From Modicisalibacter xianhensis (GTDB taxonomy: Bacteria > Pseudomonadota > Gammaproteobacteria > Pseudomonadales > Halomonadaceae): a stretch of 64,000 bases of DNA. Shown one piece after another: positions 1 through 64,000 of the stretch. The position numbers were made by a program, and so were the translations under genes. Location of the stretch: NCBI RefSeq assembly GCF_900113605.1, contig NZ_FOPY01000007.1:124001-188000 (forward strand). Reading direction: 5' to 3'. A model generated the notes under the pieces. That model saw only the letters and a list, made by a program, of their open reading frames with translations, was not told where the DNA came from and searched no databases. Numbering within the stretch: position 1 is the stretch's first letter; each line of letters opens with the position of its first letter.

Positions 1-63
1 GGCCTGATCTCGAAAGCCTCGTGGCGATAGCGTTATCGCAACGGGCAATCGGTGGCAAGCGGT

Positions 64-91
64 TTGACACCTTCCAGCATGGGGCTACGTT
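64..91 (+). promoter_or_regulatory. Putative sigma-70 promoter for the hemerythrin-like gene
   Basis: A perfect -35 hexamer TTGACA (64-69) is followed after 16 bases by TACGTT (86-91), a 4/6 match to the -10 consensus. This would give a leader of roughly 105 bases before the gene at 203. Bases 1-63 hold nothing I can identify. The reading frame open from base 3 to 206 is short, resembles no family I know, and is not called. Confidence 0.35.
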
Positions 92-202
92 GAAGTGGCA
101 AGCCAAGCGCTGCATGGATGGGGCAAGCTGCACACAGGCATCTGGCCACCACCATGCAGTCGTTGATACGACCGATGACGATAGCAAGGAGAGCTCCTCA
201 CG

Positions 203-655
203 ATGAATGCCCTCGAACTGCTCAAGGAAGACCATGACAAGGTGCGTGACCTGCTCAGCCAACTGGTCAATACCACGGAGCGCGCGGAGAAAAAACGTCC
301 CGAACTGCTGGCCAGAATCGAAAAGGAAGTGATGGTTCACACCAAGATCGAAGAAGAGATCTTCTATCCCGCTTTCAAGAAGGCCAGCGGCAAGCAGAAC
401 GACAGAATGTACCATGAGGCTCACGAAGAGCACCGGGCCGTTGAAGACCTGGTGATGCCGGATCTCAAGAAGGCCGACCCGACGGGCACCGAATTTTCCG
501 GCAGGGCGAAGGTGCTCAAGGAACTGCTGGAACATCACGCCGATGAGGAAGAAGACGAGATGTTCGAACAGGCGCGCAAGACCATGTCGGAGCGCGAACT
601 GGAAGAACTTGGCGAGCAGATGCTGGCACGCAAGAAGGAACTGATGGCTGCCTGA
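203..655 (+). CDS. Hemerythrin HHE cation-binding domain protein
   Basis: This 150-residue protein is predicted to be one soluble four-helix bundle of the hemerythrin HHE family, which binds a di-iron centre and is linked to oxygen, NO or iron handling. Likely ligands are His11, His46 with Glu50 (HxxxE), a histidine among 71/74/77, and His112 with Glu116. The C-terminal half is very acidic around the last ligand pair. The ATG is preceded by AAGGAG. The gene stands alone, with its own promoter upstream and a hairpin after the stop. Its exact role cannot be told from sequence. The nearby FNR-like regulator and ferritin-like gene suggest an oxygen or iron theme, which is inference. Confidence 0.85.
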   Translation: MNALELLKEDHDKVRDLLSQLVNTTERAEKKRPELLARIEKEVMVHTKIEEEIFYPAFKKASGKQNDRMYHEAHEEHRAVEDLVMPDLKKADPTGTEFSGRAKVLKELLEHHADEEEDEMFEQARKTMSERELEELGEQMLARKKELMAA

Positions 656-679
656 GTGCGGTCCGGTTCAGGAAGTGGT

Positions 680-708
680 GGCCCTGGCAACATGCGGTTG
701 CCAGGGCC
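680..708. terminator. Intergenic hairpin between convergent genes
   Basis: A perfect 12-bp stem (GGCCCTGGCAAC paired with GTTGCCAGGGCC) closes a 5-base loop. On the plus strand it is followed by a weak T-rich stretch (TTGTCGTT). It lies between the convergent ends of the hemerythrin-like gene (stop at 655) and the glutamate-synthase-like gene (stop at 735), so it may terminate both. Confidence 0.7.
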
Positions 709-734
709 TTGTCGTTGGCCTTGGCGCGTCTCGA

Positions 735-2402
735 CTAGCGGAGCTTGGTAGCGCGCAATTCCTGCACTGGCACTGGTGGATGAAAGCTATCCGAGCGGGC
801 CGCCTGCCAGTAGTCGCGAAACACGGCATGCTCGGGTGTGCCGTGGAGCAGTTCGTCGGGTTCGAGAAACGGGAAAAGTGACGCGAACGAGCGAATCTCG
901 TTCTTCGAGACACGCCGCAGCACATGCTCCGGCCCCAGTTCGCTGGTGTCCTTCAGGCCTGCGGCGGCCAGCATCTCGGCCAGGGCCTTCAACGTATTGT
1001 CATGAAAATGAAAGACCCGCTGGGTCTTGTCGGGCACGTCGAGCTTCTTGCCTCGGCGCTTGTCCTGTGTCGCGACTCCGCTGGGGCAGCGGTCGGTGTG
1101 GCAGGCCATGGCCTGGATGCAGCCCAGCGCGAACATGTAACCGCGTGCAGCATTGCACCAGTCTGCGCCCAGAGCAATGGTGCGGGCAATATCGAAGGCG
1201 GAAACGATCTTGCCGGCGGCACCGACATGGATCTTGTCGCGCAGTCCGGCACCGACCAGCGTGTTGTGTACCAATAACAGGGCTTCGGTCAGCGGCATCC
1301 CGAGCCGGTTGATGAATTCCAGCGGTGCCGCGCCGGTACCGCCCTCGCCACCGTCGACGACGATGAAGTCGGGGCGCGTGCCTGTCTCCAGCATGGCCTT
1401 GACCAGGCCGAACCATTCCCACGGATGGCCGATGGTCAGCTTGATACCGACTGGCTTGCCGCCGGAAAGCTCGCGCAGGCGCGCGATGAAATCCATCATC
1501 TCCAGCGGCGTCGTGAAGGCCGAATGGGCATAGGGCGAAATGACATCCTGGCCGACCGGCACGCCGCGTGTCGCCGCGATCTCGGACGTTACCTTGGCCG
1601 CCGGCAGAATGCCGCCATGCCCGGGTTTGGCACCCTGGCTGAGCTTGATCTCGATCATCTTGACCTGCTCGAGTGTTGCCCCTTCGACAAAGCGCTCCTC
1701 ACTGAAGGTACCGTCCTCGTTGCGGCAACCGAAATAGCCCGAGCCGATCTCCCAGACCAGGTCGCCTCCCTGGCGGTGGTAGGGCGAGATCGCTCCTTCG
1801 CCAGTGTCATGGTAGAAGCTGCCCAGCCTGGCGCCGGCGTTCAGGGCGATAATGGCGTTGGAGGACAGCGAGCCGAAGCTCATCGCCGAGATATTGAAAA
1901 TACTCGCCGAGTAGGGCTTGGCGCACCCCTGCCCGATGGTAATGCGAAAGTCGTGGGACTCGATCCGGGTCGGTTTCAGCGACGGGCTGATCCATTCGTA
2001 ACCCTCGGCGTACATGTCCTGTACCGAACCGAATGCCTTCTTGTCCAACACGTTCTTGGCACGCTGGTAAACCAGCGAACGCTGCTCCCGTGAGTAGGGT
2101 GTCTGTTCGGTATCCGACTGGATGAAATACTGGCGGATTTCGGGACCGATCGACTCCAGAAAATAACGGAAATGCGCCAGGATTGGATAGTTGCGGCTGA
2201 CCGTGTGCCGGCGTTGGTGTCGATCGTAGGTGCCAAGCGCCGCCAACACTCCGAACAGCAGTGCCGCCCAGCCCCAGGTTGCCTCGAAGAGCATGGCGAC
2301 CAGCGAGGCAGCCAGGCCGAGCAGGCTAAGCAGGTAGACGGCATAACGTAATGGCAGCCGGGAGTTGAGCGACAGTCCGAAGGGTTCCAGCGGTGATGGC
2401 AT
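735..2402 (-). CDS. FMN-binding glutamate synthase family protein, membrane-tethered
   Basis: The 555-residue protein matches the stand-alone GltB central/FMN domain family (GltS FMN-binding region, PF01645 type). Residues from about 90 form the TIM-barrel domain with glycine-rich flavin-binding segments. A cysteine cluster of the form CIQAMACHTDRCPSG resembles the 3Fe-4S motif of glutamate synthase. The first 65 residues contain two hydrophobic segments followed by a basic stretch, so the enzyme is probably anchored in the inner membrane. There is no amidotransferase domain, so glutamine-dependent glutamate synthesis is not implied and the physiological substrate is unknown. I chose the ATG at 2402 because AAGGAG lies just upstream; a GTG at 2483 would add 27 residues without such support. 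Confidence 0.85.
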   Translation of the reverse strand: MPSPLEPFGLSLNSRLPLRYAVYLLSLLGLAASLVAMLFEATWGWAALLFGVLAALGTYDRHQRRHTVSRNYPILAHFRYFLESIGPEIRQYFIQSDTEQTPYSREQRSLVYQRAKNVLDKKAFGSVQDMYAEGYEWISPSLKPTRIESHDFRITIGQGCAKPYSASIFNISAMSFGSLSSNAIIALNAGARLGSFYHDTGEGAISPYHRQGGDLVWEIGSGYFGCRNEDGTFSEERFVEGATLEQVKMIEIKLSQGAKPGHGGILPAAKVTSEIAATRGVPVGQDVISPYAHSAFTTPLEMMDFIARLRELSGGKPVGIKLTIGHPWEWFGLVKAMLETGTRPDFIVVDGGEGGTGAAPLEFINRLGMPLTEALLLVHNTLVGAGLRDKIHVGAAGKIVSAFDIARTIALGADWCNAARGYMFALGCIQAMACHTDRCPSGVATQDKRRGKKLDVPDKTQRVFHFHDNTLKALAEMLAAAGLKDTSELGPEHVLRRVSKNEIRSFASLFPFLEPDELLHGTPEHAVFRDYWQAARSDSFHPPVPVQELRATKLR

Positions 2403-2511
2403 TGATAGCTGCGCTCCTTGCAATGATGTAGTGGGTACTGTGACTGCTCCGCATTGTAGCGATAGACGCAAGGGGGCTTCCACGACGAGTCCCGGAGCGG
2501 TTTGGTCGAGG

Positions 2512-3255
2512 TCAACAGCGTCCGTTGCTGTCGGCCAGGCGTGTCAGGGCTTCCAGGTCGTGAATGTGAAACTCTCGGCCGCGTGAAGTAATCAGGCCTT
2601 GCTGTTGAAAGCGTCCTAGCAGGCGACTGACCGTTTCCACCGCCAGGCCCAGATAGCTGCCGATGTCGCCACGTGACATGGCCAGATTGAAGCAATAAGG
2701 GGAATAACCGCGGCGCCGGAAACGCAATGACATGGCTACGAAGAACGTCGCCAGACGCACATCCGAGGTCTTGCGCAGCAACAAGTGCATCAACAGGCGC
2801 TCGTTCTGCAGTTCCTTGCTCATGCACTGGTAGAGGTAGTTGTGCAATTCGGGGCTACTGCATGTGAGTGCTTCCAGCCGCTCGAAGGGCAACTCGAACA
2901 GTGTGGTGGTTTCCAGCGCAATGGCATTGCCGGGATAACGGTGATCGCCAATGGCGTCGAGGCCGACGATTTCGCCGGGCAGGAAAAAGCTGGTGACCAA
3001 CTCCTCCTGGTTTTCGGTCGTGGTGACCTGTTTCAAGCTGCCGGAATGGATCACGTACAGGCTATTGAACGGCATGCCCTGAACATAGAGGGCATCGCGC
3101 TTGCGCAGTGGAGCGGTACGCCTGGCAACCACGCCAAACCTGTCGAGCGTCTCCGAGGAGAGGGAGAACGGCAGGCAAAGCGAACTCAGCCGGCAGGTCT
3201 GGTTGTGCAGATCGTGCTGGCGGGCAAATCGCAACACGGGGCGCGGAGTCGTCAT
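2512..3255 (-). CDS. FNR-family transcription regulator lacking two Fe-S cysteines
   Basis: This 247-residue Crp/Fnr regulator has an N-terminal cyclic-nucleotide-binding-like domain, a long dimer helix and a C-terminal winged helix. The recognition region (SRGDIGSYLGL then VETVSRLLGRF) is nearly identical to E. coli FNR, so TTGAT-type half-sites are expected. Aligned without gaps to remembered E. coli FNR, Cys23 and Cys29 are kept (here Cys21, Cys27), but the Cys20 position is Asn18 and the Cys122 position is Phe120, so a normal four-cysteine 4Fe-4S cluster cannot form. Other cysteines exist but not at ligand positions. The start at 3255 has GGAGGTG just upstream; an ATG at 3270 lacks one. 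It is divergent from the gene at 3504, which carries an FNR-type box. Confidence 0.88.
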   Translation of the reverse strand: MTTPRPVLRFARQHDLHNQTCRLSSLCLPFSLSSETLDRFGVVARRTAPLRKRDALYVQGMPFNSLYVIHSGSLKQVTTTENQEELVTSFFLPGEIVGLDAIGDHRYPGNAIALETTTLFELPFERLEALTCSSPELHNYLYQCMSKELQNERLLMHLLLRKTSDVRLATFFVAMSLRFRRRGYSPYCFNLAMSRGDIGSYLGLAVETVSRLLGRFQQQGLITSRGREFHIHDLEALTRLADSNGRC

Positions 3256-3371
3256 GCTCACCTCCACCATAGTGCGGTTTGCCTAGAGTATGGACGAGTT
3301 TGGACAATGCGGATATCGCCTCGGCCTTTGGTATGGCGTGATTGGTCTTTGGGAGTGAAGCGGGTCCCAAA

Positions 3372-3413
3372 GTGACGATCGTCAAAGTTTTGTCATGACA
3401 TAGGCTGTACAGT
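3372..3413 (+). promoter_or_regulatory. FNR-type box and class II-like promoter
   Basis: Bases 3372-3385 read GTGACGATCGTCAA, close to the FNR/ANR/DNR palindrome TTGAY-N4-RTCAA, with a perfect inner palindrome TGACGATCGTCA. A plausible -10 (TACAGT, 3408-3413) would place the transcription start near 3420. The box centre would then sit at about -41.5, the standard spacing of FNR class II activated promoters. No good -35 hexamer is present, which fits activator dependence. The box lies between the FNR-like gene and the ferritin-like gene. Confidence 0.55.
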
Positions 3414-3503
3414 GCGCGCCATCGCGCCTTAGGACCGACAATCGGAAGACAAGGCGTCGTGCCGCCGGATAGTCCGGGCAGGTGTGCCATCACGGAGACC
3501 CCA

Positions 3504-4001
3504 ATGCAGCGCATCCAGAACATGACGACGACGACCAGCCTTCTTCCCGAAGAGTTGCTTGTCGCAGCCTATGCTCATGAACGCCGGGAAAAGCAGCGTT
3601 ATAGGATGCTCGCGTTGCGCTTCCAGCCGTTCGATGCGGTCACCCATCGCTTGTTGCAGATGCTTGCCGAGGAGTGCGAGCAGCGTCTCGATGCCCTGGC
3701 GCGTGCCGCCGAGCGCCTGGATCTCTGTGGCTCTCCGTGCAGTCTGGCGACAGAGGAGCCGCTTGCGAAGGCGCGCCACTTCTTCATCGTCGACGAGCGT
3801 ATGGCGGCACAGTTGCTGACCCGTACCGTAATCGACGAGCATCGTTCGCTGGCGTTCTACCGCCAGTTGGCGGACGCCAATGCCTTGCCGCAGTTGTACA
3901 AGCTGCTGGCCGGCTTCATACATCAGAAACAGGCCCAGATTCGCATTCTCGAGGAGGCGCAGAGTCAGTCGCCAAATCTCGCCTATCGCCACATCGCCTG
4001 A
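3504..4001 (+). CDS. Small ferritin-like/rubrerythrin-like helical protein, function unknown
   Basis: The 165-residue protein is all helical, with a glutamate-rich first helix (His25, Glu26, Glu29), a second helix with AEECEQR, and later helices with IDEHRSLAFYRQL and FIHQKQAQIRIL. The layout recalls the ferritin-like/rubrerythrin fold, but an arginine sits where a metal-binding histidine is usual, so di-iron binding is uncertain. There is no signal peptide or membrane segment. GGAG lies six bases before the ATG at 3504; a GTG at 3459 would add 15 unlikely residues. The promoter carries an FNR-type box, suggesting induction when oxygen is low or by NO. I do not recognise a specific orthologue. 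Confidence 0.6.
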   Translation: MQRIQNMTTTTSLLPEELLVAAYAHERREKQRYRMLALRFQPFDAVTHRLLQMLAEECEQRLDALARAAERLDLCGSPCSLATEEPLAKARHFFIVDERMAAQLLTRTVIDEHRSLAFYRQLADANALPQLYKLLAGFIHQKQAQIRILEEAQSQSPNLAYRHIA

Positions 4002-4039
4002 GTGGGAAGCGATTTTCGATTTATCGAATAGGCTACCCG

Positions 4040-4074
4040 CAAGACGCCCGCCGGCACTGTCGGCGGGCGTCTTG
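4040..4074 (+). terminator. Rho-independent terminator-like hairpin
   Basis: A 14-bp perfect stem (CAAGACGCCCGCCG with CGGCGGGCGTCTTG) closes a 7-base loop. It is followed by CGTTTC, 38 bases after the stop of the ferritin-like gene. The T-run is short but the stem is very stable. Confidence 0.75.
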
Positions 4075-4096
4075 CGTTTCAGGCAACAGGCGCCGG

Positions 4097-4128
4097 TTGG
4101 CGCGCGGACACCGCTTGACTAGGCTTAA
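4097..4128 (+). promoter_or_regulatory. Candidate promoter of the NHEJ operon with sigma-S-like -10
   Basis: TTGGCG (4097-4102) lies 17 bases before TAGGCT (4120-4125). The extended sequence CTAGGCTTAA (4119-4128) resembles the RpoS-type -10 pattern CTAnnCTTAA described in pseudomonads. If used, transcription would start near 4132, about 80 bases before ligD. Stationary-phase control of NHEJ genes by RpoS is known in Pseudomonas; applying it here is inference. Confidence 0.4.
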
Positions 4129-4210
4129 AGCCAACGACGCAGCAGCGCGGAGTAACGCATCCTGCTTCCGGGGTTCGGGGTGGTGATGGGCAGCTTCAAG
4201 GACGAGGGCA

Positions 4211-6781
4211 ATGGCCAAGCTAGAGGAGTACCGACGCAAGCGCGATTTTCGGCGCACGACCGAACCGGCCGGCGGCGTCCCGCATGGTCAAGCGGGAGAA
4301 AGCGGGCACCTGTTTGTCGTGCACAAGCATGCTGCCAGTCATGACCATTTCGATCTGCGACTCGAACAGGATGGGGTGCTGAGGAGTTGGGCGCTGCCCA
4401 AGGGGCCGAGCCTTGAGGCGGGTGAGAAGCGTCTGGCCGTCGAAGTGGAAGATCACCCACTGGAATATGCCGACTTCGAAGGGGTGATTCCCGAGGCCTC
4501 CTATGGCGGCGGCACCTCGATGCTGTGGGATCGGGGGCGCTGGGCAACGACGGGCAAGCCGGGCAAGGATCGTATCGATTTCGAACTCGTGGGCGAAAAG
4601 CTGCACGGGGCCTGGACGCTGACTCGCATGACGGGGCGGCGCGAGAAAAGCGATCGCAACTGGTTGTTGATCAAGCGCCGCGATGGTCACGGTGGCGAAA
4701 AGGCGTCGATGACGCCGCCGTCCGACGGTGACCGCAGTGTCGCCACCGGGCGAACCATGCGCGAGATTGCCGAAGATCGCGACACGCTGTGGACCCGGGA
4801 AGGCGCCGTCAGCGAAGCGCCGCCGTTACCCGATCCCAGTGACCTCCCGGGTGCCCGACGGCAAGCCATGTCTCGCGAAGCCTCCCCCCAGCTTGCCACG
4901 CTGGTGCGTCAGGCCCCGGAAGGTGAGGACTGGATTCACGAGATCAAGTTTGACGGTTACCGGGTGCTGGCGCGCCTGGAAAAGGGTGAGGTGCGCCTGA
5001 TCACGCGCAATAACAAGGACTGGACTCACCGCTTTCCCGAACTGGCCCGGGTCATCGCTCAGTTGCCCGTGGACAGTGCGCTATTCGATGGCGAGGTGGT
5101 CTCGCTGGGCCAGGATGGCATCAGCAGTTTCCGTCGGTTGCAGGAGGCATTGAGCACGGGACGCACCGCGGGCCTGGTCTACCAAGCCTTCGATCTGCTC
5201 TACCTGAATAACCATGACCTGCGCGAGGCCGTCCTCGTCGATCGCAAGCGGCTGCTGTCCCAGCTATTGGCGTCGCTCGGCCTGAAAGGGCACAACAGCG
5301 TACGTTATGCCGATCATATTGAATCTCAGGGTACAGCGTTCTTCGACCAGGCCTGTCGCATGGGGCTCGAGGGCATCATCAGCAAGCGCGCCGAGAGTCG
5401 TTACCAGAGCACTCGCAGCAAGGATTGGATGAAGACCAAGTGCGCCAACCACGAGGAATTCGTGGTGGGTGGCTATACCGACCCCAGTGGTTCGCGCAGC
5501 GGCTTCGGGGGGCTGCTGATGGGCGCCTTCGATGACGATGGGCGGTTGGCGTATGCCGGGCGGGTCGGCACCGGCTTCAATGCCCGCCTGCTCGATACGC
5601 TCAGCCAGCGCCTTGAGGCCCAGGAAGCAGCGACATCCCCCTTCAATGGGCCGGTTCCCGATGTGCGCCGCGTGCATTGGGTTCGACCGGAAATGGTGAT
5701 CGAGGTGGAATTCACCGAGCGTACGCGGGATGGTCTGTTGCGTCATCCCGCCTTTCGGGGGCTGCGCGAGGACCGTAATCCGGAGGAAATCCGCGTGAGT
5801 CCTGACAAGACACGATCGACGCCCCCGTCAGAGGATGTTGAGCCATCCGCACCCAAGGCAAGCCCGGCCAGGGCGCGTGGCGATGAAAGCCGGTTGCTTG
5901 GCGTACGCCTGACGCACCCGGACCGTATCCTCTTTCCCGAACAAGGGCTGACCAAGCGCGACCTGGCGCAGTTCTACGAAGCGATCCAGGACTGGATTCT
6001 GCCTCGCCTTGCCCGGCGACCGCTGTCGCTGGTGCGATGCCCGCAAGGGCGCACCAGTGAATGTTTCTTCCAGAAGCATCCGCGGGTCGCCATTCCTGCC
6101 AGCGTGCCGCGCATCGACATCGCAGAGGCGTCAGGAACCTCGGAATACCTGTATATAGAGAGCGCCAGCGATCTGGTGGCATTGGTCCAGGCCGGGGCAT
6201 TGGAGATCCATCCATGGGGTAGCCGTATCGAGGACGTCGAGCGCCCCGACAACCTGGTGTTCGATCTCGACCCGGCACCGGGCGTGGCCTGGCAGGAAAT
6301 CCTGCGTGTCGCTGGTACCCTGCGCGAGCGCCTGGCGTCGCTCGGCCTGGGGGCGTTCGTGCGTACTACCGGCGGCAAGGGGCTGCATGTCGTCGTGCCG
6401 ATCGTGCCAAGCGCGACCTGGGACGATGCCAAGGCTTTTACCAAGGCGGTTGCCCAGCAGCATGCCCAGGCCGACCCAAGGCGCCTGACGGTCAACATGG
6501 CCAAGAGCAAGCGCGAGGGGCGAATTTTCATCGATTACCTGCGCAACGGCCGCGGTGCCACGGCGGTCGCCTCCTATTCCGTGCGGGCGAGGGAAGATGC
6601 GCCGGTCTGCGTTCCCGTGCGCTGGGATGAACTCAATGCAGCACTGCGTTCCGACCGCTATACGACCGAGAACCTGAAGCGACGCCTTGCGGCACTGCGC
6701 GGGGATCCTTGGGCCGGCTACGAGGATGCCGCGCGCCCGCTCGAGACGGAACTGCTGCGTGCCGTGGGGCTTGTTCGATGA
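4211..6781 (+). CDS. ligD: Multifunctional ATP-dependent DNA ligase D (NHEJ)
   Basis: The 856-residue LigD seals double-strand breaks in bacterial non-homologous end joining. Domain order is phosphoesterase (about 30-180), ligase (about 215-540) and primase-like polymerase (about 565-850), the Pseudomonas-type arrangement. The phosphoesterase motif has His40, His46 and Asp48 in KHAASHDHFDLR. The ligase nucleotidyl lysine is Lys246 in EIKFDGYR. The polymerase metal aspartates are Asp685 and Asp687 (DLDPAPG) and Asp775 (FIDYLRN). All three activities therefore appear intact. AAGGACGAGG precedes the ATG. It is the first gene of a compact operon with a zinc protein and two ku genes. Confidence 0.97.
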   Translation: MAKLEEYRRKRDFRRTTEPAGGVPHGQAGESGHLFVVHKHAASHDHFDLRLEQDGVLRSWALPKGPSLEAGEKRLAVEVEDHPLEYADFEGVIPEASYGGGTSMLWDRGRWATTGKPGKDRIDFELVGEKLHGAWTLTRMTGRREKSDRNWLLIKRRDGHGGEKASMTPPSDGDRSVATGRTMREIAEDRDTLWTREGAVSEAPPLPDPSDLPGARRQAMSREASPQLATLVRQAPEGEDWIHEIKFDGYRVLARLEKGEVRLITRNNKDWTHRFPELARVIAQLPVDSALFDGEVVSLGQDGISSFRRLQEALSTGRTAGLVYQAFDLLYLNNHDLREAVLVDRKRLLSQLLASLGLKGHNSVRYADHIESQGTAFFDQACRMGLEGIISKRAESRYQSTRSKDWMKTKCANHEEFVVGGYTDPSGSRSGFGGLLMGAFDDDGRLAYAGRVGTGFNARLLDTLSQRLEAQEAATSPFNGPVPDVRRVHWVRPEMVIEVEFTERTRDGLLRHPAFRGLREDRNPEEIRVSPDKTRSTPPSEDVEPSAPKASPARARGDESRLLGVRLTHPDRILFPEQGLTKRDLAQFYEAIQDWILPRLARRPLSLVRCPQGRTSECFFQKHPRVAIPASVPRIDIAEASGTSEYLYIESASDLVALVQAGALEIHPWGSRIEDVERPDNLVFDLDPAPGVAWQEILRVAGTLRERLASLGLGAFVRTTGGKGLHVVVPIVPSATWDDAKAFTKAVAQQHAQADPRRLTVNMAKSKREGRIFIDYLRNGRGATAVASYSVRAREDAPVCVPVRWDELNAALRSDRYTTENLKRRLAALRGDPWAGYEDAARPLETELLRAVGLVR

Positions 6782-6797
6782 ACTCAAGGAGAATGCC

Positions 6798-7019
6798 GTG
6801 AGCCACGACGATGCCGAGCCACCCTGGTGGCTGGAGTCCGGCGCCGAGACGTGCCAGTCATGCCATCGTACGTTTCATTATGAGGCGGGCTATCACTGTT
6901 TCCACTGCGACAGTCCTGTGTGCCCGATCTGTGTGGTAGAGCTGCATGAGACGCGTCAGGTGATCTGCCCGGAATGCCATGCCCAGGATGGCGGGACGAA
7001 TGGTGAAGATGCCGGCTAG
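6798..7019 (+). CDS. Small four-CxxC zinc-binding protein in the NHEJ operon
   Basis: This 73-residue protein contains four CxxC pairs (CQSC, CFHC, CPIC, CPEC), enough for two zinc ions in a double zinc-ribbon or RING/FYVE-like fold. It has no signal peptide or membrane segment. It starts at a GTG with AAGGAG upstream, 17 bases after the ligD stop, and ends 14 bases before ku, so co-transcription is near certain. I do not recognise a named family. Its place between ligD and ku suggests a role with DNA ends or as a protein adaptor, which is inference. An ATG further upstream in the same frame lies inside ligD and is less likely. Confidence 0.8.
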   Translation: MSHDDAEPPWWLESGAETCQSCHRTFHYEAGYHCFHCDSPVCPICVVELHETRQVICPECHAQDGGTNGEDAG

Positions 7020-7033
7020 ACGAGGAGAGGACA

Positions 7034-7810
7034 ATGGCTGCCAGAGCGATGTGGAAAGGAGTGGTGCGCTTCGGCGAGGTACGCGTGCCGGTCAAGCTCT
7101 ATTCCGCTGTGCAGGATCGCAGCGTGCACTTTCGCCTGCTGCACGGCAAGGACCGTTCTCCCGTCAAGCAGGCGATGGTCAATCCACAGACCGATGAGGC
7201 CGTACCGTTCAGCGAAGCCCGGCGTGCCTACCGCACCGACGAAGGACGCCTGGTGTGCCTGGAGCACGCTGAACTCGAGGAGCTCGAGCCCGAACAGACC
7301 CGTGATATCGAGGTGATCAGTTTCCTGCCGCCCGAGGAAATCGATCATCGCTGGTACAGCCGACCGTACTATCTGGGGCCGGATGGCAACGAAGATGCAT
7401 ATTTTGCGCTGATCGAGGCGTTGCAGCGTAACGGGCGCGAGGGCTTGGCGCGCTGGGTCATGCGCAAGAAGGCTTACATCGGTGCCCTGCGTCTGCATCA
7501 GGGTTATCCCATGCTCATCTCTCTGCGCCACGACGAGGAAGTGGTATCGCTCGATACCCTGAATCCGCCCGGCGGGACGCGCCTCGACGCCAAGGAGCTG
7601 GACATGGCTCAGCAACTCATTGGCATGCTCGAGGCGCCCTTCGAACCCGAGCAGTATCATGATGAATACCGTGAGCGCGTCATGGCGCTGATCGAGGCCA
7701 AGCAGCGCGGCGAAAGTGTCAAGGTAACCCCGATTCGTCGTCCCGAGCCCTCCGATGACGTGACGACGGCCTTGGAGGCCAGCCTGAAGGGAGGACGCAA
7801 GCGTGCCTAG
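7034..7810 (+). CDS. ku: Non-homologous end joining protein Ku (first copy)
   Basis: The 258-residue protein is a canonical bacterial Ku, opening with the typical AMWKGVVRFGEVRVPVKLYSA segment and carrying the core Ku beta-barrel that rings DNA ends as a dimer and recruits LigD. The C-terminus is short and basic (SLKGGRKRA), a minimal tail. Its last eight bases overlap the start of the second ku, which implies translational coupling. It follows the small zinc protein by 14 bases. Divergence from the second Ku is substantial, so this is not a recent tandem duplication. Confidence 0.95.
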   Translation: MAARAMWKGVVRFGEVRVPVKLYSAVQDRSVHFRLLHGKDRSPVKQAMVNPQTDEAVPFSEARRAYRTDEGRLVCLEHAELEELEPEQTRDIEVISFLPPEEIDHRWYSRPYYLGPDGNEDAYFALIEALQRNGREGLARWVMRKKAYIGALRLHQGYPMLISLRHDEEVVSLDTLNPPGGTRLDAKELDMAQQLIGMLEAPFEPEQYHDEYRERVMALIEAKQRGESVKVTPIRRPEPSDDVTTALEASLKGGRKRA

Positions 7811-8876
7811 AAAGCAGCGGGAAAGCGAGGAGCAGCAGAAGGCTCGTGTCAGCGGGCCGCGCCCGTTCTGGTCGGGCACCATCACGTTCGGCCTGGTCAG
7901 TCTGCCCGTGGGATTGTATCCAGCCAACCGTTCCCGGCCGGTGTCGCTACGCATGATCGACAGCGACGGCACCCCGCTGGCGCGTCGTTATTTCTGCGAG
8001 AAAGAGGGCCGACCGCTGCGCAGCGACGAGCTGGTACGGGGCTATGAAGTCGAGAAGGGCGATTACATCGTCATCGAGGATGAGGAGCTTGATGCCCTGG
8101 CGCCCGAGAAGTCCCAGGAAATCGATCTCAAGCGCTTTGTCGACCTGGACAACATCGACCCCATGTATTTCGAGCGTGCCTATTTCCTGACCCCCGACAA
8201 GGGCATTACCAAGGCCTACCGGCTGCTTGCCAAGAGCATGGAGGAATCGCGGCGGGCCGGCATTGCTACCTTCGTGATGCGTGGTAAGGAGTACTTGGTG
8301 GCGATACTGGCCGAGAAGGGGATTCTACGGGCCGAGACGATGCGTTTTCACGAGGAGGTCCGCAAGCCTGAGAGCGTCGGACTGCCCGAGCTGCAGCGCG
8401 CGGACAGCCAGCAAGTCGAGGATATCGAGAAAGCCATTGCCTCGCTGGCGACCGACAAACTGGAACGAAGTGCGCTGGAGGATTGGCACAGTCGTAAGAT
8501 CATGGATCGGGTCAACGAAAAGCTCGACAAGGGCGAAGGAGTCATCGACATCGACGCCGAGGAGGAAGCGGAAGCCGAGCAGGGCGGTGAAGTGATCGAC
8601 CTGATGCAAGTTCTCAAGCAGAGCCTGGAGCAGGGGCAGCCGCCCACTGAAACGCCAGCGTCGCGCCATCGCAAATCGGCCGGTGACAAGTCGCGCAAGG
8701 CCGCGCCCAGCGCAGGAAAAAAGCGTGGCAGTCACGGCAAGAGCAAGCAGGGTCATGATGACCTGGCTGGGTTGTCCCGTCATGAACTCTACGAGCGAGC
8801 TCAGGCACTCGACATCCCGGGGCGCAGTAACATGAGCAAGGCGCAGCTTATCCGGGCCATCGAACAGGCCGCCTGA
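7803..8876 (+). CDS. ku: Non-homologous end joining protein Ku (second copy, C-terminal extension)
   Basis: The 357-residue Ku begins with a charged linker, then the Ku core from about residue 18 (RPFWSGTITFGLVSLPVGLYP). After about residue 270 a long Lys/Arg-rich linker leads to a final module of some 37 residues (LSRHELYERAQALDIPGRS, then MSKAQLIRAI) that looks like a SAP or Rho-N-type nucleic-acid-binding motif. The GTG start overlaps the preceding ku by eight bases and has GGGAGG upstream. The basic tail is expected to help DNA binding or sliding. With the first Ku it could form a heterodimer or separate homodimers; sequence cannot decide. Confidence 0.95.
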   Translation: MPRKQRESEEQQKARVSGPRPFWSGTITFGLVSLPVGLYPANRSRPVSLRMIDSDGTPLARRYFCEKEGRPLRSDELVRGYEVEKGDYIVIEDEELDALAPEKSQEIDLKRFVDLDNIDPMYFERAYFLTPDKGITKAYRLLAKSMEESRRAGIATFVMRGKEYLVAILAEKGILRAETMRFHEEVRKPESVGLPELQRADSQQVEDIEKAIASLATDKLERSALEDWHSRKIMDRVNEKLDKGEGVIDIDAEEEAEAEQGGEVIDLMQVLKQSLEQGQPPTETPASRHRKSAGDKSRKAAPSAGKKRGSHGKSKQGHDDLAGLSRHELYERAQALDIPGRSNMSKAQLIRAIEQAA

Positions 8877-8880
8877 ATGG

Positions 8881-9282
8881 TCAATGGCGCGTGCGTTCGT
8901 GGCGCGACTGCACTGCCCGGGTGTATTTCGCCGCGGGGTCGAGCAAGAGCCGCTCGAGTCCGATGGCCTCGCCGCTTTCCAGGCAATAGCCATACTCGTC
9001 GTGGCGCAAGCGCTCCAGGGCGGCCTCGATACGGCCAAGCCTCATGGTGTCACGTTCGGCTTGCTTGAGCAGAAATGTCTGGTTGCCTTCTGCCACGGCA
9101 CGGTCCATGGCGTCTCCCCAGCAGCGGCACCCTTCGATGCCTTCACGTGCCTCGGTCAGGCGCAGCCGCGTCTCGTTGCGAAGCCGCTGCAGGTATGCCT
9201 CGAAAAAGGCTCGTTGTTGCTGGTTCATGTAGTCCTCTTTCGGCATGGCCAAAAGAGTGATTTCATCGAGTGTCGTTGACAT
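8881..9282 (-). CDS. DksA/TraR family protein without the zinc-finger cysteines
   Basis: This protein of about 133 residues has the DksA layout: an N-terminal region with EDYMNQQQRAFFE, a long coiled coil, and a C-terminal globular part. The coiled-coil tip retains the D-x-x-D-R-A pattern (GDAMDRAV) that in E. coli DksA contacts the RNA polymerase active-site region. The usual four-cysteine zinc finger is reduced to one cysteine (YGYCLESGEAIG); the other positions are Ser and non-Cys residues. This resembles zinc-independent DksA2-type paralogues that act when zinc is scarce or under oxidation. The start is uncertain: the ATG at 9282 fits homology, one at 9309 is possible, and neither has a strong ribosome site. 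It ends only four bases from the ku stop. Confidence 0.85.
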   Translation of the reverse strand: MSTTLDEITLLAMPKEDYMNQQQRAFFEAYLQRLRNETRLRLTEAREGIEGCRCWGDAMDRAVAEGNQTFLLKQAERDTMRLGRIEAALERLRHDEYGYCLESGEAIGLERLLLDPAAKYTRAVQSRHERTRH

Positions 9283-9514
9283 GACGTTGCGCTGGTGTCG
9301 CTGTGTCATCTTGGTTTGTATTGCACCGACAGGCCTGTTATCGAAAGCGTTTGCCGATCCATTCCCTGCAATCAGCTTGGTCATCTGGCGTGCAACTTGC
9401 CAATTGTTGAGGCAGAATCATGAAAAATTTTGCCACGGGGCATGGCTCAGGACGCCTGAATATCGGAAAATGTTGCCGGTCGAGATGTCCCGTGACCGGA
9501 AGGTGTCGTTATCG

Positions 9515-10081
9515 ATGAGGCAGAAACTGTTATACGCGTTATCGTTGGGTTTGTGCTTGGCACTGATGGCTTCCGGTCTGCATGCCGCCGAGGAGTCGCG
9601 GGAGGTGTGGCTGCTGGTGGACGACAGGACGTCGACCCTGCATGTCTATCGTGGGAACCAGGAAATCGAACGCTTCTCCCCCGTATCGCTGGGGCGCGGA
9701 GGCGCCAAGCGCCTGCGTTTGAGTGGCAGTCGTGCGACTCCGACCGGGGAATTCAAAATAAATTGGATCAATGAAGATAGCCGCTTCCATATCTTCCTGG
9801 GTCTCGATTATCCTACGCTCGCCCATGCTCGCGAAGCTCACGAGTCAGGCATGTTGAGTGAACCCGAGTTCTATGATTATCTTACGTATTATCGTCGGCA
9901 CGGTGCTCCACCTCAGGACACCGTGTTGGGCGGTAGCATCGGGATACATGGTCTCGGTGAAGCCGATCCGAGTGTTCACCAGCGATATCATTGGACCGAT
10001 GGCTGCGTGGCAGTCACCAATGACCAAATCGAAAAGCTGGCGACACTAGTACGGCTTGGCACAAAGGTAATCATCCGCTAG
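9515..10081 (+). CDS. Periplasmic L,D-transpeptidase family (YkuD) protein
   Basis: The 188-residue precursor has a signal peptide (about residues 1-25, ending near HAAEE) and a single YkuD catalytic domain. The active site is visible as His145 (GIHG) and Cys164 in HWTDGCVAV, matching the H...(S/T)DGC pattern. Such enzymes form 3-3 peptidoglycan cross-links or attach lipoproteins to murein. It is small and has no LysM domain. GGAAGG lies upstream of the ATG at 9515; a GTG at 9503 is an alternative. It directly precedes an Lpp-like lipoprotein gene, and a second L,D-transpeptidase lies just beyond, so a shared role in envelope tethering is plausible. Confidence 0.88.
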   Translation: MRQKLLYALSLGLCLALMASGLHAAEESREVWLLVDDRTSTLHVYRGNQEIERFSPVSLGRGGAKRLRLSGSRATPTGEFKINWINEDSRFHIFLGLDYPTLAHAREAHESGMLSEPEFYDYLTYYRRHGAPPQDTVLGGSIGIHGLGEADPSVHQRYHWTDGCVAVTNDQIEKLATLVRLGTKVIIR

Positions 10082-10158
10082 GTTACTAGCAGCAAGTAGC
10101 AACAGGCCTGCCTGTGCAGGAAATGTAAGTCAACCAAGGAAGACTCAAGGAGAACCGC

Positions 10159-10422
10159 ATGAAAAAAACCAGCACCATGCTCAAGCTCGCCGCCGCAACT
10201 CTGGCCATGGGTGTCATGGCTGGCTGTGCATCTCAGGCCAGCGAAGAGCAGAGCGGCCAGATGAGCCAGGCGCAGCAGGAAGCCAACGAGACCCGCAGCA
10301 TGGCTCGTGAAGCGCTGACCACTGCACAGCAGGCCCAGCGTACTGCCCAGCAGGCTCTGCAGCTCGCACAGCAGAACCGTCAGGAAATGGATCGCATGTT
10401 CGAGCGTTCCATGCGCAAGTAA
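10159..10422 (+). CDS. Murein lipoprotein (Lpp/OprI-like)
   Basis: This 87-residue lipoprotein has a signal sequence ending in a lipobox (VMAGC), giving a mature protein that starts at Cys23. The rest is a glutamine- and alanine-rich heptad-repeat helix (QQAQRTAQQALQLAQQ), typical of the trimeric coiled coil of Lpp and OprI. It ends in SMRK; a C-terminal lysine is the residue that L,D-transpeptidases join to meso-diaminopimelate in Lpp. AAGGAG precedes the start. Codon use is strongly biased and two hairpins follow, both consistent with an abundant, stable mRNA. It lies between two L,D-transpeptidase genes. Confidence 0.88.
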   Translation: MKKTSTMLKLAAATLAMGVMAGCASQASEEQSGQMSQAQQEANETRSMAREALTTAQQAQRTAQQALQLAQQNRQEMDRMFERSMRK

Positions 10423-10432
10423 TCGAATGCCA

Positions 10433-10454
10433 ACGGCATCCGTGAGGATGCCGT
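10433..10454. terminator. First of two hairpins after the lpp-like gene
   Basis: ACGGCATCC pairs with GGATGCCGT around a 4-base loop, starting 10 bases after the stop codon. It has no T-run, so it may protect the mRNA end or act together with the next hairpin. Confidence 0.55.
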
Positions 10455-10468
10455 CAACGCTTTCGATG

Positions 10469-10496
10469 AGAAAGCCCTGCCTAGGCAGGGCTTTCT
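10469..10496. terminator. Bidirectional terminator between lpp-like gene and convergent ldt
   Basis: AGAAAGCCCTGCC and GGCAGGGCTTTCT are perfect inverted repeats around TA. Runs of A and T flank the GC-rich core on both sides, so it can act as an intrinsic terminator for the lipoprotein gene (plus) and for the L,D-transpeptidase gene (minus). Confidence 0.85.
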
Positions 10497-10553
10497 TCGT
10501 TTCAGCATCACCAGCGTCAAGTGGAACGCCTTCTCGGCAACCGCGATACGGCC

Positions 10554-11645
10554 TCAGGCGTCGTCTTTAGCGACCGACGTTTCCAGCTGGCTGTATAGGG
10601 CTTCATGCAGCTCCAGCCAGTCGTAGAGAGAGGCTGGCTTCTCGACAGCGGGAATATCGATCGGTGCCCGAACCAGCAGCAGCGACTCGGGAGACCCGCT
10701 GGGGCGTTCGACTTCGCCACGCAGCTTGGCGTAGTCGACGGGATACTCCTTGCCCCTGACTTCCTTCGTGACGGCATCCAGGGCCTTGGTGATACGACTG
10801 ACGGGCGTATCCCCTGATTCTTCCATCGATGGATACGACTGAACGAAGAGGGTACCCCCTTCCGTCCAGCCTAGCTTGAAGGGCTCATTGATCAGGCGTA
10901 CCTGCGTGTCGACCGGCACCCGGGGAAACAGTCGCGCGATATCCTCGTTCAGCATACGAATGCAGCCATGGGTAACACGCATGCCGACACCCAGCGGCTT
11001 GTTGGTCCCGTGGATCAGGTAGCCAGGGATACCCAGTCGCATGGCGAACGGGCCGAGGGGATTGTCCGGGCCAGGTGGCACGACGCTTGGCAACATGTCG
11101 CCCTGTTCGGCATGTTCCTTGATGATCGAAGCGGGCGGATACCAGGCGGGGTCCTTGGCCTTGGCGGTAACCCGCGTTTCGCCCAGCGGCGTCTTCCAGT
11201 CCATGCGCCCGACACTGACCGGATAGGTCTCGACCATTCGAGCCTCGCCTTTCACCACCTTGGGGTAATAGTAAAGGCGCATCTCGGCAACGTTGACGAC
11301 GATCCCTTCCCGGGGGCCGGGCGGCAGGATGAAGCGCGACGGGATCACCACCTCGGTCCCTTCGCCAGGGATCCAGAGGCTGACGTCGGGATTGGCCCGG
11401 CGGATTTCCTCGTAACCGATGCCATGGCGATGCCCGATGGAGAAAAGCGTATCTTCATGCGAGGCCTTGATGACCTGAATCTCGCCAACCACGTCGCCTT
11501 TTTCGGGCAGCCGATAGTGTCCCGTCGGCAGCGGGGCCTGTGCCTCGACGGCCTCGGGCAGAGTCGGTTCCTGGGCCATGAGCAATGGCGGCATCGCCAG
11601 CAGTCCCACAGCCAACCAAAGCATGCTTGCTTGCTTAACTCGCAT
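10554..11645 (-). CDS. Periplasmic L,D-transpeptidase (ErfK/YbiS-type)
   Basis: The 363-residue precursor has a signal peptide (about residues 1-25), a LysM-like segment (IKASHEDTLFSIGHRHGIGY) and a YkuD catalytic domain with IHGTNKP and THGCIRM, which carry the catalytic histidine and cysteine. A C-terminal extension of about 100 residues follows. The architecture matches ErfK/YbiS/YcfS-type enzymes that attach Braun lipoprotein to peptidoglycan. It converges on the Lpp-like gene with a shared terminator, and the substrate is probably that lipoprotein (inference). The ATG at 11645 gives a proper signal peptide; starts further upstream in frame only add non-homologous residues. Confidence 0.9.
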   Translation of the reverse strand: MRVKQASMLWLAVGLLAMPPLLMAQEPTLPEAVEAQAPLPTGHYRLPEKGDVVGEIQVIKASHEDTLFSIGHRHGIGYEEIRRANPDVSLWIPGEGTEVVIPSRFILPPGPREGIVVNVAEMRLYYYPKVVKGEARMVETYPVSVGRMDWKTPLGETRVTAKAKDPAWYPPASIIKEHAEQGDMLPSVVPPGPDNPLGPFAMRLGIPGYLIHGTNKPLGVGMRVTHGCIRMLNEDIARLFPRVPVDTQVRLINEPFKLGWTEGGTLFVQSYPSMEESGDTPVSRITKALDAVTKEVRGKEYPVDYAKLRGEVERPSGSPESLLLVRAPIDIPAVEKPASLYDWLELHEALYSQLETSVAKDDA

Positions 11646-11757
11646 CAGACGCGACCTATTCAATCCTCGTAACCGGCGGGGTGCCGGAAGATCGAGTATA
11701 TTCCTGTGTATCGCCCCGGGACACAATGCCTGCAAGCGATAATTTGCAGCGGTCGAC

Positions 11758-14700
11758 TCACGCCGCCTGGGCCTTGCGATTGAGGGTGTCGAGCAGGCCT
11801 TCCACCTCTTGGAAGCGGGCGTCCTCACCCTCCATGCTGGCCTCGAAACGCAGTATCTCGGCGCCTTCCAGCCTGTAGTGCCTGGGGTCGCGCTGGATCA
11901 GGTTGACCAGGGTCATGGGGTCCACGGCCGGGTTGGCGCCGAAGATCACCCGGCCGCGCTCGGGCCCTGCCTCGAGGCGCACGATGCCCAGGCGCTCGGC
12001 ACGCTGGCGCAGACGGGTCTGGCGGAACAGGGTCTTGACCGGGGCGGGCAGCAGGCCGAAGCGATCGATCATCTCCACCTGCAGTTCCTTGAGTTCCGCT
12101 TCGTCGGCAGCATTGCTGATGCGCTTGTACATGATCAGGCGTTGCTGTACATCATGCAGGTAGTCGTCGGGAATCAGTGCCGGCAGGTTGAGACTGACTT
12201 CCACGCCCTCGTCCAGTGGCGCCTCGATGTTGGGCGTCTTGCCGGCGCGGATTGCCTTCACGGCGCGATCGAGCATCTGCATGTAAAGGCTGTAGCCGAT
12301 AGTTTCCATCTGGCCGCTCTGCTCGTCCCCCAGCAGCTCGCCAGCCCCGCGTATTTCCATGTCATGGCTGGCCAGAGTGAAGCCGGCGCCCAGATCCTCG
12401 GCCTGGCCGATGGCCTCCAGGCGCTTGATGGCATCCTTGGTGATGGCCTTGGGTGGCGGTGTAAGCAGGTAGGCATAGGCCTGGTGGTGGCTGCGTCCGA
12501 CGCGTCCCCGCAACTGGTGGAGCTGGGCCAGGCCGAACTTGTCGGCACGCTCGATGAGAATGGTGTTGGCGCTGGGGACGTCGATGCCGGTTTCAATGAT
12601 CGTCGAGCAGACCAGCACGTTGAAACGTTTATGGTAGAAATCCGACATCACCCGCTCCAGCGAACGCTCTGGCAACTGCCCATGAGCGATGCCGACCCGG
12701 GCCTCTGGCACCAGTTCCGTAATCTTGCGGGCCGCGGGTTCGATGGTCTTGACCTCGTTGTGCAGGAAGTACACCTGGCCGCCGCGCAGGATCTCGCGCA
12801 GGATCGCCTCCTTGATCACGGGTTCGTTGCGTTGCTGGACGAAGGTCTTTACCGACAGCCGTCGGGCCGGCGGGGTGGCGATGATCGACAGGTCGCGGAT
12901 GCCGCTCATTGCCATGTTCAATGTGCGTGGGATAGGGGTGGCGGTCAGCGTCAGGATGTCCACCTCGGCGCGCAGGCTCTTGAGGCGTTCCTTCTGGGCC
13001 ACCCCGAAGCGATGCTCCTCGTCGATGATCAGCAGGCCCATGTTGGGGAGCTTCATCGACTTGGACAGCAGCTTGTGTGTGCCGATGACGATATCGGCGC
13101 GACCTTCCTCGATACGCTTCAGGGTATCCGCCTGGCCCTTGCCGCCGGTAAAGCGTGAGATCAGTTCGATCTGTACTGCGGTATCGGCAAAGCGGTCGCG
13201 GAAATTGTCGTAGTGCTGCTGGGCGAGCAGGGTGGTGGGGACCAGTACCACGACCTGACGACCGGAATGCACGGCCAGGAAGGCGGCACGCATGGCGACT
13301 TCGGTCTTGCCGAAGCCGACATCACCGCACACCACGCGATCCATGGGGCGCGGTGCAGTCATGTCGCCGATCACCGCATGGATCGCCGCACGCTGGTCGG
13401 GGGTCTCCTCGAACGGGAAGCTGGCCGCGAAGCGCTGGTACTCCTCACCCGGTGGGTCGCAGGCGAAGCCTTCGCGGGCCTCGCGCCGCGCATACACATC
13501 GAGAAGTTCGGCGGCGGTATCGCGAATCTTCTCGGCGGCCTTCTTCTTGGCCTTGTCCCAAGTGTCAGAACCCAGTCTGTGAAGCGGTGCCAGCTCGTCG
13601 CTGGCGCCGGCATAGCGCGAGATCAGGTGCAGGCTGTCCACCGGTACGTAGAGCTTGGCGCCACCGGCATATTCCAGCGCGACGAATTCGGCGGCCTGGC
13701 CCCCGGCTTCCAGGGTCTCGAGGCCCTGATAACGGCCCACGCCATGGGTCTGGTGAACGACCGGCGCACCGGGGCGCAGTTCGGACAGGTGACGAATCGC
13801 CAGCTCGTTGTCGTCGGTGGCCTTCTCGCGGCGCCGGGTCTGGCGCACCACGTCGCCGTAAAGTTCGGTTTCGGTGACGATGGCCAGGGTGGGGTCGCCA
13901 AGCCCCGAGCCGCTTAGCCAGAGTCCCTCGTCGAGTTCACCCTCGGTGATCGCCAGACGCGAGTTGCCGCCGAGGAAGGCCGGCCAGCCGTCAACATGGG
14001 GCAGGTCGAGGTGCAGTACACCGAGAGTCTCTGCCAAGGCTTCGCGACGGCCTCGCGACTCGGCGACGAACAGCACGCGCATCTCGCAGTGCGAGGCGAG
14101 AAACTCCTCGAGACGCGCCAGGGGCTTCTGAGCCCGGGCATTGATTGCTACCTGAGGCGGGCCTTGGGTGGCTGGCAGGCGGGCGTGCGGGTGGTCTTCG
14201 TCGGTGATTAGTTCGACACGTGGCCTGCCCTTGATGGCGGCAAACACCTCGGGAACCGGAATGAACGCCCGTGCGGGAGGCAGCAGTGGCCGGGTCGGAT
14301 CGACGCCCAGGTTTTCGTAACGGCTTTCTATGGCAGTCCAGTGATGCTCCGCTGCACCGAAAACGCCTGGCAGCAGGGCCACGCGGGTGTCATCGACGAG
14401 ATGATCGAATAGCGACGCGGTCTCCTCGAAGAACAAGGGCAGGTACTGCTCGAGTCCCGGTGCCGGAATACCCTTGAGCGCATCGTTGTACAACGGGCAT
14501 TGCCGTGGGTCGACGTCAAATAGCGTCTCGAAGCCTTCGCGGAAGCAGGCAATCGCCGAACGCGATAACGAATATTCGTGAGCCGGCAGCAGTTCGACAC
14601 TTTCTACCTTGTCCTGACTGCGCTGGGTATCGGGATCGAAATGGCGCAGCGTGTCGACCTCGTCATCGAACAGGTCGATTCGCAACGGGGCACTGCTGCC

Positions 14701-15222
14701 CATCGGGAACAGGTCGATGATGGCGCCGCGCAGGGCATATTCGCCGGGTTCGTAGACGGTCTCCACGGCCCGGTAGCCGGCCCGGGACAAGGTCTCCCGG
14801 AAGCCCTCGCGATCGAGCGTCATGCCCACGCTCAAGGTGAGGACGCGCCCGGCGATGTAGTCGCTGGGTGGCAGGCGCTGCATCAACGTATTGATCGGTA
14901 CCAGTACGATGCCATCCCGGGTGTCCTGCAGGCGACGCAAGGTGCGCAGACGCTCGGAAACGATGTCCTGGTGCGGGGAGAAGCTGTCATAGGGCAGGGT
15001 TTCCCAATCGGGAAACGGCATGACCGGAACCCTGGCAAAGAAGCGCAAGGCGTTTTCCAGGCGCTGGGCCGAGGCGGTATCCGGGGTGATTACCAATAGC
15101 GGGGCATCATCGGCCAGCCGGGCCAGGGCCAGCGCCGTTGCTGCGCCGTGGGGAGCCTGCCAGTAGAGCGTATCGCGCGTTCCGGTAGGGCTGGGCGGGG
15201 CCAGCGGAGAAAAGTTCGACAT
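11758..15222 (-). CDS. mfd: Transcription-repair coupling factor
   Basis: The 1154-residue Mfd translocase removes stalled RNA polymerase and recruits UvrA to the lesion. It has the N-terminal UvrB-like region, the RNA-polymerase interaction domain (about 485-560, VHQTHGVGRYQGL), the helicase motor with Walker A (DVGFGKTEVAMRAAF) and DEEH box (LLIIDEEHRFG), and the C-terminal TRCF domain. Length is normal for the family. The ATG at 15222 is preferred; a TTG at 15234 would add four residues. It is divergent from gap, as I recall for Pseudomonas. Confidence 0.97.
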   Translation of the reverse strand: MSNFSPLAPPSPTGTRDTLYWQAPHGAATALALARLADDAPLLVITPDTASAQRLENALRFFARVPVMPFPDWETLPYDSFSPHQDIVSERLRTLRRLQDTRDGIVLVPINTLMQRLPPSDYIAGRVLTLSVGMTLDREGFRETLSRAGYRAVETVYEPGEYALRGAIIDLFPMGSSAPLRIDLFDDEVDTLRHFDPDTQRSQDKVESVELLPAHEYSLSRSAIACFREGFETLFDVDPRQCPLYNDALKGIPAPGLEQYLPLFFEETASLFDHLVDDTRVALLPGVFGAAEHHWTAIESRYENLGVDPTRPLLPPARAFIPVPEVFAAIKGRPRVELITDEDHPHARLPATQGPPQVAINARAQKPLARLEEFLASHCEMRVLFVAESRGRREALAETLGVLHLDLPHVDGWPAFLGGNSRLAITEGELDEGLWLSGSGLGDPTLAIVTETELYGDVVRQTRRREKATDDNELAIRHLSELRPGAPVVHQTHGVGRYQGLETLEAGGQAAEFVALEYAGGAKLYVPVDSLHLISRYAGASDELAPLHRLGSDTWDKAKKKAAEKIRDTAAELLDVYARREAREGFACDPPGEEYQRFAASFPFEETPDQRAAIHAVIGDMTAPRPMDRVVCGDVGFGKTEVAMRAAFLAVHSGRQVVVLVPTTLLAQQHYDNFRDRFADTAVQIELISRFTGGKGQADTLKRIEEGRADIVIGTHKLLSKSMKLPNMGLLIIDEEHRFGVAQKERLKSLRAEVDILTLTATPIPRTLNMAMSGIRDLSIIATPPARRLSVKTFVQQRNEPVIKEAILREILRGGQVYFLHNEVKTIEPAARKITELVPEARVGIAHGQLPERSLERVMSDFYHKRFNVLVCSTIIETGIDVPSANTILIERADKFGLAQLHQLRGRVGRSHHQAYAYLLTPPPKAITKDAIKRLEAIGQAEDLGAGFTLASHDMEIRGAGELLGDEQSGQMETIGYSLYMQMLDRAVKAIRAGKTPNIEAPLDEGVEVSLNLPALIPDDYLHDVQQRLIMYKRISNAADEAELKELQVEMIDRFGLLPAPVKTLFRQTRLRQRAERLGIVRLEAGPERGRVIFGANPAVDPMTLVNLIQRDPRHYRLEGAEILRFEASMEGEDARFQEVEGLLDTLNRKAQAA

Positions 15223-15366
15223 TGGCGTCTTCAAGCAAAGGTTAGGGTGTTGGGCAAATGATAACAGGGGCGGCGTCCGTGGGAGAAAACCCGCATACTG
15301 ACGTGGCTGTTCGTTTCTTTTGACACCGCAAAGCCGGAAACCGGTTTGTAGTCAACCCCGGATTTC

Positions 15367-15381
15367 TGTAGTGGTCTTACA
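15367..15381. promoter_or_regulatory. HexR-like operator upstream of gap
   Basis: TGTAGTGGTCTTACA matches the gammaproteobacterial HexR consensus TGTAATnnnATTACA at 10 of 12 defined positions. It lies about 100 bases before gap, a known HexR-regulon gene in several gammaproteobacteria. The rest of the 243-base mfd-gap intergenic region (15235-15477) shows no other clear element. Confidence 0.35.
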
Positions 15382-15477
15382 ACTTCTGCGACCATACAGC
15401 AATTGCGCTGGCTGACGCATGGCAAGGATAATGAACAGGAAATTTCATTCGCGATTCCGTAAGGAAGGGAGTAGTAC

Positions 15478-16938
15478 GTGAGTCAGGAAAAGCTCGACGC
15501 TCATTTTCAGGAATGGCAGGACAATGAGGCTGTCGCCGAGGAAATGATTCCCCTGCTCGGCAAGCTGTACCGCAAGTACAATGTCGTGCCTTCCCTGTAT
15601 GGCCGTTCGCTGATCAACCGCTCGGTCATCCGGATTCTCAAGAATCATCGCTATGTGAAGAAGGTCGAGGGCACCGAGCTTTCCGTTCGCGATACCTTCC
15701 CGCTGGTCAAGGCAATGACCGAGCTCGACCTCGGTCCCGCGCACATCGACCTGGGCAAACTGGCCGTCTCGTTCAAGAAAAGCGGTCGCAGCGATGTCGA
15801 GGACTACCTGCGTGAAGAACTTGCCGAAATCGTCGGCAAGCACGGCGAAAACGGCATGGGGGGAGAGCCCAAGGACGTCGTCCTCTACGGCTTCGGGCGT
15901 ATCGGACGTATCCTGGCGCGTATCCTGGTCGAGAAGGCCGGGGGGGGCAACCTGCTTCGCCTGCGTGCCATCGTGGTGCGTGGTGATGGCAGCGGCGACG
16001 ATCTCGAGAAGCGCGCCAGCCTGTTGCGTCGCGACTCCATCCACGGCCCGTTTGCCGGCTCGATCAGCGTCGATCATGACAACAAGGCGATCATTGCCAA
16101 CGGCAACTACATCCAGGTGATCAACGCCAATTCGCCCAGCGAGGTCGATTACACCGCCTATGGCATCGACAACGCCATCGTCGTCGACAATACCGGTAAA
16201 TGGCGCGACGAGGAGGGGCTGTCCCAGCACCTGGCCTGCAAGGGCGTTGCCAAGGCGCTGCTCACGGCACCTGGCAAGGGAAGCGTCAAGAACATCGTCT
16301 ATGGCATCAACCATCGCGACATCGGCGATGAGGATCGCATCATCTCGGCGGCCTCATGCACGACCAACGCCATCGTGCCGGTGCTCAAGGCCATCAATGA
16401 CGAGTACGGCATCGAGCATGGCCACATGGAGACGGTGCACTCCTATACCAACGACCAGAACCTGATCGATAACTACCACAAGGGTGACCGTCGTGGCCGC
16501 AGTGCGCCGCTCAACATGGTGTTGACCGAAACCGGTGCCGCCAAGGCTGTCGCCAAGGCACTGCCCGAACTGGGCGGCAAGCTGACCGGCAATGCCATCC
16601 GTGTGCCGACGCCGAACGTCTCCATGGCCATTCTCAATCTCAACCTGGAGAAGGCGTCCGACACCGAGAGCGTCAACAACTACCTGCGCGACATGGCGCT
16701 GCATTCCTCGATGCAGAAGCAGATCGACTATGTCGATTCGCCCGAGGTGGTGTCCTCCGACTTCGTCGGCAACCGCCATGCTGGCATCGTCGATGCCAAG
16801 GCGACCATCGTCGACGGCAAGAATGCCGTGCTTTATGTATGGTACGACAACGAATTCGGCTACAGCTGCCAGGTGGTGCGCATCCTGCAGTACATGTCCA
16901 ACGTGCACTTTCTCTACCTGCCGCGCGCTCGTGCCTGA
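15478..16938 (+). CDS. gap: Glyceraldehyde-3-phosphate dehydrogenase, long form
   Basis: The 486-residue protein has a GAPDH core from about residue 130, beginning with the NAD-binding YGFGRIGR motif. The catalytic cysteine is Cys294 in SAASCTTNAIVP and the catalytic histidine lies in the usual downstream HSYTNDQ segment. An N-terminal region of about 130 residues, not found in the classic 330-residue enzyme, includes helical stretches and resembles the long GAPDHs next to mfd in pseudomonads. It interconverts glyceraldehyde-3-phosphate and 1,3-bisphosphoglycerate; the preferred direction and cofactor are not evident. It starts at GTG with AAGGAAGGGAG upstream and has its own terminator. Confidence 0.93.
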   Translation: MSQEKLDAHFQEWQDNEAVAEEMIPLLGKLYRKYNVVPSLYGRSLINRSVIRILKNHRYVKKVEGTELSVRDTFPLVKAMTELDLGPAHIDLGKLAVSFKKSGRSDVEDYLREELAEIVGKHGENGMGGEPKDVVLYGFGRIGRILARILVEKAGGGNLLRLRAIVVRGDGSGDDLEKRASLLRRDSIHGPFAGSISVDHDNKAIIANGNYIQVINANSPSEVDYTAYGIDNAIVVDNTGKWRDEEGLSQHLACKGVAKALLTAPGKGSVKNIVYGINHRDIGDEDRIISAASCTTNAIVPVLKAINDEYGIEHGHMETVHSYTNDQNLIDNYHKGDRRGRSAPLNMVLTETGAAKAVAKALPELGGKLTGNAIRVPTPNVSMAILNLNLEKASDTESVNNYLRDMALHSSMQKQIDYVDSPEVVSSDFVGNRHAGIVDAKATIVDGKNAVLYVWYDNEFGYSCQVVRILQYMSNVHFLYLPRARA

Positions 16939-16949
16939 GTGACGCCAAT

Positions 16950-16983
16950 GCCATGCCGGCTCCGGTCGGCATGGCGTTTTTTT
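16950..16983 (+). terminator. Intrinsic terminator of gap
   Basis: GCCATGCCG pairs with CGGCATGGC around an 8-base loop and is followed by a run of seven T. It starts 11 bases after the gap stop codon. Confidence 0.92.
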
Positions 16984-17015
16984 GCCTTCCGCCCCGATGC
17001 CGACCTTCGGTCAGG

Positions 17016-17044
17016 TAGTCTTTCCATCCTCGTCTCTTTATAAT
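17016..17044 (+). promoter_or_regulatory. Putative nqr operon promoter
   Basis: A perfect -10 hexamer TATAAT (17039-17044) lies 17 bases after TAGTCT, a poor -35. Transcription from about 17051 would give a leader of about 180 bases before nqrA. I see no recognisable riboswitch or strong structure in that leader, but its length leaves room for control. Confidence 0.5.
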
Positions 17045-17230
17045 AGTCGCGATTTATTGGTGCGATCCGTCTGGCCATGGGTCGTGCAGGACAACCTTCT
17101 GATAAGAAAAGAATCGAGCACCGTGACGCCAGCTGACATGTGCGCGTGCCATCGCGTGGGCCAGGCTCGTCACCGTCGTGCGTCGAACCCCTTTCCTTTC
17201 GAAAATCAGATCCGATAACTGGGCGAGACT

Positions 17231-18580
17231 ATGATCGATGTCAAACGAGGCCTGGATCTCCCCATCGCCGGGGCGCCGGACCAGCGTATCGAGGATGCGC
17301 GGCCGGTACGTCAAGTGGCGATCCTGGGACCCGACTACGTCGGCATGAAGCCGACCATGGAGGTCCGGGAAGGGGACAGGGTGAAGCTGGGTCAGGTGCT
17401 GTTCACCGACAAGAAGATTCCAGGTGTGCGTTTTACCGCACCGGGCGCCGGCGAAGTGGTTGCGATCAATCGCGGCGAAAAGCGCATGCTGCTTTCTGTG
17501 GTGATCCAACTGGACGAGCAGGAAGAGGCCGTCGAGTTCACCGCTCATGATGCCAGTGCGCTCGAAGGCCTGGATCGCCAGGCCGTGGTCGATCAGTTGG
17601 TCGACTCGGGGCTGTGGACGGCCCTGCGAACCCGTCCCTTCTCGCGTACGCCTGCCCCGGAAGCCGTGCCGGCCGATATCTTCGTCACCGCCATCGACAC
17701 GCATCCGCTGTCTGCCGATCCGGCCGTGATCATCAACGAGGCGCCGCAGGCCTTCGCCAATGGCCTCAAGGTGCTCAAGCGCCTGACACCGGGCAAGGTG
17801 TTCCTCTGCAAGGCGCCCGAGGCAAGCCTTCCCGGCGAGGATGTCGCTGGCGTTCAGGTCGAGTCCTTCAAGGGGCTGCATCCAGCAGGGCTTGTCGGTA
17901 CGCACATCCATTTCCTGTCGCCAGTCGGCCTGAAAAAGCAGGTCTGGCATCTGGGTTATCAGGATGTCATTGCCATCGGCAAGCTGTTCGTCGAAGGGCG
18001 CCTGGACATGACGCGTGTCGTTGCCGTGGGTGGCCCCCGTGCCAAGCAGCCGCGCCTGCTGCGTACCCGTGTCGGTGCGAGCAGTGCCGAACTGCTCGAG
18101 GGCGAGGTGCTCCAGCCGGAAGAAACGCGGGTCATTTCCGGATCGGTGTTCGGTGGTAGCACGGCGGAAGGATCACGCCGTTTCCTGGGGCGTTTCCACA
18201 ACCAGTTCTCGCTGATCGAGGAAAGCAACAAGCGGGCCTTCATGGGCTGGCTGTCGCCAGGACGCAACCGCCACTCGGTCATGGGGATCTATATTTCCCG
18301 CTTCCTGGGCCTCAACGATTACAAGCCTGACACTTCCACCAATGGCTCCGAGCGTGCCATGGTGCCGGTAGGCGCGTACGAAGAGGTCATGCCACTGGAT
18401 ATCCTGCCCACGCAGTTGCTGCGTTCGCTGATCGTCGGCGATATCGAGAATGCCATGCTGCTCGGCTGCCTGGAGTTGGACGAGGAAGACGTCGCGCTGT
18501 GCACCTACGTGTGCCCGGCCAAGTACGAGTACGGTCCCATCCTGCGTGACAACCTCACCACGATCGAGAAAGAGGCCTGA
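17231..18580 (+). CDS. nqrA: Na+-translocating NADH:quinone reductase subunit A
   Basis: The 449-residue NqrA is the cytoplasmic-side subunit of the six-subunit Na+-NQR complex and contributes to quinone binding. It starts with the family-typical [12 protein letters not shown] segment and has the usual length (about 445-450). No transmembrane segment is expected. The gene opens the operon nqrABCDEF-apbE-nqrM and ends in an ATGA-type overlap with nqrB, a sign of translational coupling. The complex oxidises NADH, reduces ubiquinone and exports Na+, fitting a salt-adapted bacterium. Confidence 0.97.
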
Positions 18581-19815
18581 TGATGGGTATTCGCAAGACA
18601 CTCGACAATCTCGAGCCGCACTTTCACAAGGGTGGCAAGTACGAGAAGTTTTACGCCCTCTATGAGGCCGTGGACACCATTTTCTATGCGCCGCCCGATG
18701 TCACCAAGGGCACGGCTCATGTACGTGACGGGATCGACCTGAAGCGCATCATGATCACGGTGTGGCTCTGCACCTTCCCGGCGATGTTCTTTGGCATGTA
18801 CAACGCCGGCCTGCAGGCGAACATGGCGATCGAGAACGGCTACGGTGCGCTGGGAGGCTGGCGCGAGGCGCTGACCCTGGCACTGGCCGGCGGTCATGAC
18901 CCGGGTAGCATCTGGGCCAACTTCGTGCTCGGGGCGACCTATTTCCTGCCCATCTACCTGGTGACCTTCGTTGTCGGGGGCTTCTGGGAAGTGCTGTTCG
19001 CGGTCAAGCGTGGTCACGAAGTCAACGAAGGCTTCTTCGTCACTTCGGTGCTGTTCGCCCTGATCCTGCCGCCGACCATTCCGCTCTGGCAGGTGGCTCT
19101 GGGGATCACCTTCGGTGTCGTGATCGGCAAGGAGATCTTTGGCGGGACCGGCAAGAACTTCCTCAACCCGGCATTGACGGGCCGTGCATTCCTGTACTTC
19201 GCTTACCCGGCACAGATTTCCGGTGATGCGGTGTGGGTTGCCGCGGATGGCTATACCGGGGCCACGCCGCTGTCGATGGTAGTCACCGATGGCATGCCGG
19301 GGCTGACCGACCAGTACAGCTGGATGGATGCCTTCCTGGGCTTCCTGCCCGGCTCGGTCGGCGAGACCTCGACGCTGGCCATTCTCCTCGGCGCCATCGT
19401 GTTGCTGCTGACCCGCATTGCCTCCTGGCGCATCATGCTGGGCGTCTTCCTGGGTGTCGTGGGTACGGCCATGCTGTTCAATGCCGTCGGCTCCGAGACC
19501 AATCCGATGTTTGCCTTGCCCTGGTACTGGCATCTGGTGATCGGCGGGCTGGCGTTCGGCCTGGTATTCATGGCCACCGATCCGGTGTCGGCCTCTATGA
19601 CCAACAAGGGCAAGCTGATCTTCGGTATTCTGATCGGCGTGATGACGGTGCTGATCCGTGTCGTCAACCCGGCCTTCCCCGAGGGCATCATGCTGGCGAT
19701 CCTGTTCGCCAACCTGTTCGCGCCACTGATCGATCACTTCATCGTGCAGGCCAACGTCAAGCGTCGCCAGAAACGTGAAGCGTCCTACACCCCCGTTACC
19801 GAGGAGACCGCCTGA
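18580..19815 (+). CDS. nqrB: Na+-translocating NADH:quinone reductase subunit B
   Basis: The 411-residue integral membrane subunit carries covalently bound FMN and riboflavin and forms part of the sodium path. About ten hydrophobic segments are visible. The flavinylation motif D-G-Y-T-G-A-T ends at Thr229, matching the ApbE target pattern Dxx(S/T)GA(S/T). Two adjacent ATGs (18580 and 18583) are possible starts; the first overlaps the nqrA stop. The C-terminus is basic ([10 protein letters not shown]). It is followed immediately by nqrC with its ATG at the nqrB stop. Confidence 0.97.
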
Positions 19816-20585
19816 TGGCTAGCAACAACTCCATCAAGAAGACGCTCACGGTCGCGCTGGCGCTGTGTATCGTCTGCTCGGTCGTTGTCTCCACTGCCGC
19901 CGTGGTGCTGCGTCCGGCACAGGTGCTGAATCAGGAACTCGACCGCAAGAGCAATATCCTGCAGGTCGCTCAGCTCTACCAGCCGGGCATCAACGTCAAT
20001 GAACAGTTCGCCCAGCAGATCACGTCACGTGTCGTGAACCTGGATACCGGCGAATATGCCGAGGATCTCGATGCCGAGACCTACAACCAGTTCGACGCTG
20101 CCAAGGATCCTGCCACCTCCCGTACCTTGTCCGGTGACGATCCGGCGGGCCTGGGGCGCCTGGAAAACTACGCGACGGTGTACCTGGTCGGTGATCCCGA
20201 GAATCCCGAGCAGATCATCCTGCCGATTCGTGGCCAGGGTCTGTGGGGCTTGATGCGCGGCTTCCTGGCGCTGGAAGGGGATGGCAACACCATTGTCGGC
20301 CTGTCCTACTACGATCACTCCGAGACCCCGGGATTGGGCGGTGAAGTGGACAATCCGCGCTGGAAATCCCAATGGCAGGGCAAGAAGGTCTATGCTGACG
20401 ACCCAATGGATCCGATGATCCAGCTGGTCAAGGGTGGGGCCGACTCCGAGTACGAGGCCGATGCCCTGTCCGGGGCGACCCTGACCAGCCGTGGCGTGAC
20501 CAACATGCTGCAATTCTGGCTGAGCGAGATGGGCTTTGCCGACTATCTCGCCCGGTTTCATGACAATTCGCAAGGAGGAGCGTGA
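19815..20585 (+). CDS. nqrC: Na+-translocating NADH:quinone reductase subunit C
   Basis: The 256-residue subunit has one N-terminal membrane anchor (about residues 12-32) and a periplasmic FMN-binding domain. FMN is joined to Thr222 in the motif D-A-L-S-G-A-T, which fits the ApbE recognition pattern. The gene overlaps nqrB by one base, and its end carries AAGGAGG, the ribosome-binding site for nqrD. It accepts electrons on the periplasmic side and passes them to NqrB. Confidence 0.97.
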
Positions 20586-20587
20586 GC

Positions 20588-21262
20588 ATGGCCTCTGATA
20601 CTCCCAAAAGCGTCGTCCTATCGCCGGTGTTCAAGAACAACCCCATCGCCTTGCAGGTGCTGGGTATCTGTTCGGCGCTGGCGGTGACCAACTCCTTGAG
20701 CGTATCGCTGGTCATGGGGCTGGCGGTTATCGCGGTGACGTCGTTCTCCAACCTGTTCGTCTCGTTGATTCGTCACCATATTCCTTCCTCGATCCGCATC
20801 ATCGTGCAGATGACCATCATTGCTTCGCTGGTCATCGTGGTCGACCAGTTGCTCAAGGCATATGCCTACGAAATGTCCAAGCAGCTGTCGGTGTTCGTCG
20901 GCCTGATCATCACCAACTGTATCGTCATGGGACGCGCCGAAGGCTACGCCATGCAGAACGGCCCGGTGATGAGCTTCCTCGATGGCGTGGGCAACGGCCT
21001 GGGCTATGCCGTGATCCTCCTGTTCGTCGGCTTCGTGCGTGAACTTCTCGGCTCTGGCAGCCTGTTTGGCTTCACCATCCTGCCGGCGGTCCAGAACGGT
21101 GGCTGGTACGTGCCCAACGGCCTGATGCTGCTGCCGCCCTCGGCGTTCTTCGTCATCGGCCTGCTGATCTGGATCCTGCGTTCGTTCAGCCCGGACCAGG
21201 TCGAGAAAACCGAGTACCGGATCGTTGCCAACAGCAAGACCAAGATCAAGGAGACCGCGTAA
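20588..21262 (+). CDS. nqrD: Na+-translocating NADH:quinone reductase subunit D
   Basis: The 224-residue integral membrane subunit has about six hydrophobic helices and is homologous to NqrE and to RnfE. NqrD and NqrE together hold an iron centre between two half-channels. The ATG at 20588 is preferred because AAGGAGG ends nine bases earlier; a GTG at 20582 overlaps the nqrC stop and is too close to that site. Its stop shares a base with the nqrE start. Confidence 0.97.
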
Positions 21263-21882
21263 TGTTCGAGCATTATCTGAGCCTGTTCGTACAGGCAGTG
21301 TTCGTCGAGAACATGGCGCTTGCCTTCTTCCTGGGGATGTGTACGTTCCTTGCCGTATCCAAGAAGGTCTCCTCGGCGATCGGTCTGGGCATTGCCGTCA
21401 TCGTGGTACTGACCATCACGGTGCCGGCCAACAACCTGATTCTGAACTACCTGTTGCGCGAGGGTGCCCTGACCTGGACCGGTCTGGAAGGCGCCGAGAA
21501 CATCGACCTGTCGTTCCTCGGATATCTTTCCTACATCGGCGTGATTGCCGCGATGGTGCAGATCCTCGAGATGTTCCTCGACAAGTTCGTGCCCGCACTC
21601 TACAACGCGCTGGGCGTGTTCCTGCCGCTGATCACGGTCAACTGTGCCATCCTGGGTTCGGTGCTATTCATGGTCCAGCGTGACTATGAATTCGGCGAGT
21701 CCGTGATCTACGGGTTCGGCTGCGGCGTCGGCTGGGCGCTGGCAATCACCGCCCTGGCGGGAATTCGCGAGAAGCTCAAGTACAGTGACGTTCCGGCTGG
21801 CCTGCAGGGGCTGGGTATCACCTTCATCACCGTGGGGCTGATGTCGCTGGGCTTCATGTCCTTCTCCGGCGTTCAGCTATAA
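21262..21882 (+). CDS. nqrE: Na+-translocating NADH:quinone reductase subunit E
   Basis: The 206-residue membrane subunit starts with [20 protein letters not shown], typical of NqrE, and has about six transmembrane helices in inverted topology relative to NqrD. Conserved cysteines in the hydrophobic core (for example in FLGMCTFLA and VNCAILGS) are expected to help ligate the intramembrane iron centre. It overlaps nqrD by one base (TAATG) and lies 23 bases before nqrF. Confidence 0.97.
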
Positions 21883-21905
21883 GCCAACGGGAATAGGAAA
21901 ACGAC

Positions 21906-23138
21906 ATGGTCGATACTTCCATCATCTTGCTCGGCGTCGTCATGTTCACCGTGGTCATTCTTGGCCTGGTTGCGGTGATCCTGGCGGCACGGAGCCGACT
22001 CGTCAGCAGTGGCGATGTCACCATCGAGATCAATGACGATCCCGACAACACCATGACGACGCAGGCCGGCGGCAAACTGCTGCAGACCCTGGCCGCCAAT
22101 GGCATCTTCCTGTCTTCCGCGTGTGGCGGTGGGGGCTCCTGTGCCCAGTGCAAGTGTCGGGTCACCGAGGGCGGCGGGTCGATCCTGCCGACTGAAGAGT
22201 CCCACTTCACCATGCGCGAAAAGAAGGACGGCTGGCGTCTTTCCTGCCAGGTACCTGTGAAGCAGGACATGAAGGTCGAGGTGCCGGAAGAGGTCTTTGG
22301 TGTCAAGAAATGGGAATGTGAGGTAACCCAAAACCCCAACGTGGCCACCTTCATCAAGGAGCTCAACCTCAAGCTGCCCGAGGGCGAGGAAGTGGCTTTC
22401 CGTGCCGGGGGCTACGTGCAGCTGGTGGCGCCGCCTTACGACATCAAGTTTTCCGACTTCGATATCGAGGAGGAATACCGGGGCGATTGGGAAAAGTTTG
22501 GTCTCTTCAACATTTCCCACAAGAACGACGAGGAAGTCATCCGCGCCTACTCGATGGCCAACTACCCGGAAGAGAAGGGTATCCTCAAGTTCAACATTCG
22601 TATCGCCACGCCGCCGCCCAACACCAACCACCCGCCCGGCCTGATGTCGACCTACGTCTTCAGCCTCAAGCCGGGCGACAAGGTGACCGTGATGGGGCCG
22701 TTCGGTGAGTTCTTTGCCAAGGACACCGACGCCGAGATGGTCTTCATCGGGGGCGGTGCGGGCATGGCACCGATGCGTAGCCATATCTTCGACCAGCTCA
22801 AGCGGCTCAAGTCGAAGCGCAAGATGTCATTCTGGTACGGTGCACGCTCCTGGCGCGAGACCTTCTACAACGAAGAGTACGATCAGCTCGCCGAAGAGTT
22901 TGACAACTTCGAGTGGCATCTGGCGCTTTCCGATCCGCAGCCGGAGGACAATTGGGAGGGGCCGACAGGCTTCATTCACAATGTGCTCTACGACATGTAC
23001 CTCAAGAATCATCCGGCACCGGAAGACTGCGAGTACTACATGTGCGGGCCGCCCATGATGAATGCGTCGGTCATCAAGATGCTGACCGACCTGGGGGTCG
23101 AGCCCGAGAACATCATGCTGGATGACTTCGGCGGATGA
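21906..23138 (+). CDS. nqrF: Na+-translocating NADH:quinone reductase subunit F
   Basis: The 410-residue subunit is the NADH entry point. Order of parts: one N-terminal membrane helix (about 5-28), a 2Fe-2S ferredoxin domain with Cys73, Cys79, Cys82 and Cys114, an FAD-binding domain with a RAYSMANYP motif, and an NADH-binding domain with [11 protein letters not shown]. The C-terminal DDFGG is typical. The stop overlaps the apbE start (ATGATGA), so the maturation factor is translationally coupled to the last structural gene. Confidence 0.97.
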
Positions 23139-24196
23139 TGACGATACCGCCATGCAACGCAGCAGGGCCGGCTCCGAGAGGGCTGGCCTTGTTGTTGATA
23201 GCGTGCCTTCTGCTGCTTGCCGGGTGTGACTCATCTCCCCAGGCCCATCGCTTCCAGGGGCCAGTGTTCGGTACTGGCTACCATGTCACGCTGTATGCCG
23301 ATCTGGACGAAGAGAGCTACGCCGAGATTGACGCGGGTATCCAGGCGGAACTAGAGCGTGTCGATGCGTTGATGTCGACCTATCGTGACGATTCCGAGCT
23401 TTCCCGTCTCAATCGCTATCCGGTCGGCGTTCCCTTCTTCCTGTCGCCGCCTACGGCAGAGGTGATAGGGGAGTCGCTGCGTATCGCACGATTATCGAAC
23501 GATGCCTTCGATGTCACGGTTGGACCTGCCGTCAACCTGTGGGGTTTCGGTCCCGAAGGTCGCCCGGAACGCGTTCCGGATGCTGCAGCATTGGCCGATG
23601 CGCTGTCGCGTGTCGATGTTCATGCCCTGCAGCTCGACGGCGAGACTCTCGTCAAGACCAAGCCGGTCTATGTCGATCTGTCAGGCATCGCCAAGGGGTA
23701 TGCGACCGATCAGGTGGCCGACTATCTGGCGTCTTGGGGGGTCGAGGATTACCTGGTCGAGATCGGGGGTGAAATCCGTACCCATGGCGAGAAGCCGGAT
23801 GGCACGCCCTGGCGTATTGCCGTGGAAAAGCCGATCTCCAGCGAACGCAGTGTTCAGCAAATCATCGATCTGGGCAACGCCGGCGTGGCGACCTCGGGCG
23901 ATTACCGCAACTACTTTGAAAGCGATGGGATCCGCTATTCGCATACCATCGATCCTCGCACCGGCAAGCCGATTACCAATCGTGTCGCATCGGTGACGGT
24001 GATTACCGAACGCTGCATGACTGCCGATGCGCTGGCCACGGCCTTCACTGTCATGGGTGCCGAGGCCGGACTGGCCCTGGCCGAGCGAGAAAACATTCCT
24101 GTGTACTTCATTGTCAGAAGTGATGACGGATTCGATACACGCATGAGCCCCGCCTTCGAGAGGTATCTCGAAGACAGCGCTCAAGAGGGGGGATAA
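23135..24196 (+). CDS. apbE: FAD:protein FMN transferase
   Basis: The 353-residue lipoprotein has a signal peptide with lipobox LAGC (lipidated Cys31) and an ApbE domain. It uses FAD to attach FMN to Thr residues in Dxx(S/T)GA(S/T) motifs. Both targets, in NqrB (Thr229) and NqrC (Thr222), are encoded just upstream. Family motifs seen include [12 protein letters not shown] and TSGDYRNYF, and the metal site region near SHTIDPRTG. It overlaps nqrF by four bases and lies two bases before nqrM. The enzyme acts in the periplasm, anchored to a membrane. Confidence 0.96.
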
Positions 24197-24198
24197 CC

Positions 24199-24456
24199 AT
24201 GACTATCTGGATTCTGGCTTTCGCGTTCATCCTGCTCATGGTGACTGCCATGTCGATTGGTGTGCTGCTGGGACGCAAGCCCATCGCCGGTTCGTGTGGC
24301 GGACTCAACCGGCTTGGTCTCAAGCAGGGTTGCGATATCTGTGGTGGCAAGGATGAGGTCTGCGAGGAAGAGAATCGCAAGCGCAACGCTGCCCGTTTCC
24401 GGGAGGACGACGAGCAGCGTGGCGCCGACCTGGGATATGACGCTACCCGACGCTGA
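24199..24456 (+). CDS. nqrM: Na+-NQR maturation protein NqrM (DUF539)
   Basis: The 85-residue protein has one N-terminal membrane helix (about residues 3-25) followed by a short soluble part with four cysteines: one in GSCGGL, two in CDICGG, and one in EVCEE. This pattern is that of NqrM, thought to deliver iron to the NqrD/NqrE centre. The C-terminus is charged. The gene sits two bases after apbE, the normal place for nqrM. It closes the nqr operon before sth. Confidence 0.93.
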
Positions 24457-24505
24457 ACCGAGGGGTGTGACAACGCAAGCGGAGCGAGAGGAGTCAACGA
24501 GACTA

Positions 24506-25897
24506 ATGGCAGTTCATAATTACGATGTAGTAGTCATTGGTACAGGGCCGGCAGGAGAAAGCGCGGCCATCAACGCTGCCAAGCATGGCAAGCGGGTCGC
24601 GATCGTCGAGAAGCAGCCGGCGGTGGGCGGGAACTGCACCCATTGGGGTACGATCCCGTCCAAGGCGCTTCGTCATCAGGTCAAGCAGATCATGCAGTTC
24701 AACACCAACCGCATGTTCCGCGATATCGGCGAGCCTCGTTGGTTCTCGTTTGCCAAGGTTCTCGAACGCTCCCGGGTGACCATCGAGCAGCAGGTCGAAA
24801 TGCGCACGACATTCTATGCGCGCAACCGCATCGACCTGTTCTTTGGGGTAGCGCGCTTCAAGGACGAGCATACCGTGGTCGTGCGGGACAACCACGAGGG
24901 TGCCGAGGAGTTGTGTGCCCAGAAGATTGTGATTGCCACCGGTTCGCGTCCCTATCGACCCGGCGATGTGAATTTTCGCCATCCGCGCATCTATTGCTCC
25001 GATACCATCCTGGGCCTTTCGCATACGCCGCGGACCCTGATCATCTACGGTGCCGGTGTCATCGGCTCCGAGTATGCCTCGATCTTCTCGGGGCTGGGTG
25101 TCAAGGTGGATCTCATCGACACTCGTGACCGCTTGCTGTCGTTCCTCGACGACGAGATCAGCGATGCCTTGTCCTACCATCTGCGGCAGCATGGCGTCCT
25201 GGTTCGCCACAACGAGGAGTACGAGCGGGTCGAAGGCGACGAAGCCGGCGTCGTGGTGCACCTGAAGTCGGGGAAGAAGCTGCGTGCCGATGCTTTCCTG
25301 TGGGCCAACGGGCGTACCGGCAATACCGACGAGCTGGGGCTCGAGAATATCGGGCTGGAAGCCAACGGGCGCGGGCAACTGCAGGTCGACGAGCATTACC
25401 GTACAGCTATCCCGCATGTCTATGCGGTGGGCGACGTGATCGGTTGGCCCAGCCTGGCGAGTGCCGCTTATGACCAGGGGCGCAATGCCAGCGCCGACCT
25501 GCTCGACGAGGAGTTCCGTTTCGTCGATGACATTCCCACTGGCATCTATACCATTCCCGAGATCAGTTCGGTGGGCAAGACCGAGCGCGAACTGACCGAG
25601 GCCAAGGTGCCCTACGAGGTGGCACAAGCCTTCTTCAAGGATACCGCCCGCGCCCAGATCACCGGCGATACGGTGGGCATGCTCAAGATCCTGTTCCATC
25701 GCGAGACGCTGGAAATCCTGGGAATCCACTGCTTTGGCGACCAGGCTTCCGAGATCGTTCACATCGGCCAGGCGATCATGCAGCAGAAAGGCGAGGCCAA
25801 CAGCCTGAAGTACTTCATTCATACCACCTTCAACTACCCGACCATGGCGGAGGCCTACCGCGTCGCCGCCCAGAACGGCCTTAACAGGCTGTTCTGA
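24506..25897 (+). CDS. sthA: Soluble pyridine nucleotide transhydrogenase
   Basis: The 463-residue flavoprotein belongs to the pyridine nucleotide-disulphide oxidoreductase family. It has an FAD GxGxxG motif ([13 protein letters not shown]), a central NAD(P) motif ([14 protein letters not shown]) and a dimerisation domain. In the redox-active region the sequence is [16 protein letters not shown]: the second cysteine of disulphide reductases is absent, as is characteristic of SthA. It balances NADPH and NADH. The ATG at 24506 gives the family-typical N-terminus. It lies 49 bases after nqrM and ends in a strong terminator, as in the pseudomonad nqr locus I recall. Confidence 0.95.
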
Positions 25898-25906
25898 TTC
25901 CTCCCT

Positions 25907-25931
25907 GACCCGGCATATGCCGGGTCTTTGC
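25907..25931. terminator. Intrinsic terminator after sthA
   Basis: GACCCGGCATATGCCGGGTC is a perfect 20-base palindrome followed by TTTGC and TTT, nine bases after the sthA stop. It also lies downstream of the convergent tus-like gene. Confidence 0.9.
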
Positions 25932-25981
25932 TTTATTGCTACGCTTTCGCCCTGCCTGCTTCTGCACTTTCCCGGCTCGTG

Positions 25982-26848
25982 TCAGGCGGACCTGTAGCGA
26001 TAGACGCGAAGGCTGGGCAGGAAAGCCTCTTCCTCGAGTTTTTCGTCGCTGCGCTTGGCCCGGGTTCGTCCTGCCGGTGGCGACGGCAATGGCTGATTAT
26101 GGTCGGGCAGACGACCATCGGCCGTGGGAATGAACAGCGGTAGCGGCAGGTTCATGGCTCGTCGGGTACGTCCGTCGGCGAGGGGCTCCTGAAAGAACAG
26201 GTTGGCACGCATCACAGGGGCCTGTCGCTGGACCTGGGCCAGTGGCTCGCCGTCGGGTATGCCGGCAAGGCGCCTCAGTTGTATACGAATATGTGGAGCG
26301 TCGCTATTCAGGTCCAGCAACTTGCGCTCGGCTTCGCGCACGCTCAGGCGCTTGATGGAGCGGCCACTGGTATACCAGGCCAGGCGCACCCGTGCCAATG
26401 GCGCATCGGCCACCGGCAAGTGACGCCAGCATTGCTTGAGGTGCAGGCGAGCCAGCCCTTGGCCGCGCAGATGGTCGTGCAGTGCCGGATGGCGAAACGG
26501 AAGGACAGCCTTGATCTCGGGAATCAGGTCGGCAGCCTGCTCTCGAATCTGCGCAAGCACATCGGCAAAGTGGTCCTTTGCGGCATTGGCATGCACTACA
26601 GCGTTCATCAATGTGTCGTCTGCAGCAATCAAGCCGACATAGCTGCGTGTGGCACGACCATCCTGTCCATCCTCGTACCAGAAATCGAGCAAGGCTCGAC
26701 GTAGCCATGCTGCATCCGGGCGAGGCGTGTCCAGTGCCCAGGCTGCGCTAGAGGCTTCATCGTAGTGACTCAGAAGGCTCTCGATACGCTGGATCACTTG
26801 ATCGAAGGCGGCTTCGAGTTCGGCCAGCAGGCGGTACTGTATATCCAT
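25982..26848 (-). CDS. Tus-like DNA replication terminus-binding protein (remote homologue)
   Basis: The 288-residue protein resembles E. coli Tus when compared by eye. Shared blocks include a segment near residue 120-175 (HDHLRG with LARVRLAWYTSGRSIKRL, compared with Tus HRHLPG and LRFGWANKHIIKNL), the segment PLPLFI then GRLPD (Tus PTPLIAL then GVPD), and the C-terminal strand FLPSLRVYRYRS (Tus LIIPRLHLYVAD). No other domain is seen. The protein is basic and has no signal peptide. If correct, it would bind Ter sites and arrest forks in one direction. I see no convincing Ter site beside the gene. AGAGGA precedes the ATG. Confidence 0.55.
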   Translation of the reverse strand: MDIQYRLLAELEAAFDQVIQRIESLLSHYDEASSAAWALDTPRPDAAWLRRALLDFWYEDGQDGRATRSYVGLIAADDTLMNAVVHANAAKDHFADVLAQIREQAADLIPEIKAVLPFRHPALHDHLRGQGLARLHLKQCWRHLPVADAPLARVRLAWYTSGRSIKRLSVREAERKLLDLNSDAPHIRIQLRRLAGIPDGEPLAQVQRQAPVMRANLFFQEPLADGRTRRAMNLPLPLFIPTADGRLPDHNQPLPSPPAGRTRAKRSDEKLEEEAFLPSLRVYRYRSA

Positions 26849-26942
26849 GGCGGCATCCTCTGAATTCTTATACCGTTATCTTAGCGGCACATAAGGGAAT
26901 GGCCAATAGTTCTACGGGGGCACGAGTGGACCGTTTGGGAAA

Positions 26943-26964
26943 ACGGCGTCCCAAGGGACGCCGT
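26943..26964 (-). terminator. Intrinsic terminator of trhO
   Basis: ACGGCGTCCC and GGGACGCCGT form a 10-bp inverted repeat. Read on the minus strand it is followed by TTTT, eight bases after the trhO stop codon. Confidence 0.85.
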
Positions 26965-26971
26965 CACTGAA

Positions 26972-27928
26972 TCATGCGTCGCTTTCTTCCAAAAGCTTGG
27001 CCGTCTGGCGCGGGTCATGGCCAATCGGGTGGGGCTGGTTGCGGGCACGGGCCAGCTCGATCTGACGCTGACGTTCGCGGGCGCTGGCTCGTGTCTTTTC
27101 GGGCAATGTATCCCAGCAGTGCGGACAGCTGATGCCAGGCGAGTAGTGTTCCGACTGACGATCTTCCACGGAAATCGGCCGGCGACAGGCATGGCACTGG
27201 TCGAACTCGCCTTCGGATAGGTCATGGCGAACGGTGACCCGATTGTCGAACACGAAGCATTCACCACGCCACAGCGACTCGTTTTCGGGCACTTTTTCCA
27301 GGTAGTTGAGAATGCCGCCCTTGAGGTGAAAGACCTCCTCGAAGCCCTCGCTGAGCATGTAGCTCGAGGCCTTTTCGCAACGAATGCCGCCAGTGCAGAA
27401 CATGGCGACCTTCTTGTGGCGGCTTGGGTCGTAATGCTGCTTGACGTAGTCGGGAAACTCGCGAAAGGACTTGGTCCGGGGATCCACCGCTCCCTCGAAG
27501 GAGCCGATCTCCACTTCGTAGTCGTTGCGTGTATCGATCACCAGGACCTCGGGGTCGCTGATGATGGCATTCCACTCCTGAGGTTCGACGTAGGTGCCGA
27601 CGCGCTGGTTGGGGTCAACGCCCTGCACCCCGAGGGTCACGATCTCGCGCTTGAGCTTGACCTTGGTGCGATAGAACGGGTGAGCTTCGCAGTAGGATTC
27701 CTTGTGATCGATCCCTGCGAAGCGGTTATCTTCCTTGAGCCAGGCCAGCAGGGCATCGATGCTTGCCCGGGTACCGGACACTGTGCCATTGATGCCTTCT
27801 TCGGCGAGCAGCAGGGTGCCCTTGATGTCATGCGACTTGAGCGTTTCGAGCAGCGGCTCGCGCAGGGCTTCGTAGTCAGGCAGGGCGACGAACTTGTACA
27901 GCGCCGCCACGACGATGGTTTGGGTCAT
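26972..27928 (-). CDS. trhO: tRNA uridine(34) hydroxylase (rhodanese family)
   Basis: The 318-residue protein matches the YceA/TrhO family, which hydroxylates U34 of certain tRNAs using oxygen and precedes cmo5U formation. It has the N-terminal ferredoxin-like domain (residues 1-110) and a rhodanese domain with the active loop CTGGIRCEK (Cys178, Cys184). A C-terminal zinc-ribbon-like region with CHAC and CPHC follows. Length is slightly under the E. coli protein. GGAGA lies before the ATG. It appears monocistronic with its own terminator. Confidence 0.95.
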
Positions 27929-28036
27929 GCAGAGTCTCCAGCAGGTCGCCCGCGTAAAGGGCGGACCGGATCGGTAAATCGTTTGCGGGCGTAGTTTACG
28001 TCAAACGCCTGCGGCTTTCATGCCGGCGGGAAAATG

Positions 28037-28064
28037 CGACGGGCCCGCAGAAGCGGGCCCGTCG
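28037..28064 (-). terminator. Intrinsic terminator of the agu operon
   Basis: CGACGGGCCCGC pairs with GCGGGCCCGTCG around a 4-base loop. On the minus strand it is followed by GCATTTTC, 22 bases after the aguB stop. Confidence 0.88.
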
Positions 28065-28086
28065 GGCGGCATGAAGGGCCTGGCAA

Positions 28087-28986
28087 TCAGCGGTCGCGGT
28101 AACGCCTGGTCAGGTCGCCATAGGCATCGATGCGGCGGTCGCGCAGGTAAGGCCACATGCGGCGCACATGCTCGCTGCGGCTCATGTCGAGCTCGACCAG
28201 CAGGCGCTCGGGCTCGTCGCCGGCATGGGCCAGGAATTCTCCCTGCGGACCGCAGATGAAACTGCCGCCCCAGAAGTTGATTCCCTCGCTTACCTTGCTG
28301 TGGTCGGGTTCGAAACCGACGCGGTTGGCGACCATCACCGGCAGGCCGTTGGCCACCCCATGGGCGCGCTGAACGATGGTCCAGGCGTCCTTCTGGCGGC
28401 CTTTCTCGGGCAGGTCATCGGGCGGATGCCAGCCGATGGCGGTCGGGTAGAGCAGGATCTCGGCCCCGGCCAGTGCCATCAGGCGCGCGGCTTCCGGATA
28501 CCACTGGTCCCAGCAGACCAGCACGCCGAGACGGCCCACGGAGGTGTCGATAGGTTCGAAGCCCTGCTCGGCATCGGCATCGCCCGGCGTGAAGTAGAAC
28601 TTCTCGTAGAAGCCCGGATCGTCGGGGATATGCATCTTGCGGTAATGCCCCACACGCCCACGACTGCGGTCGAGCACGATGGCCGTGTTGTGGTAGACCC
28701 CGGCAGCACGACGCTCGAAGATCGAGCCGACCAGCACGATATCGAGTTCGCGAGCGAGATCGGCCAGGCGTGTGGCAGTCGGGCCATCGAGCGGTTCGGC
28801 CAGATCGAACAGCTCGGCATCCTCGCACTGGCAGAAATAGTGCGTGGCATGGAGTTCCTGCAGCAGCACCAGTTCCGCGCCGCGCTCCGCCAACTCGCGA
28901 ATGCCGGCTTCGCTCTCGTCCAGGCTGCGCTGCTTGTCCGGCCATGCGGCTTGCTGGACCAGGCCAACCTTGAGGGTCTTGCTCAT
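28087..28986 (-). CDS. aguB: N-carbamoylputrescine amidase
   Basis: The 299-residue nitrilase-superfamily hydrolase has the expected triad: Glu44 (LLQEL), Lys117 (HYRKMHIP) and Cys158 (VLVCWDQWYPE). It converts N-carbamoylputrescine to putrescine, CO2 and ammonia, the second step of agmatine catabolism. It follows aguA with its ATG one base after the aguA stop, and GAGGAG at the aguA end serves as ribosome site. The pair supplies putrescine, which the gamma-glutamyl pathway genes at 54-63 kb could degrade. No local aguR-type regulator is seen. Confidence 0.95.
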   Translation of the reverse strand: MSKTLKVGLVQQAAWPDKQRSLDESEAGIRELAERGAELVLLQELHATHYFCQCEDAELFDLAEPLDGPTATRLADLARELDIVLVGSIFERRAAGVYHNTAIVLDRSRGRVGHYRKMHIPDDPGFYEKFYFTPGDADAEQGFEPIDTSVGRLGVLVCWDQWYPEAARLMALAGAEILLYPTAIGWHPPDDLPEKGRQKDAWTIVQRAHGVANGLPVMVANRVGFEPDHSKVSEGINFWGGSFICGPQGEFLAHAGDEPERLLVELDMSRSEHVRRMWPYLRDRRIDAYGDLTRRYRDR

Positions 28987-28987
28987 C

Positions 28988-30055
28988 TCAACGCTCCTCG
29001 TCGTCTTGCGGGGCCCCGGGCGCAGCCAGGGTACCTCGCGGTAACTGCATCGTCAGGCAGTGTAGGCTGCCATGTTGACGAATGACACTGCGACAGTCGA
29101 TAGGAACGATGTCGCGGTCGGGAAATGCCTCGGCCAGCGTCCTGAGTGCCTGGGCATCGGCGGCATCGGCATAGGTCGGAACCAGCACGGCGCCGTTGAT
29201 GATCAGGAAATTGGCGTAGGTCGCCGGCAGGCGGTGGCCGTCCTCGGGGTCGAAGCACGGCTTTGGCCAGGGCAGGGCAACCAGGCGATACGGCGCCCCG
29301 TTAGACTGCCGCAGTGCCAGAAGTTCCTCTTCCATCGCAGCCAGTGCGGCATGGTGCGGGTCGTCACGATCGTTGCAGCGCACGTAGGCGATGGTCTGCG
29401 GGTCACAGAAACGCGCCAGGGTATCGATATGGCTGTCGGTGTCGTCGCCTTCGAGATGACCATGTTTTAGCCACAGTACCCGTTCGACGCCGAAATCCGC
29501 CCGTAGACGCGCCTCGACCTCGTCGCGCGAAAGCTGCGGGTTGCGGTTCTCGTTGAGCAGGCAGGCTTCGGTGGTCAGCAGTGTGCCCTGTCCGTCAGTC
29601 TCGATGCCTCCGCCTTCCAGCACCATGTCGCGTGATTCCACCGCGGTGACGAAGGTGCCGCTGGCCGCGAGGCACTGGGTCAGGGCGTTGTCACGCTGGG
29701 CCGGAAACTTGCCACCCCAGCCAGTAAACGTGTAGTCGAGCAACACGACCTTGCCGTCGCGCTCCACCCCGATAGGGCCATGATCACGGGCCCAGGTGTC
29801 ATCGGCTGGCGCTTCGACCATCCGTACCCGGTCGGCAGTAATACCAAGATTGGCAAAGGTCGCTGCCAGGCGTTCTCGCGTGCTTTGGTCAGGGACCGTG
29901 ATCAATACCCCCTGATAGCGTGCAATGGCGACGACCATGGCTTCCAGCGTAGCTTCGATGCGTTCGAGCTGGGGCGCCCAGTCGCTCTCGCGAGTCGGCC
30001 AGGTGAGCTGGATGGCATCCTGCGGATACCACTCGGGGAACAGACGCTGTGACAT
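28988..30055 (-). CDS. aguA: Agmatine deiminase
   Basis: The 355-residue enzyme of the guanidine-modifying superfamily converts agmatine to N-carbamoylputrescine and ammonia. Recognisable blocks are TWPTRESDWAPQL at the N-terminus, DDTWARDHGP, GWGGKFPAQRDN, HGHLEGDDTDSHIDT and, near the end, HGSLHCLTMQLPRG with the catalytic cysteine. The ATG at 30055 has GGAG six bases upstream; another ATG at 30067 lacks one. It forms a two-gene operon with aguB and is divergent from the lol genes. Confidence 0.96.
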   Translation of the reverse strand: MSQRLFPEWYPQDAIQLTWPTRESDWAPQLERIEATLEAMVVAIARYQGVLITVPDQSTRERLAATFANLGITADRVRMVEAPADDTWARDHGPIGVERDGKVVLLDYTFTGWGGKFPAQRDNALTQCLAASGTFVTAVESRDMVLEGGGIETDGQGTLLTTEACLLNENRNPQLSRDEVEARLRADFGVERVLWLKHGHLEGDDTDSHIDTLARFCDPQTIAYVRCNDRDDPHHAALAAMEEELLALRQSNGAPYRLVALPWPKPCFDPEDGHRLPATYANFLIINGAVLVPTYADAADAQALRTLAEAFPDRDIVPIDCRSVIRQHGSLHCLTMQLPRGTLAAPGAPQDDEER

Positions 30056-30242
30056 GGCGGTCTCCATAGGGCCAGTCGTTTACCGTACCGCCGCTGAGGG
30101 TTCGGCTCCGTCAGCATCGCAGTGGGCCGCGGCATTGTATTGACCGGCGCGCAACATGCAAGTCCTTTTGAACCGTTACCCGGCGATGCGTCACGACGCG
30201 AAAAACCGTACCATGGCCGCTCGTCGACAAGGAACCGAATTG

Positions 30243-31484
30243 ATGCTGGATCGCCTACCCTTTCTCATCGGGCTGCGCTATGTGCGCGCCAAACGACGTA
30301 ACCACTTCATCTCCTTCATTTCCCTGACCTCGATGCTGGGGCTCACCCTGGGGGTGGCCGTGCTCATCCTGGTGCTGTCGGTGATGAACGGCTTCGATCA
30401 TGAGCTGCGCTCGCGGGTACTGGGCATGGTGCCGCATACGCGTATCGAGCAGCCCTCGGGCATGACCGACTGGAAGCCGCTGGCCGAGCGCCTGATGCAG
30501 CGCGAGCATGTCGTGGGTGCTGCCCCCTACGTACAACAGCAGGGCATGTTCTCGGTAAGTGGCCGCAACGAAGGCGGCCTGGTCTATGGCATCGTGCCGG
30601 AATACGAGCGCCAGGTGTCGATCATCGAGGATCACATGCAGCAGGGCAGCCTCGACTCGCTCGAGCCGGGGTCATGGAACATCGTGCTGGGGGATCTGCT
30701 GGCGCGCAATCTCGGTGTCGGTGTCGGTGACAAGGTCACGTTGCTGGTGCCCGAGGCTTCCATCACGCCGGCCGGGGTCTTTCCGCGGCTCAAGCGCTTC
30801 AACGTGAGCGGGACCTTCAAGGTCGGGGCGGATATCGATGCCAGCCTCGCCTATGCCAACATCGAAGACATGCAGACCCTGGCACGCATGGGCGATGCGG
30901 TAGGCGGCCTGCGCCTCGAACTCGACGACCTGTTCCTGGCCAACCAGGTCACCCGCGAGATCGTCAATGACCTGGGCTACGGCTACCGGGGCATGGACTG
31001 GACCTACACCCACGGCAACCTGTTCCAGGCAATCCAGATGGAGAAGCGTATGATTGGCCTGTTGCTGATGGTGATCGTCGCCGTGGCAGCGTTCAACATC
31101 GTCTCGACGCTGGTCATGGTGGTTACCGACAAGCATGCCGATATTGCCATCCTGCGTACCATCGGTGCCCGGCCGAAGTCGATCATGGGTATCTTCATCG
31201 TTCAGGGGCTGACCATCGGCGTCATCGGGATCGTCATCGGGGTCATCCTGGGCATCGTTCTCGCCCTGTCAATCTCGGACATCATCGCCTGGTTCGAAGC
31301 CACGACCGGCATCCAGTTCCTGGATCCCAATGTCTACTTCATCAGCTACCTGCCGTCGCGACTCAATCTCGAGGATGTAGGCATCATCGTGGTGTCGGCC
31401 TTGGTATTGAGCTTCCTTTCCACCTTATATCCGGCCTGGCGTGCAGCGCGTATCCAGCCGGCCGAAGTGCTGCGTTACGAGTAA
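30243..31484 (+). CDS. Lipoprotein-releasing ABC transporter permease (LolC/LolE/LolF family)
   Basis: The 413-residue inner-membrane permease has one N-terminal helix (about 20-50), a large periplasmic domain and three C-terminal helices, the MacB/LolC fold. It starts with the typical LIGLRYVRAKRRNHFISFIS. With LolD it extracts outer-membrane lipoproteins from the inner membrane and hands them to LolA. Only one permease gene is present here, whereas E. coli and Pseudomonas have lolC and lolE around lolD; a single LolF-type homodimer is likely unless the partner lies elsewhere. AAGGAA precedes the ATG at 30243; in-frame upstream starts are not homologous. Confidence 0.92.
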   Translation: MLDRLPFLIGLRYVRAKRRNHFISFISLTSMLGLTLGVAVLILVLSVMNGFDHELRSRVLGMVPHTRIEQPSGMTDWKPLAERLMQREHVVGAAPYVQQQGMFSVSGRNEGGLVYGIVPEYERQVSIIEDHMQQGSLDSLEPGSWNIVLGDLLARNLGVGVGDKVTLLVPEASITPAGVFPRLKRFNVSGTFKVGADIDASLAYANIEDMQTLARMGDAVGGLRLELDDLFLANQVTREIVNDLGYGYRGMDWTYTHGNLFQAIQMEKRMIGLLLMVIVAVAAFNIVSTLVMVVTDKHADIAILRTIGARPKSIMGIFIVQGLTIGVIGIVIGVILGIVLALSISDIIAWFEATTGIQFLDPNVYFISYLPSRLNLEDVGIIVVSALVLSFLSTLYPAWRAARIQPAEVLRYE

Positions 31485-31493
31485 GGGCCCGTC

Positions 31494-32186
31494 ATGACCG
31501 AACAGACCAGACAACCAATGCTCGAGTGCCGGAACCTGACTCGCACATACCATGAAGGTCCACAGGACGTGACCGTTCTTGATGACCTCGAACTCGACGT
31601 GGGCGCAGGAGAGCGAGTTGCCATCGTCGGCAGCTCCGGCTCGGGCAAGACCACGCTGCTCAACCTGCTGGGGGGGCTCGACCGGCCCACGTCGGGAACG
31701 GTGACTATCGCCGGCCAGACACTTTCGGCGCTGAGCGATACGGCGCTTGGGGATTTTCGTAACCGCCATATCGGCTTCGTCTATCAGTTTCACCATTTGC
31801 TGGCCGAGTTCACGGCGTGTGAAAACGCTGCACTGCCGCTCATCGTGCGCGGCCAGAAACGCCGCGAGGCCGAGCGGCGAGCCATGGATATCCTCGAGCG
31901 GGTGGGCATGGCCCAGCGGGGCCACCACAAGCCCGGCGAGCTGTCCGGGGGAGAGCGCCAGCGAGTGGCAATTGCCCGGGCGCTGATCACCGATCCCAGT
32001 CTCATGCTGATGGATGAGCCGACCGGTAACCTCGATCAGGCGACAGCAGCCACCATCCTTGGATTGATGGATGAGCTATCGACCACGAGCGCCTGTGCAT
32101 TCGTGATCGTGACCCACGACCCGGGCCTGGCCCAGCATCAGGACCGGGTGCTCAGGCTCGATGGAGGACGCCTGGCAGCGTCCTGA
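31494..32186 (+). CDS. lolD: Lipoprotein-releasing system ATP-binding protein
   Basis: The 230-residue ABC ATPase has Walker A ([12 protein letters not shown]), signature ([15 protein letters not shown]), Walker B ([12 protein letters not shown]) and the H-loop histidine (VTHDPG). The [17 protein letters not shown] segment is typical of LolD rather than MacB. It follows the permease by nine bases and powers release of lipoproteins. Its stop is three bases from the end of the convergent DUF2062 gene. Confidence 0.95.
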
Positions 32187-32189
32187 CCG

Positions 32190-32795
32190 TCAACGCCTTG
32201 GCGGATCGATGTCGGCTTCCTGGGTGGGCGCGTCAGCGCAGGAGCGGGTATCCGCAGGCGGAACCGCTTGTTGGCGGGCCTGCCTGCGACGACGTGCACG
32301 GCGACGCCAACTGCGTGAGACGTGCCAGCGCCAGATCAGGCGGATCAGCGCATTGCCGGCCAGGCCGAGGACGACGGCGGAGACCAGCGAACCGAGCAGC
32401 AGGGCCGGCAAGGCTTCCACCATGCGCTCGGCGATCCACTGGGTGCTGATCCGGTCGGGAACGTGACTGGCTGGCGTGTCGAGCAGCCAGGCACCGAGCC
32501 GGTAATTGCAGTAGAAGATGGGCGGCATCGTCAGCGGGTTGGTCAACCAGACCAAGCCAACCGATAGCGGCAGGTTGCAGCGCAATAGCCAGGCACCGAA
32601 AGCCGCCAGCAACATCTGGAAGGGGATCGGCAACAGGGCGCAGAACAGGCCCACCATGAAGGCATTGCCCACCGAGCGGCGGGTAAGCACCCAGAGCGAG
32701 GCATCGCCGATGATATGGCTCATGAAACGCAGCGAGCGGGTGCGCTTCAGGGTGTCCGGGTGGGGCATGTAGCGCTGGATCAGACGGCGCGGCAT
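32190..32795 (-). CDS. DUF2062 membrane protein
   Basis: The 201-residue protein belongs to DUF2062, a small inner-membrane family of unknown function. It has a conserved centre with LLPIPFQMLLAAFGAWLL and WLTNPLTMPPIFYCNY, two to three membrane helices (about 45-75, 85-105, 135-160) and a very basic C-terminal tail (RRRARRRRQARQQ). It is the only minus-strand gene inside a long plus-strand envelope run. Its start lies next to the upstream edge of comEC, so the two may share a divergent promoter region. I recall the same neighbour order in Pseudomonas. Confidence 0.88.
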   Translation of the reverse strand: MPRRLIQRYMPHPDTLKRTRSLRFMSHIIGDASLWVLTRRSVGNAFMVGLFCALLPIPFQMLLAAFGAWLLRCNLPLSVGLVWLTNPLTMPPIFYCNYRLGAWLLDTPASHVPDRISTQWIAERMVEALPALLLGSLVSAVVLGLAGNALIRLIWRWHVSRSWRRRARRRRQARQQAVPPADTRSCADAPTQEADIDPPRR

Positions 32796-32886
32796 GGCAT
32801 GGCTCGCTGGTTCGAATCCGGATCATTATCCACACATGGCCGCCATCGTGCCACGGCTGGTCTGTCTTGCGACAAGGAACGGGCTC

Positions 32887-35172
32887 ATGGGGGTGGCTGC
32901 GCCACTGGCCATTGCAGCGATACTCGGTGCCTGTCTAGGCGCTTGGGGGCCCGCCGGCGCCTTTGGCGCAGCGGCGCTGGCGCTACTGATCAGCCTGGCG
33001 GCTTCACGCTATCTTGCCGCTGCATTGATCGTGGTGGCTGCCTTCAGTGCCGGGCAGGTGCTGGTGGCGCGCGGTGCCGTGCTACCGGCCGGCCTGGCCA
33101 GCGAGGATGTGGCAGTCACCGGGCGCATTGAGTCACTGAGTGACGAGGGGCGTTTCCGACGCCTGCGTCTCTCGCTCGAAGCGTGTCAGCCCCTGGAGGC
33201 CGTGCGCGTCTCCTGCGGGCGATTGCGCCATGTTCGGGTCAACTGGTATGACTCGCCCCCGTTGGAAAAGGGCGAACGCTGGACGTTGACCCTGCGCGTG
33301 CGCCCACCATCTGGCTTCGCCAACCCCCACACCTTCGATTACGCCGCCTGGCTGTGGCGCGAAGGGATCGGTGCTACCGGTTACGTGCGCAATATCCCTT
33401 CGCCCCGTCGACTGGACGAGGCCAGGCCGGGGCTGCGCGAACGGGCGCTTGCCTTTCTTGATGACCACACCTCAGATGGCTTGGTACGTCGCTGGCTGGC
33501 AGCGCTGACTTTGGGTGAGGGCGAGCGCCTCGACGATAGCGACTGGGCGCTGCTCAATGCCAGCGGTACCACGCATCTGATGGTGATTTCCGGGCTGCAT
33601 GTCGGTTTGGCGTCCACATTCATGCTGATGTTGGCACGCGGCACGGCACGCCTGACCATGCCCCGACGCTGGCGGATGACGACCTGGCCATGGTGGTGTG
33701 CTGCCGGAGCGGCCGTCGGTTACGCCTGGTTGGCCGGTCTCGAGCCACCGGCCATGCGTGCCATGATCATGACGTTGATCGGGCTGTGGGTGGCCAGTGG
33801 GCGCCATGCGCCTGGTCCCTGGCAAGGCTGGTGGCTGGCACTGGCCATCGTGCTGCTGGTCGATCCGCTGGCATTATGGCGTCCGGGGCTCTGGTTATCC
33901 TTTGTGGCCGTGGGGCTGTTGATCCTGGCTTGGCAGGGACGGCCTCGGCCGCATGGGGTGCGTGGCTGGCTATGGGCGTTGTTGCGTACCCAATGCCTGC
34001 TGGCGCCGCTGATGGCCGCTGCTGTGCTGATCGCGTTCGATCGGCTGTCGCCGGTAGCGCCGCTGATCAATCTCGTGGCAGTTCCGCTGGTCGGTAGCGT
34101 CATGGTACCGCTGGGGTTGGCAGGCTGGTTGCTGGCCTGGCTGCCGCCCTTGGCGGAGGCCTGCTGGGCGCTGTTCGGTTGGTTGGCCTCAGGTGTTTAC
34201 TGGGCGTTGACGCTCGCTGTCGACGTGGCGCCAGTATGGCAACCGGCAGCCTGGCAGACTTTGCCCCTGGCGCTGGTGCTGGCCTCACTGACTCTGCTTT
34301 GGGCACTGCCGGGGTGGAGTCTGGTGCCACGCTGGGCAGGCAGTGTTGCGCTTGGACTGTTGAGTGTGACTCTGGTGCCTCCCGGTCTTCCCGAAGGCCG
34401 GGTGAAAGTCCGTCTCCATGACGTCGGCCAGGGTCAGTTGATCGAATTGCGGACTGCACGACATCGTCTTCTCTATGACACAGGGCCGCGCTTCGGTTCC
34501 GGCTTCATGCCGCTGTCCACGCTCTGGCCGGTTGGGCAGCGCTTTGATGGTGTCATCGTCAGTCATGCCGATACGGACCATGCTGGCGGTATCGCTGCCC
34601 TGCGCCAGGATCACTCCGTTGCGCGCTGGTGGTCGCCGGGTGTCGAATCGCTGGCGGTGCCGGTCACACCTTGCCGTGCCGGCCAGCGCTGGCAGTGGGA
34701 TGGTGTCGAGTTCCGCTTTCTCTGGCCGTTTGCCGACCCCTCGGCGCTAGCGGACAACGATCGTTCCTGTGTATTGCTGGTGAGTGCCGGTGGGCAACGC
34801 CTGTTGATCGGTGGCGATGCCGGGAGCGAAGTGGAAGAGGCCTTGCTGTCGCGGCTGGGCGGCAACGTGGATGTGCTCGTGGCCGGCCACCATGGCAGCC
34901 GCACCAGTTCCTCGCCCGCCTGGGTGTCGTCGACCCGGCCGGCAGCCGTCTTGTTCAGTGCGGGGCGTGGCAATCCTCATGGCCATCCGCATGCCGAAGT
35001 CGTCAAGCGCTTCCGGCGCGCCGATAGTTGCTTGTGGAACACTGCAATCGACGGGGCTCTGACGTTCATGCTTGGCGATCCGCAGGGCGTCGGCGTCACA
35101 CCGCGACGAGCGCTTGCGGGCTCGCGAGGCGGTGTCGGTCATGTCTGCCATGCGATAGAATCGCGACCTTGA
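32887..35172 (+). CDS. comEC: DNA internalization-related competence protein ComEC/Rec2
   Basis: The 761-residue membrane protein has N-terminal helices with an OB-like DUF4131 domain (about 60-190), a central Competence domain of multiple membrane helices (about 200-480) and a C-terminal metallo-beta-lactamase-like domain with SHADTDHAGG and AGHHGSRTSSS. It forms the inner-membrane channel for single-stranded DNA uptake. I chose the ATG at 32887 because AAGGA lies nine bases before it; ATGs at 32794 and 32836 would extend the N-terminus into the DUF2062 promoter region. Natural competence is possible, but other machinery is not in the window. Confidence 0.93.
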   Translation: MGVAAPLAIAAILGACLGAWGPAGAFGAAALALLISLAASRYLAAALIVVAAFSAGQVLVARGAVLPAGLASEDVAVTGRIESLSDEGRFRRLRLSLEACQPLEAVRVSCGRLRHVRVNWYDSPPLEKGERWTLTLRVRPPSGFANPHTFDYAAWLWREGIGATGYVRNIPSPRRLDEARPGLRERALAFLDDHTSDGLVRRWLAALTLGEGERLDDSDWALLNASGTTHLMVISGLHVGLASTFMLMLARGTARLTMPRRWRMTTWPWWCAAGAAVGYAWLAGLEPPAMRAMIMTLIGLWVASGRHAPGPWQGWWLALAIVLLVDPLALWRPGLWLSFVAVGLLILAWQGRPRPHGVRGWLWALLRTQCLLAPLMAAAVLIAFDRLSPVAPLINLVAVPLVGSVMVPLGLAGWLLAWLPPLAEACWALFGWLASGVYWALTLAVDVAPVWQPAAWQTLPLALVLASLTLLWALPGWSLVPRWAGSVALGLLSVTLVPPGLPEGRVKVRLHDVGQGQLIELRTARHRLLYDTGPRFGSGFMPLSTLWPVGQRFDGVIVSHADTDHAGGIAALRQDHSVARWWSPGVESLAVPVTPCRAGQRWQWDGVEFRFLWPFADPSALADNDRSCVLLVSAGGQRLLIGGDAGSEVEEALLSRLGGNVDVLVAGHHGSRTSSSPAWVSSTRPAAVLFSAGRGNPHGHPHAEVVKRFRRADSCLWNTAIDGALTFMLGDPQGVGVTPRRALAGSRGGVGHVCHAIESRP

Positions 35173-35227
35173 TGGTCCGCATCATTGATCGATGCAGGCT
35201 GGGCCGACGCATCAGGAGACATGACGA

Positions 35228-35899
35228 ATGGGCGCGCTCGACGCTTTGGTGGCTGGCGGGCTGTTGATGCTACCTATCCTCGGCTGTTCGCTGGTGGCTA
35301 CGGCCATCATCATCGAACGCCTGTGGAGTCTACGTGCATCACGCATTGCACCCGCGGGACTCAGTACGCAGGTGTGCGAACTGATTCACAAGGGCCAAGT
35401 CAATCTCAACTGGCTGGAGAACCATTCTCCGCTGGGGTCGATCTTGGCTGCCGGATTGCGCAATGTGCGGCTGGGGCATGAGCAGGTGCGTGCACGCCTT
35501 CAGGAAGCGGCAACGGCGGTGATCCATGACATGGAGCGCTTTCTCAGCCCGCTGGGTACGATTGCCTCGATCACGCCGTTGATCGGGCTGCTGGGAACCG
35601 TCGTGGGCATGATCAAGGTGTTCGCCGTGATCGTCGCCGCCCATGGCGTCGAGCGCACCGCCGATCTCGCCGGAGGCATCTCCCAGGCGCTGGTGACAAC
35701 GGCGGCCGGCCTGACCGTGGCCATTCCCGCGCTGATATTCCACCGCTACTTCCAGCGCCGGGTCGAGGAGCTGACGGTGCGCATGGAAGAACAGGCGAGC
35801 CAGGTGGTCGACTACCTGGCACATCACCAGGGGGAACTAACCTTGGCCGAACGCCACGAGGCCCACGAGCGCCCCTTGGCCAGGGGGAAGCGGGCATGA
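35228..35899 (+). CDS. MotA/TolQ/ExbB family proton-channel protein
   Basis: The 223-residue protein has three membrane helices: one near residues 10-32 and two around 110-135 and 155-180, with the family-typical SPLGTIASITPLIGLLGTVVGM. With the ExbD/TolR-like partner encoded next, it would use the proton gradient to drive an envelope process. In this genomic position (before lpxK and kdsB) pseudomonads carry a similar pair. Which TonB or other partner it energises is not visible. AGGAGA precedes the ATG. Confidence 0.92.
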   Translation: MGALDALVAGGLLMLPILGCSLVATAIIIERLWSLRASRIAPAGLSTQVCELIHKGQVNLNWLENHSPLGSILAAGLRNVRLGHEQVRARLQEAATAVIHDMERFLSPLGTIASITPLIGLLGTVVGMIKVFAVIVAAHGVERTADLAGGISQALVTTAAGLTVAIPALIFHRYFQRRVEELTVRMEEQASQVVDYLAHHQGELTLAERHEAHERPLARGKRA

Positions 35900-36330
35900 A
35901 ATTCGTCCGGCCGCGGCGCGATCCGGTCGAGATCAACCTGACACCACTCATCGATGTGGTGTTCCTGCTGTTGATCTTCTTCATGGTATCGACCACCTTC
36001 GAAACGCGCCAGGCACTGGAACTGACACTGCCGGAGAGCCAGGCCGGCGCACCGGCCGAGCCCTCGGCGCCGGTCACGCTGACCGTCGACGCCGCAGGCA
36101 ACTACCGGTTGGGTGAGCGCTCCCTGGCATCGCTTGAGGCCCTGCATGACGCCTTGGCCGACCAAGCGCCTGCGGCCCGTGAACATGGGCTGGTGATCGA
36201 AGCCGATGCAGCCACGGCCCATGCCGATGTGGTCGCCGCCCTGGACCAGGTTGCCATGCTTGGCATCCAGCGTGTGCGCATCGCTACCCGGCAAGGGGCA
36301 CAAATACATGAACGAGCGGAGTCGCCGTGA
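35896..36330 (+). CDS. ExbD/TolR family biopolymer transport protein
   Basis: The 144-residue protein has a short cytoplasmic N-terminus, one membrane helix containing the essential proton-path aspartate (Asp20 in TPLIDVVFLLLIFFMV), and a periplasmic domain. It overlaps the ExbB-like gene by four bases (ATGA) and its end overlaps the msbA start by four bases. The tight coupling with msbA and lpxK suggests envelope biogenesis, but the substrate is unknown. Confidence 0.93.
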   Translation: MKFVRPRRDPVEINLTPLIDVVFLLLIFFMVSTTFETRQALELTLPESQAGAPAEPSAPVTLTVDAAGNYRLGERSLASLEALHDALADQAPAAREHGLVIEADAATAHADVVAALDQVAMLGIQRVRIATRQGAQIHERAESP

Positions 36331-38069
36331 CCCAAGCAACCAGCTGGACTCTCTATCGTCGTCTGCTTGGCTACGTCAAGCCGTACTGGAAATGGTTTGC
36401 GGCAGCGATCGTGGGCTATGCCATCTATGCGGCGTCGAGCACGGCGCTGGCCGAGATGATGAAGCGCCTGATCGATGGTATCCAGAATCCCGACGCTGCC
36501 TTTCGCGTCTATCTGCCGCTGTTCGTGATCGGCATGTTCGCCGCGCGCGGTGTCGGGACCTTCCTGGGAACCTATTGCATGAGCAACGTGGCGCGTAACG
36601 TGGTCCACGACCTGCGTTGCGAGGTGTTCAATCACATGCTGCACCTGTCGGGACGGTTCTTCGACTCGCATTCCAGCGGGCATCTGATTTCCCGGGTCAC
36701 CTATCATGTCGAGCAGGTGACTGGCGCGGCCACCAAGTCGATTACGATCCTGTTGCGCGAGGGACTGTTCGTCATCGGCCTGCTCTCTTACCTGCTCTGG
36801 ACCAACTGGATGTTGACCCTGGTCTTCCTTGCCGTGACACCACTGATCGGCTGGGTGGTCAGCGTGGCCAGCAAGCGTTTTCGCAAGCTGTCGCGGCGTA
36901 TCCAGACGTCGATGGGCGACGTGACCCACGTGGCTTCCGAAGCGCTGACCGGTTATCGCGTGGTACGCACTCACGGCGCCGAAGAGTACGAGAAGCGCCG
37001 CTTTGCCAAGGCCAGCAATTACAACCGCGAACAAAGCATGAAAGAGGCGCTGACCAAGGCCACCAGTACGCCGATCATCCAACTGTTGATTGCCGTGGCC
37101 CTGGCCGGCCTGGTGTGGCTGGCCATGGCGCCTGAGCTGATGGCCAACATGACCGCAGGCGAGTTCGTCGCGTTCATCACGGCTGCCTCGCTGATGGCCA
37201 AGCCCGTCAAGCAGCTCACTGAAATCAATGGCGAGATCCAGAAGGGATTGGCCGCCTCGCAGGAGCTGTTCGGCTTGCTCGAGGTGCCCCGCGAAAAGGA
37301 TGAAGGGACACGCATGCCCGAGGGGCTCGAGGGGCGTGTGGCCTTCGAAGGCGTGCGTTTCGCCTATGGCGAGGATCAGCCCGAGGTTCTCAAGGGAATC
37401 GACATCGAGGTGGCGCCGGGCGAGATGATCGCCATCGTGGGGCGCTCCGGCAGCGGCAAGTCGACGCTGGTGGGGCTGTTGCCGCGCTTCTACCATCCCA
37501 CGGCGGGGCGCGTCACGATAGACGATATCGATATCGATGAATATCGGCTTTCGCCGCTGCGTCAACAGATTGCGCTGGTCTCCCAGCAGGTCACGCTGTT
37601 CAACGCTACCATCGCAGAAAACATTGCCTATGGTGACCCTGGCGCCAGCCGCGAGCGGATCGAGGCGGCAGCCCGCTCGGCCTACGCCAGCGAGTTCATC
37701 GAGCGCTTGCCCAACGGCTACGATACGGTCATCGGCGACAATGGTGTGATGCTCTCCGGCGGTCAGCGTCAGCGCCTGGCAATTGCCCGGGCCATCTTCA
37801 AGAATGCGCCGATCCTGGTACTCGACGAAGCCACGTCGGCTCTGGACACCGAGTCCGAGCGCTATATCCAGAAGGCGCTCGAGGAAGTCTGTCGCGGGCG
37901 CACCACGTTCGTGATCGCGCATCGTCTGTCGACCATCGAGCGCGCCGATCGCATCCTGGTCATGGAGCAGGGCCAGATCGTCGAAAGTGGCACGCATGCG
38001 TCACTGCTCGAGCAAGAGGGGGCCTATGCTGCGCTTTACCGCCTTCAGTTCCAGGAGGCCACCGCGTGA
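36327..38069 (+). CDS. msbA: Lipid A export ABC transporter ATP-binding/permease
   Basis: The 580-residue half-transporter flips lipid A-core across the inner membrane as a homodimer. It has six membrane helices in residues 20-310 and a nucleotide-binding domain with Walker A (GRSGSGKSTLVGLL), signature (LSGGQRQRLAIARAI) and Walker B (ILVLDEATSALD). The GTG start overlaps the exbD-like stop and has GGAG upstream. Its stop overlaps the lpxK start by four bases, the usual msbA-lpxK pairing. Confidence 0.96.
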   Translation: MTQATSWTLYRRLLGYVKPYWKWFAAAIVGYAIYAASSTALAEMMKRLIDGIQNPDAAFRVYLPLFVIGMFAARGVGTFLGTYCMSNVARNVVHDLRCEVFNHMLHLSGRFFDSHSSGHLISRVTYHVEQVTGAATKSITILLREGLFVIGLLSYLLWTNWMLTLVFLAVTPLIGWVVSVASKRFRKLSRRIQTSMGDVTHVASEALTGYRVVRTHGAEEYEKRRFAKASNYNREQSMKEALTKATSTPIIQLLIAVALAGLVWLAMAPELMANMTAGEFVAFITAASLMAKPVKQLTEINGEIQKGLAASQELFGLLEVPREKDEGTRMPEGLEGRVAFEGVRFAYGEDQPEVLKGIDIEVAPGEMIAIVGRSGSGKSTLVGLLPRFYHPTAGRVTIDDIDIDEYRLSPLRQQIALVSQQVTLFNATIAENIAYGDPGASRERIEAAARSAYASEFIERLPNGYDTVIGDNGVMLSGGQRQRLAIARAIFKNAPILVLDEATSALDTESERYIQKALEEVCRGRTTFVIAHRLSTIERADRILVMEQGQIVESGTHASLLEQEGAYAALYRLQFQEATA

Positions 38070-39079
38070 GCCGCTGGGTCGACGCCTGGTATCGCGACGC
38101 CGCCTGGCTGCATGCGCTGCGTCCTCTGGAGCGCATCTATCGCAGTGCAGTCGCACGCCGTGACGCCGCTTATCGCAGCGGTCGCAAGCCAGTCTGGCAG
38201 GCACCGGTGCCGGTGGTCGTGGTCGGCAACATTACTCTGGGAGGTACCGGCAAGTCGCCGCTGGTGGCCTGGTTGGGACGCTGGCTGAGCGAGCACGGCT
38301 GGCGGCCGGGTATCGTCTCGCGCGGCTATGGCGGGCAGGCACCAGGCTATCCGTTCTACGTGCGGGACGATGCCGAAGTGGCGCATGCCGGTGACGAGCC
38401 ATTGATGCTGGCCCAGCAGACCGGGTTGCCTGTGGTGGTCGATCCGGACCGGCCGCGTGGCGCGAGACGGCTAATCGATGCCGGCTGCGATATCCTGATA
38501 TCCGATGACGGGCTACAGCATCTGGCCTTGGGGCGTGATCTCGAATTGGTGGTGGTGGATGGCCAGCGGGGGCTGGGTAACGGTCGCTGTCTGCCGGCCG
38601 GGCCCTTGCGTGAGCCGAGCTCGCGGCTGTCCCGGGTCGATGCGGTCATCGTCAATGGCGATACGGCCCGTGAGTTGCCCATCGATGGCTACCGGATGCA
38701 CTTGCAGCCTTCGCGCTGGCGACATCTCATCGATGGCGTGTGCTACCCGGTGGACAAGCAACCGTTTTCTGGGCGTGTCCATGCCTTGGCAGGCATCGGC
38801 CACCCGTCACGCTTCTTCGCCACGTTGTCGTCGCTGGGCGTGGAAGTCGATACGCATCCCTTTCCGGATCATCACCGATTTTCCGCCAGCGACCTACGTT
38901 TTACCGATAACCGTCCTGTCGTCATGACGGCCAAGGACGCCGTGAAATGCCGCCCCTTCGCCAACGAGCGTTGCTGGGCGCTGGATGTCGAAGCTTGTCC
39001 CGAGCCGGCCTTCGTCGACTGGCTGGGCGAGCGGCTCGAGGCACTTCGATCCGCCGAACGAGAGGAACACGATGGATAA
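38066..39079 (+). CDS. lpxK: Tetraacyldisaccharide 4'-kinase
   Basis: The 337-residue kinase phosphorylates the 4'-position of tetraacyldisaccharide-1-phosphate to make lipid IVA at the inner membrane. It has an N-terminal membrane-associated helix (AWLHALRPLERIYR) and a P-loop (VGNITLGGTGKSP) plus the DDGLQHLALGRDLE block typical of LpxK. Start is GTG with GGAGG upstream, overlapping msbA. The end overlaps the trm112-like gene by eight bases. Confidence 0.95.
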   Translation: MSRWVDAWYRDAAWLHALRPLERIYRSAVARRDAAYRSGRKPVWQAPVPVVVVGNITLGGTGKSPLVAWLGRWLSEHGWRPGIVSRGYGGQAPGYPFYVRDDAEVAHAGDEPLMLAQQTGLPVVVDPDRPRGARRLIDAGCDILISDDGLQHLALGRDLELVVVDGQRGLGNGRCLPAGPLREPSSRLSRVDAVIVNGDTARELPIDGYRMHLQPSRWRHLIDGVCYPVDKQPFSGRVHALAGIGHPSRFFATLSSLGVEVDTHPFPDHHRFSASDLRFTDNRPVVMTAKDAVKCRPFANERCWALDVEACPEPAFVDWLGERLEALRSAEREEHDG

Positions 39080-39305
39080 GGAACTGTTGGCTATGCTGGT
39101 CTGCCCGCTGTGTCAGGGCAAACTCAAGTACGACCGTGAGCGGGGAGAACTGAAGTGCCACTTTGATGGCCTGGCCTATCCCATTCGCGACGATATCCCC
39201 GTGATGCTCGAGGAAGAAGCCCGAGTCATGGATGCCGATGAGAAGCTGAACAGCTCGCCGGCCCGGATGCCGAATGCCCCGGGGACGGGAAACCCGCTGT
39301 CATGA
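39072..39305 (+). CDS. Trm112 family (YcaR) protein
   Basis: The 77-residue protein has the Trm112-like zinc-ribbon fold: CPLCQGKL near the N-terminus and a later [19 protein letters not shown] segment. Only part of the usual zinc-binding cysteine set is present, as is common in this bacterial family. It lies between lpxK and kdsB, overlapping both, as in many proteobacteria. A role as a small partner or chaperone for nearby enzymes is assumed, not shown. Confidence 0.93.
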
Positions 39306-40078
39306 CCGGGTTCGTCGTCGTCATTCCCGCGCGCTATGGCTCAAGTCGCCTACCCGGCAAGCCATTGCTGGAGATCGACGGCAGGCCGATGGTGGCACAC
39401 GTCTGGCAACGTGCCTCGGAGAGTGCGGCGACACGTATTGTCGTTGCGACCGATGACCAGCGAATCGTCGAGGCGGTCAAGGCCTTCGGTGGCGAAGCGA
39501 TCATGACCCGGGCCGATCATCCCTCGGGCACCGATCGCCTGGCCGAGGTGGCACGGTGCCTGAAACTGGACGACGATACCATCGTCGTCAACGTTCAGGG
39601 CGACGAGCCGTTGCTGCCGGCCGCCTTGATCGATCAGGTTGCGGTACGCCTCGAAGAGGATGCTCAAGCCTCGATTGCCACCCTGGCCGAGCCGATCGGC
39701 GATGTCGATACGCTGTTCAATCCCAACGTGGTCAAGGTGGTCCGCGACGTTCATGGACGCGCGTTGTATTTCTCCCGGGCACCGATTCCCTGGGACCGCG
39801 AGGGCTTCACGTCGCGGCCGGCGCTGCTCGATACCGATGCCTGGCTGCGGCACGTCGGCCTCTATGCTTACCGGGCCGGCTTCCTGGCGGAGTATGTCGA
39901 CTGGCTGCCCAGCCCGCTGGAACAGCTCGAGCAACTCGAGCAACTTCGCGCCCTGCACCATGGTCATTGCATTCAGGTCGCCCTGAGTACCGAACCGCAC
40001 CCTGCCGGCGTGGATACGCCAGATGACCTGCAGCGGGTTCGTCAGTACATCGAGCGCAATGCACCGGGAGGAAAATGA
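39302..40078 (+). CDS. kdsB: 3-deoxy-manno-octulosonate cytidylyltransferase
   Basis: The 258-residue enzyme activates KDO with CTP to CMP-KDO for lipopolysaccharide core synthesis. It shows the nucleotide-binding start [15 protein letters not shown], the [11 protein letters not shown] motif and [11 protein letters not shown]. The start overlaps the preceding stop (ATGA). Length is slightly above the E. coli enzyme (248). It is cytoplasmic. Confidence 0.96.
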
Positions 40079-40081
40079 TCG

Positions 40082-40555
40082 ATGCGTGTTCTGTTCGTCT
40101 GTCTGGGTAACATCTGCCGTTCGCCCTCTGCCGAAGGAGTGTTTCGGGCGCATCTGGCGCAAGCCGGGCTGACCGATCGTGTCGAGGTGGATTCCTGCGG
40201 TGTCGGCGACTGGCATGTCGGCAAGGGTCCCGATCCGCGGGCGCTTGATGCTGCGCGCCGGCGCGGCATCGATATTTCGGCGCTTCGTGCCCGCCAACTT
40301 GCGCCCACCGACTATCAGCATTTCGATTACATTCTGGCCATGGATCACGACAATCTGGAGGCGATCCGTCAAGGATGCCCGTCCTCGTGTCGCGCTCATA
40401 TCGGCTTGTTTCTGGAGTTCGCCGGTGAGCGCGATCGAGCCGTGCCCGATCCCTACTACGGGGGTGAGCAGGGTTTCGAAGACGTGCTCGACCTGATCGA
40501 GGCGGCCAGTGACGGCCTGATCGAGGAGCTTCGCCAGCGGCTGTCCCGCCAATGA
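40082..40555 (+). CDS. Low molecular weight protein-tyrosine phosphatase
   Basis: The 157-residue phosphatase carries the P-loop C(x)5R as Cys7 to Arg13 (VCLGNICRSPSAEG) and the general-acid aspartate in PDPYYGG near residue 122. In other bacteria such enzymes counteract tyrosine kinases that control exopolysaccharide synthesis; no kinase is in the window. It lies three bases after kdsB and overlaps murB by four bases. Confidence 0.93.
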   Translation: MRVLFVCLGNICRSPSAEGVFRAHLAQAGLTDRVEVDSCGVGDWHVGKGPDPRALDAARRRGIDISALRARQLAPTDYQHFDYILAMDHDNLEAIRQGCPSSCRAHIGLFLEFAGERDRAVPDPYYGGEQGFEDVLDLIEAASDGLIEELRQRLSRQ

Positions 40556-41568
40556 TGCGTCGGGATGTCGATTTGCAGCGGGCCAATACGTTGGGTCTGC
40601 CGTGCCGTGCCGAACATTTCCTGGCCAGCGACGACCTCGCGGAGATACGTGCGGCCCTGCGACAGGCCAAGGACCATGATTGGTCGTTGACGGTGCTGGG
40701 AGGGGGCAGCAACCTGGTGCTGTATCCGCAGCTGCCTGGGTTGGTGCTGCAGCCAACATTCAGCGACTTTCGCCTGGAGGAGGTCGGTGGCGGTGAGGTG
40801 TTGGCGCATGTTGGAGCAGGCAGGGACTGGCCGAGCCTGGTCGTTGCCCTAGCCGAATGTGGACTATGGGGCACCGAGAATCTGGCTTTGATTCCCGGCC
40901 ATGCCGGCGCTGCGCCCATCCAGAATATCGGTGCCTACGGTGTGGAGCTTGCCGACGTGCTCGAGGAAGTGCACCTGCTGGATCGGGAGGGGCAAGAGCG
41001 GCAGTTGCACCGCGACGAGTGTGCCTTCGGTTACCGCGACAGTATCTTCAAGCATGAGCTGAAAAACCGGGTCGTGATCACGAGGCTCGTGCTGCGTCTC
41101 AGCCGTCATGCGACACCCCGGCTCGACTATGGCGATCTGGCCTCGCGCGTTGCCTCGGTCTCGCCCAGAGCATTGGACGTGGTGGACGCAGTCAGTGCCA
41201 TCCGCCGCGAGAAGCTGCCCGATCCGCGACATGTCGGTAACGCCGGCAGCTTCTTCAAGAATCCGGTGGTGGCCGCCGACAAGGCGCAGCAATTGCTCGA
41301 GCGGTATCCGCAAATGCCGCATTTTCCGCTGGCGGAGGGGGGCGTCAAGCTGGCGGCAGGGTGGTTGATTGATCAATGCGGGCTGAAGGGCGTTCGCGAT
41401 GGCCACGTCGGGGTGCATGATCGTCAGGCGCTGGTACTCGTGCATCATGGCGGCGGCAGTGCCGAGGAGTTGCTGGCGCTGGCAGCGCACGTGTCGGCAT
41501 CCGTCCAGGAGCGTTTCGGTGTCGCCCTGGATCGTGAACCCCGGCTCATGGGCAAGCCGGAAACCTGA
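40552..41568 (+). CDS. murB: UDP-N-acetylenolpyruvoylglucosamine reductase
   Basis: The 338-residue FAD enzyme performs the NADPH-dependent reduction that completes UDP-MurNAc synthesis. FAD-binding segments include TVLGGGSNLVL and LIPGHAGAAPIQNIGAYGVEL. The catalytic serine lies in NAGSFFKNPVV, and the C-terminal glutamate in the terminal domain. It is the longer type I form, as in E. coli. It ends the plus-strand envelope run before a strong terminator. Confidence 0.95.
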   Translation: MMRRDVDLQRANTLGLPCRAEHFLASDDLAEIRAALRQAKDHDWSLTVLGGGSNLVLYPQLPGLVLQPTFSDFRLEEVGGGEVLAHVGAGRDWPSLVVALAECGLWGTENLALIPGHAGAAPIQNIGAYGVELADVLEEVHLLDREGQERQLHRDECAFGYRDSIFKHELKNRVVITRLVLRLSRHATPRLDYGDLASRVASVSPRALDVVDAVSAIRREKLPDPRHVGNAGSFFKNPVVAADKAQQLLERYPQMPHFPLAEGGVKLAAGWLIDQCGLKGVRDGHVGVHDRQALVLVHHGGGSAEELLALAAHVSASVQERFGVALDREPRLMGKPET

Positions 41569-41591
41569 TGTAAAAAAAGGGAGCGGCAAAT

Positions 41592-41625
41592 AAAAAACCC
41601 GTCAGGCATGACCTGACGGGTTTTT
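41592..41625. terminator. Bidirectional terminator between murB and tRNA-Met
   Basis: CCCGTCAGG pairs with CCTGACGGG around a 5-base loop, flanked by six A and five T. It can end murB transcription on the plus strand and the ychF/tRNA-Met transcript on the minus strand. Confidence 0.95.
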
Positions 41626-41636
41626 GGTAATCGCTG

Positions 41637-41713
41637 TGGTGGCTACGCCCTGATTCGAACAGGGGACCCCATCATTATGAGTGATGTGCTCTAACCAGCT
41701 GAGCTACGTAGCC
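41637..41713 (-). tRNA. tRNA-Met (CAT anticodon, elongator)
   Basis: The minus strand reads as a full cloverleaf beginning GGCTACGTAGCTCAG, with anticodon stem-loop ATCACTCATAATGAT (anticodon CAT), T-loop GTTCGAATC and an encoded CCA end. A 7-bp acceptor stem GGCTACG/CGTAGCC is complete. The lack of a mismatched first pair and the sequence as a whole fit the elongator methionine tRNA rather than the initiator. It lies downstream of ychF. Confidence 0.97.
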
Positions 41714-41779
41714 GTCCAACGGGGGCGAATATTACGCGTAACCGGCTGATACGTCAACCTTTACGTGCTCTCTCCCGTT

Positions 41780-42871
41780 TCAGACATTGAACCGGAAGTG
41801 GACCACGTCACCATCCTTCACCACGTAGTCCTTACCTTCCAGGCGCCACTTGCCGGCATCCTTGGCCGCTTGCTCGCCGCCCAGGGAGACGAAATCGTCG
41901 TAGCTCACGACCTCGGCGCGGATGAAACCCTTCTGGAAGTCGGTGTGAATCACGCCGGCGGCTTCCGGTGCAGTCGCTCCGACCTTGACCGTCCAGGCAC
42001 GCACCTCCTTGACGCCTGCGGTGAAGTAGGTCTGCAAGCCAAGCAGGGCATAACCGGCACGGATCACGCGATCCAGTCCGGGCTCTTCCATACCCATCTC
42101 ATCGAGAAACATGCTGCGCTCCTCGTCGTCGAGTTCGGCAATCTCGGCCTCGAGCTGGTTGCATACCGGCACTACCACCGCATCTTCCTCGGCAGCGATC
42201 TCGCGCACGGTGTCCAGGTAGTGATTGTTCTCGAAGCCATCCTCGTTGACGTTGGCGATGTACATGGTCGGCTTCAGCGTCAGGAACCCAAAACTCTTCA
42301 ACTGGCGCTTTTCGTCGTCATCGAGCCCGAAACTGCGTAGCGGCAGGCCCTCGGCCAGGTGCGGCTGGATACGGTCCAGGATGGCCTTGGTGGCGATGGC
42401 GTCCTTGTCGCCGCTCTTGACCACGCGGGTCAGTCGCTGGATAGCGCGGTCGACCGTGTCGAGGTCGGCCAGGGCCAGTTCCATGTTGATGATTTCGATA
42501 TCGGCGCGTGGATCGACCTGGTTGGCGACATGAATGACATTGTCGTTATCAAAGCAGCGGACCACATGGGCGATGGCATCGGTTTCGCGAATGTTGGCGA
42601 GGAACTGGTTTCCCAGTCCTTCACCCTTGGAAGCCCCTTCCACCAGACCGGCGATATCCACGAACTCCATGGTAGTGGGGACCACTTTCTCGGGCTTGAC
42701 GATCTCGGCCAGCTTGTCGAGACGGGGGTCAGGCATCGGCACGATGCCAGTATTGGGCTCGATGGTACAGAACGGAAAGTTCTCGGCGTCGATACCGGAC
42801 TTGGTCAATGCATTGAAAAGCGTGGACTTGCCGACATTGGGCAGGCCGACGATGCCGCAATTGAAACCCAT
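41780..42871 (-). CDS. ychF: Redox-regulated ATPase/GTPase YchF
   Basis: The 363-residue Obg-family P-loop protein has the G1 motif [14 protein letters not shown], a [15 protein letters not shown]3 region, a coiled-coil insertion, and a C-terminal TGS domain with the usual ending. YchF prefers ATP and is involved in stress responses at the ribosome. AGGA lies before the ATG at 42871; in-frame starts upstream add unrelated residues. It follows pth, the normal order in gammaproteobacteria. Confidence 0.96.
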
Positions 42872-43044
42872 GGTGTGTTCCTGGAGAGCTGATGCTTGGA
42901 TTAGAACCTGACTGAAAGATGCCATCGTTCGACGGCTTCAGGCAGAACCTAGAGAATGGCGGGCATTTTACGGGAAAAGCGTGTCGATCTGTACGCTTGA
43001 AGAGACAAGAAATCGTGTTCCGCTTGCGCGGCAGAGCGACCGGC

Positions 43045-43629
43045 CTAGGGTTTGAAGCTGTGCAGGCGATTCATCGCCTTGGCCCAATCTCCTTTCAAGG
43101 CATCAGGTAGCGTGACAAGACATTCTTCGATAGCGGCGTCGATGGCCTGTCGTTCTGCCTTGCCGGGACGACCAAGCACGTAATTGGTGACCAGCTTGGC
43201 ATCACCGGGATGGCCGATACCGATGCGCAGACGATGGAAAGCGTTATTGTTGCCCAAGGCGCGAATGCTGTCACGCAGGCCGTTGTGACCACCGTGACCG
43301 CCGCCTTGCTTGTAGCGGGCAGTGCCCGGGGCGATATCCAGCTCGTCATGGGCGACGAGCAATTCCTCGGGGACCAGTTTGAAGAACTGACAGAGAGCGG
43401 CGACAGCCCCACCGCTGCGATTCATGAAGGTGGTCGGGTTGAGCAGGTGCAGCTCGTGACCGGCGAAATTGACCTTGGCATAAAGCCCCAGGAATTTCTT
43501 CTCCACGCGCAGGGGAGTGTGGCTGTCGCGCGCAATGGCTTCCACCAGCCAGGCGCCCGCGTTGTGCCGGGTGTCTTCGTACTCGGCCCCGGGATTGCCC
43601 AGGCCGATGATCGCTTTCACTTGGCTCAT
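43045..43629 (-). CDS. pth: Peptidyl-tRNA hydrolase
   Basis: The 194-residue enzyme recycles peptidyl-tRNAs that drop off ribosomes. It has the catalytic histidine in [10 protein letters not shown] (His22), the [10 protein letters not shown] block, the aspartate in [10 protein letters not shown] and the [11 protein letters not shown] motif. It lies 37 bases after rplY on the same strand and 173 bases before ychF. That gap (42872-43044) shows no clear element. Confidence 0.96.
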
Positions 43630-43666
43630 GCGAACGCCTTGCTGTGGTTGACCTCAAGGCAGCCGA

Positions 43667-44311
43667 TTACTCGGCGCTGCCTTCTTCCTCGCCGCTTTCC
43701 GTGCCTTCTTCGTCAGTGTCGCTGGCGCTGACGGTCGGACGAGTCACGCTGACGATACCGGCGTCGTGGTCTTCGCCGTGGGTCAGGGCGACCAGGGTGA
43801 CACCTTCCGGCAGCTTGAGGTCGGACAGGTGCAGCGTGGAACCGAGCTCGAGGTCGGCAACGTCGACTTCGAGGTATTCCGGCAGGTTCTTGGGCAGGCA
43901 GCTGATTTCCACATCAGTGGCCAGCACGTGCAGAACACCGCCTTCGTCCTTGACACCCTTGCACTTGTCTTCACCCACGACGTGCAGCGGCACGTGCAGG
44001 GTCATCTCGTGCGTTGCGTCGACACGCAGGAAGTCGGCATGGGTCACCAACGCCTTGTAGGGGTGGCGTTGCAGATCACGGATGACGACCTGTTCGTTGC
44101 TGCCTTCGACATCGATATTGATGATGGAAGAGAAGAACGCCTCGTCCTCGATGGCCTTGTAGAAAGCGGCCTTGTCGAGGGTGATCGGCTGGGGCGTCTT
44201 TTCACCACCATAGATGATGGCGGCAACCTGTTCGTTCGCACGACGCAGGCGGCGGCTCGCACCTTTCCCCAGGTCGTGACGAACATTGGCGGTAAGTTTG
44301 TAATCGGACAT
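43667..44311 (-). CDS. rplY: 50S ribosomal protein L25 (CTC family)
   Basis: The 214-residue protein is the long CTC form of L25: an N-terminal 5S rRNA-binding domain (residues 1-95, [23 protein letters not shown]) and a C-terminal TL5-like domain (about 100-190). The last 30 residues are an acidic tail rich in Glu and Ser. E. coli L25 lacks the second domain. The ATG at 44311 has GAGAGG upstream. A stem-loop precedes it in the leader. Confidence 0.95.
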
Positions 44312-44337
44312 GGTGTAACCTCTCAGGGTTGAAATAA

Positions 44338-44375
44338 GGAATCGGCACCGCCCGCGACCAAGCGATGCCGATTCC
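44338..44375 (-). promoter_or_regulatory. Stem-loop in the rplY leader
   Basis: On the minus strand GGAATCGGCA and TGCCGATTCC form a perfect 10-bp stem around an 18-base loop, between the prs stop (44409) and the rplY start (44311). A smaller hairpin (GCACC/GGTGC) precedes it. The stem could separate prs and rplY expression or take part in L25 autoregulation, which is known for E. coli rplY. There is no T-run suited to termination directly after it. Confidence 0.5.
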
Positions 44376-44408
44376 GAGAGCACCTAGGGTGCACGTATCC
44401 CGGCGATG

Positions 44409-45350
44409 TCAGTGGAACATCGCGCTGACGGATTCTTCGTTGCTGACGCGGCGAATCGCCTCGGCAATCAGTCCCGCCACGCTGAGCTGACGGATCTTGC
44501 CGCTACGGCGAGCCAGCTCGGACAGCGGAATGGTATCGGCCACGACGAGTTCGTCAAGCACCGAGCCGGAAATATTGTCCACGGCAGGGCCGGACAGGAT
44601 CGCATGCGTGGCATAGGCGACCACACGGTTGGCGCCGTGATCCTTGAGTGCCTCGGCGGCCTTGCACAGCGTGCCGGCCGTATCGACCATGTCGTCGACG
44701 ACGACGCAGGTGCGGCCTTCGATCTCGCCGATGATGTGCATGACCTGGGCCTGATTGGCCTGAGGGCGGCGCTTGTCGATGATGGCCAGGTCGACGTTGA
44801 GTTGCTTGGCAATGGCGCGGGCGCGCACCACGCCGCCCACGTCGGGAGAGACCACGACCAGATTGTCGTAGTTCTGGCGTTCGATGTCGTCGAGCAGGAT
44901 CGGTGAACCATAGACGTTGTCCACCGGGACGTCGAAGAAGCCCTGGATCTGGTCGGCGTGCAGGTCCATGGTCATGACGCGGTCGACGCCGGCCTTGACC
45001 ATCATGTCGGCCACGACCTTGGCGGAAATCGGCACCCGAGCCGAGCGTACCCGGCGATCCTGACGCGCATAGCCGAAGTAGGGAACCACGGCGGTGATTC
45101 GCGCAGCGGAGGCACGACGCAGTGCATCCACCATCAGAATCAGTTCCATCAGGTTGTCATTGGTCGGGGCGCAGGTGGACTGCAGAATGAAGACGTCCTT
45201 GCCGCGAACGTTCTCGTTGATTTCGACCGCGATCTCGCCATCGCTGAACTGGCCGACCGTGGCATGGCCCAGCCGGTTGTCGAGAGACTCGGCTACCTTG
45301 CGGGCAAGTTCGGGATTGGCGTTCCCGGCGAAAACCATCAATTTAGACAC
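44409..45350 (-). CDS. prs: Ribose-phosphate pyrophosphokinase
   Basis: The 313-residue enzyme makes PRPP from ribose-5-phosphate and ATP for nucleotide, histidine and NAD synthesis. It is highly similar to E. coli Prs: [17 protein letters not shown] start, [36 protein letters not shown], and the PRPP-binding [12 protein letters not shown]. Start is GTG with AAGGTGG upstream. It is downstream of tRNA-Gln, with a 200-base leader (45351-45554) in which I see no clear element. Confidence 0.97.
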
Positions 45351-45554
45351 GCACAGCCACCTTTGGAGTCTGGGAGCCCATTTGACGCCACCCTGATCGC
45401 TTGCGAAAAAACCACGCGTCTCTCGGCCAGTGAGCTATGTCGCCTCACGGGGCCTGGTATCGGGTGGTTCTTCCCTCGGCTACGATCAGCCGCGCCCAAC
45501 AGACACCTGGGGGATCTCGAGAGGGAGTTTTCTATTATGCAGTCGTCAAGGGAA

Positions 45555-45629
45555 TGGCTGGGGTACCAGGATTCGAACCTGGGAATGGCGGTACCAGAAA
45601 CCGCTGCCTTACCACTTGGCTATACCCCA
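45555..45629 (-). tRNA. tRNA-Gln (CTG anticodon)
   Basis: The minus strand gives a 75-base tRNA with acceptor stem TGGGGTA/TACCCCA, anticodon stem-loop GCGGTTTCTGGTACCGC (anticodon CTG, codon CAG), T-loop GTTCGAATC and encoded CCA. It lies between ispE and prs. A tRNA-Gln at this place is usual in gammaproteobacteria. Confidence 0.97.
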
Positions 45630-45700
45630 GCAACCGTTGCCCTTCACTGTCGCTCGATGCCTGTCTCGGCATCACCTCGCGACTGCCTGGTCGCTGTCGG

Positions 45701-46552
45701 TCAAAAGAGACCCAGCGCCTGATGGAGGGGAGACGTGTTGCAGCCGCGCGCCATGAAAGCGGTCCAGCCTGAGCGAACACGGCTCAATATACTAGAAGCC
45801 TCGTCTGCGTTCGTCAAACGGCAGAAGACGCAAGCACCCGTTCCGGTCAGCAAGGTCGGTGCCACCCCGCTCAGCCAGTTCAGGGCATCGTCGACTTCCG
45901 GATAGAGTTCGCGAACGGTCGATTGGCAATCGTTGCGCCAGGCTTCCGGCCCCTCCTGCAGTGCGCGCGCCATACTAATTGGGGGGGTGTCCCGTGTCAA
46001 TTGCGGTGCATTGAACACACGCGGGGTCGAGACCTCGATGCCGGGATGCACGACCACGAACCAGGGCGTGTCGAGGTCTACCGGGACGAGGCGTTCGCCG
46101 ATGCCTTCGGCCCATGCGGCATGGCCCCTGACGAAGACCGGGACATCGGCCCCCAGTTGCAGGCCCAGTTCGGCCAGGCGGTCCAGGCCCAGGTCAAGCT
46201 CCCAGAGCCGATCCAGGGCGAGCAGGGCGGTGGCTGCATCGGAGCTGCCTCCGCCCAGGCCTCCGCCCATCGGCAGTTGCTTGCGTAGCTGGATGTCGGC
46301 GCCAACGGGACGCTGGCTATGATGTTGCAGCAGGCGGGCTGCCCGCACGATCAGGTTGTCTTCGTCGGCGACGCCGGCAAGGCTCGGGAACAAGGTTACT
46401 TCGCTATCGGGGCGTAACTGGAACGTCAGGGTATCGCCATGGTCAAGGAACTGAAACAGTGTCTGCAGTTCGTGGTAGCCATCGCCACGGCGGCCGGTGA
46501 TATGCAGCATTCGGTTGAGCTTGGCCGGGGCCGGCAGGGTCAGTACCGTCAC
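45701..46552 (-). CDS. ispE: 4-diphosphocytidyl-2-C-methyl-D-erythritol kinase
   Basis: The 283-residue GHMP kinase phosphorylates CDP-methylerythritol in the non-mevalonate isoprenoid pathway. It has the N-terminal [23 protein letters not shown] block, the ATP-binding [16 protein letters not shown] motif and a C-terminal TGTGACVF motif. I chose the GTG at 46552 because it overlaps the lolB stop (GTGA) and gives the same length as the E. coli enzyme; an ATG at 46582 would add ten residues inside lolB. Confidence 0.94.
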
Positions 46553-47175
46553 GCGCTTGTCCCCGTGTCGATGGGGCGCCACTCGTTGACCACCAGGGTG
46601 GCTCGGAAATCGTCGATGGACATGACCAGGCGCCGAGGCAGCCAGAGCCCTCCGTTGAGATCGGGCGCCCAGGTCCAGTCACGATATTCGATCGTCCATC
46701 CCGCCTGCTTCATTTGCCTGGGAAAGCCTTGGTCGTCGGTGGTCGTCTGGTGCGGCAGGATATAGGCCGGCAGACCACGTACCCAGCGATCCAGGGCGGA
46801 GACCGGCAAGGCCCAGCCGAGCTGGTCCTCCATCAGTTGTTCAGCAGTCTCGGCTTCGAAACGGCCGTCGCCGGTGGTCAGGGTGACCCCCGTCGCACTG
46901 CTCTCCAGAACGCTGCGACCGGCCCCGAACGGGCCACTGATGAGGATGCGGTAGTCGAACCCCGTCTGTGTCCAGTCCAGATTGGCGCTCACCGCGTCCT
47001 CGGGCGTTCGCAGGCCCACCTTGCCGGCCAGTCGCCATGCGTCGAGGGCTTCGATGCGTTCGCGTTGCTCGCTCCAGTTGACCTGGTCGCGGGCTACCTC
47101 GGGGGTGGGGGCCTGGCTGGCACAGCCGGCCAGCAGGGTCAGGCAGAGCAATAAGGGTATCGTGAGTCGTTTCAT
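46549..47175 (-). CDS. lolB: Outer-membrane lipoprotein LolB
   Basis: The 208-residue lipoprotein has a signal peptide with lipobox LLAGC (Cys18) and the LolB fold. LolB accepts lipoproteins from LolA and inserts them into the outer membrane. Recognisable segments are DAWRLAGKVGLRTPEDAV and WVRGLPAYILPH. It overlaps ispE by four bases, the classic lolB-ispE pairing. The permease and ATPase of the same pathway lie 15 kb away in this window. Confidence 0.94.
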   Translation of the reverse strand: MKRLTIPLLLCLTLLAGCASQAPTPEVARDQVNWSEQRERIEALDAWRLAGKVGLRTPEDAVSANLDWTQTGFDYRILISGPFGAGRSVLESSATGVTLTTGDGRFEAETAEQLMEDQLGWALPVSALDRWVRGLPAYILPHQTTTDDQGFPRQMKQAGWTIEYRDWTWAPDLNGGLWLPRRLVMSIDDFRATLVVNEWRPIDTGTSA

Positions 47176-47216
47176 GGTCGAAGTCTCGTTTCGGTACGGC
47201 GGGCAAGCGTCTCGAC

Positions 47217-48929
47217 TCAAGGGGCGAGCTCGGGGATGCGCTGCAGCAACTCGTCGATGCGGGGATGGTCTGTCTGGCGCTGCATGGCCTCGGCAATCAC
47301 GCGACGGGCTGCCTCTCGTTGCTCCATGCGCCAGAGAACCTCGGCAAGATGAGCGGCGATTTCCTGGTCCGGCTGACCCTGGTAGGCCTGGCGCAGCAGG
47401 GGCAGGGCGCGCTGGTCGTCACCGAGTTTGTGGTAGGCCCAGCCAAGGCTGTCGAGAATAGCCGGGCTGTCCGGCTCCAGCGCGTAGGCGCGCTGAATGA
47501 GCGCCACGCCTTCTTCGAGCCGTTCGGTCACGTCGACCAGCGTGTAGCCCAGTGCATTGAGAGCCATGGCGTTGTCGGGCTCGAGTTCGATGACATGCTG
47601 CAGGTCTTGCTCCATGGCGGCGATATCGCCTCGATCGTAATGACGCATGGCGCGCACGAGACGTAGCTGGGTATCGTCAGGGTGCGCCCGTAGCTGACGG
47701 TCGAGCAACTGCAGGGCGGCATCCTCCAGGCCCAGCTCGTCCAGCAGGTCGACTTCCAGCGCAGTCAATTGCGTGCGCATGGCGGGGTGGCGCAAGCGCT
47801 CGATGCGCAGGAAGTCGCGTGCATCGAGCAGCCGGTCGGCGTCGATCAGTGCGCGTGCGGCATGCAGGCGAGCCTCGAGGAAGCCGTCACCGGAAGGGAC
47901 CTGGCGATAATAAAGAAGGGCGTTGTCGACTTCGCCTTCGCGCTGGGCAATATTGCCGAGCAGGATGTACGCCAGCGCGGGCGGAGCATCGCCATCGATC
48001 AGTGGTAGCACCAGGCGGCGTGCCGGGGCGGGATAGCCTTCGTCCAGATAGAGCTGGGCCAGGGCAAGACGCAGATCGGTAGCATTGGGGTGTTTATCCA
48101 CGAGGGCGTCGATGCGCGCTTCCGCTGCATCGACATTGCCAAGTCGCAACTGGGACTGGGCCAGCAGCAACGCGAAGCGACTGTCCTCGGGAGAAATTTC
48201 CAGTCCACGCCGGGCGGCCTCTCGAGCCTCGCCCAGGCGGCCCGATTCCAGGGCCAGCCGGGCACGGGTCAGCCACAGGGCCGGCAGGTCGGGAGAGACG
48301 GTTTCCAAGGTATCCAGGCGACTGGCCGCCAGGCGGGGCTCCCCGGCCGCCGCTTCCAGCAGAGCCGTGGCCAGCAGGGCATCGCCCTGGCGAGGGTGAG
48401 CGTCTAGAAAGCGGCGCAAGGGAGCAAGCAGCGGGTCAATGGGAACACCGGCCTCCATGGCGGCTTCGGCAAAGCCTGCCAGCTCGCCCTGGCCACCCTG
48501 TTCGGCCAGCGCCAAGCGTTGCTCGAGGCTGGCCTGCCAGTCGCCGCGCTCCATGGCAATGGCCGCCAGTAATCGTGCCGGCGCTTCGGCATCGGGAGAC
48601 AGCGCCTGCCAGCGCTGTGCGGCGTCGGCGAAAAGCTGGGGGTCGTTGCTGTAGCGCGCAGCAAGCACGGCGCGTTCGGCAAGCTCGGGGGCGTCGTAGC
48701 GCTCGGCGCTGTCGAGATAGCCCCGGGTGGCGCGCGCGAAATCGCCACGCTGGCCGGCAAGCTCGGCAGTCAGCAGGGTGGCGAGGCCCTGAGCATCGAG
48801 GCCGCGCTGGACGGGCGGTGCCGAGGCCATGGGGTCGGCGATGATGGTTTGTGAAGGACCGGTAGCGGGGCCCTGGCAACCGGTAAGCAGGGCAACGGCC
48901 AGGGCCGTCATAACCAAGCGTGCGCGCAT
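47217..48929 (-). CDS. Tetratricopeptide-repeat lipoprotein
   Basis: The 570-residue precursor has a signal peptide with lipobox LLTGC (Cys18), then about a dozen TPR-like helical repeats across nearly the whole chain. The best repeats are near the C-terminus (ALNALGYTLVDVTERLEEGV and ILDSLGWAYHKLGDDQRALP). It is probably an outer- or inner-membrane lipoprotein that scaffolds envelope complexes. It ends 41 bases before lolB, and pseudomonads have a similar TPR gene beside lolB and hemA. Exact function unknown. Confidence 0.88.
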   Translation of the reverse strand: MRARLVMTALAVALLTGCQGPATGPSQTIIADPMASAPPVQRGLDAQGLATLLTAELAGQRGDFARATRGYLDSAERYDAPELAERAVLAARYSNDPQLFADAAQRWQALSPDAEAPARLLAAIAMERGDWQASLEQRLALAEQGGQGELAGFAEAAMEAGVPIDPLLAPLRRFLDAHPRQGDALLATALLEAAAGEPRLAASRLDTLETVSPDLPALWLTRARLALESGRLGEAREAARRGLEISPEDSRFALLLAQSQLRLGNVDAAEARIDALVDKHPNATDLRLALAQLYLDEGYPAPARRLVLPLIDGDAPPALAYILLGNIAQREGEVDNALLYYRQVPSGDGFLEARLHAARALIDADRLLDARDFLRIERLRHPAMRTQLTALEVDLLDELGLEDAALQLLDRQLRAHPDDTQLRLVRAMRHYDRGDIAAMEQDLQHVIELEPDNAMALNALGYTLVDVTERLEEGVALIQRAYALEPDSPAILDSLGWAYHKLGDDQRALPLLRQAYQGQPDQEIAAHLAEVLWRMEQREAARRVIAEAMQRQTDHPRIDELLQRIPELAP

Positions 48930-49054
48930 GCCATCCTCGTTCGAGCTGAGAGCACCTGCCGGTCATCCCTGCCGGCATGTTTGCCGTTCAGCATACCGGC
49001 TTGCTTCCCTGCGGCAAAGCGGCGTGCGGTGCATGCCCATGCCTTCGACTGGTG

Positions 49055-49063
49055 TGGTAAACT
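49055..49063 (+). promoter_or_regulatory. Putative extended -10 promoter of hemA
   Basis: TGGTAAACT fits an extended -10 element (TGn followed by TAAACT, 4/6 to consensus). No good -35 is present 17 bases upstream. It lies about 105 bases before hemA in the 239-base region divergent from the TPR lipoprotein gene. Confidence 0.35.
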
Positions 49064-49168
49064 GTGCCGCCCGAATCCCCATGGCGTGTTGCGCATGCGT
49101 TGCGCCACGCGCTAGCCGGGTTATCTTACGCCGCACGGACTCCACGGCCCGATGTTGACGATGCTCCA

Positions 49169-50443
49169 ATGACGCTTCTCGCCCTGGGAATCAACCACAA
49201 GACCGCTGCTGTCGAGGTGCGCGAACAGGTCGCGTTCACCCCCAGCCAGCTCGAGTCGGCACTCACGGAACTCAAGCACCTGCCCAGCGTGCGCGAGGCG
49301 GCCGTGCTATCGACCTGCAATCGGACCGAGCTGTACTGCGTGACCGAGCCGGATGGCGAGAAGACGATTCTCGACTGGCTTGGGCGGTTTCATGGTCTGG
49401 CCGTCGAGCAGCTCACGCAGTGCGCCTATCACTATCTGGACGAGGCGGCTGCCAAGCATCTCATGCGGGTCGCGTCGGGCCTGGATTCGATGGTGCTCGG
49501 CGAGCCGCAGATCCTTGGCCAGATCAAGGACGCCTATCAGCAGGCACGCAGCCTCAAGGGGCTGGGCGGGGAGCTGGAGCGCCTGTTCCAGCACACCTTC
49601 GCGGTCGCCAAGCAGGTGCGTACCGAGACCGGTATCGGCGAAAACCCGGTCTCCGTGGCCTACGCCGCGGTCAGCCTGGCAAGCCGTATCTTTGCGAATT
49701 TCTCGCGCTCGCGGGCGCTGCTCATCGGTGCCGGTGAAACCATCGAACTGGTGGCTCGCCACCTGCGCGAGGCGGGTATCCAGGAACTGATCGTGGCCAA
49801 TCGCACCATGGAGCGGGCGGAGCGACTGGCGGGCGACGTCGGTGGCAAGGCCATTACCCTCGGCGATATTCCGAAAGCTCTGGAGCGTGCCGACATCGTC
49901 ATCGCCTCGACCGCCTCGCCGTTGCCGATCCTGGGCAAGGGGATGGTCGAGCGGGCGCTCAAGGTACGCCGTCATCGGCCCATGTTCATGGTCGACATCG
50001 CCGTGCCCCGGGATATCGAGCCTCAGGTCGGCAATCTCGACGATGTCTTCCTCTATACCGTCGACGACCTGCAGGAAGTGATCGAGGAAAACCGGCGGCA
50101 TCGGCAGGTGGCGGCCAACCAGGCCGAAGAACTGATCGCGCTGGGCGTGGAGCACTGGCAGCACGAGCGCCGGGTGCGGGGTGCCGGCGACCTCATCCGC
50201 CGCTATCGCGAGCAGGGCGAGGCGCTGCGCAAGGCGTCCGAAGAACAGGCGATCGCTCAACTGGCGCGTGGCGAGGATCCCGAGAAAGTCATCCGCCGGC
50301 TGACCCAGCAGCTAACCAACAAGCTGCTGCATGGCCCGACCCTGCGGCTTCGCGAGGCATCTGGTGCCGAGCGTCACGATATCATCCAGGCGGCCGAGAG
50401 CCTGCTGCTCGATCCGGCTGCGCCGTCTCAGGACTCCAAATAG
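49169..50443 (+). CDS. hemA: Glutamyl-tRNA reductase
   Basis: The 424-residue enzyme reduces glutamyl-tRNA(Glu) to glutamate-1-semialdehyde, the first committed step of haem synthesis. It has the N-terminal MTLLALGINHKTAAVEVRE, catalytic Cys50 in LSTCNRTELY, the SGLDSMVLGEPQILGQIK block and an NADPH-binding region. The dimerisation helix forms the C-terminus. The ATG at 49169 gives the family N-terminus, although no strong ribosome site precedes it. prfA follows after eight bases. Confidence 0.97.
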   Translation: MTLLALGINHKTAAVEVREQVAFTPSQLESALTELKHLPSVREAAVLSTCNRTELYCVTEPDGEKTILDWLGRFHGLAVEQLTQCAYHYLDEAAAKHLMRVASGLDSMVLGEPQILGQIKDAYQQARSLKGLGGELERLFQHTFAVAKQVRTETGIGENPVSVAYAAVSLASRIFANFSRSRALLIGAGETIELVARHLREAGIQELIVANRTMERAERLAGDVGGKAITLGDIPKALERADIVIASTASPLPILGKGMVERALKVRRHRPMFMVDIAVPRDIEPQVGNLDDVFLYTVDDLQEVIEENRRHRQVAANQAEELIALGVEHWQHERRVRGAGDLIRRYREQGEALRKASEEQAIAQLARGEDPEKVIRRLTQQLTNKLLHGPTLRLREASGAERHDIIQAAESLLLDPAAPSQDSK

Positions 50444-50451
50444 GACACTGA

Positions 50452-51537
50452 ATGAAAGCGTCATTGCGTCAACGTCTGGAAAGCCTGCAGGAGCGCTTCG
50501 AGGAGCTTGCTGCCCTGCTGGCCGAGCCCGAGGTGATCTCCGATCAGTCACGCTTTCGCGACTACTCGCGGGAGTATGCCGAACTCGACGAACTCGTCGA
50601 GGCCTGGCGGGCCTATCGTGCCACCGAGGGTGACATCGAGGCGGCAGAGCAGATGTGCGATGACAGCGATGCCGACATGCGCGAGATGGCCGAGGCGGAG
50701 CTACATGAAGGGCGTGAGCGCCTCGAGACGCTGGAGGAACGGCTCAAGAAGCTGCTCGTTCCCAAGGATCCAGATGATCACCGTAACGTGTTCCTCGAGG
50801 TGCGTGCCGGCACCGGCGGTGATGAGGCCTCACTGTTCGCGGGCGATTTGTTCCGCATGTATTCGCGCTATGCCGAAAAGCTGGGCTGGAAGGTCGAGGT
50901 GGTCAGTGCCAGCCACGGCGAGCAGGGCGGCTACAAGGAAATCATCGCGCGGGTACGCGGCGAGGGCGTCTATGCGCGGCTCAAGTTCGAGTCCGGTGCT
51001 CATCGTGTGCAGCGTGTGCCGGCCACCGAGTCGCAGGGGCGCATCCATACATCCGCCTGTACCGTGGCCGTGATGCCGGAAGTCGACGAGGTCGGCGACA
51101 TCGACATCAACCCCAGCGACCTGCGGGTCGATACCTTCCGCTCCAGCGGGGCGGGCGGTCAGCACGTCAATACCACCGACTCGGCGATTCGCATCACGCA
51201 CTTGCCGACCGGCGTAGTCGTCGAGTGCCAGGAGGAGCGTAGCCAGCACAAGAACCGCGCCAAGGCGATGTCGCTGCTGGCGGCTCGCCTGAAGCAGTCT
51301 GCCGTCGACAGCCAGCGCCAGCAGCAGGCCGACACACGTCGCTCGCTGGTCGGCTCGGGCGATCGCAGCGAGCGCATCCGTACCTACAACTTCCCTCAGG
51401 GAAGGCTGACCGATCACCGTATCAACCTGACGCTCTACAAGCTTGGTGAAGTGATGGGTGGGGAACTGGACGAGGTAGTCGAGCCACTGATCAACGAATA
51501 CCAGGCCGAGCGGCTGGCCGCCCTTCAGGAAAGCTGA
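50452..51537 (+). CDS. prfA: Peptide chain release factor 1
   Basis: The 361-residue factor terminates translation at UAA and UAG. The GGQ motif is Gly235-Gly236-Gln237 in [18 protein letters not shown], and the stop-codon-reading PxT-type region lies earlier, near [10 protein letters not shown] (about residue 188). Its stop overlaps the prmC start by one base. PrmC methylates Gln237, so substrate and enzyme are made together. Confidence 0.97.
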
Positions 51538-52376
51538 TGCGCATCGATCACCTGCTGGTCGAGGCCACGCAGCGGCTAGCCCGGGCGGGGTCTTCGTCTC
51601 CCCGGCTGGATGCCGAGATATTGCTCGGTCATGCGCTGGCACAGAGCCGCACCTGGCTTTACACGTGGAGCGATCGCGAAGTCGAAGACCTCGACCGTCA
51701 GTGCTTCGAGTCACTGCTGGTCATGCGCGAGGCCGGGCAGCCGGTAGCCTACCTGATCGGCGAGCGTGAATTCTGGGGACTTCCCTTGCAGGTTGCCAGG
51801 TCGACCCTGATACCACGTCCCGATACCGAAAGCCTGGTCGAGGCGGCGTTGGACAAGGCCACGGCGGAGCAAGGCCGTATGCTCGATCTGGGCACCGGGA
51901 CAGGGGCGATTGCCCTGGCATTTGCCAGCGAGCGCCCGGGGTGGCAGGTCGTGGGTGTCGACCGGGTGCCCGACGCGGTAAGGCTGGCACGTCGCAATGG
52001 GGAGCGCTTGGGGCTTGCCAATGCCTCGTTCGTGGAAAGTGACTGGTTTGCCGCACTCGAGGGCGAGCGCTTCGACCTGGTGGTTTCCAATCCGCCTTAC
52101 CTGGCGCCCGACGATCCTCACCTCGCGCAAGGCGACGTACGGTTCGAACCTGCTTCGGCGCTGATTGCCGATGATCAGGGCCTGGCCGATCTTCATTACC
52201 TGTGCCTGACCGCCAGGGAGCACCTTTTGCCGCACGGCTGGCTGGCGCTGGAGCATGGCATGACCCAGGATGGCGCCGTTCGTGACGTGCTGCAGCGGGC
52301 CGCTTACCGTGACGTGCAGACGCGCCTGGACCTGGGCGGTCGTCCTCGCGTTACCTTGGCCTGCATGATGCCATGA
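51537..52376 (+). CDS. prmC: Peptide chain release factor N5-glutamine methyltransferase
   Basis: The 279-residue SAM-dependent methyltransferase modifies the GGQ glutamine of release factors. It has the N-terminal helical domain, the SAM motif MLDLGTGTGAIALAFA and the catalytic NPPY at residues 185-188. It overlaps prfA by one base. The 179-base gap after it (52377-52555) probably holds the promoter of the next gene. Confidence 0.96.
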   Translation: MRIDHLLVEATQRLARAGSSSPRLDAEILLGHALAQSRTWLYTWSDREVEDLDRQCFESLLVMREAGQPVAYLIGEREFWGLPLQVARSTLIPRPDTESLVEAALDKATAEQGRMLDLGTGTGAIALAFASERPGWQVVGVDRVPDAVRLARRNGERLGLANASFVESDWFAALEGERFDLVVSNPPYLAPDDPHLAQGDVRFEPASALIADDQGLADLHYLCLTAREHLLPHGWLALEHGMTQDGAVRDVLQRAAYRDVQTRLDLGGRPRVTLACMMP

Positions 52377-52555
52377 CGGCAGCGTGGAAAGGCCTGGCTG
52401 GAGTCCGGTCGAGCGAATGTGGTAATACTAAAGCCACAATTGAAAAACTTGCTGTTACCTTGTGTTGAATCGCGTTTGCGGCACCACTTGTCGCTGGATC
52501 AGGCGTGATTCGCAGAGGATCATGCTGTCACCGCTCGGCCGGGAACACTATTATA

Positions 52556-53056
52556 ATGAAAGCCAAGACTCGATCGCTGGACCGTATCGATCTCAAGATT
52601 CTGCGCTGCCTGCAGGACAATGCCCGCATCTCCTATGTAGACCTGGCCTCCCAGGTTGGTTTATCCACCACGCCTTGCCTGGAGCGCGTCAAGCGCCTGG
52701 AGCGGGCCGGCATCATCCGCGGTTACAAGGCCGTGCTCGATCCCACGGCGCTCAAGGCCAACCTGCTGGTGTTCGTCGAGATCAGTCTCGAAACCCAGTC
52801 GCCGGCCGTGTTCGACGAGTTCCGGCGTGCCGTGGCCAAGCTGCCCCAGATTCAGGAATGCCATCTGGTGTCGGGGCAGTTCGATTACATTCTCAAATGC
52901 CGTATTCCCGAGATGTCCGCTTACCGTCAGTTGTTGGGCGATGTCGTCCTGACCCTGCCGGGCGTCAAGGAGTCGAAGAGCTACGTGGTGATGGAAGAAG
53001 TCAAGGAAGAGTTTTCACTGCATGTCCCGGATATCGACGAGTTCGACGACAAGTGA
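52556..53056 (+). CDS. Lrp/AsnC family transcription regulator (Lrp-like)
   Basis: The 166-residue protein has an N-terminal helix-turn-helix (LDRIDLKILRCLQDNARISY, then LASQVGLSTTPCLERVKRLE) and a C-terminal RAM/AsnC ligand-binding domain. Similarity to E. coli Lrp is high in the HTH region. It probably senses an amino acid and regulates metabolism globally. It is inserted between prmC and moeB, which are adjacent in E. coli, and lies 1 kb before the polyamine cluster. A TATAAT string overlaps the ATG, and there is only a weak ribosome site (GGGAA). Confidence 0.9.
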   Translation: MKAKTRSLDRIDLKILRCLQDNARISYVDLASQVGLSTTPCLERVKRLERAGIIRGYKAVLDPTALKANLLVFVEISLETQSPAVFDEFRRAVAKLPQIQECHLVSGQFDYILKCRIPEMSAYRQLLGDVVLTLPGVKESKSYVVMEEVKEEFSLHVPDIDEFDDK

Positions 53057-53100
53057 CGTCGCGGCGCGCCAAGCTGGGGATGCCATGGTAAAGGAAGGTT

Positions 53101-53871
53101 ATGAACGACGATGCCCTGCTGCGCTATAGCCGGCAGATCATGCTCGACCAGATCGATATCGATGGACAGGAGCGCTTGCTGGCCAGTCATGCACTGATCA
53201 TTGGCGCCGGTGGGCTGGGGTCGCCGGTGGCGCTCTATCTGGCGGCGGCCGGGGTGGGGCGGCTGACTCTGGTCGATGACGATGTCGTCGAGCTCTCCAA
53301 CCTGCAGCGCCAGATCGCCCACGGCCAGGCTGACCTGGGGCGGTTCAAGGCCGAGTCCGCCGCCGAGTCATCGCGGGCGCTCAACCCGGATTGCCGAGTA
53401 ACGGCACGGGTCGAACGCCTTGGCGCCGAGGCATTGGCGGCAGCGATGCAGGATGCCGATGTGGTCATCGATTGCACCGATCGTTTCTCCAGCCGTTACG
53501 CAATCAACCGAGCGAGCCTGGCAACCGGGACTCCCTTGGTATCGGGAGCGGCGATACGCTTCTCGGGGCAACTGGCCATTTTCGATCCACGTGATGAAGC
53601 CAGCCCGTGCTATGCCTGTCTCTATCCACCGGACGAGCGGGGCGAGCAGGCCGATGACGAGTTACGCTGTGCCGAGAACGGTGTCGTGGCGCCCCTGGTA
53701 GGGGTGATCGGTACGTTTCAGGCACTCGAGGCACTCAAGCTGCTGGCTGGCGCTGGTCAGCCGCATCGGGGTCTTTCGACATTCGACGGGTTGAGTGGCG
53801 AGTGGCGACGGTTCAATGTGCCTCGCGATCCTGCCTGCCCGGTCTGTTCCGCCATACGCCCCTCACCCTGA
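53101..53871 (+). CDS. moeB: Molybdopterin-synthase adenylyltransferase (MoeB/ThiF family)
   Basis: The 256-residue E1-like enzyme adenylates the C-terminus of a ubiquitin-like sulphur carrier such as MoaD. It shows ALIIGAGGLGSPVALYLAAAG, the DLGRFKAE block and two CxxC pairs for zinc (CYAC and CPVC). ThiF is the main alternative, but position after prmC favours MoeB. It starts 44 bases after lrp. The following 205 bases lead to the polyamine cluster. Confidence 0.92.
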   Translation: MNDDALLRYSRQIMLDQIDIDGQERLLASHALIIGAGGLGSPVALYLAAAGVGRLTLVDDDVVELSNLQRQIAHGQADLGRFKAESAAESSRALNPDCRVTARVERLGAEALAAAMQDADVVIDCTDRFSSRYAINRASLATGTPLVSGAAIRFSGQLAIFDPRDEASPCYACLYPPDERGEQADDELRCAENGVVAPLVGVIGTFQALEALKLLAGAGQPHRGLSTFDGLSGEWRRFNVPRDPACPVCSAIRPSP

Positions 53872-53941
53872 ATGCCGCTTTGGTGAGCGCCGGTCATCCG
53901 ATTGGCGCTTCCTTCCTTTCCTCGCATCACTACCGTTTTTG

Positions 53942-53986
53942 TTGTTATTGAATACTTGACAAGACGTGCCGGTTTGGTGTCAGACT
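53942..53986 (+). promoter_or_regulatory. Promoter region of the polyamine operon with possible operator
   Basis: A perfect -35 TTGACA (53956-53961) is followed by a weak -10 (CAGACT, 53981-53986; 19-base spacing). Just upstream, 53942-53954 reads TTGTTATTGAATA, which recurs with one difference at 62142-62154 before the second oxidase gene. A related inverted copy ATTCAACAA lies at 54029-54037. These are candidate sites for a shared regulator. Confidence 0.4.
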
Positions 53987-54076
53987 TAGGGCATAAACCG
54001 TGGCTTGTCTCGTTGCCGTGGTGAAAGAATTCAACAATAAACTTGACCGTGAACGGTCCTCGATCGGGAAACCTGC

Positions 54077-55369
54077 ATGACAGTCGCTGCCCAACTGCGC
54101 CGTCCCTCCTCATACTACAACGCCAGTGTCGCGGTCAGCCTCGAGCCGACGCCGCCGTTGTCCGGTGACGTACAGGCCGATGTCTGCGTGGTTGGCGGTG
54201 GCGTCACTGGCTGCTCGGCGGCGCTGCACCTGGCCGAACGGGGGTATCGGGTGGTGCTGCTGGAGGCGGGTGAGGTCGGTTTCGGCGCCTCGGGGCGCAG
54301 TGGCGGTCAGATTCTGCCCGGCCTGGGGACTGGGCTCGACGTTGTCGAGAAAGCCCTTGGCCGGGAGCGCACCCGCGATATCTGGGAGATGAGTCGTGAG
54401 TCGGTACGTCTGACCGCGGAACTGATTCGACGGTACGAGATTCCCTGCGACCTGGCCTGGGGCTACCTGCATGCGGCGGTCAAGCCACGTCACGTCAAAG
54501 AGTTGCGGGCGTTCCAGGACGAGATGGCCCGCAACTACGATTATCCCTCCCTGAGCTTTCTCCAGGGCGAGTCGCTGCGCGAGCATGTCGCGACCGATGC
54601 CTATCCGGCGGCACTCCATGATGCCGAGGGTGGACACCTGCATCCGCTCAATTACACGCTGGGGCTGGCGTTGGCGGCACAGCGTGCCGGGGTGACCATT
54701 TACGAGCACAGTGCGGTCGAGCATGTCGAACGTGGCCGGCCTGCCCGAGTCTCGACGGCGCACGGTTGGGTCAATGCGGAGTTCGTGGTCATGGCGACCA
54801 ACGCCTACGTGGGTGGTCTCGTGCCTGAGCTTCGGGGCCGTATCATGCGCGCCGCCAACTATATCGTGGCAACGGCACCACTGAGCGAGGCGCAGGCCGC
54901 CCAGGTGCTACCCCGCAACGACGCCCTGTCCGATGCCAACTTCGTGCTCGACTATTACCGGCTCTCCGCTGACCGACGACTCATCTACGGTGGCGAAGTG
55001 AGCTACAACGGTCATGAGCCGCGTGCGCTGAAAGCGCGCATGGATGCCAAGATCGCCCATCTGTTTCCGGCCCTGCGCGGCGTTGCCATCGATTACCGGT
55101 GGGGAGGGGATGTCGCCATCACGTTGAATCGTGCACCGGATTTTGGCCGTCTGGATACCAATATCTTCTATGCCCAGGGGTATTCCGGTCATGGGATGTC
55201 CCTGGCCGGTCTGGCCGGCAAGCTGCTCAGTGATGCCATTGCCGGGCAGGCCGAACGTTTTGATGTGTTTGCTGCCATGCCGCACCGGTTGTTCCCGGGC
55301 GGCCGGTGGTTGCGCACGCCGCTGTTGGTGCTGGCAACGAATTTCTATAAATTACGCGACCGGTTGTAA
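54077..55369 (+). CDS. puuB: FAD-dependent oxidoreductase, gamma-glutamylputrescine oxidase-like (first copy)
   Basis: The 430-residue DAO-family flavoprotein has the N-terminal FAD motif VCVVGGGVTGCSAALHLAERG and the GFGASGRSGGQILPG block of PuuB-type oxidases, and ends with a YSGHGMSLAGL segment. It would oxidise gamma-glutamylpolyamine to the aldehyde, producing H2O2 and ammonia. It is the first gene of the polyamine cluster, 58 bases before the transporter ATPase. A clear paralogue lies at 62179. Exact substrate (putrescine versus spermidine adducts) is not evident. Confidence 0.88.
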   Translation: MTVAAQLRRPSSYYNASVAVSLEPTPPLSGDVQADVCVVGGGVTGCSAALHLAERGYRVVLLEAGEVGFGASGRSGGQILPGLGTGLDVVEKALGRERTRDIWEMSRESVRLTAELIRRYEIPCDLAWGYLHAAVKPRHVKELRAFQDEMARNYDYPSLSFLQGESLREHVATDAYPAALHDAEGGHLHPLNYTLGLALAAQRAGVTIYEHSAVEHVERGRPARVSTAHGWVNAEFVVMATNAYVGGLVPELRGRIMRAANYIVATAPLSEAQAAQVLPRNDALSDANFVLDYYRLSADRRLIYGGEVSYNGHEPRALKARMDAKIAHLFPALRGVAIDYRWGGDVAITLNRAPDFGRLDTNIFYAQGYSGHGMSLAGLAGKLLSDAIAGQAERFDVFAAMPHRLFPGGRWLRTPLLVLATNFYKLRDRL

Positions 55370-55427
55370 CCGCGACGGCACCGACTTCCGACACACCACG
55401 ACAACACAAGAACGGGAGAATCGTGCG

Positions 55428-56567
55428 ATGACTAACCCCATGCCGGCCCCCGAGGTCGAACATTCCGACCCGTTGGACGACACACGCGAGAAGGACGAAT
55501 CAATGCCCCGAGAGGCCTCGTCAATCGAATTGAAGGGCCTGCGCAAGCAGTTTGGCAAGGACACGGTCGCACTGGATGGTGTCGACCTGACCATCGACGC
55601 GGGGGAGTTCTTTACCCTGCTGGGTCCGTCGGGATGCGGCAAGACGACATTGTTGAGAATACTTGCCGGGCTCGAGGAGCCTGATGCCGGCAAGTTATTG
55701 ATCGGGGGCAAGGATGTCACCGATATCCCGCCCCACCGCCGTAGCGTCAATACCGTTTTCCAGTCCTACGCACTGTTTCCCCACCTGTCGGTACGCGACA
55801 ATCTTGCCTTTGGCCTACGCATGCGGGGTGAGTCGTCGGCCGAGCGCGAACGCAAGGTGGCTCAGGTCGCGGATTTCATTCAACTGGGGTCGCTGGTGGA
55901 GCGGCGTGTCGACCAATTGTCAGGCGGGCAGCGCCAGCGTATCGCCCTGGCCCGGGCCCTGGTCTGCGAGCCCAACGTGCTGCTGCTGGACGAGCCGTTA
56001 TCGGCACTGGACGCCGGTCTGCGAGGCCAGCTTCAGGTAGAGCTGCAGCGCATCCAAAAACGTCTCGGCATGACCTTCGTCTTCGTGACCCATGACCAGG
56101 ACGAGGCCATGGTAATGTCGGACCGAATCGCAGTGCTCGATAGCGGTATCATCCAGCAGGTGGGTACGCCCAGCGAAGTCTACGAACATCCGGTCAATGC
56201 CTTCGTCGCGCGTTTCATGGGCCATGACAACCTGTTCGCCATTCAGCGCAGTGCCGACAACTGGGTGGATACGGAACTGGGGCGTCTGCAACTCGATCCT
56301 GCGCAACAGCGATCCGAACAGCAGGGCTGGTTGCTCATCCGCCCTGAAACGCTGGAACTTGGGGGTGAGGTACCTGCGGGCTACAACCGGCTCGAGGGGA
56401 CCGTTAAGGAGCGCCTCTACCGTGGCAGCCGTATCGAATATCGCTTGGAAGTCAATGGCGTGACGCTGATGGCAGTAGCCAGCAACGTGGGGCAACGGCT
56501 GCATGCAGTCGGCGATCGGGTCACGGTCAGTTTCTGTCCTGAAGATCTGGTTCGGGTCGCTGCCTAG
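55428..56567 (+). CDS. potA: Polyamine ABC transporter ATP-binding protein
   Basis: The 379-residue ABC ATPase of the PotA/PotG/SpuF type has Walker A (GPSGCGKTTLLRIL), signature (LSGGQRQRIALARAL), Walker B (VLLLDEPLSALD) and a C-terminal TOBE domain (RPETLELGG to the end). The first 30 residues are acidic and non-conserved; an ATG at 55503 with AAGGA upstream is a realistic alternative start. It energises import of putrescine or spermidine with the two permeases that follow. Confidence 0.92.
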   Translation: MTNPMPAPEVEHSDPLDDTREKDESMPREASSIELKGLRKQFGKDTVALDGVDLTIDAGEFFTLLGPSGCGKTTLLRILAGLEEPDAGKLLIGGKDVTDIPPHRRSVNTVFQSYALFPHLSVRDNLAFGLRMRGESSAERERKVAQVADFIQLGSLVERRVDQLSGGQRQRIALARALVCEPNVLLLDEPLSALDAGLRGQLQVELQRIQKRLGMTFVFVTHDQDEAMVMSDRIAVLDSGIIQQVGTPSEVYEHPVNAFVARFMGHDNLFAIQRSADNWVDTELGRLQLDPAQQRSEQQGWLLIRPETLELGGEVPAGYNRLEGTVKERLYRGSRIEYRLEVNGVTLMAVASNVGQRLHAVGDRVTVSFCPEDLVRVAA

Positions 56568-56577
56568 GAGATCACGC

Positions 56578-57495
56578 ATGGCTGAGATAAGTATCGCGTT
56601 ACGTGGTCGTGCCGTGGTCAGCGAGACGCGCCATTTGCTGTTCAGTGTGATGCCCGGTGCGGTATGGATCATCGTGTTCCTGGTGCTGCCCAGCGTCTAC
56701 CTGATGGCCGTGGCCTTCATGACCAACGGACCCTATGGCCAGCCGCAGATGCCCCTGTCCCTGGAATCCTTCCGTCAGTTGGCGGGCTTTGGTTTCCTGG
56801 GCTGGAGCCCCGGCAATCTTTATACCTTGCTGCGCTCGCTGTGGCAGACATTGCTTTCCACCGTGCTGGTGGTGATCGTGGCCTATCCAATTGCCTACTA
56901 CATCACCACCTGTCGCGAGAAATGGCGGCCGATCATGTTGCTGGCGGTGGTAGTGCCGTCATGGACCAACCAGGTCATCCGCACCTTCGGCTGGATGAAC
57001 CTGCTGGCCCCGGGCACACCGCTGTCCGACGCCGCCCAGGCGCTGGGGCTGATCGCGCCCAACATGGGGCTCTACCCGTCCAACTTCGCGGTCACGCTGG
57101 GGCTGGTCTACAACTTCCTGCCATTCATGGTGTTACCGTTATATGCCGCCTTCGAGAAGCTCGATACAGCACAGGTCCAGGCCGCCCAGGATCTTTACGC
57201 CGCTCCGCTGCGAGCCTTCTGGCATGCGGTGTTTCCACAGACCTTGCCGGGTCTGTTGGCGGGCACGGTACTGGTAGCGATCCCAGCGTTCGGCATGTAT
57301 GTCATTCCTGAGTTGCTGGGCGGGGGCAAGGGCATGATGCTCGGCAACCTGGTGGCCAACCAGTTCGCGGGCAGCGCCAATTGGCCGCTGGGTGCCGCGG
57401 GGGCAATCCTGATGCTGATTGCCACCTTTGCCGGCTTGTTCGCCATGCGCCGCATCGGCAAGCGCCTGGGCGGTGGTGAGGAGGTCGTGATATGA
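56578..57495 (+). CDS. potB: Polyamine ABC transporter permease (PotB/PotH/SpuG-type)
   Basis: The 305-residue permease has six membrane helices and the EAA-type loop (QAAQDLYAAPLRAFWHAVFPQ) that docks on the ATPase. The motif WTNQVIRTFGWMNLL is typical of polyamine permeases. It lies ten bases after the ATPase gene, with AGGAG upstream, and overlaps the second permease by four bases (ATGA). Confidence 0.93.
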   Translation: MAEISIALRGRAVVSETRHLLFSVMPGAVWIIVFLVLPSVYLMAVAFMTNGPYGQPQMPLSLESFRQLAGFGFLGWSPGNLYTLLRSLWQTLLSTVLVVIVAYPIAYYITTCREKWRPIMLLAVVVPSWTNQVIRTFGWMNLLAPGTPLSDAAQALGLIAPNMGLYPSNFAVTLGLVYNFLPFMVLPLYAAFEKLDTAQVQAAQDLYAAPLRAFWHAVFPQTLPGLLAGTVLVAIPAFGMYVIPELLGGGKGMMLGNLVANQFAGSANWPLGAAGAILMLIATFAGLFAMRRIGKRLGGGEEVVI

Positions 57496-58289
57496 GAAAG
57501 CGTACACTGCAGCGAGGCTTGACCACGTTCTGGTGGGCAACGATCTTCTTTCTTTACCTGCCGCTCGTGGTGGTGATGCTGTTCTCGTTCAATGCGTCCA
57601 ACAGTGCCGCCAATTTTACCGGCTTCTCGTTGCGCTGGTATACGCGACTGCTGGGCAACGAGCAGATCATTTCTGCGTTCTGGAACAGTCTGGTGCTGGC
57701 CAGCGTGTCCTCGGTGGTGGCTCTGGCAATCGGTAGTTTGATCGGCTATGGCATGTACCGTCACCGCCATCGCAAGCTGGGCTGGTTGATCGTGCTGATC
57801 TATCTGCCGATCGTGCTGCCGGATATCGTCTTCGGTATCTCGGAGATGGCATTCTTCGTGTCGATTCATCGTTATACCGGCCTGTTCCAGCCTGGACTGG
57901 GCACGATGATCATTGCCCATGTGACGTTCCAGATTCCATTTGTGGCACTGATCGTCTACTCGCGCCTGGTGGGGCTCGATGCCACCTTGTTCGAGGCGGC
58001 CAAGGACTTGTATGCCACTCCATTCAAGCGTGCCGTGCATTTCTTGATGCCGACCCTCAAGCCGGCGCTGATTTCGGCGTTCTTCCTGTCGTTCACGCTG
58101 TCGATCGATGACTTCGTGATCAGCTTCTTCACGGCGGGACCGGAAAGCGCCACCTTGCCTATCTACATCTGGGGTGCGATCAAGAAAGGGGTCTCGCCCG
58201 AAATCAACGCCATCGCCACGTTGATGATCGGCGCCGTGGCTATCGCCGCCGTGTTCAGTTTGATGTTCAATCGACAGGGGCGCCATTGA
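57492..58289 (+). CDS. potC: Polyamine ABC transporter permease (PotC/PotI/SpuH-type)
   Basis: The 265-residue permease has six membrane helices and the EAA loop (EAAKDLYATPFKRAVHFLM). It starts inside the end of potB (ATGA), which indicates coupled translation. SIDDFVISFFTAGP near residue 205 is typical of the PotC family. Its stop codon lies in the loop of a hairpin that separates it from the binding-protein gene. Confidence 0.93.
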   Translation: MRKRTLQRGLTTFWWATIFFLYLPLVVVMLFSFNASNSAANFTGFSLRWYTRLLGNEQIISAFWNSLVLASVSSVVALAIGSLIGYGMYRHRHRKLGWLIVLIYLPIVLPDIVFGISEMAFFVSIHRYTGLFQPGLGTMIIAHVTFQIPFVALIVYSRLVGLDATLFEAAKDLYATPFKRAVHFLMPTLKPALISAFFLSFTLSIDDFVISFFTAGPESATLPIYIWGAIKKGVSPEINAIATLMIGAVAIAAVFSLMFNRQGRH

Positions 58290-58296
58290 GGCGCCC
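58278..58296 (+). other. Hairpin at the potC-potD junction
   Basis: GGGCGCC pairs with GGCGCCC around a 5-base loop that includes the potC stop codon. No long T-run follows. Such hairpins often protect the 3' end of the upstream message or reduce read-through, so that binding protein and permease levels differ. Confidence 0.6.
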
Positions 58297-58334
58297 TTAT
58301 TCCTGAAAGAAAGGGACCGAAGGAGAGCGTTACG

Positions 58335-59399
58335 ATGAAAACAATCACCACGCGAATCGCTGCCGCACTCGGTGGCCTGGTACTGGCCGGTGGGGTGCAT
58401 GCCGAAGAGGGCAAGCTGTACCTGTTCAACTGGACCGAGTACATGGACCCGGAAATCATCGAGGCATTCGAACAGAAATACGACGTCGAGGTCGTGCAGA
58501 ACTATTTCAATTCGTTGCCTGAAATGCTGGCCAAACTGAACGCTGGCGGTGTGTCGCAGTATGACATCATCGTGCCGTCGAACTACTATGTGCCGCGCCT
58601 TATCGAGACGGGACTGGTTCAGCCTCTCGATCACTCCAAGCTGGCGAACCTGGACAACCTCAAGAAGCAGTTCCGCGATCCTTCCTTCGATCCCGACAAC
58701 AAGTACAGCGCGGCCTATCAGTGGGGCACTACCGGCATCATCTACAATGGCGAGACGTTTCCCGACGGTCCCAAAAGCTGGTCGCTGCTGTTCGATCCCA
58801 AGGTCAATGCCAGTTACCCATTCGCGTTGATGGGCGATGGTCAGGTCAGTATCGGTGCTGCCTGTGCCTATCTCGGTCACGGCTACGATTGCACCAGTGT
58901 CGATGCCTGGAAGGAAGCCGCCAAGCTGCTCATCGACACCAAGGGGCGTGACACCTTCAGTGGGTTCGTGGATGGTACGCCGGCCCTGCAACAGTTGGCG
59001 CGCGGCGTGACCCACGCCAGCCTGAGCTATAACGGGGATTACCTCTATTTCAAGGAAGAAGACCCCGAAGCCTTCAAGAACATCAAGTTCATGATTCCCG
59101 ATGAAGGCACGGAAATGTGGGTGGATTCGATGATGATTCCTGCCGAGGCGCCCAATCCCGACCTGGCGCACAAGTTCATCGATTTCATTCTCGATGCCGA
59201 GATCGGGGCACAGTTGTCCAACTACAACTACTACTCCAGCCCCAACGCCGCTGCCGAACCCTACCTGGACGAGGTGCTGACCAAGCCGCCGGTGCAGCCC
59301 ACCGAGGAAGACATGGCGCGTCTGAAGTTCACGCCCAGTCTCAAGGGGCAGGACCTGCAAACCTTCAACCAGCTGTGGAACGAAGTGCAGGCGCGTTGA
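58335..59399 (+). CDS. potD: Periplasmic polyamine-binding protein (first copy)
   Basis: The 354-residue precursor has a signal peptide (about residues 1-23, cleavage near VHA-EE) and the PotD/PotF/SpuD fold. Conserved blocks include LYLFNWTEYMDPEIIEAFE, YDIIVPSNYYVPRLIETGL and the central QWGTTGIIYNGE. It would bind putrescine or spermidine and deliver it to the permeases encoded just upstream. GGAG precedes the ATG. The second binding protein at 60933 is clearly paralogous. Confidence 0.92.
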   Translation: MKTITTRIAAALGGLVLAGGVHAEEGKLYLFNWTEYMDPEIIEAFEQKYDVEVVQNYFNSLPEMLAKLNAGGVSQYDIIVPSNYYVPRLIETGLVQPLDHSKLANLDNLKKQFRDPSFDPDNKYSAAYQWGTTGIIYNGETFPDGPKSWSLLFDPKVNASYPFALMGDGQVSIGAACAYLGHGYDCTSVDAWKEAAKLLIDTKGRDTFSGFVDGTPALQQLARGVTHASLSYNGDYLYFKEEDPEAFKNIKFMIPDEGTEMWVDSMMIPAEAPNPDLAHKFIDFILDAEIGAQLSNYNYYSSPNAAAEPYLDEVLTKPPVQPTEEDMARLKFTPSLKGQDLQTFNQLWNEVQAR

Positions 59400-59405
59400 T
59401 CGCCC

Positions 59406-59428
59406 GGCGGGCCGGGAGCCGGCCCGCC
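59406..59428 (+). terminator. Strong hairpin after the first binding protein
   Basis: GGCGGGCCGG pairs perfectly with CCGGCCCGCC around a 3-base loop, six bases after the stop. Only two T follow, so it may act as a partial terminator or mRNA stabiliser ahead of puuA. Confidence 0.6.
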
Positions 59429-59531
59429 TTGGCGTGAATGGGGCTAGCGGCTATCGTCGGGCACGCCTCCCTACGTGCCTGCGACAATGCAATCACGGTG
59501 GCCGCGCGATAAGCCTTCAAGGAAAAAAGGT

Positions 59532-60893
59532 ATGAGTAACAGCACAAGCCATGAATTGAGCGATTGGTTCAAGCGCCATGGCATTACCGAAGTGGAATGC
59601 CTGGTCTCCGACCTGACCGGCATTCTCAAGGGCAAGATCATGCCCGCCAGCAAGTACCTCAACGGTGGGCGACCGCGACTGCCGGACTCGATCTTCATAC
59701 AGACGGTCACCGGGGGCTATCCCGACGACGAGGACATCCGGTTCTGGAACCCGGCCGAGCTGGACATGCAGCTCATTCCCGACCCGAATGCGGTCTACCT
59801 GGTGCCTTGGGCAGAAGATCCCACCGCCCAGATCATCCATGATTGCTATTACCTGACCGGCGAGCCAGTCGAGCTGTCGCCGCGCAGTGTCCTCAAGCGG
59901 ATACTCGAGCTCTACAGGGCGCGTGGCTGGAAGCCGGTCGTTGCGCCCGAGGTCGAATTCTACCTGGTCAAGACCAATACGGATTCCGACTACCCGCTGG
60001 AGCCCCCCATTGGCCGTACCGGACGCCAGGAAAGCAGCCGTCAGTCATTTTCCATCGATGCCGTCAACGAGTTCGACCCGTTGTTCGAGGAAATGTATGA
60101 CTACTGCGAAGCCATGGATCTGGATATCGATACCCTGATCCATGAGGAGGGGGCCGGCCAGATGGAGGTCAACTTCCAGCATGGCGACCCGCTGATGCTG
60201 GCCGACCAGGTAGTGATGTTCAAGCGTACGCTACGAGAGACTGCGCTGCGTCATGGCATGTATGCGACCTTCATGGCCAAGCCGATGGCCAACGAGCCGG
60301 GTAGTTCGATGCATATCCACCAGAGCCTGGTCGATGACAGCGGCACGAACCTGTTCGCGGGTGAGGATGGTCAGGCCAGCCGGCTGTTCCACCATTACAT
60401 TGGCGGACTGCAACAGTACCTGCCGGCAGCGATGCCGTTCTTTGCACCCAACGTGAACTCCTATCGCCGCCTGATGCGCAGCGAAACCAGTGGCTCGGCA
60501 CCGGTGAATACGGAGTGGGGGTATGACAACCGGACGGTTGGACTGCGCGTACCGGTAGGTGCACCTGAAGCGACACGCGTCGAGAATCGCCTGGGCGGCG
60601 CCGATGCCAACCCCTATCTGGCGATGGCTGCCTCGTTGGCCTGCGGCTATCTGGGCATGATCAGTCAGCTCGATCCGCGTCCGCCCATGGTTGGCTCGGC
60701 CTGGTCGGCCGGCAACAAGTTACCTGACGATATCGGCCCGGCCCTGGATGCGCTACGCGAATGCCCGGCCTTGGCTGACCTGCTCGGCGAGCGCTTCACC
60801 AACAGCTATCTGGCAGTCAAGCGAGCCGAGCATACCGCTTACTTCCGGGTGATCAGCTCCTGGGAGCGAGAGCACCTGTTGCTGAGGGTATAA
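59532..60893 (+). CDS. puuA: Gamma-glutamylputrescine synthetase (glutamine synthetase family)
   Basis: The 453-residue protein has the glutamine synthetase fold with the N-terminal beta-grasp region (WFKRHGITEVECLVSDLTG) and the catalytic domain containing VVAPEVEFYL, GAGQMEVNFQHG and GSSMHIHQSL. It matches PuuA/SpuB-type enzymes that ligate glutamate to putrescine rather than ammonia, judged by the cluster context and sequence character. There is no adenylylation-site region like that of GlnA. The ATG at 59532 follows a purine-rich ribosome site (AAGGAAAAAAGG). Confidence 0.9.
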   Translation: MSNSTSHELSDWFKRHGITEVECLVSDLTGILKGKIMPASKYLNGGRPRLPDSIFIQTVTGGYPDDEDIRFWNPAELDMQLIPDPNAVYLVPWAEDPTAQIIHDCYYLTGEPVELSPRSVLKRILELYRARGWKPVVAPEVEFYLVKTNTDSDYPLEPPIGRTGRQESSRQSFSIDAVNEFDPLFEEMYDYCEAMDLDIDTLIHEEGAGQMEVNFQHGDPLMLADQVVMFKRTLRETALRHGMYATFMAKPMANEPGSSMHIHQSLVDDSGTNLFAGEDGQASRLFHHYIGGLQQYLPAAMPFFAPNVNSYRRLMRSETSGSAPVNTEWGYDNRTVGLRVPVGAPEATRVENRLGGADANPYLAMAASLACGYLGMISQLDPRPPMVGSAWSAGNKLPDDIGPALDALRECPALADLLGERFTNSYLAVKRAEHTAYFRVISSWEREHLLLRV

Positions 60894-60932
60894 GCGAGTT
60901 TTTCTACCACTGACCAAAACAAGGAAACGTTC

Positions 60933-62006
60933 ATGTCCCACCGCCCTCTCGTTGCGATTGTCGGGTTGTCCTTGTCGGTATTGGCCCTGCCGGCTGCTGC
61001 CCAGCAGCAACAACTCAATCTGTTCAACTGGTCGGATTACATGGATCCGGCGTTGATCGAAGCGTTCGAGGCCGAAACCGGCATCGATGTAGTGCTGAAC
61101 TACTACAACTCGAATGCCGAGATGTTCTCCAAGCTCACCGCTGGGGGAGATGCTCAGTACGATGTCATCGTGCCTTCGGGGTACTTCATGCCACGTCTGA
61201 TTGGGGCGGGGCTGGTACAGCCGCTGGCAGACGAGGGGGCATCCCTGGCAGGGCGCGAGGCAATCATGGAGGAGTTTCAGACCCCTGCTTACGATCCGGA
61301 AGGCCGCTACACGGTACCTTACCTGTGGGGCATGACGGGCATCGCCTACAACACCGAGACATGGCCGGATCCCGAGCCGAGCTGGGGTCTGCTCTACGAT
61401 CCCGAGACCAATCAGGACCAGCCCTTCGCGCTGCTGAAGGGGGATGCCCAGTTCACCTTCGGTACGGCCTGCGCCTACCTGGGGCACGGTTTCGACTGTG
61501 TGGGCAAGGACCCCTGGATCGAGGCGGCCAAGCTGGTCAGCGAAACGCGCAAGCGTGACAACTTCGTGGGTTTTGTCGATGCCACGGCGACCATCGAGCA
61601 ATTGGCGCGAGGCACCATTCAGGCGGGCGTGGCCTATAATGGCGACCTGGCCAACAAGCTGGCCGAATCGCCCGAAACCTATGGCAAGATCGGTTTCTTC
61701 ATTCCCGAAGAAGGCTCCCAGCGTTGGGTCGACGTGATGGCAATTCCTGCCCGGGCGCCGCACCCCGAGGCAGCGCGAGCCTTTGTCGAATATATGCTGC
61801 GCCCCGAGGTGGCAGCGCAACTGGCCAACTACAACCGCTATACCACCCCTAACGAGGCCGCCTTGCCGCTGGTCGACCCCGCCCTGCGCGAGCCGCCGGT
61901 GATGCCCGACGCACAGACGCGCCAGCGCCTGGTCTCCACTCCGTCGGTCAGCGGCGATACCCTGCAACTGCTTCAGCAACTCTGGAACGAAGCTCTGAGC
62001 CGTTGA
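60933..62006 (+). CDS. potD: Periplasmic polyamine-binding protein (second copy)
   Basis: The 357-residue precursor has a signal peptide (about residues 1-24, ending PAAAQQQ) and the same PotD/PotF fold as the copy at 58335, with shared blocks such as LNLFNWSDYMDP and YDVIVPSGYFMPRLIGAGL. The two differ enough to suggest different ligand preference, as with SpuD and SpuE in Pseudomonas. It has no permease of its own, so both binding proteins probably feed the single transporter. A strong terminator follows. Confidence 0.92.
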   Translation: MSHRPLVAIVGLSLSVLALPAAAQQQQLNLFNWSDYMDPALIEAFEAETGIDVVLNYYNSNAEMFSKLTAGGDAQYDVIVPSGYFMPRLIGAGLVQPLADEGASLAGREAIMEEFQTPAYDPEGRYTVPYLWGMTGIAYNTETWPDPEPSWGLLYDPETNQDQPFALLKGDAQFTFGTACAYLGHGFDCVGKDPWIEAAKLVSETRKRDNFVGFVDATATIEQLARGTIQAGVAYNGDLANKLAESPETYGKIGFFIPEEGSQRWVDVMAIPARAPHPEAARAFVEYMLRPEVAAQLANYNRYTTPNEAALPLVDPALREPPVMPDAQTRQRLVSTPSVSGDTLQLLQQLWNEALSR

Positions 62007-62023
62007 CTTGTGGGTAGACTCTC

Positions 62024-62056
62024 GCAACGGCCGGGCATTGCCCGGCCGTTGCATTT
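62024..62056 (+). terminator. Intrinsic terminator after the second binding protein
   Basis: GCAACGGCCGGGC pairs with GCCCGGCCGTTGC around ATT and is followed by ATTTC. It starts 18 bases after the stop and separates the operon from the second oxidase gene. Confidence 0.85.
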
Positions 62057-62104
62057 CGAACTGGTCACATGGCTTTTAAGTGTTGCAAATAAAGTACCGT
62101 GTTT

Positions 62105-62135
62105 CTTGATTGGCATGGATCAAGTCGCGTAGTAT
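62105..62135 (+). promoter_or_regulatory. Promoter of second puuB-like gene with overlapping inverted repeat
   Basis: A -35 TTGATT (62106-62111) and -10 TAGTAT (62130-62135) are 18 bases apart. A perfect inverted repeat CTTGAT-N8-ATCAAG (62105-62124) covers the -35 and the start of the spacer, a position suited to a repressor. Spacing of the arms (8) excludes a standard FNR site (4). Confidence 0.5.
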
Positions 62136-62178
62136 CGAGTCTTGTTGTTGAATAAAATAAACATCTTTGGAGATAGAC

Positions 62179-63468
62179 ATGTCCAAGCCAGGCACCGCGC
62201 ATGTCGCGTCCTATTACGCCGCTTCTGCCAACCCAAGCCCTGAGCGTCCCGCGCTGCAAGGCGAAGTCCAATGCGATGTCTGCGTGGTCGGCGCCGGGTT
62301 CACGGGGATGTCCGCGGCGTTGCACCTGGCAGAAAAAGGGCACCGCGTCGTGGTACTGGAAGCGGCTCGTATCGGTTTTGGGGCCTCTGGCCGCAATGGC
62401 GGCCAGATCGTCAATAGCTACAGCCGCGACATGGATGTGATCGAGTCCCGCTATGGCAGCGAGACAGCACGCGCATTGGGTGACATGGCGTTCGAGGGCA
62501 ACCGTATCATTCGTGAGCGAATTGCCCGCTACGATATCGCCTGTGACCTCAAGGAAGGCAACCTGTTTGCCGCCTGCAATACCAAGCAGATGAAGGCGCT
62601 GAGCGAGCACAAGGCGCTGTGGGAACGTTTCGGCAACGACCAGCTCGAGCTGCTCGAAGGGCAAGCCTACCGCCGCGAGATCGGCAGCGAACGGTACGTC
62701 GGCGCGTTGCTCGATCATTCCGGCGGGCATCTTCATCCGCTCAACCTGGTGCTGGGCCAGGCGGCTGCCCTGGAATCGCTCGGTGGCAGGATCTATGAAC
62801 AGACGCCGGTCACCTCGATCGAGCATGGCGAGCCGGTCCGCCTGCATACACCCGAGGGCTGGGTCGTGGCCGACCGCGTGGTGCTGGCCGGCAATGCCTA
62901 CATGAAAGGGCTCATGCCGCAACTGGAGGGCAAGTCGATGCCTGCCAGTACGCAGGTCGTGACTACCGAGCCGCTGGATGCAGCCACGGCAAAGGATATC
63001 CTGCCGACCGACCGGGCTGTGGAAGACTGCAATTACCTGCTCGACTACTATCGCCTGTCCGGGGATCGACGGCTCATCTATGGTGGCGGGGTCAGCTATG
63101 GCGGTCAGGATCCGAACAGCATCGAGGGCGTGATTCGTCCCAAGCTGGAAACCACCTTTCCCCAGCTCAAGGGCGTCAAGATCGACTATGCATGGAGCGG
63201 GACCTTCCTGTTGACACTCAACCGCTTGCCGCAATTCGGGCGTATCAATGCCAATGTCTACTATGCCCAGGGCTATTCGGGCCATGGCGTGACCTGCTCG
63301 CATCTGGCCGGTCGCTTGATCGCCGAAGTGCTGGATGGACAGAGCGAGCGTTTCGATGCTTTCGCTGGCTTGCCGCATTTGCCGTTCCCGGGCGGGCGGA
63401 CGTTAAGCGTGCCTCTTACCACGCTTGGGGCCTGGTATTACCGTGTGCGAGACGCGTTGGGAGTCTAG
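62179..63468 (+). CDS. puuB: FAD-dependent oxidoreductase, gamma-glutamylputrescine oxidase-like (second copy)
   Basis: The 429-residue DAO-family flavoprotein has the FAD motif VCVVGAGFTGMSAALHLAEKG and the IGFGASGRNGGQIVNSYSRD block, very like E. coli PuuB. It oxidises gamma-glutamylputrescine to the aldehyde. It has its own promoter, separate from the operon upstream, and shares only partial identity with the copy at 54077, so substrate or regulation probably differs. GGAG lies before the ATG at 62179; a TTG at 62167 is in frame but less likely. No PuuC or PuuD gene follows in the window. Confidence 0.9.
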   Translation: MSKPGTAHVASYYAASANPSPERPALQGEVQCDVCVVGAGFTGMSAALHLAEKGHRVVVLEAARIGFGASGRNGGQIVNSYSRDMDVIESRYGSETARALGDMAFEGNRIIRERIARYDIACDLKEGNLFAACNTKQMKALSEHKALWERFGNDQLELLEGQAYRREIGSERYVGALLDHSGGHLHPLNLVLGQAAALESLGGRIYEQTPVTSIEHGEPVRLHTPEGWVVADRVVLAGNAYMKGLMPQLEGKSMPASTQVVTTEPLDAATAKDILPTDRAVEDCNYLLDYYRLSGDRRLIYGGGVSYGGQDPNSIEGVIRPKLETTFPQLKGVKIDYAWSGTFLLTLNRLPQFGRINANVYYAQGYSGHGVTCSHLAGRLIAEVLDGQSERFDAFAGLPHLPFPGGRTLSVPLTTLGAWYYRVRDALGV

Positions 63469-63511
63469 CCGCTCGTTACCGTATCCGTGAGTAACGGCGC
63501 TTTCGTCACCC

Positions 63512-63525
63512 TGCGCAATTGCGCA
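63512..63525. promoter_or_regulatory. Perfect 14-base palindrome, possible operator
   Basis: TGCGCAATTGCGCA is a perfect palindrome in the 268-base gap between puuB and the next gene. A second shorter inverted repeat GAAAC-N3-GTTTC lies about ten bases further on. No clear -35/-10 pair stands out nearby. An operator or a weak transcription-ending structure are both possible. Confidence 0.4.
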
Positions 63526-63736
63526 AAGAATATGGAAACGCTGTTTCGTAACTTTTCTTTGCGTGTTGCCTGCCGCATAGTTTCATTGTCTCACACGCCC
63601 GCGTTCCGCTTGAGCCGGCGGTACGCACTCACACATCGCCCGGAGCGTCCATGTCCGAGACATGGCGCCCCGCAGCTGCACCTTACAGCTGTGTCCTGAC
63701 CATGACGTCAGTCAGCAAGAAGAACAGGAGGCGAAC

Positions 63737-64000
63737 ATGAGCAAGTCCATCATCATCGGTAGTACCCTCTCAGTGCTGGGCCTGGGCGGCCTGGCCTTCG
63801 GTGCCTATCAGATCCAGAACGTTGACCAAGGGGTGCAGTACGCCGATATCACCCATGTCGAGCGTATTACGCAAACTGTCGAAACGCCACGTGAAGTCTG
63901 TGAAGACGTGGCCGTGACACGACAGCGCCCGGTACAGGACACCAACCGTATTGCCGGCACCGCCATCGGGGCCATTGTCGGCGGTGTGCTGGGTAATCAG
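63737..64000 (+). CDS. Glycine zipper 2TM domain protein, 3' end beyond window
   Basis: The first 88 residues are visible. They begin with an uncleaved or signal-like hydrophobic segment (residues 4-24, IIIGSTLSVLGLGGLAFGAY), then a soluble stretch, then the start of a glycine-zipper region (AGTAIGAIVGGVLGNQ) typical of SlyB/Rick_17kDa-type envelope proteins. AGGAGG precedes the ATG. The gene is cut by the end of the window. Function is unknown; relatives are outer-membrane or periplasmic stress-related proteins. Confidence 0.8.
   Translation, partial: MSKSIIIGSTLSVLGLGGLAFGAYQIQNVDQGVQYADITHVERITQTVETPREVCEDVAVTRQRPVQDTNRIAGTAIGAIVGGVLGNQ

Follow-up and report, generated by a model that had tools for sequence, protein, structure and literature searches.

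A two-cysteine FNR-type regulator divergent from a ferritin-like gene in Modicisalibacter xianhensis

The regulator gene and its neighborhood

The window analyzed here, a 64,000-nucleotide stretch of the Modicisalibacter xianhensis genome (G000; family Halomonadaceae), encodes an FNR-type regulator that diverges from a small ferritin-like gene. The same genus grouping includes genomes G008 and G003, in which the corresponding places are loci L049 and L050. The features considered below are as follows.

735..2483, minus strand: FMN glutamate-synthase-like protein (PF01645), following the regulator on its own strand after a gap of 28 nt
2512..3255 including the stop codon, minus strand: FNR-type Crp/Fnr regulator of 247 aa (open reading frame; Pfam, NCBIfam, PDB and FNR alignments)
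3372..3385, no strand assigned: FNR-type box GTGACGATCGTCAA, reading TTGACGATCGTCAC on the other strand, with 1 mismatch to TTGAYNNNNRTCAA; lies between the regulator and the divergent ferritin-like gene
3408..3413, plus strand: -10-like hexamer TACAGT of the ferritin-like gene, starting 29 nt from the box center
3522..4001, plus strand: ferritin-like four-helix protein of 159 aa plus stop (structure model and Foldseek), the divergent neighbor and likely target

The regulator frame also contains an in-frame ATG at position 3270 of the window; a GGAGG stretch lies just 5' of the ATG at 3255 and is kept in the three orthologues, making 3255 the likely start. The protein scores above the Pfam cut-offs for PF00027, PF00325 and PF13545, which places it in the Crp/Fnr superfamily. 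Its top NCBIfam match is Fnr (NF008365), at 225.9 bits against a curated cut-off of 228 (on the same scale its relative L016 reaches 233 bits and the four-cysteine protein L002 reaches 282.1), and its sequence is far nearer to the Fnr family than to FixK. The closest solved structures by sequence are the FNR-type regulators 9qll and 5cvr, which align without gaps over residues 16 to 243 and which, with their relatives, we take to be from A. fischeri. The recognition helix reads LGLAVETVSRLLGRF in the regulator and LGLTVETISRLLGRF in Escherichia coli FNR. E209, S212 and R213, the base contacts of E. coli FNR, are all retained, which bears out the initial annotation of the gene as an FNR paralogue whose DNA-reading helix is unchanged in its key residues.

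The divergent neighbor was modeled as four helices with a mean pLDDT of 77, and Foldseek returned a weak likeness to the ferritin superfamily (top two matches at E 0.022 to 0.023 and TM 0.65 to 0.71; none at 0.001). It has no NCBIfam match and no sequence match in the PDB, and the longer reading frame at 3459-4001 has no Pfam match. Three glutamates are conserved (E20 in 35/35 sequences, E51 in 33/35 and E145 in 33/35). A diiron enzyme was considered and set aside, though the protein may bind iron, as the likeness is one of fold only and a full diiron motif was not seen in the 35 sequences. Among 30 fetched ferritin-like loci, a Crp/Fnr-type match lies within about 1.5 kb in 14 and in the other 16 there is none.

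The regulator and the glutamate-synthase-like gene are probably co-transcribed, judging from their arrangement. A homologue of the latter immediately follows the regulator in L049, L050 and L016/L058. In L059 and L060 it lies at a greater distance downstream, and the stretches L051 and L052 lack it. We note that positions 203-655 of the window encode a hemerythrin-domain protein (PF01814), whose homologues in L049 and L050 occupy the same place, and that positions 4211-8876 carry LigD followed by adjacent Ku-like genes (7034-7810 and 7803-8876, read as Ku from sequence), forming a two-Ku NHEJ cluster.

Cluster ligands, distribution and selection

FNR is the textbook oxygen sensor. Aligned to E. 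coli FNR from strain MG1655 (NC_000913; L075), the ligands C20, C23, C29 and C122 correspond to N18, C21, C27 and F120 of the regulator, a pattern abbreviated here as NCCF, and the protein thus departs from the four-ligand (CCCC) pattern of FNR and ANR. The replacement of Cys20 and Cys122 with retention of Cys23 and Cys29 had been read initially, and the alignment to the MG1655 sequence confirms it. No other cysteine occupies either of the two lost ligand columns in the three NCCF proteins; a cysteine there would have overturned the initial reading. Further cysteines are present at positions 132, 144, 188 and 247. In a 65-row alignment C132, C144 and C247 are restricted to the three NCCF proteins (0/62 other rows), while C188, which aligns with E190 of E. 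coli FNR, where the 180-190 loop ends, occurs in 8 rows, namely the three NCCF proteins, L016-L018, L005 and L073. At the column of E. coli FNR D154 the regulator has a glutamate and so retains the charge to which the monomeric state of apo-FNR is attributed, and the dimer helix of the three NCCF proteins holds no specific change that clearly compensates for it. The structure model of the regulator, built with 3 sequences, is unusable (mean pLDDT 36.4), too poor for the proximity of C21, C27, C132, C144 and C188 to be judged.

The NCCF pattern is common to Halomonas sp. McH1-25 (L049, 94% identical) and Modicisalibacter luteus DSM 23508 (L050, 89%), and its presence in three genomes rules out an assembly or sequencing error or a local oddity. 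It was found at 3/41 loci, alongside 35 CCCC and 3 ligand-less ones (43 rows less L049 and L050, which are the same places as L014 and L015); the wider 65-row set contains the same 3 NCCF proteins, 54 CCCC and 8 without ligands. The nearest relatives of the trio, at 58 to 63% identity, have all four ligands. Within the genus, a threshold of E 1e-35 gave 29 matches in 14 genomes: 3 NCCF, 20 CCCC and 6 ligand-less proteins. A match at 1e-70 is present in 212 of 275 genomes of the family, where the ligand states of the 30 fetched loci are 3 NCCF and 27 CCCC. In an even draw of 390 genomes from the larger set for the order, 13 have a match at 1e-75, all 13 from the same family; that search supplied nine additional loci, all CCCC. 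No paper on the NCCF regulator or on two-ligand FNRs of Halomonadaceae appeared among the open-access papers listed; one FNR-clustering homologue without the four cysteines is mentioned, and left there, in one account (PMC8510549).

At the 1e-35 threshold the M. xianhensis genome encodes six FNR-like genes: two CCCC genes (L002 beside a hemN-like gene and L003 beside a narG-like gene, names read from sequence), the NCCF regulator and three ligand-less paralogues. Twelve other Crp/Fnr matches are present in this genome besides the regulator. G003 and G008 each encode one additional CCCC homologue (L071 and L023, respectively), so that the expected canonical FNR/ANR alongside the two-cysteine protein, in the form of at least one four-cysteine homologue, was found in all three genomes.

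We placed 45 proteins in a phylogenetic tree, in which the NCCF trio forms one clade with 100/100 support, nested in CCCC sequences, which points to a single lineage-specific ligand loss in this sample. The ligand states on this tree require three changes, in the NCCF clade, in the tandem copies L051b/L052b, and in a clade of L004-L006 and relatives, although the placement of this last, long-branched zero-cysteine clade is uncertain. Judged from these sequences, the sampled FNR-like proteins of the family have lost ligands on three or more occasions, and every such lineage has ferritin-linked members. The zero-cysteine clade is only partly ferritin-linked (L004, with a phasin-like gene between, L090, L097 and L099); L005 and L006 are not, because no more than two ferritin-like matches exist in the M. 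xianhensis genome. Ferritin linkage is also seen in several CCCC proteins (L016-L018, L025, L026, L087, L096 and L101), so linkage alone does not predict ligand loss. In the tandem arrangement, an FNR copy beside the ferritin-like gene (L051:6758-7453, L052:6357-7040) lies near a four-cysteine copy, is followed by a phasin-like gene, and has a shortened N-terminus without the N-terminal ligands and a serine in place of the fourth ligand. In a mirror image of the NCCF regulator, the four-cysteine, ferritin-linked proteins L087, L096 and L101 have a recognition helix that reads E-T-V-G-R, with glycine for S212 of E. coli FNR.

Across the trio the whole gene has dN of 0.034 to 0.057 and dS of 0.70 to 0.96, a dN/dS of about 0.04 to 0.08, and the DNA-binding domain shows 0 to 1 changes in 79 residues. 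The sensor loop (residues 14 to 32) has changed at 3 to 6 of 19 positions, with dN of 0.10 to 0.16 against dS of 0.46 to 0.79; it evolves faster than the gene as a whole but not neutrally. For the canonical paralogue pair L002/L023 of the same two species, the loop has 0/19 changes and the DNA-binding domain 2/79, and dN is 0.017 versus 0.034 for the NCCF regulator. The four-cysteine, ferritin-linked pair L017/L018 also has 4/19 loop changes, indicating that a faster loop is not peculiar to ligand loss, and a loose loop may be general to the ferritin-linked paralogue group. All six variable loop columns fall outside residues 21-29, which are invariant in the trio (probability of random placement 0.008, calculated post hoc). 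These residues are well conserved in four-cysteine FNRs too, so their constancy in the trio may have a structural cause; ligand-less paralogues do not retain the cysteine loop.

Operator and promoter layout

The half-sites of the box in the window recur in L049 and L050, and an equivalent box with TTGAT/GTCAT half-sites is found in L058, L059 and L060. Each of these six intergenic regions, three beside two-cysteine and three beside four-cysteine regulators, contains a single box that differs from TTGAYNNNNRTCAA by at most 1 mismatch, and in 6/6 a TACAGT or TACATT on the side of the ferritin-like gene begins 29 nt from the box center, so that the box is centered at about -41.5 in a class II arrangement. 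Such a box arose in one region in 23 to 41 of 2,000 mononucleotide shuffles, and the joint score of box and -10 hexamer in these six loci was equaled in 0 to 2 of 300 shuffles. We extended the comparison to 36 ferritin-like upstream regions, choosing one site per region by the joint score (L083 duplicates L051). In 25 of them this site departs from the box by no more than 1 mismatch, in the other 11 by 2 or more, and the joint score exceeds 95% of shuffles in 12/36. FNR-type upstream sites were also found at some ferritin-like loci without an adjacent Crp/Fnr gene. Judging by these upstream sites, regulators of the FNR/ANR type appear to target the ferritin-like gene often in the family, though not at every locus. 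The ferritin-like genes of L089, L093, L094 and L095 lie beside another Crp-type regulator (helix motif SPVHINRTL), and their sites have 3 to 4 mismatches to the FNR-type box.

Drift has turned the TTGAT..GTCAT half-sites into TTGAC..GTCAC in the three two-cysteine species, and by our own count the drifted box fits a Crp consensus about as well as an Fnr one; another Crp/Fnr protein of the same genome may therefore use it. The intergenic region between the four-cysteine paralogue L003 and its narG-like neighbor contains TTGACTGAAGTCAA, which suggests that TTGAC/GTCAA half-sites suit this organism. The exact box TTGACNATNGTCAM has few sites across the three genomes. One, L121, lies within genes read as phage-like. 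A second site common to all three (L117, L118 and L119) falls within an inverted repeat CCTTGACC..GTCAAGG before a glycogen-synthase-like gene (as read in L117). At L117:1499-1516 this repeat reads CCTTGACCATCGTCAAGG, with a core common to G000, G003 and G008; it resembles a MerR-type operator, and we rejected the shared site as an FNR site on this basis.

Proposed regulation with two of four ligands

Taken together, these observations suggest that this FNR-type regulator probably acts on FNR-type sites but does not sense oxygen in the classical way. The initial annotation had suggested that it could be a redox-rewired FNR of this kind, holding a two-cysteine cluster, sensing thiol redox or being constitutively active; the paralogue, the intact DNA-binding domain under strong constraint and the conserved box support that proposal in part, with an altered oxygen response as its probable element. 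As an overall explanation, whose chances we judge evenly balanced, the protein would be a class II regulator that acts on FNR-type sites and is incapable of forming the canonical four-cysteine cluster. A duplicated FNR divergent from a ferritin-like gene shed two cluster ligands in a single event, before the three Modicisalibacter/Halomonas species split, and would have kept its function as a DNA-binding regulator. A dimer on the box at 3372-3385 would control the ferritin-like gene and perhaps also the operon that the regulator shares with the glutamate-synthase-like gene. The charge kept at the D154 column, the drift of the box and the joint scores that exceed 95% of shuffles in only 12/36 regions weigh against this explanation.

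In E. coli, C122A FNR holds almost no cluster and is almost inactive in vivo (PMC4214427), and a protein lacking two ligands should likewise lack the canonical cluster; without a four-cysteine [4Fe-4S] cluster the oxygen response would be uncoupled or replaced. Apo-ANR of Pseudomonas putida is described as dimeric despite keeping Asp-154 (PMC4505428), so a cluster-less FNR-type dimer is feasible and DNA binding by the NCCF regulator possible. We lean slightly toward a retained role for C21 and C27, in thiol/disulfide chemistry or atypical metal binding, over their being relics, because the loop is constrained here, unlike in the fully ligand-less paralogues. A more specific version, which we offer tentatively, is a half-way sensor in which C21 and C27, with the lineage-specific C132 and C144 and the older C188, would sense redox state or metal while the protein still drives a class II ferritin-like promoter.

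Ranking close behind a role for C21 and C27 is an oxygen-blind FNR, a constitutive dimer with neither cofactor nor thiol switch, comparable to FixK2- or DNR-type relatives, in which activity depends on how strongly its own gene is transcribed and the two cysteines are relics. We regard this as possible, if on balance doubtful: two ligands are gone from a protein with an intact DNA-binding domain, fully ligand-less FNR-like paralogues persist in several genomes (L004-L006, L072-L074 and L051b/L052b), and the C122A/D154A FNR of E. coli, with aerobic activity and merely a 1.5-fold rise without oxygen, provides a working precedent (PMC4214427), but residues 21-29 are invariant in the trio, the loop has dN below dS, and ligand-less paralogues have not kept it. 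If the cysteines instead hold an Fe-S cluster, C21 and C27 could be joined by C188 or by C132/C144 in a re-ligated FNR, a reading that overlaps the metal-binding branch of our main explanation. The exclusivity of C132, C144 and C247 to the trio and the sharing of C188 with just five other rows speak for such a swap, as does the contact between the 17-29 and 180-190 loops in FNR structures noted in a review (PMC12937710). It is nonetheless unlikely, since by our own estimate about one cysteine gain is expected on a stem of ∼0.3 changes per site, so that three gains are only mildly unusual, and C188 is also present in the ligand-less L005 and L073.

Less probable again is action through canonical FNR, in which the NCCF protein would form heterodimers with L002 and L003 or compete with them for boxes, damping their response. 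The same type of box, a related dimer helix and a four-cysteine homologue in each of the three genomes would permit it, but the divergent local arrangement suggests a dedicated target. That the gene is decaying and functionless we consider very improbable, despite the loss of two functional residues and a dN twice that of the canonical paralogue pair, given an intact frame in three species and a conserved operator; on the dN/dS of the trio we rejected a pseudogene.

The regulator resembles E. coli FNR and Pseudomonas ANR in clear homology, in its recognition-helix residues and in an FNR-type box at about -41.5, and differs from them in lacking two of the four essential ligands and in scoring below the Fnr cut-off. 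The FNR-like protein FLP of Lactobacillus casei reportedly works by a two-cysteine disulfide switch. FLP belongs to a Gram-positive branch, and its cysteine positions differ from those of the NCCF regulator. FixK2, the one of the two compared here, and DNR likewise belong to the Crp/Fnr group, carry related DNA-binding helices and lack a four-cysteine cluster. FixK2 has a redox-active Cys183 in its DNA-binding domain and no visible counterpart of the cluster loop (PMC12937710), whereas in the NCCF regulator that N-terminal loop and two of its cysteines remain. Matched two- and four-cysteine regulators stand at one conserved promoter layout, and comparing them there would show how the input of a Crp/Fnr protein changes while its output stays. 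The C122A and C122A/D154A variants of E. coli FNR are similar in having lost a ligand, but there one was removed by design in the laboratory, while here two were lost naturally from a gene under selection, making the NCCF regulator a natural ligand-removal experiment whose outcome has been maintained.
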